Part shown: piece by piece, positions 1-25,511 of the stretch
Numbering within the stretch: position 1 is the stretch's first letter
How the letters are laid out: each line of letters starts with the position of its first letter
Translations under genes and position numbers: made by a program
From: a virus
Length of the DNA: 25,511 nt
IMG/VR virus record: IMGVR_UViG_3300017750_000101
Span: 1 to 25,511 of that record
Strand: one strand, 5' to 3'
The notes under the pieces: model-generated
Databases searched by the model: none
What the model was told of the DNA's origin: nothing
What the model saw: only the letters and a program-made list of their open reading frames with translations

Positions 1-28
1 AATCAAATTATCAAGGTCATTATATGGT

Positions 29-352
29 ATGGGTATGAAGGTAGCGGCGATATCAATGCTATGCCAAGATGCTAGAGTTTTTGATGCAATGATGAGTGCA
101 GGAACGCCTTGCCCATATGAGGGTAAAATAGGAGATGATGCAAAGAAGGCATGGGCAAAAAATACAGATAAGATACCTGAAAAAAGTGTACATTATGCAA
201 TTAAAAAAAAAGTAGTAGTAACAAAGAAAAAAGTCGAGAAGAAAATCGAGAAGAAAGTAGTAGAACAAAATCAGAACAGAACAAACAATACAAACAAAGT
301 AACAATTATAGAGGGTCCCAAGAAAGTACCTACAAACGGGAGAGGGATATAG
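29..352 (+). CDS. Lysine-tailed hypothetical protein, possibly 5'-truncated by the window edge
   Basis: I do not recognise this protein. From the Met at 29 it is 107 residues: a short ordinary N-terminal part (about residues 1-50, with two cysteines), then a low-complexity tail rich in Lys, Val and Glu (about residues 58-80, KKKVVV- and EKK-type repeats), then Asn/Thr-rich sequence. The reading frame is open leftwards to the window edge with no stop, and no convincing Shine-Dalgarno lies before the Met at 29 (only AAGG about 12 bases upstream), so the true start may lie outside the window. The stop is 3 bases before the next start, so it is probably co-transcribed with the acidic protein downstream. 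Confidence 0.6.
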   Translation: MGMKVAAISMLCQDARVFDAMMSAGTPCPYEGKIGDDAKKAWAKNTDKIPEKSVHYAIKKKVVVTKKKVEKKIEKKVVEQNQNRTNNTNKVTIIEGPKKVPTNGRGI

Positions 353-355
353 TAA

Positions 356-1813
356 ATGAAAACGCTGTTATCACTATCGTTGGTATTCTCTCTCTTTTAC
401 TTTTGGGTATCCCTATGTAATTCTCAAGAGAATATAACTACAGAAGATTATATAGAGGATATGGACTCGTTTGATAGAGATTCTGGTACTATCATACAAA
501 GTGGTAAATATAAGACAGGTCATAAGACTAATCCTGGTACATATGATATAGATATAGATTTACAATCACAAATGTCGATATCTGAGATAAATGCAGGTTT
601 TGATTTAGATTATGGTGTTACAGTAAATTCACACGGTAGTAATGCTGTATTAGCAACCTGTGCTACTATAACACAAAATCGAGATTGTAGAGATATATTT
701 AAATTAACATTATCTTTATTTGATACAAATGAATTAGTTCAACAATTTGAACACGAAGTTGAATTAGATTTTTCTGGTAATAGAGATTACACTTATAATC
801 AAACTATAGAACCTAATTTGTATCAATCTTTAACAGGTAACTTTCAATTGTATGGTGTTGATGCAGGTTATCCCTCAGGTTGGTTTGGTCCACAATTTTC
901 TGACCCATTCTTAACATCTACCTGGGAAGTTACAAATCTCATAAATGAAGAAATTTTAAATTTAATAGAACATTCTGATATATTAGATACTGATATGGAT
1001 TACAATAGTGTTGTCGTAGATGTTCAAACACCTGAGGGTGATATAATAGACACATTTACAGTTGAAGTTGAAACTGATATGGATATGGCAATGACAGAAA
1101 TTGAATTTGAAGAATTTGATATACCTGATTTAGATATGCCTATGCAAGAAGAATTTGATATGCCTGTTATCGATATAGGTAGTGGTGATATGCAAGATAG
1201 TCCTATGACAATAGAAATGAATGTTGAAACTGAAATGGAAATGGAATTTGATTTAGTTGAAGTAGATATGCCAGACCAATCAGAAGTAAATGTAGAACCA
1301 GATGTTCAAGAACAACCTACTGAAACAGAAGTTACAGAAGTAGAACCAGAAACAGAACAAGAACCAGAAAGGACAAATGAAGTAGAAGAGGAACGAGAAA
1401 ATGAAGTCGAAGTTGCAGAAAATGAATCAGAACCCGAACCAGTGTCTGCCGATGCTAACAATGAGTCAGAGAATGAAACTGAAGAAACTGAAGCAAAAGA
1501 AGAACCAACTAAAAAAGAAAAAATTGTTGCAAAGACAAAACAAAAAGTGGCGAATAAGATTGTTAAAAGTATGGGAGATAAAGGCAGGTATGACTCGACT
1601 AATCAAATCAAGACACTTGTGGTAATGCAAGTTCTTGGGAATGCAAATTCGTTTTTCGAAAATCAAAGGTTACTACAAGATACCCCTAACTTTTTTGATA
1701 ATACAGTCGTACCAGATACCACGATATCAGATAGTAATTACGCACAATATATTTTATTCGGCGGTTCAGATGCCGCTCATAGTGAATTAATAGACAGTCA
1801 ATACAAGGAGTAA
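356..1813 (+). CDS. Secreted, highly acidic hypothetical protein
   Basis: A 485-residue protein that I do not recognise. It opens with a clear export signal (MKT, then about 15 hydrophobic residues, ending near CNSQ at 22-25), so at least in form it is a secreted or periplasmic protein. A globular-looking part with two close cysteines (ATCATITQNRDC, about residue 100) is followed by a very acidic region (about 235-380) with Met/Asp/Glu and Pro/Glu/Val repeats. A short Lys-rich patch (about 384-402) and a C-terminal part of ordinary composition (about 412-485) end it. The start has an AGAGGG ribosome site. It is followed after 2 bases by the membrane coiled-coil gene. An acidic extracytoplasmic phage protein could be a lysis, envelope or virion component; nothing in the sequence decides between these. 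Confidence 0.8.
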   Translation: MKTLLSLSLVFSLFYFWVSLCNSQENITTEDYIEDMDSFDRDSGTIIQSGKYKTGHKTNPGTYDIDIDLQSQMSISEINAGFDLDYGVTVNSHGSNAVLATCATITQNRDCRDIFKLTLSLFDTNELVQQFEHEVELDFSGNRDYTYNQTIEPNLYQSLTGNFQLYGVDAGYPSGWFGPQFSDPFLTSTWEVTNLINEEILNLIEHSDILDTDMDYNSVVVDVQTPEGDIIDTFTVEVETDMDMAMTEIEFEEFDIPDLDMPMQEEFDMPVIDIGSGDMQDSPMTIEMNVETEMEMEFDLVEVDMPDQSEVNVEPDVQEQPTETEVTEVEPETEQEPERTNEVEEERENEVEVAENESEPEPVSADANNESENETEETEAKEEPTKKEKIVAKTKQKVANKIVKSMGDKGRYDSTNQIKTLVVMQVLGNANSFFENQRLLQDTPNFFDNTVVPDTTISDSNYAQYILFGGSDAAHSELIDSQYKE

Positions 1814-1815
1814 AA

Positions 1816-2337
1816 ATGGCAGAAGTAGAATTTGCAGGAGTGAAATTCAAAGGTGGAAAAATATTTGTCATAATTACAGCATTAACTACATTAGGAGGAG
1901 GTCTATGGGCAGGGTTTGAATTCTATAAAGATTACCTTACTATGAAAGAGACCGTACAAAGTTACACAGCACCCGACCTTTCTGGATTTGATAAGAGATT
2001 AGAATTAACTAATCAAAAAGTAGATATGTTAAATGGTGAAATAAAACTTATATTAGATGAAGTAAATCTTGTAGCAAGTGTAGCAAAAGAATTAAAGAAT
2101 GATTTAAAATCAGATGTTCGTAGAATAGAAACAATCGTAGAAGATGTAGAAACTAGAGTAAAAGAAGATTCTAGAGAGATTAATAGGGACATTAAAATTG
2201 CGTCAAAAGATATAGATGATAAGATGGATAGTCTATCTACAAAATTATCTACACAAATGAAACAGTTACAAGAAGAAATAACAGATAAAATCCAAAAAGC
2301 GCTAGAAAATCCTCTTGCTAATATGAGAAAGAACTAA
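1816..2337 (+). CDS. Membrane-anchored coiled-coil protein
   Basis: A 173-residue protein with one hydrophobic segment near the N-terminus (about residues 15-35, Gly-rich in the middle), followed by a long, highly charged helical stretch (about 55-165) with heptad-like spacing of Leu/Ile/Val. A single-pass membrane protein with an extended coiled-coil domain is the simplest reading. The start has a strong AAGGAG site overlapping the end of the preceding gene. The form resembles inner-membrane spanins or other phage envelope proteins, but no family-specific motif is visible, and the pairing with the secreted acidic protein upstream is only contextual. Confidence 0.8.
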   Translation: MAEVEFAGVKFKGGKIFVIITALTTLGGGLWAGFEFYKDYLTMKETVQSYTAPDLSGFDKRLELTNQKVDMLNGEIKLILDEVNLVASVAKELKNDLKSDVRRIETIVEDVETRVKEDSREINRDIKIASKDIDDKMDSLSTKLSTQMKQLQEEITDKIQKALENPLANMRKN

Positions 2338-2340
2338 ATA
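2333..2340 (+). promoter_or_regulatory. Weak late-promoter-like box before the 58-residue gene
   Basis: ACTAAATA matches the T4 late box TATAAATA at 6 of 8 positions and overlaps the stop codon of the upstream gene. Its last base is 6 bases before the GTG start at 2346. The same AACTAAATA with the same spacing occurs before the start at 3905. It could be chance in AT-rich DNA. Confidence 0.25.
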
Positions 2341-2345
2341 TTAGT

Positions 2346-2522
2346 GTGAGGACTACACTTAGACACAGATTATATCCTGTGAAATCATGCATTGTATCTT
2401 GGGGACCTACTAAATGGGTACCGATAACATATCAACACCCCATAATTAAAGATAAAATGATTGAATCACATTATCTGGTCAATAGTCCTGAACAACCTAA
2501 AAGGTTATTTTTTAAGGACTAG
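2346..2522 (+). CDS. Small hypothetical protein with a GTG start
   Basis: An open frame of 58 residues lies in the gap between the coiled-coil gene and the tail-anchored gene. The only usual start in this frame is GTG at 2346, and the frame is closed by a stop at 2319-2321 upstream. The product reads like a compact basic protein (two Trp, several Pro, motifs such as CIVSWGPTKWVPITY) rather than noise, and it fills the intergenic space almost exactly, ending 5 bases before the next ATG. No family is recognised and there is no strong Shine-Dalgarno, so it is moderately supported only. Confidence 0.5.
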   Translation: MRTTLRHRLYPVKSCIVSWGPTKWVPITYQHPIIKDKMIESHYLVNSPEQPKRLFFKD

Positions 2523-2527
2523 AAAAT

Positions 2528-2989
2528 ATGGAACCAGTTACTACAGCATTAGCAGGTATAGCACTTGTAAAGAAATCAGTTGATTTTATAAAAGAAAATA
2601 TATCAACAGCACAGGATATAGGTGAATTAGTAGGTCATGTAGAAAAAGTATTTCAAGGCAGTAATGATTGTATTAAAGCAAGAGAAGGTAAAGACCAATT
2701 TGCAACTGAAAATATTGCACAGGAAGTTATTGATGCTAAGTTAGCACAGGAGCACTTATACGAATTAGGGCAATTAATTAATCATAGATTTGGGCATGGT
2801 ACCTGGCAGTACATATTAGATGAGCGAAAAAAACGAATTAGAGAGAGGAAAGAAAAACTAAAAGAGATGCGAGCAAAAAAAATGAAAAAACAAAAAGAAA
2901 TGATGGAAATTGTTAGTGCTTGTATGATTGGTATTGCTGTTGTTGCTGTTTTATGTATGGTAGGTTATGGTGCTATTATACTTTTATAA
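2528..2989 (+). CDS. Tail-anchored membrane protein of unknown function
   Basis: A 153-residue protein. The N-terminal 100 residues are mixed helical, and about residues 104-126 are strongly basic (many Lys/Arg, as in RKKRIRERKEK). The C-terminal 25 residues form one hydrophobic membrane helix with a very short end outside it. A C-terminal membrane anchor after a basic stretch suggests an inner-membrane protein with its bulk in the cytoplasm. The opening MEPVTTALAGIALV looks like small proteins I associate with marine T4-like phages, but I cannot name a function; a holin-like or tail-associated role is speculation. AAGGAC serves as ribosome site. Its last 14 bases overlap the end of the converging mazG-like gene. 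Confidence 0.75.
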   Translation: MEPVTTALAGIALVKKSVDFIKENISTAQDIGELVGHVEKVFQGSNDCIKAREGKDQFATENIAQEVIDAKLAQEHLYELGQLINHRFGHGTWQYILDERKKRIRERKEKLKEMRAKKMKKQKEMMEIVSACMIGIAVVAVLCMVGYGAIILL

Positions 2990-3248
2990 GATTCGACCAC
3001 TTTTTTAACTTATTTTTCTTATATTTTACTCTTTCATCAAGCATTTTTTGGTCAATTATGCCATATTCCTTACATAATTCAATCATACAGTAGACATCAC
3101 CAATTTCATCTTTCAAAGGTTGATGATTTTCATCACTTCTTCGCATGGATTTAGAACATTCTTGAATTAATTCACCACATTCTTCCATTGTGATGACCAT
3201 AAGTTGCAAAAATTGTGTTTTTAGCAGTTCGGTGTTCGATTTTGACAT
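2976..3248 (-). CDS. mazG: MazG-type nucleotide pyrophosphohydrolase
   Basis: A 90-residue all-helical protein with the diagnostic metal-binding motifs of the MazG/all-alpha NTP pyrophosphohydrolase family: EExxE at residues 22-26 (EECGE) and ExxD at 48-51 within DEIGDV. Members cleave (d)NTPs to monophosphate and pyrophosphate. Small mazG genes are common auxiliary genes of marine phages, where a role in host nucleotide pools has been proposed. It is the last gene of a minus-strand cassette, follows the six-cysteine protein after 12 bases, and has a GAGGT ribosome site in that gap. The length is that of a single compact MazG domain, so it looks complete. Substrate preference cannot be read from the sequence. 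Confidence 0.85.
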   Translation of the reverse strand: MSKSNTELLKTQFLQLMVITMEECGELIQECSKSMRRSDENHQPLKDEIGDVYCMIELCKEYGIIDQKMLDERVKYKKNKLKKWSNLIKV

Positions 3249-3260
3249 AATAAAACCTCA

Positions 3261-3644
3261 TTATTTAATTTTACATTGAATATTTCTTGGACATTGATAT
3301 CTTGGACCTGTTGACATGATAATATCGGGTAAATTTTGCGGATGTTCGTATGTACACTTGTAGGATAAGTCTTTTTTACCCTTTTCATCTTGAAACCATT
3401 CTTGTTTTTTCAATCTACACATAGTAAACATATCAGTTCGTGGCAAATTACCCTTATATTCTCTTCCATACCTGGCATATGTGGCATCAGGACCCTCATT
3501 TAGACAAATCATAACATCAGTTTTAAAATCCCGACAAGGATCCTCTTTAGGAAGTCCTTTATCTTGATTCCATATTTCGATTTGATGAGAATTTGTTATT
3601 ATCATAAAAAATGACAATAATATTAGTAGTGGTAGTCCACGCAT
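3261..3644 (-). CDS. Secreted six-cysteine hypothetical protein
   Basis: A 127-residue protein with a short signal peptide (MRG, then a Leu/Ile/Phe-rich core to about residue 17, ending near TNSHQ). The mature part contains exactly six cysteines (PCRDF, MICLN, MCRLK, YKCTY, QCPRN, QCK), an even number that would suit three disulfides in the periplasm. No enzyme motif is visible and I do not recognise the family. It is the middle gene of the minus-strand cassette, 13 bases after the small membrane protein and 12 bases before mazG, so it is probably expressed with them. Confidence 0.75.
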   Translation of the reverse strand: MRGLPLLILLSFFMIITNSHQIEIWNQDKGLPKEDPCRDFKTDVMICLNEGPDATYARYGREYKGNLPRTDMFTMCRLKKQEWFQDEKGKKDLSYKCTYEHPQNLPDIIMSTGPRYQCPRNIQCKIK

Positions 3645-3657
3645 ACCACTATTTAGA

Positions 3658-3834
3658 CTATTTTATCAAGTCCTCGTCAATCCATTCTGATTTATCTTTT
3701 ATCATTATTGCAGTTCCTACCCACATATTGAAAATACCAACAGCAGACACAAAAAATGAAACTGAAATGTCTTCAAATGACACACCTACGAAGATTATGC
3801 CCATTCCGAAGATAAAAAGTGTTTTTCCTATCAT
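3658..3834 (-). CDS. Small two-helix membrane protein
   Basis: A 58-residue reading frame on the minus strand with a clear GAAAGGA ribosome site 6 bases before its ATG. It has two hydrophobic segments (about residues 5-19 and 25-46) separated by a short acidic turn (FEDIS), and a charged C-terminal end (KDKSEWIDEDLIK). It is probably a small double-spanning inner-membrane protein. It is the first gene of the minus-strand cassette, 13 bases before the secreted six-cysteine gene and directly behind a sigma70-like promoter. Function unknown. The overlapping plus-strand frame in the same place has no ribosome site and is rejected. Confidence 0.7.
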   Translation of the reverse strand: MIGKTLFIFGMGIIFVGVSFEDISVSFFVSAVGIFNMWVGTAIMIKDKSEWIDEDLIK

Positions 3835-3864
3835 AATATATCCTTTCGAATCAGTTAAAAGAAT

Positions 3865-3892
3865 ATTGTAACATATTCACATTAAAAGTCAA
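3865..3892 (-). promoter_or_regulatory. Sigma70-type promoter for the minus-strand cassette
   Basis: On the minus strand TTGACT (3892-3887) is followed after 16 bases by TACAAT (3870-3865). These match the bacterial -35 and -10 boxes at 5 of 6 positions each. Transcription would begin near 3858, giving a leader of about 24 bases that contains the GAAAGGA site of the gene at 3834. Host-type promoters of this kind drive early genes in T4-like phages, unlike the TATAAATA boxes of the surrounding structural genes. Confidence 0.6.
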
Positions 3893-3899
3893 CTAAATA
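3892..3899 (+). promoter_or_regulatory. Weak late-promoter-like box before the 69-residue gene
   Basis: ACTAAATA (6 of 8 matches to TATAAATA) ends 6 bases before the ATG at 3905 and abuts the -35 box of the divergent sigma70-like promoter. If used with T4 spacing, the transcript would begin at or next to the start codon. The call is weak because the DNA is AT-rich. Confidence 0.3.
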
Positions 3900-3904
3900 A
3901 TGGT

Positions 3905-4114
3905 ATGAATGGTGAATTTCAAATACTAATTAAGGGTGAACTGCGTACTTACACTAATTTTGACGATATTCCAGAAAAAATAGGCGCAATTATCAAATTT
4001 GTGCCAGATTATCCCGAATCACCACATTCAGAAGAAGACCATAAGTTAATTTCAACATTTACTGACAAATTACATGAGTTAGGGGAGAGAGAATGCCAGC
4101 AGTTACGAGGATAG
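3905..4114 (+). CDS. Small hypothetical protein before the spike-tip gene
   Basis: A 69-residue, mostly acidic protein (GELRTYTNFDDIPEK near the start, several Glu/Asp/His later) with no membrane segment and no motif I recognise. It overlaps the PAAR gene by 22 bases, so the two are very probably translated together. It opens the plus-strand structural block after the divergent promoter region and has no clear Shine-Dalgarno. A small chaperone or assembly factor for the tail spike would fit the position, but that is inference only. Confidence 0.6.
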   Translation: MNGEFQILIKGELRTYTNFDDIPEKIGAIIKFVPDYPESPHSEEDHKLISTFTDKLHELGERECQQLRG

Positions 4115-4380
4115 GTGATGCAGATGTTACACATTGTTCAGCACCTGCAAGAGCAGAGGGTTCACCTGATGTTTTTGCCAATAATATTAAAGTAAGTCGT
4201 CAAGGAGATAATAATACAAGTCATTTATTACCAGGAATACCTTGCCCTAGTCACGCCGCTCCAATCACAGTAGGTTCTACTACAGTATTTGTAAATGGTA
4301 AAGGATGTGGCAGAGTTGGTGACTCTGTTACAAATTGTACTAGTGTTGCTCAAGGTTCTCCTAATGTTTTTGCAGGTTAG
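4093..4380 (+). CDS. PAAR-repeat tail spike tip protein (T4 gp5.4-like)
   Basis: A 95-residue PAAR protein, the small cone that caps and sharpens the central spike of contractile tails and binds a metal ion at its tip. The sequence shows the glycine-rich short-strand pattern of the family (RIGDADVTH at 6-14, SPDVFANN at 24-31, SHAAPITVGS at 53-62, SPNVFAG at the end). The His/Cys positions are suitable for metal binding (H14, H44, H54 and C82 are the likely set). The length is close to T4 gp5.4 (97 residues). The start has a good GGGGAGAGAG ribosome region inside the upstream gene. It sits directly before gp25, consistent with a baseplate hub/wedge cluster. Confidence 0.92.
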   Translation: MPAVTRIGDADVTHCSAPARAEGSPDVFANNIKVSRQGDNNTSHLLPGIPCPSHAAPITVGSTTVFVNGKGCGRVGDSVTNCTSVAQGSPNVFAG

Positions 4381-4382
4381 TG

Positions 4383-4390
4383 TATAAATA
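4383..4390 (+). promoter_or_regulatory. T4-type late promoter box before gp25
   Basis: An exact TATAAATA, the -10 element recognised by the T4 late sigma gp55. It lies between the PAAR stop and the gp25 start, only 8 bases before the ATG at 4399. With T4 spacing the leader would be about 3 bases, and no Shine-Dalgarno is seen. Confidence 0.65.
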
Positions 4391-4398
4391 TAGATATT

Positions 4399-4824
4399 AT
4401 GGCAAACTATGATGCAACTAACACAAATAAATCGCAAAGAACTACCAGAATTTATAAGGATTTGGACCTTGATTTTGGTCGTAATGTCGTTACAAATGAT
4501 GTAAATAAATTAGAAGACGCTGAGGCAGTAAAAAGAAGTGTTAGAAATTTAATTAACACATCTCATTACGAAAGACCTTTTCATCCAGAATTAGGTTCTA
4601 ATGTTCGGGCAATGTTATTTGAACCAATGACACCATTGATTGCATTAAATTTGCAAAGAAAAGTACAAGAAGTTTTAGTGAATTTTGAACCAAGAGCAAG
4701 ACTGGTTCAAATAGTTGCACAACCAGATATCGATAGAAATAGATATGGTTTACAAATTAGTTTTTATGTAATTGGTGTTCCACAAATACAAGTAGTTGAG
4801 TCATATTTAGAGAGGTTACGATAA
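4399..4824 (+). CDS. 25: Baseplate wedge protein gp25
   Basis: A 141-residue member of the GPW/gp25 family, the sheath-like wedge component that starts sheath polymerisation on the baseplate (T4 gp25 is 132 residues). Family features visible are the N-terminal YKDLDLDF segment, the EAVKRSVRNLI helix, the conserved ERPFHPELGSNVRAMLFEP core (residues about 54-72) and the QRKVQEVLVNFEPR helix-strand with the Glu/Pro/Arg pattern. The gene ends exactly where gp6 begins (TAA followed at once by ATG), so the two are coupled. No ribosome site is seen before its ATG; an exact late-promoter box is just upstream. Confidence 0.95.
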   Translation: MANYDATNTNKSQRTTRIYKDLDLDFGRNVVTNDVNKLEDAEAVKRSVRNLINTSHYERPFHPELGSNVRAMLFEPMTPLIALNLQRKVQEVLVNFEPRARLVQIVAQPDIDRNRYGLQISFYVIGVPQIQVVESYLERLR

Positions 4825-6702
4825 ATGAGAAAATTAGAAGTATCAGAATTAGATTTTGATAACATAAAGACCAATCTTAAAGTTTTTCTATCAAAACAAT
4901 CAGAATTTTCAGATTACGATTTTGAAGGTTCTGGTATGGCAGTTTTATTAGACATATTAGCATACAATACACATTATCTTGCCTTCAATGCCAATATGTT
5001 GGCAAATGAAATGTACATTGATAGTGCAGATGTTAGAAAAAATATAGTATCAATTGCAAAGGGATTAGGATACACACCTACATCACCAAGAGCAGCATTA
5101 GCACAAATAGATATAACAGTCAATAATGTTGTAGGAGGAACATCTTCACTTACAATGGATAAGGGAACTGTTTTTACAACAACTGTAAGTGGTTCAGAAT
5201 ATCAATTTGTAACTAATGAAGAAGTAGTTATGCAACCATCTGCTGGTGTTTACAAATTTTCAAATGTGAGTATATATGAAGGCACACTTGCTTCTTTTAA
5301 TTACACAGCAAACACTACAGACCCAGACCAAAAATTTATTATACCTAGTGCTGATGCTGATACTACAACATTAACAGTTACAATACAAAATTCATCTACA
5401 GATACCACAACTACAATTTATTCTCTGGCAACTAGTTTTCAGACATTATCAAATACCTCTGAAGTTTATTTTTTACAAGAAGGTGAAGATGGTAAATTTG
5501 AGGTAACATTTGGAGATGGCGTTGTTGGTAAGGCATTAGAAACTGGTAATATTGTACAGTTACAATATGTGGTTTGTAATAGAGAAGAATCAAATGGTGC
5601 AAGTGCATTTACATTAAGTGGTTCTATTGATAGTTATTCAGATGTTACAGTTGCAACTGTTTCAAACGCTCAAGGTGGTTCTGATGAGCAAACAAAAGAG
5701 TCTATAAAATTCAACGCACCTTTACAATACTCAGCACAAAACAGAGCAGTTACAACATCTGATTATGAAACAAAAGTTATAGAATTATATCCAAATGCTT
5801 CTTCAGTTGTTGCATGGGGTGGTGAAGATGATGAAACTCCCGTTTATGGTAAAGTAAAAATTGCAATTAAACCTAAATCAGGTTCATCATTAACAACAGC
5901 AACAAAACAAAGTATTATTGCAAGTTTAAAAACTTTCAATGTTGCTTCTGTTAAACCAGAAATCATTGATGCAGAAACAACAGCATTATTATTAACTTGT
6001 ACTGTAAAATATAATAAAACTAAAACATCATTAACTGACGAAACTATAAAATCAAATGTTACTACCACAATTACAGATTATAATACAACTAATTTACAAA
6101 AATTTGATAGTGTTTTCAGGTTTTCAAAATTAATAGGATTAATAGATGATACTGATAATTCTATTATATCAAATACAACTACAGTTAGAATGAGAAAGAA
6201 TTTTACTCCTGTTATAGGAACATCTACTGCATATAACATATATTTCAGAAATGCAATATACAACCCACATTCAGGTCATAATTCTAGTTCTGGTGGTGTA
6301 ATAGAAACATCTGGATTTAAAATAGAGGGTAATAGTGATACTGTTTATTTTCTAGATGATGATGGTGCAGGTAATATAAGAAGATATAGTTTAGTAGGTT
6401 CTGTAAGAACTTATGCAAATAATACTCAAGGTACAATAACATACTCTACAGGTGCTGTATCAATCAATTCATTAAATATTGCAAGTGTAGAAAATATTAG
6501 AGGTGCATCTTCAACTGTTATTGAAATAACAACAACACCTGAAGCAAATGATATTGCACCTGTAAGAGGACAAGTTTTAGATATTGATATTGCAAACTCA
6601 ACTGTTAGTGTAGAAGAAGATACTTATGAAGGTGGTTCATCTGATGCTGGCGTTGGTTACACAACTACATCCTCATATACAAATACTGCGACTACTTACT
6701 AA
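4825..6702 (+). CDS. 6: Baseplate wedge protein gp6 (J-like)
   Basis: A 625-residue protein, close in length to T4 gp6 (660), which forms the iris ring of the baseplate wedge. The N-terminus (LEVSELDFDNIKTNLKVFL, then DYDFEGSGMAVLLDILAYNTHY, read as two pieces) is the conserved start of gp6 proteins. The middle has the VTFGDGVVGKAL motif of the gp6/J family (about residue 228) and SAQNRAVTTSDYE (about 302-314). The C-terminal third is Thr/Ser/Asn-rich beta structure. GAGAGG inside the gp25 end serves as ribosome site. It overlaps the next start by one base. Antisense frames here are shadows. Confidence 0.93.
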   Translation: MRKLEVSELDFDNIKTNLKVFLSKQSEFSDYDFEGSGMAVLLDILAYNTHYLAFNANMLANEMYIDSADVRKNIVSIAKGLGYTPTSPRAALAQIDITVNNVVGGTSSLTMDKGTVFTTTVSGSEYQFVTNEEVVMQPSAGVYKFSNVSIYEGTLASFNYTANTTDPDQKFIIPSADADTTTLTVTIQNSSTDTTTTIYSLATSFQTLSNTSEVYFLQEGEDGKFEVTFGDGVVGKALETGNIVQLQYVVCNREESNGASAFTLSGSIDSYSDVTVATVSNAQGGSDEQTKESIKFNAPLQYSAQNRAVTTSDYETKVIELYPNASSVVAWGGEDDETPVYGKVKIAIKPKSGSSLTTATKQSIIASLKTFNVASVKPEIIDAETTALLLTCTVKYNKTKTSLTDETIKSNVTTTITDYNTTNLQKFDSVFRFSKLIGLIDDTDNSIISNTTTVRMRKNFTPVIGTSTAYNIYFRNAIYNPHSGHNSSSGGVIETSGFKIEGNSDTVYFLDDDGAGNIRRYSLVGSVRTYANNTQGTITYSTGAVSINSLNIASVENIRGASSTVIEITTTPEANDIAPVRGQVLDIDIANSTVSVEEDTYEGGSSDAGVGYTTTSSYTNTATTY

Positions 6703-9308
6703 TGGCAAAACTTACAAGAAAAATATCCACACATATACCTAGACAGGTACCAGAGTTTGTTCTATCTGAACATCCTCAATTTGTAGAATTTTTAAGAGAG
6801 TATTTTGTATTCTTAGAAAGTGCTGAAATGGGTTTAGAAACTATTCAATTGACTGATGGTATAACTCAAGAAACAGAAACAGGTTTAGAATTCAATATAT
6901 TATTAGATGGTACTTCTATACAAAATTCTAGAACAGTTAGTAATAGTGGTGATAAGATATTACTTGAAAGTTCTACTTATGGTAAGTTTACAAATGGTGA
7001 GATAATTACAGGTTCTACATCAAATGCAACTACAACTATAATTGCTGATGATTTAGGAAAAGACAGAGTATTCGTAATATTTGATGATAAATTTCAAATA
7101 GGAGAAACAATAACTGGTGCAACATCTGGTGCCCAGGCAGTAATAAAAAGTTATAAACCAAACCCAGTTCAAAATATTCAAGAGTTATTGAGTTTTAGGG
7201 ATCCAGATAAAGTTATTGACCAATATCTAACAAAGTTTAGAGATGAATTTTTAGCAACCATTCCCGAAGCACTTGCATCAGGTATTAATAAAAGAAATGT
7301 AATTAAAAGAATTAGAGATTTATATGAAACAAAAGGTACAAGTGTAGGACACGAATTATTCTTTAGAATTTTATTTAATGAACAATCAGAAACAATTTAT
7401 CCTAGAGATAATATGTTGCGTGTATCTGATGGTAAATGGAATACAAGTTTAATAATGCGTTGCATTGCTACTGATGGTAACACCTCCGATTTAGTAGGAA
7501 GAACAATAACACAACCAAATGTTTCTTCAGATGCTACAATAAATCAGGCAACTGCTGTTGTAGAAAATGCATTTAAATTTCAAATAGGTGCTAATGAAGT
7601 AACTGAATTTATTTTAGGGAAAGATTCTGTTACAGGAACATTTGTTGTAGGACAACCAGTTCAAGGAACAAAAAGTGATGAAGATACACTTGTAGTAAAG
7701 GCAACTATTACAGGCATACCATCTGTGATTACAAACACGAATGATGGTGCTTTATATAGAAGTGGTGATACAATTGCTGTGACAGATGCAGGTGGTCAAG
7801 GTGCTATTATTCAAATTGATGAAGTTGGGCATGGTTCTTTAGATGATATAGTAGTGGATGCAGGTGGTTCAGGTTATGCAATAGGTGATGCTATTGTATT
7901 TAACAATTCAGGAACAGGTGGGGGTTCTGCCTCAGCAGAAGTTTCTGTAGTTAATGGTGGAATTTCTTTAGAGTCTGCAATTTCAAGTCAACCCGACCAT
8001 AGAATTACAGATGACCATATCGTATTAGAAGATGCTACACAACAAGGTGATTCATACACAGGTAATAAAATAGTACAAGAATCAGGAACAGGAAGTGGTG
8101 ATATTACAGATGTAAGAATAAAAAATACAGGTGATGGATATAATACATTACCAGTTTTAACAATTACATCATCAAGTGGTTCAGATGCAACACTTAGAAG
8201 TTTTGGTTCTGAAATAGGAAGAGTTCTTTCAGAAAAAATAACAGATTTCGGTGCGTCTTATGATACATCTCCTACACCACCCACTTTAGGGTTTACACAA
8301 AATCTTTTACTAAGAGGAATAACAGGTTCTTTTGCTGTTGATGAGACCATTACAGGTTCAGACTCATCATCTACAACAGTAACTGGTACTGTAGAATCTA
8401 TAGATACAACTTTAAATATATTAAGAATTAAAAATGCAACTGGCACATACGACACAGATATAAGTGTTACAGGAGGCACATCAGGTGCATTTGGTATTGT
8501 AACTAAAAATGATAGAACAACTGCGACAGTTCTCGTTGGTGCAACTGCAAACACTTCTGGTAGTTATGTAAATCAAGATGGACATATTTCTGAAACAACA
8601 ATGAAAGTGCAAGACAGTTTATACTATCAAGATTTTTCATATGTTATAAAAGTTGGTCGTTCTATCACAGAGTGGAGAGATAGTTTTCAAAAAACTATAC
8701 ACACAGCAGGTTTTTATTATCAAGGTGAGGTGAACACTTCACAGAGATTAAATCTTCAAATTAAAACTCCTGTTACAGGTATTCAGTCTGGTGCAGAAAT
8801 CACACCTATCTTTAGATTGATAGACTTTATTTATACTGGTATGATAGGAAGAAGATTGGGAACTACAGATGACGGCACAAGTTTAAGAAGTAATGCACAC
8901 CAAGAAATAGAAACTGCTGATAGAGGAACAACTTTAACACCAACAACACGAGATGTAACATTGAAGAGAGATTTGAAGTATATTCTTCGAATGAAAGAAA
9001 AGACAACTATTCGTTCAAATACAACTGTGTATGGTAGACCAGTTTCAGGAACACTTAAAACTTTAAATAAATTATTATTAGGACTTCATACTGCAAACAG
9101 AATACAACTAAAAGATATTGCAGGACTTAGATTAACAGGTTTACAAAATCAAAGTATTGATGGTGAACTAGTGCAGATGGATGATTTTACACAAAATGCA
9201 AAGACAAACTTTACAATACCTGCAGAGGTATGGCAACAAAGTGGAAATAGTTTTGATGAAACAGGAACCACTTTTGACCAAAATGATATCAAATTCGATA
9301 AGGGTTAG
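6702..9308 (+). CDS. 7: Baseplate wedge initiator, gp7-like
   Basis: An 868-residue protein of the T4-like marine phage wedge-initiator type, smaller than T4 gp7 (1,032). The N-terminal part (HIPRQVPEFVLSEHPQFVEF, about residues 11-30) and the segment about 160-235 (DPDKVIDQYLTKFRDEFL, RDLYETKGTSVGHELFFRIL, YPRDNMLRVSDGKW) are the recognisable family core. Between and after them are Thr/Gly-rich beta repeats with a recurrent GExITGxTSxA pattern (about residues 95-150 and 540-605), and Gly-rich segments such as DAGGSGYAIGDAIVF. The C-terminus returns to charged sequence. It follows gp6 with a one-base overlap. Assignment as gp7 rests on position and on resemblance to cyanophage proteins. Confidence 0.85.
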   Translation: MAKLTRKISTHIPRQVPEFVLSEHPQFVEFLREYFVFLESAEMGLETIQLTDGITQETETGLEFNILLDGTSIQNSRTVSNSGDKILLESSTYGKFTNGEIITGSTSNATTTIIADDLGKDRVFVIFDDKFQIGETITGATSGAQAVIKSYKPNPVQNIQELLSFRDPDKVIDQYLTKFRDEFLATIPEALASGINKRNVIKRIRDLYETKGTSVGHELFFRILFNEQSETIYPRDNMLRVSDGKWNTSLIMRCIATDGNTSDLVGRTITQPNVSSDATINQATAVVENAFKFQIGANEVTEFILGKDSVTGTFVVGQPVQGTKSDEDTLVVKATITGIPSVITNTNDGALYRSGDTIAVTDAGGQGAIIQIDEVGHGSLDDIVVDAGGSGYAIGDAIVFNNSGTGGGSASAEVSVVNGGISLESAISSQPDHRITDDHIVLEDATQQGDSYTGNKIVQESGTGSGDITDVRIKNTGDGYNTLPVLTITSSSGSDATLRSFGSEIGRVLSEKITDFGASYDTSPTPPTLGFTQNLLLRGITGSFAVDETITGSDSSSTTVTGTVESIDTTLNILRIKNATGTYDTDISVTGGTSGAFGIVTKNDRTTATVLVGATANTSGSYVNQDGHISETTMKVQDSLYYQDFSYVIKVGRSITEWRDSFQKTIHTAGFYYQGEVNTSQRLNLQIKTPVTGIQSGAEITPIFRLIDFIYTGMIGRRLGTTDDGTSLRSNAHQEIETADRGTTLTPTTRDVTLKRDLKYILRMKEKTTIRSNTTVYGRPVSGTLKTLNKLLLGLHTANRIQLKDIAGLRLTGLQNQSIDGELVQMDDFTQNAKTNFTIPAEVWQQSGNSFDETGTTFDQNDIKFDKG

Positions 9309-9311
9309 TCT

Positions 9312-9319
9312 TATAAATA
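9312..9319 (+). promoter_or_regulatory. T4-type late promoter box
   Basis: An exact TATAAATA 21 bases before the ATG at 9341, in a 32-base intergenic gap. Predicted transcription start is near 9325, leaving a short leader with the GAGGGAAA ribosome site, a textbook late-gene arrangement. Confidence 0.8.
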
Positions 9320-9340
9320 AGTAGATAGAGGGAAATTTAA

Positions 9341-10243
9341 ATGGCAAAACAGACACTCGGTATAGGTTCTACTGCAAATGATGGAACAGGTACAGTTCTC
9401 AGAGATGGTGGCGACTTAATCAATGATAACTTCAATGAGATTTATAGTAAACTAGGAAACGGTAGTGCGTTATACTCTTTGACATTTCCCAATGCTACTG
9501 ATACGGTAGTAGGCAGAGCAACCACAGACACACTTACAAATAAAACACTTGCGATAGGTTCAAACTCAATTACAGGCACAATGTTAACAGTTACTGGTGA
9601 TGATTCAACTGCTGTTGCGTTAACAGTAGGTAGTGATATAAAATTTGAAGGTGGTGATGGTATCACATCATCTGTTGATATTGCAACTAGAACAGTAAAA
9701 TTTGAAACTGATGGAACTATTGTTACAGAAAACTCTACTGATACTATAACAAATAAAACAATCGCTGCTGGTAGTAATACTATAACAGGATTAACAAATT
9801 CTAACTTATCAGGTTCAGCAAGTATAACAAATGCTAATTTAGCAAATTCATCTATAACATTTGGTGACGAATCATCTAGTACGAGAGATATAGCATTAGG
9901 TGGTACTTTTGATATCGTTGGTGCAAGTGGTATTACAACTGCAATAACTAACAATAGAATTGATATATCAATCAACAGCGATGTAGTAACATTAACAGGT
10001 TCACAAGGATTATCCAATAAAACAATAGGTATAAGTCAGTTAACAACTAACACAAGAACAGCAACAGGTGATGGTTCAACTACAGCATTTTCTTGTTCAA
10101 ATGGGCAAACTGTGCATAACACACTAGTATTCGAAAATGGTGTGTGTCAACAACCTACAGCAGATTACACAATATCAGGAACAACATTAACATTTGGCAC
10201 AGCACCTGCAAGTGGTGTCAAGATTGTTATAAGAGAGTTATAA
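9341..10243 (+). CDS. Fibre-like structural protein inserted between gp7 and gp8
   Basis: A 300-residue Thr/Ser/Asn/Gly-rich protein with the composition of phage tail fibres. The start (KQTLGIGSTANDGTGTVLRD, then GGDLINDNFNEIYSKLG) resembles a baseplate-attachment segment common in marine T4-like fibre proteins. The middle has short repeats around TNKT (TLTNKTLAIGSNSITG, TITNKTIAAGSNTITG, LSNKTIG). The last 63 residues (from about 238) form the module shared with two other genes in this window. It has its own late promoter and GAGGGAAA ribosome site. In T4 the gp7 and gp8 genes are adjacent, so this gene is an insertion in the usual order. It is probably an adhesin or adaptor; target unknown. 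Confidence 0.75.
   Translation: MAKQTLGIGSTANDGTGTVLRDGGDLINDNFNEIYSKLGNGSALYSLTFPNATDTVVGRATTDTLTNKTLAIGSNSITGTMLTVTGDDSTAVALTVGSDIKFEGGDGITSSVDIATRTVKFETDGTIVTENSTDTITNKTIAAGSNTITGLTNSNLSGSASITNANLANSSITFGDESSSTRDIALGGTFDIVGASGITTAITNNRIDISINSDVVTLTGSQGLSNKTIGISQLTTNTRTATGDGSTTAFSCSNGQTVHNTLVFENGVCQQPTADYTISGTTLTFGTAPASGVKIVIREL
10052..10243 (+). repeat. Shared fibre module, copy 1
   Basis: C-terminal module of about 63 residues in the 300-residue fibre-like protein. Landmarks are TGDGSTTAF, a VFENGVCQQPTADYT segment, SGTTLTFGTAP and a final VIREL. Related copies are at 17461-17652 and 18707-18901, with similarity visible at the DNA level (ggtgatggttcaac). Confidence 0.8.
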
Positions 10244-10249
10244 AAAGTA

Positions 10250-10257
10250 TATAAATA
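10250..10257 (+). promoter_or_regulatory. T4-type late promoter box before gp8
   Basis: An exact TATAAATA 17 bases before the gp8 ATG at 10275, followed by CGAGGAATAA carrying the ribosome site. It lies in the 31-base gap after the fibre-like gene. Confidence 0.8.
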
Positions 10258-10274
10258 GTATCGAGGAATAAAAA

Positions 10275-11744
10275 ATGCCAGCAATTATTACAAACAAATT
10301 TAGAATAAACAATGCAGAACAGTTTCTGGAGAGTTTTACTGAGTCTAGTCCAAATATCTACTATTTAGGAATAGGTAAACCTCAGGCACACGCTACTCAG
10401 ACAAGAGGTGATTTAAGAACAGAAAATCAAGGAACTGATACTGCCCCATTAACACCTGAGGATAGTATCGCAAATGAGTTCTTTACTTTTGATGATGCTC
10501 TTGCTGCTAAGAAAATTACTTCTTCAGATATCCAACAAGTTGTACCAAGAAGAGATTGGACAACAGGTACAGTTTATGATTACTATAGACACGACTATGG
10601 TGCAAGGGTAACAGGAACTACAACTACACAATCAGCAAATAGTGGTGCAACTGCTTTACTTGATTCAACTTTTTATGTAGTGTCTAGTGCATATAATGTT
10701 TATAAAGTTTTAGACAACAATGGTGATGCTGCCTCGACAGTAGAACCAACTGGCACTTCAACATCTATTTTAACAACTGGTGATGGATACAAATGGAAAT
10801 ATATGTATACATTATCTGCTGCTCAACAATCAAATTTCTTATCAACAGATTTTATGGGTGTTGCAACAAACTCAACTGTATCATCTGCTGCTGTTGATGG
10901 TGCAATCAACATAGTTAAAATTAAAAGTGCAGGTTCTGGTGGTACAAATGGTTCACATACAGGTGTTGCAATAAGAGGAGATGGTTCTTCAGGAGAAGTA
11001 ACTGTTACTATATCGTCTGGTGCGATATCTGCTATAACTGTAACAAATGTGGGTTCTGGATATACTTTTGGTTATATAAGACTTGCCGATATTAATAGTG
11101 CTGGTGGTGGTTCACTAAGTGGTGCAGAGTTAGATTGCATCATTGAACCAAAAGGTGGACACGGTAAAAATGCTTTAGAAGAATTAGGTGCTTTCTTTGT
11201 TATGTTAAATACAACATTTACTGGTTCAGAAGCATCAAATAGTGGCGATTTTACAGTTGCAAATGATTTTAGAAAAATATTCTTATTAAGAGATCCACAA
11301 TCTGGTGGTAGTGCTGCCTCAGCAAACACATTAAGGGCAACAAAAGCAATAAGATTTGCTTCTTCACCAACACCTGGAACATTTACAGCAGACGAAGAGA
11401 TTAATCAAGCATCAACAGGTGCCGTAGGTAAAGTTGTAGAGTGGGATAGTTCAAACAGAATTTTATATTATATACAAACTAGATTTAATGATGAAGGTGT
11501 TGATACAAATGGTAATCTAACTGCGTTTAGTGGTACAAATGTTGTTACTGGACAAAGTTCTTCTGCGACAGGAACACCTGATGCTGATTCAGACAGTACA
11601 GTAAACAATGTTTCATTTACAAATGGATACTCAACAGCAGAGTTAGACGCCGACTCAGGAGATATCATATATCTAGAAAATAGAACACCAATAACAAGAG
11701 CGAGTGACCAGACAGAAAATGTTAAATTAATCGTTGAATTTTAA
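10275..11744 (+). CDS. 8: Baseplate wedge protein gp8
   Basis: A 489-residue gp8-type wedge protein. The N-terminal part is the recognisable portion: TNKFRINNAEQFLESF (6-21), YYLGIGKPQ (29-37), then VVPRRDWTTGTVYDYYRHDY (about 88-107), as in marine T4-like gp8 proteins, followed by the DGYKWKYMYTL segment (about 173-183). It is longer than T4 gp8 (334) because of Gly/Ser-rich insertions in the middle and a repeat-like segment EEINQASTGAVGKVVEWD (about 375-392). The end is LDADSGDIIYLENRTPITRA plus a short charged tail. It has its own late promoter. The DUF4815 gene follows after 10 bases. Confidence 0.88.
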   Translation: MPAIITNKFRINNAEQFLESFTESSPNIYYLGIGKPQAHATQTRGDLRTENQGTDTAPLTPEDSIANEFFTFDDALAAKKITSSDIQQVVPRRDWTTGTVYDYYRHDYGARVTGTTTTQSANSGATALLDSTFYVVSSAYNVYKVLDNNGDAASTVEPTGTSTSILTTGDGYKWKYMYTLSAAQQSNFLSTDFMGVATNSTVSSAAVDGAINIVKIKSAGSGGTNGSHTGVAIRGDGSSGEVTVTISSGAISAITVTNVGSGYTFGYIRLADINSAGGGSLSGAELDCIIEPKGGHGKNALEELGAFFVMLNTTFTGSEASNSGDFTVANDFRKIFLLRDPQSGGSAASANTLRATKAIRFASSPTPGTFTADEEINQASTGAVGKVVEWDSSNRILYYIQTRFNDEGVDTNGNLTAFSGTNVVTGQSSSATGTPDADSDSTVNNVSFTNGYSTAELDADSGDIIYLENRTPITRASDQTENVKLIVEF

Positions 11745-11754
11745 AGGATAAAGA

Positions 11755-14700
11755 ATGCCAGCATCGACCGATTTTAATGTATCACCATATTATGATGATT
11801 TTTCAGAAAGTAAAAACTTTCATAGAATTTTGTTTAGACCAGCGTTTGCTGTTCAGGCAAGAGAACTAACTCAATCACAATCAATATTACAAAATCAAAT
11901 TGAGAAATTTGGAAACCATGTATTTCAACAAGGTGCAATGGTATTACCAGGACAAGTTTCTATTGATACTGATTTTCACGCAGTAAAATTAACATCTAAA
12001 TCTGCCTCTAGTTTAAGTACATATTTGAATTCAAATGTAACTGGAGGAACATCAGGTGTTGTAGGATTTGTAACTAAAGTTGATGTTACTGATGGCACAG
12101 ACCCAGACACACTTTATATTAGATATACAAAATCTGGTACTGATAATGTAAAGACAGTATTTGATGATGGTGAAACTATAACTTCAGATGCTAGTGGTGC
12201 ACCAACTGCTGTGGTTGCAACAACACATATAGGTTCAGCAGCACAAGTTCAAGCAGGAACATATTATGTAGATGGTTTTTTTGTTAGAAATACTACTGAA
12301 ACAATCGTATTAGATAAGTACACAAACACAGCAAGTTATAGAATAGGTTTTACAATTGCAGAAAGTTTTGTAACTGCTAGTGACGACAGTTCATTAAATG
12401 ATAATGCAACTGGTTCATCAAATGAATCAGCGCCTGGTGCCCATAGATTTAAAATAGAATTAACACTTGCAAAGAAAACATTATCAGATACAGATGATGG
12501 TAGTTTTATCGAGATTGCAAGGGTTGTAAATGGTAGAACAAAAAAGTTAGTTAGAAGTACAGAGTATGCTGTATTAGAAGATAACTTAGCAAGAAGAACA
12601 TTTGACGAGTCTGGTCACTATACATTAGAACCATTAAAGTTAGAAGTAAGAGAACATTTATCTAGTGGTAATAATAGAGGTATTTACACATCAGGCAATG
12701 GTGGTGATTCTACAAAGTTAACAATAGGTGTTGACCCATTTAAGGCATATGTACAAGGATATGAAATAGATAGTATCGGCACTACATTTGTTGATGTGGA
12801 AAAGGCAAGAGATTTTGATTCAGAAAATAATCACAAAACAAGATACAATCTTAAAAACTTTGTTAATGTAAATAATGTTTTTGGTCAACCAGATATTACA
12901 TTTGTATCTGGTGATGTAGAGGCATTTAAAGCAGTAAGTTTATTTGATACAAAAACTGCTGTAAGAGGCACAGCACTAACATCTATAGGAACAAATGTTC
13001 CTCAAATAGGTAGAGCAAAATCTAGAGGTTTTGAATATGTTGCTGGTTCTGAAACTAACGATATATTTACAAGCAATTCAACCACAATCTTTAGACATTA
13101 TCTATTTGATATAGAGATGTTTACAAGACTTAGTATACCAACATCAGTATCATTTACAACTGGTGAAAAAGTAACTGGTGCATCAAACGCTGGTACTGGT
13201 ATTGTTACTTCTGTAACTGCTACAAAGAGTACAGCAGTTACTTCGATTACTGCATCAGGTACAGATATTGAAGGTGCATTTTCAGCAGCAGTTGTAACAC
13301 TTGCAAATCACGGTTATGTAGATGGTCAACAAATTACATTATCTGGTGGTAACTATCAAGTAGATAGTTCTGCTGTTTCTACTGATACAATATACACAGT
13401 AAAAAATACAACAACAAACACTTTCGAATTATATAACGCCGCTGGTACAGATGCTGTTAATGTGACTGCATTTACATCTGGTCCTACATCAACTGCAACA
13501 ACCATAATGCTTACAAATGTACAAGGGTTCTTTGAAGCAGGAGAAGTAATAAATGGTGCATCATCAAATGTAACTGGAACAATTCAATCAGACAGATATG
13601 GATTTAAGGCAGTTAAAACTTCTGAGGTAAGTGAAGTCAAACAACTATCAATGGCAGGTTCACCTGCTTATACTGCTGACGCTGATTTAACTTCTACATA
13701 TGGAGAGAATACAGAGTTATCTGGAAATATAACAGTTGCAAACAGTTCTGCTACAATTACAGGTTCTGGTACAAACTTTACAACTGAATTAAGAATAGAT
13801 GACCAAATCACATTTGTTAATAATGCTGGCGATACGGTAACAGGTTTAATTAAATTTATAGATTCTAATACATCTCTTACATTACAAAGTGCTGTAGGTA
13901 GTTCAGATGTATCTACTGCTAAAATTATTACTAGACAAAGAGGTAAATTACAAAATCCTGAAAACAATAGAAATATATTTAAATTACCATACACAACAAT
14001 TAAAACATTAAAAACAACTGACAATGGTTTAGTCACAGATACAAACTTTAATGTAAGAAGAAACTTTACAGGCACTTTATCATCTAATGGTGATTTATCA
14101 ATCACAACAGGAACAAACGAAACTTTTGCCTCATTAAACAATGATGATTTCTCAGTCACAATAATGTCAACTGGTTCTGGAGGAACTGGTGCTGTTGGAG
14201 ATGTTTTAAATCTATCAGGTAATAACCATGAGGGTGACGCAATATTTACTCTTTCAGGTTCACCAACGGGTAGAACACTAACACTTGATTTTGGTGCAAA
14301 CTTTAATGGTCACAAAGTAAAAATACTTGCGACTGTTTCTAGAAGTGTTGCACAAAATAAAGCAAAAACATTAAATTCAAATGAAACACTTGCTGTTTCC
14401 ACTCAGGCAACAATAGAGAGTGGTATCATTGGATTAGGAAAAGCAGATATCTATAATTTAGATTCAATTTATATGGCACCTGATTTCGATACTGCTGCCA
14501 CTTCAAGTCATACAGACATTACAGATAGATTTGAATTAGATAATGGTCAAAGAGATAACTACTATGATATTGGTAGAATTAAATTAAAACCTGGTAAGTT
14601 AATACCATCAGGTAGATTGTTAATACAATTTGATTATTTCTCACACGGTTCTGGTGATTACTTTGATGTAGACAGTTATGCTGGTGTTATTGATTACGAA

Positions 14701-17700
14701 GATATACCATCATACACATCTCCAATTGATGGTGAAATATTAGAGTTAAGAGATTGTTTAGATTTTAGACCAAGAGTAGATGATGCAAGTACAATTAATT
14801 CTGGTAATGTTGATAGAACATATGACGGTACTGGTGCTTCTGACGCTGATGTTGTAGAGTTTAATTCTGACATTACTACAGACTTTGAGTATTATTTACC
14901 TAGAATAGATAAACTATTCTTAACAAGACAAGGTGATTTTAAAATTTCAAAAGGTGCTTCTGCATTAATACCTGAACCACCTTCAAATCTAGATGGTCAT
15001 TTATATCTTGCAAGAATAGATTTACCTTCATATACACTCAGAACACAAGATGTAAATCTGACTCAAGAAGATACGAAAAGATTTACAATGAGAGATATTG
15101 GTGAAATTGAAAGAAGAGTTCAGAATGTTGAATACTATACTCAATTATCATTATTAGAAGCAGACTCTAAATCATTACAAGTACAAGACGCTGATGGTTT
15201 TGACAGATTTAAAAATGGTTTTGTTGTAGACAATTTCTCTGGTCACAATGTTGGCGATGTTTCAAATAAAGATTACAAATTTGCTGTAGATAGGGCAAAC
15301 GGAGAGGGTAGAGGATTATATTTCTCTGATGCTGTTGAATTAGAAGAAGTAGATGATGATGGTACTGCGATAGTAGAAGCAGATAGAACTGCTGCTGGGT
15401 ATCAAAAAACTGGTGACTTAATTACATTACCATATACAGAGGAAACTTTAGTAGAAGTTCCTTATGCAACTGCTACAGAAAATTTAAATCCGTATGCTGT
15501 ATTCAATTGGATTGGTCAAATAGAATTAGACCCACCTATTGATGAATGGAAAGATATAGTAAGAATACCAGATTTAACAGTTAATGTTAGAGGTTCTTTT
15601 GATAACTTTGCATTTAATAGAGGTATAACAAATCCTAATATTTCAGATATACCCTTGGGTACAGAATGGAATGAATGGCAGACTGCGTGGACTGGACAAA
15701 CAAGAACTTTCAACTCTGGTTGGAATACTATAAGTCAAACGACAATAGGACAAACAAGAACAGGTATTCGTACAAACGCTGTTGCATTAACAGTAACACA
15801 AAATCTAGGTGATAGAGTTGTTGGTGTTAACTTTATACCATTTATTAGAAGTAGAGATGTTGGATTTACTGCAAGAGGTATGAGACCAAACACTAGAGTT
15901 TATGCTTTCTTCGATAATGTAGATGTTAATGGAAATGTAACACCTACTGGAGGTTCATTAGGAGGTAGTATCGTTACAGATGCAAATGGTCTTGCAACAG
16001 GTACTTTTGCAATACCAGACCCAAATGTAGATTCTAATCCTAGATGGAGAACAGGTAAGAGAGTTTTCAGACTAACTGCATCATCTACTAATTCAACCGA
16101 TAAAACTGATGCTGCTACATCTGCTGAAGCAGATTATGTGGCAAAAGGTTTGCAAGAAACAGTTAGAAGTGTGTTCACATCAACAAGAGAATTACAAACA
16201 ATAAGAACAAATGTAACAAGTAATAGAACGACAGTAAGACAATCTGTTTCTGCACGACCAAGACCTCAACCGATACAATTCGGCGGAGGAGGAGGAGGAG
16301 GAGGCGGCGGTGGTGACCCACTTGCTCAGTCATTTATGGTAGATGAGGATAATGGAGTGTTCGTATCAAGTGTTGAAGTTTTCTTTGCAACTAAGTCTTC
16401 AACAATACCTGTAAGAGCAGAAATTAGAAATATGATTAATGGTTATCCAGGTCAAGAAGTTTTACCGTTCTCAGTTAAATATTTAAATCCTTCAGAGGTG
16501 AATATAAGCACAGACGGAACTGCTGGAACAACTTTTACATTTCCTTCACCAGTTTATTTACACGAAGATACAGAGTATTGCGTTATTTTATATTCAGACT
16601 CATTTGATTATACAGCATACATTTGTAAATTAGGTGAAAAGACTTTAGATAGTTCAAGAATAGTTTCAAAAATACCTGATTTAGGCATTTTATTTAAATC
16701 AAGTAACTATAGAACTTGGACACCATTTCAAATGGAAGATATGAAGTTTAAACTGAACAGATGTAAGTTTACAACAGGAACAAACGGTGTTGTGACTCTT
16801 GCAAATAAAGATTTAACAACAAAAACACTTGCAACTAATCCATTAACAACATTTAATGGCACTGGTCTTATTAGAGTTAAACATCCTAATCACGGTATGT
16901 TATCTACATCAGATAATGTAACAATCGCAAATGTTGCTTCTGGCACATACAATAATATTTCTAATAGTGATATAAATGGTACATATACAAGTATATCTAA
17001 TATGACTTTTGATAGTTATGATATTACAACTGGTGGTACTGCAAATGCTACAAGTGAAGTAGGTGGCACAAGTGTTACTGCTACACAAAATAGATTGTAT
17101 GATGTATTACAATTACAAATTGGTCATATTGTACACCCAGATACAACACTTTCAACATCTATTAGAACTACAACTGGTAAATCATTACACGGTTCTGAAA
17201 CACCATTTAGTCTAGCATCTTCTGATAACGCAAAGACAGTAGTTTTAAGTAAAAATATTTATTTTACAGAACCTAAACTAGTGGCATCTGCAATCAATCA
17301 AACAAATGAAATGTCTGCAACCACAAACTTTAAAACATTACTTACAAACATAACAATGAATAGTACATCAGACAATATGTCTCCTGTAATTGATGTTAAG
17401 AGATTAACTGCATTTACAATTCAAAACAGAGTAAGTAATCCAAGTGTGAGTTCAACTAGTACATTTACAGGCGATGGTTCAACAACTGCATTTACTTTAG
17501 GTGCAACACCATCAAGTGCTCATATTATGCAAGTTAAGAAGAATGGCAACTTATTAGAACCAATTGACGATTATACAGTATCAAGTACAACATTAACTCT
17601 TGCAACTGCACCAGCATCAAATGATAAAGTTGTTGCAAAGATTACTAACACAGTAAACTTTAGAGAAGATACAGACAATGAGGGTGGTTCTGCATCATCA

Positions 17701-18060
17701 ACATATCTAACAAGACCTGTTAATCTTGCAAATGCATCTACCGCTCTAGAAATTAGAGTTGACGCATCAGTAAGAGTGACTGGTACTATAGAGGCATATT
17801 TTAGAACAAGTGGTGGTGAAGAAGTAAGACAATTAAAAGATATTGGATATACAGCATTCAATTCAACAGGTGCACCTGATACTGCTGTTACGCCTTCTGA
17901 AGGAAACAATGTTCAAGATTCATCATTTAACGAACATAAATTCTCAGTAAGTGATTTACCAGAGTTCTCATCATTTCAAATTAAATTGGTTATGAAAGGA
18001 ACAGTATCATCATATCCTGTTAGAATTAAAGACTTTAGGGCAATTGCATTGGCGGTATAA
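11755..18060 (+). CDS. Very large DUF4815 virion structural protein
   Basis: A 2,101-residue protein, the largest in the window. The N-terminal region (SPYYDDFSESKNFHRILFRP, then FAVQARELTQSQSILQNQIE) is the hallmark of DUF4815 proteins of marine T4-like phages, which are tail/baseplate-associated. In order there is the DUF4815 part with several ITGxTSxA-type beta repeats (about residues 92-620), and a middle part with TRQRGKLQNPENNRNIFKLP (about 723-742). A long conserved region follows, including EIERRVQNVEYYTQLSLLEA (about 1118-1137) and FIPFIRSRDVGFTARGMRPN (about 1361-1380). A run of 11 glycines (1510-1520) then precedes DPLAQSFMVDEDNG. A shared fibre module (1903-1966) and a closing beta domain end the protein. 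AAAGGATAAAG is the ribosome site. Its exact position in the virion is not known from sequence. Confidence 0.88.
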   Translation: MPASTDFNVSPYYDDFSESKNFHRILFRPAFAVQARELTQSQSILQNQIEKFGNHVFQQGAMVLPGQVSIDTDFHAVKLTSKSASSLSTYLNSNVTGGTSGVVGFVTKVDVTDGTDPDTLYIRYTKSGTDNVKTVFDDGETITSDASGAPTAVVATTHIGSAAQVQAGTYYVDGFFVRNTTETIVLDKYTNTASYRIGFTIAESFVTASDDSSLNDNATGSSNESAPGAHRFKIELTLAKKTLSDTDDGSFIEIARVVNGRTKKLVRSTEYAVLEDNLARRTFDESGHYTLEPLKLEVREHLSSGNNRGIYTSGNGGDSTKLTIGVDPFKAYVQGYEIDSIGTTFVDVEKARDFDSENNHKTRYNLKNFVNVNNVFGQPDITFVSGDVEAFKAVSLFDTKTAVRGTALTSIGTNVPQIGRAKSRGFEYVAGSETNDIFTSNSTTIFRHYLFDIEMFTRLSIPTSVSFTTGEKVTGASNAGTGIVTSVTATKSTAVTSITASGTDIEGAFSAAVVTLANHGYVDGQQITLSGGNYQVDSSAVSTDTIYTVKNTTTNTFELYNAAGTDAVNVTAFTSGPTSTATTIMLTNVQGFFEAGEVINGASSNVTGTIQSDRYGFKAVKTSEVSEVKQLSMAGSPAYTADADLTSTYGENTELSGNITVANSSATITGSGTNFTTELRIDDQITFVNNAGDTVTGLIKFIDSNTSLTLQSAVGSSDVSTAKIITRQRGKLQNPENNRNIFKLPYTTIKTLKTTDNGLVTDTNFNVRRNFTGTLSSNGDLSITTGTNETFASLNNDDFSVTIMSTGSGGTGAVGDVLNLSGNNHEGDAIFTLSGSPTGRTLTLDFGANFNGHKVKILATVSRSVAQNKAKTLNSNETLAVSTQATIESGIIGLGKADIYNLDSIYMAPDFDTAATSSHTDITDRFELDNGQRDNYYDIGRIKLKPGKLIPSGRLLIQFDYFSHGSGDYFDVDSYAGVIDYEDIPSYTSPIDGEILELRDCLDFRPRVDDASTINSGNVDRTYDGTGASDADVVEFNSDITTDFEYYLPRIDKLFLTRQGDFKISKGASALIPEPPSNLDGHLYLARIDLPSYTLRTQDVNLTQEDTKRFTMRDIGEIERRVQNVEYYTQLSLLEADSKSLQVQDADGFDRFKNGFVVDNFSGHNVGDVSNKDYKFAVDRANGEGRGLYFSDAVELEEVDDDGTAIVEADRTAAGYQKTGDLITLPYTEETLVEVPYATATENLNPYAVFNWIGQIELDPPIDEWKDIVRIPDLTVNVRGSFDNFAFNRGITNPNISDIPLGTEWNEWQTAWTGQTRTFNSGWNTISQTTIGQTRTGIRTNAVALTVTQNLGDRVVGVNFIPFIRSRDVGFTARGMRPNTRVYAFFDNVDVNGNVTPTGGSLGGSIVTDANGLATGTFAIPDPNVDSNPRWRTGKRVFRLTASSTNSTDKTDAATSAEADYVAKGLQETVRSVFTSTRELQTIRTNVTSNRTTVRQSVSARPRPQPIQFGGGGGGGGGGGDPLAQSFMVDEDNGVFVSSVEVFFATKSSTIPVRAEIRNMINGYPGQEVLPFSVKYLNPSEVNISTDGTAGTTFTFPSPVYLHEDTEYCVILYSDSFDYTAYICKLGEKTLDSSRIVSKIPDLGILFKSSNYRTWTPFQMEDMKFKLNRCKFTTGTNGVVTLANKDLTTKTLATNPLTTFNGTGLIRVKHPNHGMLSTSDNVTIANVASGTYNNISNSDINGTYTSISNMTFDSYDITTGGTANATSEVGGTSVTATQNRLYDVLQLQIGHIVHPDTTLSTSIRTTTGKSLHGSETPFSLASSDNAKTVVLSKNIYFTEPKLVASAINQTNEMSATTNFKTLLTNITMNSTSDNMSPVIDVKRLTAFTIQNRVSNPSVSSTSTFTGDGSTTAFTLGATPSSAHIMQVKKNGNLLEPIDDYTVSSTTLTLATAPASNDKVVAKITNTVNFREDTDNEGGSASSTYLTRPVNLANASTALEIRVDASVRVTGTIEAYFRTSGGEEVRQLKDIGYTAFNSTGAPDTAVTPSEGNNVQDSSFNEHKFSVSDLPEFSSFQIKLVMKGTVSSYPVRIKDFRAIALAV
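16282..16314 (+). repeat. Poly-glycine linker coding tract
   Basis: Eleven consecutive glycine codons (mainly GGA with GGC and GGT) form a G-rich island in AT-rich DNA. They separate the basic RPRPQP segment from the DPLAQSF domain of the giant structural protein and probably encode a flexible hinge. Confidence 0.9.
17461..17652 (+). repeat. Shared fibre module, copy 2
   Basis: Internal copy of the fibre module in the giant DUF4815 protein (about residues 1903-1966). Landmarks are TGDGSTTAFTLG, VKKNGNLLEPIDDYTV, SSTTLTLATAPAS and VVAKI. Unlike copies 1 and 3 it is followed by another domain of about 135 residues, so here the module is not C-terminal. Confidence 0.75.
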
Positions 18061-18287
18061 TGAGTAAGTTAATAAAAGTGGAAGGTTTTAATAATTTAGT
18101 AAGAGATGAATATTCTAATGCTATAATTAATACAAATAAAACTGAGTATGAAAAGTATATGGCAAGAAAAAAAGCAATGCAAAAAAATAGAGATGAAATT
18201 AGGGGTGCTGTAAGAGAAATAAATAACATTAAGAAAGAATTATACGATATTAAAAAATTAATAACAGATTTTGTAGGTAAAAAATAA
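18060..18287 (+). CDS. Small basic coiled-coil protein
   Basis: A 75-residue, Lys/Arg-rich helical protein with heptad-like hydrophobic spacing in its second half (REINNIKKELYDIKKLI), and no membrane segment. It overlaps the giant structural gene and the following fibre gene by one base at each end (TAATG junctions), so all three are probably translated in series. A short coil between two virion genes could be a small structural or assembly factor. No family is recognised. Confidence 0.75.
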   Translation: MSKLIKVEGFNNLVRDEYSNAIINTNKTEYEKYMARKKAMQKNRDEIRGAVREINNIKKELYDIKKLITDFVGKK

Positions 18288-18904
18288 TGGCAGATAGAAG
18301 CGTAGGAACCACAGATACAGTCGAAACATTTAGAACCACCTTTAACAGTTTGGCATCTGATTTAGGTGATATTAGTAATCTAAGTGTAACAGGTGCATCA
18401 GACTTAGTAGAAGCAGTAAATGCTGCTTCAAATGCAAGTGCAACTTTTGTTATTGGTGATGATTCATCTACAGAGGCAACTATATCTACTGGTCACACTT
18501 TTAGATTAAAAAGTGGTTCAGGAATAAGTGCGACAGTATCACCTACAGATGATTCATTAACTGTTGCAATTGCACTAGGTAGTATATCTGCTGCTGGTTC
18601 AGACACAGATAAATTTTTAGTTAGTGATAGTGGCACTATAAAATATAGAACAGGTACACAAGTGTTATCAGACATTGGTGGTATTTCTAGTGTTACATTT
18701 AACAATAGAAAATCTACAGGTGATGGTTCAACAACAGGTTTCACAGTTACAAGTGGTCAATCTACAGCATCAGTAATCGTAACTGAGAATGGTGTTGTTC
18801 AACAACCAACTGACGATTATGCTGTATCAGGAACTACATTAACATTTACAACTGCACCCGCCGATGGTGTAATAGTTAATATCCGAGAAATTATAGGTTC
18901 TTAA
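18287..18904 (+). CDS. Short tail-fibre-like protein
   Basis: A 205-residue Ser/Thr/Gly-rich protein. The N-terminus (SVGTTDTVETFRTTFNSLAS, about 4-23, then DLGDISNL) resembles the attachment segment of short fibre proteins of marine T4-like phages. The middle has GHTFRLKSGSGISATVSP and SDTDKFLVSDSGTIKYRTG segments, the latter like chaperone-independent fibre repeats. The C-terminal 65 residues (from 141) are the shared module (copy 3). Start and stop of the preceding gene overlap by one base. It is probably a tail fibre or fibre adaptor with a receptor- or glycan-facing end; the target is unknown. Confidence 0.75.
   Translation: MADRSVGTTDTVETFRTTFNSLASDLGDISNLSVTGASDLVEAVNAASNASATFVIGDDSSTEATISTGHTFRLKSGSGISATVSPTDDSLTVAIALGSISAAGSDTDKFLVSDSGTIKYRTGTQVLSDIGGISSVTFNNRKSTGDGSTTGFTVTSGQSTASVIVTENGVVQQPTDDYAVSGTTLTFTTAPADGVIVNIREIIGS
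18707..18901 (+). repeat. Shared fibre module, copy 3
   Basis: C-terminal module of the 205-residue fibre-like protein: STGDGSTTGF, VTENGVVQQPTDDYAV, SGTTLTFTTAPAD and VNIREI. It is closer to copy 1 than to copy 2, including the Gln-Gln-Pro-Thr and final IRE segments. Confidence 0.8.
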
Positions 18905-18905
18905 T

Positions 18906-18922
18906 TATAAATAGTATAAATA
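18906..18922 (+). promoter_or_regulatory. Tandem T4-type late promoter boxes
   Basis: Two exact TATAAATA boxes (18906-18913 and 18915-18922), one base apart, lie in the 33-base gap before the 65-residue gene. They are followed by TTAGGAGATAAA, which contains the ribosome site for the ATG at 18938. Either box fits T4 late spacing. Confidence 0.8.
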
Positions 18923-18937
18923 GTATTAGGAGATAAA

Positions 18938-19135
18938 ATGACAACAAGAATAACAACTGATAATATAACAGATGACACCATACAAACAGCAGATGTTGCT
19001 GATTTACAAGTTACAAATGGTAAGTTGGCATCAACAGCAGTTACATCTAGTAAAATGGCATCTCTAGTTACAATAAACATTTTGGCATCAGACGGTTCAA
19101 CCGTTGTAAAAACAATATTTACACCAGGTTCATAG
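18938..19135 (+). CDS. Tiny fibre-like protein
   Basis: A 65-residue protein of simple composition. Residues 5-45 contain the ITDDTI / VTNGKLASTAVTSSKMAS type of repeat found in many marine phage tail fibres. The end (VTINILASDGSTVVKTIF) could be a single beta hairpin or the start of a longer shaft now lost. It has the strongest promoter context in the window (two late boxes) and a TAGGAG ribosome site, so it is likely to be well expressed. It may be a genuine small virion protein or the remnant of a longer fibre. The next gene starts 13 bases later. Confidence 0.65.
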   Translation: MTTRITTDNITDDTIQTADVADLQVTNGKLASTAVTSSKMASLVTINILASDGSTVVKTIFTPGS

Positions 19136-19147
19136 GAGAAAATTGAT

Positions 19148-20107
19148 ATGACAGCAAGAGTACCATTAATATATGATTCAACCGTTAATAATCCTCGAAG
19201 AATGACAGATGATGAGATTGCATTAAGTAAACTATATTGTATTTATGCTTATGCAGGTAACCCTTCAGTTACTTTGGCAGTAGCAGGAACAATCGCAGGT
19301 GGTACATTATCAAGTGCGTTTACAGATACAAGAAAATCTGCAGGTGCAACATCAACAAGCACAACAGCATTTCCAAATGAAAGTACAACAGAAGAACCTC
19401 AAACAGTAACAGTTTCTTATCAAAGAATGACACAAACAAACGCAAGTGTTTCACCAACAGCAGATGGTGGAAGACTTTGGCCAGTTTACCTAACATCAGG
19501 TGGAAATATTCAGGCAATGAATCAAACAGATGTTAACGATACATTTTTACACCCTGCAATTGACTTATTAGTATCAGCATTTTCTGACAGAGAAAATCAA
19601 GGTGGAACATATACAGTTGCATCCGCAACAACTTTAAGTAATTGTACATTAGTTTCATCTAATCCAATATTCATAGATACAAGAGCAGATGTAAGTGAAT
19701 ATGCTGCTGGTAGTATACCAGAAACTTCTGACCAACCAGAAACAATAACACAGTATTACTTGTTTAAAGTAGACCAAGGTACTGAACCAAATCTTACACA
19801 AGATAATGGTTGTCCATTGTTTATTAATAGTGACGGCAACTTACAATCATTTGCATTGTCAGATTGGCAAGGATATTTAACAGAGTGGATAAGAGAAACT
19901 GCTTCTGAAAGTACAAACACACATCAAATATCTTATAATGTAAATGGTTCTGGTACTAACAGAGGAACAGGAATGGTAAACACAATTCTAGATGGTTCTG
20001 GTAACCGTCAAACAAGGCAAGTAGATGATGATTATAGGGCACAGGAGTTTCCAAATGGTTCACCATCAACTGCTGCTACACACAACTTAAAAATTACTAA
20101 GGCATAA
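19148..20107 (+). CDS. Probable virion structural protein
   Basis: A 319-residue Thr/Ser-rich protein with no export signal. The N-terminus (MTARVPLIYDSTVNNPRRMT, about 1-20, then DDEIALSKLYCIYAY) resembles a group of structural proteins found after fibre genes in marine T4-like phages. The middle contains paired-strand segments such as GGRLWPVYLTSGGNIQAM. A parallel segment (GCPLFINSDGNLQSFALSDW, about 225-244) looks related to it, hinting at an internal repeat. The C-terminus is Asn/Gly/Arg-rich. AGGAG gives the ribosome site. It is likely a tail- or fibre-associated component; the specific role is unknown. Confidence 0.65.
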   Translation: MTARVPLIYDSTVNNPRRMTDDEIALSKLYCIYAYAGNPSVTLAVAGTIAGGTLSSAFTDTRKSAGATSTSTTAFPNESTTEEPQTVTVSYQRMTQTNASVSPTADGGRLWPVYLTSGGNIQAMNQTDVNDTFLHPAIDLLVSAFSDRENQGGTYTVASATTLSNCTLVSSNPIFIDTRADVSEYAAGSIPETSDQPETITQYYLFKVDQGTEPNLTQDNGCPLFINSDGNLQSFALSDWQGYLTEWIRETASESTNTHQISYNVNGSGTNRGTGMVNTILDGSGNRQTRQVDDDYRAQEFPNGSPSTAATHNLKITKA

Positions 20108-20118
20108 TAGGAGATATA

Positions 20119-20625
20119 ATGGCAGAATTTAAAGATAAATTAATTGAAGCGTACTTCACTAATAATGAAAAAAGTACCATTTGTGCTATTTACAAAGGGA
20201 CTAACGACAAAGGTAAAGATGTAGCAGTAGAGCATCATTTAGTTGTAGACCCAGATGATTATTACTATCAAGAGTTAATGAAAGAATTAACTATAGAAGA
20301 GATAGAAGAACATACACAAAAGAGATTAGAAGTATATACAGAAAATTTAAAAAAACTTGTTAAGAAATGGGCATTAGCAGAACCTACAGACTGGGATCCT
20401 AAAAGTGTTGACAAAATTGTAAATCATAGAATGATTAAATTTGTTTTTGATTGGGATAAAGATGATAAACAAATGCAAGAGTTAATGTTTCGTATGAAAC
20501 TTCGTATCTTTGAAAAAGAGAGTGTAAAAGATTCTAAAAATCAAGATGCAAAGGCATTAATTAGAAAAGCAGAAGAACCAATTGATGTTTTAATCGCATA
20601 CGCTAGAGTAATAGGTAAAATATAA
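20119..20625 (+). CDS. Conserved-looking phage protein of unknown function
   Basis: A 168-residue charged, mostly helical protein (EELMKELTIEEIEEHTQKRL-like middle, two DWD/DWDPK segments). It has ordinary composition, unlike the Thr/Ser-rich genes before it, and no membrane segment or enzyme motif. It follows the 319-residue gene after 11 bases with a TAGGAG ribosome site, so it belongs to the same late transcript. Its position at the junction between structural genes and the enzyme cluster could fit an assembly factor. I recall similar proteins in marine T4-like phages but cannot name a function. Confidence 0.7.
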   Translation: MAEFKDKLIEAYFTNNEKSTICAIYKGTNDKGKDVAVEHHLVVDPDDYYYQELMKELTIEEIEEHTQKRLEVYTENLKKLVKKWALAEPTDWDPKSVDKIVNHRMIKFVFDWDKDDKQMQELMFRMKLRIFEKESVKDSKNQDAKALIRKAEEPIDVLIAYARVIGKI

Positions 20626-20642
20626 AAATATAATTTTTTGTA

Positions 20643-21620
20643 ATGTATAAAAAAGATGTGAATGTTCACATAGAGTTATCTGATATTTGTAATGCAATGT
20701 GTTCAATGTGTGGAAGACAATACATTGAAAATGGTAAATTAAAAACTGTACCTACATTCAATAAAACACAATTAAAACTAGACGACATTAAAAACATATT
20801 TGATGACGAATTTTTTGAGCGTTTCAATCTTGGTCGTGTTAATTTTTGTGGCAATATATCTGACCCTTGTGCTAGTTCAGATTTATTATCTATTATTCAA
20901 TATCTCAAACCAAATGTAAAAAGAATAGACATTGCTACAAATGGTAGTCTAAAAAATCTTACATATTTTTCTCGTTTAGCATCTAGTTTAAAAGGTATAG
21001 ACCATAGAGTTACTTTTGCCTTAGATGGTTTACAAAAAACTCATTCGTATTATCGTATTAATACTGACTATAAAAAAATACTTGCAAATGCTAGAGTGTT
21101 TTTAAACTATGGTGGTTACGCAAGATGGCAATTTATTATATTCAAACACAATATGCACGAAGTAAATGTTGCAAAAAAGATATCTAAAAAATTAGGTTTT
21201 CAAGAATTTGTTGCAATCAAAACGCAAAGATTTCATAGAGAAGAATTTAAGTTTACCCATAGAAATAAAAAATATCATTTACAAGAACCTGAAGAAACAC
21301 CTGAATATGAAATGTCTGGTGATGTAAAATGTAAAGCAAAAAAAGATAATGAATTCTTTTTAGACCATTATGGTAATGTTCACCCTTGTTGTTATCTTGG
21401 TGGTGCATATATGAAAATAAGATTCAATGAATGTGAAGATAGTATTATGGAGTTTTATAATAGTAAAGAAAATAATGCAATACAAAATAGTTTAAGTAAT
21501 ATATTAACTGACTCTCAGTTTTTAAAATATCTACAGTTATCTTGGGACGATACGCCGTCTTTATCGTGTAAACAGTTTTGTTCTAGTAATAAGAATTTAA
21601 GAAAGAAATTGATATCGTGA
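20643..21620 (+). CDS. Radical SAM protein with C-terminal twitch/SPASM-like cysteines
   Basis: A 325-residue radical SAM enzyme. The SAM-binding cluster motif CxxxCxxC is at C16, C20 and C23 (CNAMCSMC). The usual GGE segment is replaced by CGNISDPC (69-76). IDIATNGS (about 93-100) and FALDGL (about 124-129) are the further strand motifs of the family. C-terminal cysteines at 230, 249-250, 264, 309 and 313 (CKAK, HPCCYLGG, CKQFC) form a twitch/SPASM-like auxiliary cluster set. Such proteins modify peptides, proteins or small molecules by radical chemistry; the substrate is not evident. It opens the enzyme cluster. No clear Shine-Dalgarno is seen; a TATAAT at 20629-20634 lies in the very AT-rich gap. 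The stop overlaps the next start (GTGA). Confidence 0.88.
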   Translation: MYKKDVNVHIELSDICNAMCSMCGRQYIENGKLKTVPTFNKTQLKLDDIKNIFDDEFFERFNLGRVNFCGNISDPCASSDLLSIIQYLKPNVKRIDIATNGSLKNLTYFSRLASSLKGIDHRVTFALDGLQKTHSYYRINTDYKKILANARVFLNYGGYARWQFIIFKHNMHEVNVAKKISKKLGFQEFVAIKTQRFHREEFKFTHRNKKYHLQEPEETPEYEMSGDVKCKAKKDNEFFLDHYGNVHPCCYLGGAYMKIRFNECEDSIMEFYNSKENNAIQNSLSNILTDSQFLKYLQLSWDDTPSLSCKQFCSSNKNLRKKLIS

Positions 21621-22204
21621 TAAATGTATATTGTTTAAAATGGGGCACAAAATATGATAGACATTTTGTAGAGGACTTAAAAAGTAAACTATCAAAATAT
21701 CTTACTGTGGACCATAACTTCATTTGTTATACAGACGCACCTGAAAAAGAATATGATATAAAAATAGAAAATAATTTACCACATGTTTGGAATAAACTTT
21801 CACTTCTACAGTTTTCTGGTGATAGTTTATACTTTGATTTAGATATTAATATTACAGATAGTGTAAACTTTTTAACAGAAGATTTTACAGACTTTACAGT
21901 TATAGATTCTAGAGCATGGAAAAATAATAAAGAAGACCTAAAGTTTAAGATTACATCTAACACATTTGTTAATAGTTCTATTATGCGATGGTCTAATCAC
22001 TATGACATATATAATAACTTCATAAAGAACTGTAATACCTACATGAGAATTTATAAAGGTATTGACCGTTACATTTACAATGAAAATATTGATTATAAAT
22101 ACTTTAGTAATGAAAAAATTATTAGTTGGAAAAGTGAAAACTTTTCTGAGAAGGCAATAGTATTATATAATGGTAGATATAAAGATAGACACAACCTTTG
22201 CTGA
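21617..22204 (+). CDS. GT-A type glycosyltransferase-like protein
   Basis: A 195-residue protein beginning with GTG in a GTGA overlap with the preceding stop. The N-terminal strand (INVYCLKWGTKYD), the FICYTDAP segment (about 35-42) and the metal-binding DxD (D74-L75-D76, in LYFDLDINITD) are the pattern of small GT-A fold transferases of marine phages related in shape to GT8/GT32. Such enzymes move a sugar from a nucleotide-sugar to an acceptor. VNSSIMRW (about 116-123) and the WNKLSLLQF helix (about 57-65) also fit. It is short for a full transferase but keeps the core. Donor and acceptor are unknown; the setting suggests a shared pathway with the radical SAM proteins. Confidence 0.75.
   Translation: MINVYCLKWGTKYDRHFVEDLKSKLSKYLTVDHNFICYTDAPEKEYDIKIENNLPHVWNKLSLLQFSGDSLYFDLDINITDSVNFLTEDFTDFTVIDSRAWKNNKEDLKFKITSNTFVNSSIMRWSNHYDIYNNFIKNCNTYMRIYKGIDRYIYNENIDYKYFSNEKIISWKSENFSEKAIVLYNGRYKDRHNLC
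22094..22101 (+). promoter_or_regulatory. Possible internal late promoter box
   Basis: An exact TATAAATA followed by CT, as in T4 late promoters, lies inside the glycosyltransferase gene, 68 bases before the methyltransferase-like start. It may be no more than the codons for Asp-Tyr-Lys-Tyr in AT-rich DNA. Confidence 0.25.
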
Positions 22205-22802
22205 CAGAGCAAAAAAAATTATTAAAAAATATCCTAATAGGGCGATAGACTTGTTGCATTGTTTTAGCACATCTCAAAGAATTAGTAAAGAATGGTTAAT
22301 AGAGCAACTGAATAGACACACGCCTGATTCATACACAAAAAGATATATTGATGTTGCAATATTAGGTTCTTGGTATGGATACTTGTCACATCTCTTAAAA
22401 GAACATTTTAAATGTAAACTCATAACAGAAATTAGATGTTATGATGTAGACGATACTGCAAAGAAAATAGGTCGTATGATGTTTTCTGACGATAAGAATT
22501 TGCGATTTATGACAAGAAATATAGATGATGTAGATTTTTCACAACAAGGATTTGATATAATTATAAACACTTCCTGTGAGCATATGCAAGATGATGTTAT
22601 TAACAGATGGTTAGACAGCACACGAAAAGATGTTATTTGTGTTTTACAAAGTACAGATAAACCTGATACAGACCACATTAATTGTTCTAAAGATACACAC
22701 GATTTTGTAAACAGATTTAAACACCACTTTTCAGAGTGTAGTGTTTCAGAATATTGTTTTGAAAATTATTCTAGATTTTTAATAGTTGGAAAAAAGAAAT
22801 GA
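22170..22802 (+). CDS. SAM-dependent methyltransferase-like protein
   Basis: A 210-residue class I methyltransferase-like protein. A glycine-containing first motif (VAILGSWYGYLSHLL, about residues 62-76), an acidic end of strand 2 (CYDVDDTAKKIGR, about 89-101) and a DIIINTSCEHM segment (about 129-139) follow the Rossmann order. The glycine motif is unusual (GSWYG instead of GxGxG), as in a group of phage proteins I recall from cyanophages. The start at 22170 lies 35 bases inside the glycosyltransferase gene; no later in-frame Met is possible without losing the first motif. It is probably O-, N- or C-methylation of the same product handled by its neighbours; the substrate is unknown. Confidence 0.65.
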   Translation: MVDIKIDTTFADRAKKIIKKYPNRAIDLLHCFSTSQRISKEWLIEQLNRHTPDSYTKRYIDVAILGSWYGYLSHLLKEHFKCKLITEIRCYDVDDTAKKIGRMMFSDDKNLRFMTRNIDDVDFSQQGFDIIINTSCEHMQDDVINRWLDSTRKDVICVLQSTDKPDTDHINCSKDTHDFVNRFKHHFSECSVSEYCFENYSRFLIVGKKK

Positions 22803-23494
22803 GAAATTATCTACAAGAAGCAGATGATATTTTAAAATACAATTATCTATATAACTTAAAATTAGATATACAATTACCTAAAGAAGCAATTACTGAAGCA
22901 CAACATGTTTATGATGAAAAGTTTTTTGTTCCTCATAGAGGTAAAAAACATAAGGGTTGGGAATCTACTTGTATACATGGTATCGATGGTATGTTTTTTA
23001 AAACAATGAGTGGTAAACAGTACGGGTATGAAAGTGATAGTGATAGTAAAATAAGATGGTGTTGGACTGATATTGTAAATTATGCACCTAAAACTGTAGA
23101 ATTTTTTAAGAAAGATATGCCTTTGAAAAACTACAGAAGATTAAGATATATGTTACTAAGACCAGGTGGGTATATACTAGAACATAGTGATACTCCACAT
23201 GGTAAACCATATACAGAGAAGAAAAAAGAGAGTATTTTTTCTGCCCTAAATATATGTATAACACAACCAAAAGATTGTGCATTAGAACATTTGAGTAATG
23301 GTGTTGTGCCATTTAACCCCCTAGAGGTTTATTTATTTAATAATGATGAATATCATCATGCATACAATAACTCAAAAGAAAATAGAATTCATATCATAGC
23401 ACACGCTGAATATGATTATGATTTTGCAGAGTTATTTGTGAGGAGTTTTGAAAAGTATTATGAACATTCTAAGTTACAAGAACAAAGCACTTAA
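22799..23494 (+). CDS. Aspartyl/asparaginyl hydroxylase-like 2OG-Fe(II) oxygenase
   Basis: A 231-residue 2-oxoglutarate and iron dependent oxygenase. The iron ligands are HxD at H129-D131 (in YILEHSDTPHG) and a distal His in EYHHAYN (H186/H187). R196 in NRIHIIAH is placed to bind 2-oxoglutarate, as in the AspH family (H-x-x-N then R-x-H/L-x). RYMLLRPGG (about 117-125) is the usual lead strand. The family hydroxylates Asp/Asn residues in proteins or related small molecules. The gene starts in an ATGA overlap with the preceding stop, so it is probably coupled to it. The length is normal for phage members and all key residues are present. Confidence 0.82.
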   Translation: MRNYLQEADDILKYNYLYNLKLDIQLPKEAITEAQHVYDEKFFVPHRGKKHKGWESTCIHGIDGMFFKTMSGKQYGYESDSDSKIRWCWTDIVNYAPKTVEFFKKDMPLKNYRRLRYMLLRPGGYILEHSDTPHGKPYTEKKKESIFSALNICITQPKDCALEHLSNGVVPFNPLEVYLFNNDEYHHAYNNSKENRIHIIAHAEYDYDFAELFVRSFEKYYEHSKLQEQST

Positions 23495-24887
23495 AGGTAG
23501 TCCTAGAGTTATAGAAAAAACTATTGCGTTTGCTGTTATTGATGATAGAAATATAATCAAGCATGATTTAGTAAAGTATATTGTGGAAACATACACAGAA
23601 AATACTTTATATAATTTTTATAAAAGAAAATGTGATATATTAGGTTTCTATAAAGAAGCAGAAATAGATACTGCAATAGAAGAAGCATATCAAAAAGATT
23701 ATGATTTATTAGTTGTTATGAAAAATGGCACATTTATGAATACTTCATTCTTCTTTGAAAATTTGCAAAAGATGATTGACAATAATATTGCGTTAATGGG
23801 ACACATATTAGATGCAGGTCCTGATTATTATTTTGTACATGAGCAATGTTTCTTTTTAAATTTAAAAGCATGGAAATTAGCAAGTTCACCAGAGTATTTC
23901 TCAGGCAATTTAGATGTAGTTACTATAGAAAGAGCACCTACAAACTTTCACGATAATTATACTCCCCATTGGATTAGAATGAAAGAGGATAAGATGCCTG
24001 ACATTGTTAATGTTGAACCAGGTGGTTACATGGTATCTGAATTATTAAAAGCAGGTTATGGGGTTAGTCCATTTACAGAATTACGAAAATTAAAATGGTT
24101 TACATATCACGGTGATACTATGAAGTGTTTAATGAAATCATTATCTATCAACGCAAAAGAATATCACCATGGTTTCTTTTCTACTGAAACAGAGTATATT
24201 GCTGAACATAGATTACACGATAAAATAGATACTTTTATATCTATTGCTTCTGCCTTCCACCCCTTTAAAGTTATGCAGAAGATGAAACTAAATCCTGAAA
24301 ATTTAATAATGTATGATATAAGTAAAGAAGCAATACATGTTTATAGAAATATGTTACAAGCGTGGAACGGTAAAAGTTATATTGAGTTACTAAACAACTC
24401 TAGATTTGAATATAGAAGTGGGCATAACGAAACTTTAGCACAAAAAAGTTTTGATGAGATGAAAGAGATGTGTGATTGGGAACCATTCTTTGATGAAGTA
24501 TGTTCAAAGAATTTAGACTTTTTAAGAGGCAATTTACTAACAGAAACATTTCATAAAAAGTTTATCAATGAACTAACGAAAGATAAAGTTTGTTTGTTCC
24601 ATGTTAGTAATATATTTTCATATGAAGCAGAAACTTATTACTATGATATATTTCAAAGACTTTTTTCATTCTACAACTTATTTGTATTGATGAAGAAACA
24701 CACAAAGAAAACTATATTTAAAGGTTCTATATTTAATTTAGACAATTATGTTTCTACAGATAAAATGGATCCTTTATACTTTATAAACAAAGCAAAAGAA
24801 TTAGCAATCACACCTTGGCAGAAAGAAAAACTTGTAGATTTTGAATCTTCTCTTATGAAAAGGTGGGAAGATATTATGCATGACTAA
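23460..24887 (+). CDS. Two-domain protein: glycosyltransferase-like plus Rossmann/methyltransferase-like
   Basis: A 475-residue protein from the ATG at 23460; a TTG at 23448 is possible but less likely, because AGGAG at 23441 is then too close. The N-terminal half (about 1-225) has the look of a divergent glycosyltransferase: DYDLLVVMKNGTFMN (about 83-97), ALMGHILDAGPDYYFVHEQC (about 112-131) and FFLNLKAW. The C-terminal half has strand-helix signatures of a Rossmann fold (DTFISIASAFHPFKV, LIMYDISKEAIHVYRNML, VCLFHVSNIFSYEAETYYYD). The fold call is by eye and no catalytic residue is secure. The gene overlaps the oxygenase by 35 bases and the last gene by 8. It looks like a fused acceptor-modifying enzyme in the same operon. 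Confidence 0.6.
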   Translation: MNILSYKNKALKGSPRVIEKTIAFAVIDDRNIIKHDLVKYIVETYTENTLYNFYKRKCDILGFYKEAEIDTAIEEAYQKDYDLLVVMKNGTFMNTSFFFENLQKMIDNNIALMGHILDAGPDYYFVHEQCFFLNLKAWKLASSPEYFSGNLDVVTIERAPTNFHDNYTPHWIRMKEDKMPDIVNVEPGGYMVSELLKAGYGVSPFTELRKLKWFTYHGDTMKCLMKSLSINAKEYHHGFFSTETEYIAEHRLHDKIDTFISIASAFHPFKVMQKMKLNPENLIMYDISKEAIHVYRNMLQAWNGKSYIELLNNSRFEYRSGHNETLAQKSFDEMKEMCDWEPFFDEVCSKNLDFLRGNLLTETFHKKFINELTKDKVCLFHVSNIFSYEAETYYYDIFQRLFSFYNLFVLMKKHTKKTIFKGSIFNLDNYVSTDKMDPLYFINKAKELAITPWQKEKLVDFESSLMKRWEDIMHD

Positions 24888-25511
24888 AAGGTTAGAAGAC
24901 TATAAGTGGATATGTCCTCAACCATTTGCAAATGTTTCAACAGACCCGTACGGTGTTTGGCAACCTTGTTGCATGACGCATTTTGAAGAAAGATTATCTA
25001 CAGATAAAGATTGGGAAGAGTTACTAACTAAAAAAGATTTAAAAAATGTTAGAACAGATTCTTTTAGTGATTACTATAGAAGTAATTATATGAGTGAAGT
25101 GCGAGAGGCATTTAGAAAAGGCGAACAACCAGATATGTGTAAAGCGTGTGTACACACAGAAAAAAATGGTTTAAAATCGTTAAGACAAACAAGTATAGAA
25201 AGATTTAATAATGAGTTTAGTCATAAGAAAAAAGAATTAGAAAGAATAATCGAAGAAGACTGTGAACCCACTTTTTTTGAATCACCTATGCTGATATCAT
25301 TAGGTGGTAACTTATGTAATTTAAAATGTGGTATGTGTCACGATTTTGTATCATCTGCTAGAAAGGCAGAGTCTATTAAGTTAGGAGAAATAGAAAAATC
25401 ATCTGCTCTGCTAGTACCAAATCATTGTGATAAATTTTACGAAGACTTGGATTTTATAATAGACAATGCATTAGAGTTTGAACTACCTCAAGCAGAACCT
25501 CTTTTAGTAGA
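24880..25511 (+). CDS. Radical SAM protein with N-terminal auxiliary cysteines, cut by the window end
   Basis: The first 210 residues of a gene that continues beyond the window. The order is unusual. A twitch/SPASM-like part comes first: C12 in YKWICPQPF, C30-C31 in YGVWQPCCM, C87 and C90 in MCKACVHTEKNG. After about 40 charged residues the radical SAM motif CxxxCxxC follows at C146, C150 and C153 in NLCNLKCGMC. A GGE-like segment would be expected just past the edge after AEPLLVE. The ATG at 24880 overlaps the previous stop by 8 bases, so the gene is coupled to the cluster. It is a probable peptide- or protein-modifying enzyme; the substrate is unknown. Confidence 0.82.
   Translation, partial: MTKRLEDYKWICPQPFANVSTDPYGVWQPCCMTHFEERLSTDKDWEELLTKKDLKNVRTDSFSDYYRSNYMSEVREAFRKGEQPDMCKACVHTEKNGLKSLRQTSIERFNNEFSHKKKELERIIEEDCEPTFFESPMLISLGGNLCNLKCGMCHDFVSSARKAESIKLGEIEKSSALLVPNHCDKFYEDLDFIIDNALEFELPQAEPLLV

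Follow-up and report, generated by a model that had tools for sequence, protein, structure and literature searches.

The window, i.e. the whole stretch of 25,511 nucleotides that was analysed, is a contig of a T4-like phage nearest to Pelagibacter phage Mosig (Mosig EXVC030M being the closest cultured relative; gp6, 61.6%), and its host is probably a SAR11-type bacterium. At its right end six open reading frames, all on the plus strand, together occupy positions 20643-25511, and their coordinates bear out the first-pass annotation, which had described six co-directional genes with junction overlaps of 4, 35, 4, 35 and 8 bases. The description as a cluster of six genes fell short, since the last frame is interrupted by the end of the contig. 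The contig L002/L009 carries counterparts of all six genes, in identical order, behind the same tail genes (45-77% protein identity), which implies that the cassette is more than a chance assembly, and it continues past the sixth gene with a glycosyltransferase (GT) and two more 2OG-like genes. The features of the region are:

11755..18060, plus strand: giant baseplate protein of the VrlC type, forming the left-hand boundary of the host recognition cluster (phrog_358, 1745 bits; aligns with the annotated VrlC of HTVC008M and Mosig)
18906..18922, plus strand: double T4-type late promoter motif TATAAATAGTATAAATA, just 5' of the ORF at 18938 (same site at 12006 in L009)
19148..20107, plus strand: c9, virion-type protein of 319 aa, repeatedly found next to enzyme islands on their left side (27 loci, cluster 9)
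20119..20625, plus strand: c7, a 168-aa protein marking enzyme islands (locus comparison and alignment)
20643..21620, plus strand: g1, radical SAM protein (C16-C20-C23) with C-terminal twitch/SPASM-like cysteines C230, C249, C250, C309 and C313 (profiles, alignment)
21617..22204, plus strand: g2, GT-A glycosyltransferase, start GTG, DxD at D74/D76 (phrog_1962, 1.3e-6)
22170..22802, plus strand: g3, class I SAM methyltransferase-like protein with D92 and an N133-M139 (NTSCEHM) motif (PF13649, Methyltransf_25, 3.4e-4, below cut-off)
22799..23494, plus strand: g4, 2OG/Fe(II) oxygenase of the Asp/Asn hydroxylase family, H129-x-D131...H186, R196 (PF05118)
23460..24887, plus strand: g5, start ATG (TTG at 23448), GT-A-like N-terminal domain and Rossmann methyltransferase (MT)-like C-terminal domain, partner of g4 (structure model, Foldseek)
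24880..25511, plus strand (ORF 24880-25509, open at the contig end): g6, N-terminal-twitch radical SAM protein with four twitch cysteines followed by CxxxCxxC (NF033640, N_Twi_rSAM)

In this T4-like phage, a relative of HTVC008M and Mosig, the hypervariable 'host recognition cluster' of the pelagimyophages begins directly past VrlC, and the cassette stands at its beginning. According to the part of Zaragoza-Solas et al. 2020 (PMC7029224) considered here, this cluster occurs in the same phage group downstream of VrlC and before the neck gene gp14, and contains, like the window, fibres, GTs and radical SAM cassettes, the latter reported in passing and the GTs assigned to LPS. The window stops within the cluster; the reported end is the neck gene gp14, and the island of the more distantly related L091 adjoins neck genes. 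The site and the general kind of cassette have therefore been known since 2020, and the earlier proposal of an undescribed system went too far where the kind of island is concerned. What appears to be new is the core of the cassette, a conserved g4-g5 pair; neither this pair nor its fusions nor its spread to other phage lineages is described in that part of PMC7029224.

The last promoter motif upstream of the cassette is the double motif before 18938, and from there the genes are tightly spaced into the cassette, which would accordingly be read from a T4-type late promoter jointly with virion genes. The related, inverted island of Mosig opens with TATAAATA, 13 nt ahead of its first gene. The same TATAAATA at 22094, although kept in L009, was rejected as a promoter, as it lies within g2 and 76 nt from the start of g3, and is read as coding sequence.

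Both g1 and g6 have the CxxxCxxC and the domain fold of radical SAM enzymes, and their domain order is opposite, as had been proposed: in g1 the radical SAM domain precedes the SPASM/twitch part, in g6 it follows. The radical SAM cysteines of g1 are fully (100%) kept in 17 relatives, while its Pfam score stays below the gathering cut-off. The truncated g6 of the window scores 114.8 bits against NF033640 and its full relative in L009 220 bits, with a cut-off of 170; full-length relatives are present in L002, L090 and L091, and the top PDB match is a weak one to cytosylglucuronate decarboxylase (E=0.023). In the case of g2, the assignment as a DxD glycosyltransferase is corroborated by a DxD that is invariant in 45/45 relatives. 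For g3, the methyltransferase-like assignment is backed by a motif that is kept across 20 relatives, the profile score remaining below the cut-off.

The 2OG oxygenase assignment of g4 stands: it scores 23.4 bits against PF05118 (cut-off 22.6), 18/18 of its relatives match as well, and the H-x-D...H triad and R196 are 100% invariant in 76 sequences. Its nearest relatives in the PDB are proline cis-4-hydroxylase, a 'Beta-hydroxylase' and ASPH, which presumably act on amino acids or peptides. Of g5, annotated before as a two-domain transferase-like protein, the two domains were recovered and the generic label was not, as the protein is predicted to combine a GT-A-like with an MT-like domain and to represent an undescribed, unclassified family. 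It has no family match in Pfam, PHROGs or the PDB sequences. An earlier model built on two sequences (pLDDT 44) was set aside from the fold search; the final model (pLDDT 88, pTM 0.85) has as its best PDB fold matches the protein glycosyltransferases LH3, mimivirus R699 and COLGALT1, followed by the PBCV-1 capsid GT. The activity of g5 is only predicted, because the GT-A-like domain is without a conserved DxD and the whole-model TM-scores are low (0.18-0.23). Profile-profile comparison with the other cassette families yielded nothing significant, the best hit being that of the C-terminal half to the MT family (probability 5.7%).

Scans with single proteins (g1, g5) and the first two-sequence scans recovered L002 or nothing; more loci were reached via the VrlC anchor, a sub-alignment of the g5 C-terminus and then a four-sequence g5 alignment, and 228 g5 relatives were found in viral contigs. 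Pairing was counted for 80 of these plus the window, i.e. 85 g5 copies in 81 loci, and since g5 served as bait the presence of g4 is not built into the counts. A g4 relative overlaps g5 on the same strand in 58/85 copies (51 in the order g4-g5, 7 in the order g5-g4) and is fused with it into one protein of 669-672 aa in 5/85; it lies nearby on the opposite strand in 16/85, farther away in 1/85, and is missing in 5/85. The non-redundant set of 27 representatives (<80% identity) includes 15 overlapping and 2 fused cases. The usual companions of the pair are an N-terminal-twitch radical SAM protein and GTs, and the block GT-(MT)-g4-g5-...-N_Twi_rSAM-GT recurs in divergent T4-like phages, in agreement with the proposal that the genes form one unit; compared across phages, the core is linked, not scattered as single genes. 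With the patterns allowed, no g4/g5 relatives turned up in bacterial and archaeal genome contigs, which does not imply their absence from cells.

Complete islands in related phages vary in content. Radical SAM protein g1 is absent or replaced in the complete islands L092, L096 and L097, and is, judging by these gene contents, dispensable; the pair of radical SAM enzymes, put forward earlier as the distinguishing feature, has to give way to the g4-g5 pair as the diagnostic core. In several lineages the islands sit in late virion modules: behind VrlC/fibre genes in the window, L009 and L092, flanked by c7 and neck genes in L091, ahead of neck genes in L158, after a tail fibre in L160 and L112, and near portal and protease in L148. 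A GT is present in 24/26 loci with c7 and in 0/23 loci without it (Fisher 5.6e-12). Since this is a known hot spot of insertion, position may account for part of the linkage to fibre genes. Sister islands carry GalE-like SDR, DegT aminotransferase, carbamoyltransferase, PP-loop (some QueC-like) and nitroreductase genes; the first three of these also fit the synthesis of a surface glycan, which counts against a virion protein as the substrate. The Mosig island, at the same locus, has the c7, c9, MT, GT and radical SAM families in common with the window; it differs by a carbamoyltransferase, a DegT aminotransferase, a nitroreductase and PF05118 genes of its own, lies mostly on the opposite strand, and g5 and N_Twi_rSAM were not found in it. 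The T4-like Campylobacter phages CP220/CPt10/F379 likewise have islands with many radical SAM genes and a sugar transferase near baseplate/lysozyme genes (PMC2853527). One of these radical SAM proteins is matched by g1; the islands differ in having an amidinotransferase and another gene order, and g4 and g5 were not found in these phages by protein search of the phage collection. Nor did that collection yield any cultured marine phage of the T4-like type with g4-g5.

Among the products considered earlier, a modified virion protein is still the best, and we tentatively favour a late modification of a fibre or baseplate protein by hydroxylation and glycosylation, with the radical SAM enzymes adding further chemistry. 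Within the host recognition cluster, the cassette would then open an accessory late module, with a core formed by g4 (an amino-acid or peptidyl 2OG hydroxylase) and g5, assisted by g2 and g6, and with g1 and g3 as add-on tailoring enzymes. In this pathway, of which we infer the virion-protein substrate, the order of steps and the benefit, g4 would act during virion assembly and hydroxylate side chains in a protein of the tail fibre or baseplate that comes from the same late operon. To the hydroxyls so created, g5 and g2 would attach sugar (and methyl), further C-H modifications would come from the radical SAM enzymes, and decoration of the receptor-binding surface would change or safeguard the recognition of the host. 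The conserved, sometimes fused core provides a defined and testable handle, i.e. one protein pair and one candidate substrate class.

A 2OG hydroxylase coupled with a GT-A-like protein, in some cases within a single chain, is also found in the glycosylation of collagen hydroxylysine by LH3/PLOD3 and by mimivirus R699 with COLGALT1 (PMC9546862), LH3 being a hydroxylase and GT in itself. The resemblance of g5 to these proteins is at the fold level only, with no sequence match in the PDB; in contrast to them, g4 belongs to PF05118 and g5 has an MT-like second domain and no DxD. A collagen-like substrate is not supported, as the ORFs of both locus sets have no run of 5 or more GXY repeats. It is doubtful that g4 and g5, aided by the N-terminal-twitch radical SAM protein, constitute a widespread unnamed phage pathway that hydroxylates and then glycosylates virion proteins, an independently reached counterpart of the eukaryotic and giant-virus systems.

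The main rival, which we consider unlikely, is that the enzymes synthesise or remodel the O-chain/LPS of the SAR11 host during infection, leading to superinfection exclusion. The SDR, aminotransferase and carbamoyltransferases of the sister islands are typical of sugar tailoring, and PF05118 also includes the lipid A hydroxylase LpxO; the presumed substrates of the nearest solved g4 relatives speak against it. No core enzyme family has hydrophobic or membrane segments, and the cassette has neither a flippase, polymerase, acetyltransferase or other membrane protein nor the membrane flippase or membrane GT of gtr-type serotype conversion. Moreover, exclusion would be of little benefit when expressed from a late promoter shared with virion genes. 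In favour of this rival, the part of PMC7029224 considered here proposes such a host-surface role for the GTs of the cluster. Sister islands combine genes for radical SAM, 2OG, GT, MT, carbamoyltransferase, PP-loop and nitroreductase proteins; this combination, together with the weak decarboxylase match of g6, would suit a small molecule or peptide (nucleoside-, aminoglycoside- or RiPP-like) made in the infected cell for host takeover or competition. This is quite improbable: within the cluster all junctions overlap, leaving no intergenic room and no precursor-peptide ORF, no scaffold-forming enzyme or exporter was seen, and the constant association with virion modules would be left unexplained.

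Least probable is a DNA or RNA hypermodification, in which a base is hydroxylated, then glycosylated and tailored. The combination of 2OG enzyme and GT is known from DNA modification, and QueC-like PP-loop genes occur in some sister islands, but g4 falls in PF05118 and the site is in virion, not replication, modules. Restriction systems are, moreover, almost absent from sequenced SAR11, according to the same part of PMC7029224. The Tet_JBP profile gave no match in 16 records, and the control gave none either. Finally, there may be no shared pathway, the hot spot having gathered unrelated moron genes and the overlaps reflecting genome compaction. Phage genes commonly overlap by 1-4 bases, and GT, MT, radical SAM 1 and carbamoyltransferase genes are shuffled in order and content between related or neighbouring phages; still, we regard this as very improbable, as it is already weakened by the g4-g5 fusions and runs counter to what divergent phages show, in which the pair is linked and associated with N_Twi_rSAM and GT.

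The six plus-strand reading frames at 20643-25511 and their overlaps of 4, 35, 4, 35 and 8 bases match the first-pass annotation exactly; they encode a radical SAM protein (g1), a glycosyltransferase (GT; g2), a methyltransferase-like protein (MT; g3), a 2OG oxygenase (g4), the two-domain protein g5 and an N-terminal-twitch radical SAM protein (g6), the last still open at the contig end. The upstream virion genes (from 4399 on) lie -1 to +33 bases apart, i.e. nearly abut, so that the shift to strong overlap starts at the cassette, where G+C drops from about 0.33-0.35 to 0.28-0.30. The window is plus-strand throughout except for two minus-strand ORFs at 2976-3644, where GC skew shows a corresponding dip. 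In the last contig bases (25430-25511) g6 reads QAEP in place of the family's usual GGEP, reflecting true divergence or a poor-quality contig end.

The record, a 25.5 kb viral contig, carries T4-like baseplate genes, and its gp6 is 61.6% identical to that of Pelagibacter phage Mosig and 54% to that of HTVC008M. The 2101-aa protein preceding the cassette is the counterpart of the giant baseplate protein VrlC, which places the cassette at the start of the host recognition cluster, a region that in pelagimyophages lies between VrlC and gp14 and is hypervariable (PMC7029224). At this site HTVC008M has fibres with 2OG genes and Mosig a large biosynthetic island; the OM43 phage Melnitz has no recognised enzyme genes there. 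The initial proposal of an undescribed system does not hold for the site or for its radical SAM and GT cassettes, since PMC7029224 already mentions radical SAM cassettes and many GTs there; other reports describe phages with abundant radical SAM genes (PMC2853527, PMC5332604). No description of the g5 family, of its pairing with g4 or of g4-g5 fusions was found in the libraries and literature searched.

Scanning with an alignment of four g5 sequences yielded 228 relatives, 80 of which were kept for analysis. Among the resulting 85 g5 copies (80 loci plus the window), g4 and g5 overlap in the order g4-g5 in 51 and g5-g4 in 7, and are fused in 5; in 16 the neighbouring g4 is on the opposite strand, in 1 it is distant, and 5 have no g4. 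This picture persists in 27 sequences below 80% identity. Another contig (L002/L009) keeps all six genes in order (identities for g1-g6 of 66, 56, 51, 77, 74 and 45%), followed by a GT and two more 2OG-like genes. In divergent phages (L090/L091) the arrangement is carbamoyltransferase-GT-MT-g4-g5-SGNH-twitch radical SAM-GT, between the neck genes and the small protein c7, and a minimal island (L092/L094/L095) reads c7-GT-g4-g5-GT-twitch radical SAM before further tail-fibre genes; as g1 is missing from both, it is dispensable. Many other loci (e.g. L160, L112) carry radical SAM-radical SAM-MT-g4-g5-twitch radical SAM 3' of tail-fibre genes. The T4 gp23 major capsid protein occurs in 9/16 parent records, and twitch radical SAM proteins (N_Twi_rSAM) above the cut-off in 15/16, versus 0/14 control genomes.

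Features of the islands
Window 20119-20625: c7, small protein, marker of the first island type (GT/MT/radical SAM/carbamoyltransferase)
L145:6257-8269, L146:4247-6259, L147:1412-3421, L149:4278-6290, L165:4266-6284: g4-g5 fusion, single protein of 669-672 aa
L013:17383-20283, L062:17100-20006, L063:11157-14063: natural fusion of twitch radical SAM and NodU/CmcH-type carbamoyltransferase, 966-968 aa, in islands adjoining tail-fibre genes

The g4 protein belongs to PF05118; its iron triad (H129/D131/H186) does not vary across 76 sequences, nor does R196. Relatives with known structures include proline cis-4-hydroxylase, a 'Beta-hydroxylase' and ASPH. No match to g5 was found among Pfam, PHROGs and PDB sequences, a few weak single-member matches being taken as chance. 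A confident model from a 25-sequence alignment (pLDDT 88, pTM 0.85) retrieved LH3, mimivirus R699 and COLGALT1 on top in a Foldseek search of the PDB, then other GT-A enzymes and, lower, the methyltransferases INMT and NNMT; with E 1.8e-5 but TM 0.18-0.23, such matches indicate fold-type domains rather than homology to a particular enzyme, and we read the modelled g5 as combining a GT-A-like domain with an MT-like one. Its best viral structure matches (TM about 0.7) are unnamed uncultured-phage proteins. The g5 alignment lacks DxD, has strong signatures (GHILDR..YY.LH.QCF and NFHDDYTP) and places D286 and N384 where expected for an MT fold. DxD is invariant in g2, as are seven of seven cysteines among g6 relatives. 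None of the core enzymes contains a membrane segment.

The pairing and fusion of g4 and g5 imply one shared substrate. The association of a 2OG oxygenase and a GT-like protein suggests a pathway in which g4 would hydroxylate an acceptor and g5 would then glycosylate it, the order known from collagen modification by LH3 and by mimivirus. As to timing, TATAAATA motifs lie 16-32 nt 5' of several virion genes (4383, 9312, 10250, 18906/18915), and none follows from 18938 to the window end save one within g2; the cassette is therefore probably transcribed from the late promoter at 18906-18922. Since exact matches in the window show no overall excess (7 versus 4.9 expected), this argument depends on motif positions. 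The inverted island of Mosig has TATAAATA 13 nt ahead of its first gene. The likeliest acceptor is a virion protein, given that in several lineages the genes are placed among late virion genes and expressed together with them. The main rival, a host glycan, is compatible with the same data, and a host-glycan role is favoured for the GTs in PMC7029224.

The 80 loci retrieved with the VrlC C-terminus as query are of three sorts: some hold GT/MT/radical SAM/carbamoyltransferase islands, others a second type of radical-SAM island, and the rest fibres only. Among the 49 that extend 5 kb or more beyond VrlC, the GT family is present in 24/26 loci with c7 and 0/23 without (Fisher 5.6e-12, an optimistic value because the loci are related to each other). 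Order, strand and content are shuffled within islands, as expected of modular accessory regions. No convincing family match was obtained for c7; together with its relatives it is a near-perfect predictor of an enzyme island, with chaperone, adaptor or substrate as candidate roles. The T4-like record L148 (IMGVR_UViG_3300020477_001008, 242,646 bases) holds 22 twitch radical SAM matches, the majority full-length and exceeding the family cut-off, versus a top radical SAM gene count per phage of 12 in the literature searched. The second island type, unrelated to the first, occupies the same site after VrlC in L017, L018, L019, L020, L050 and L055 and consists of clusters 24-27-60-28-33-34-35-44-45, which include about three radical SAM genes.
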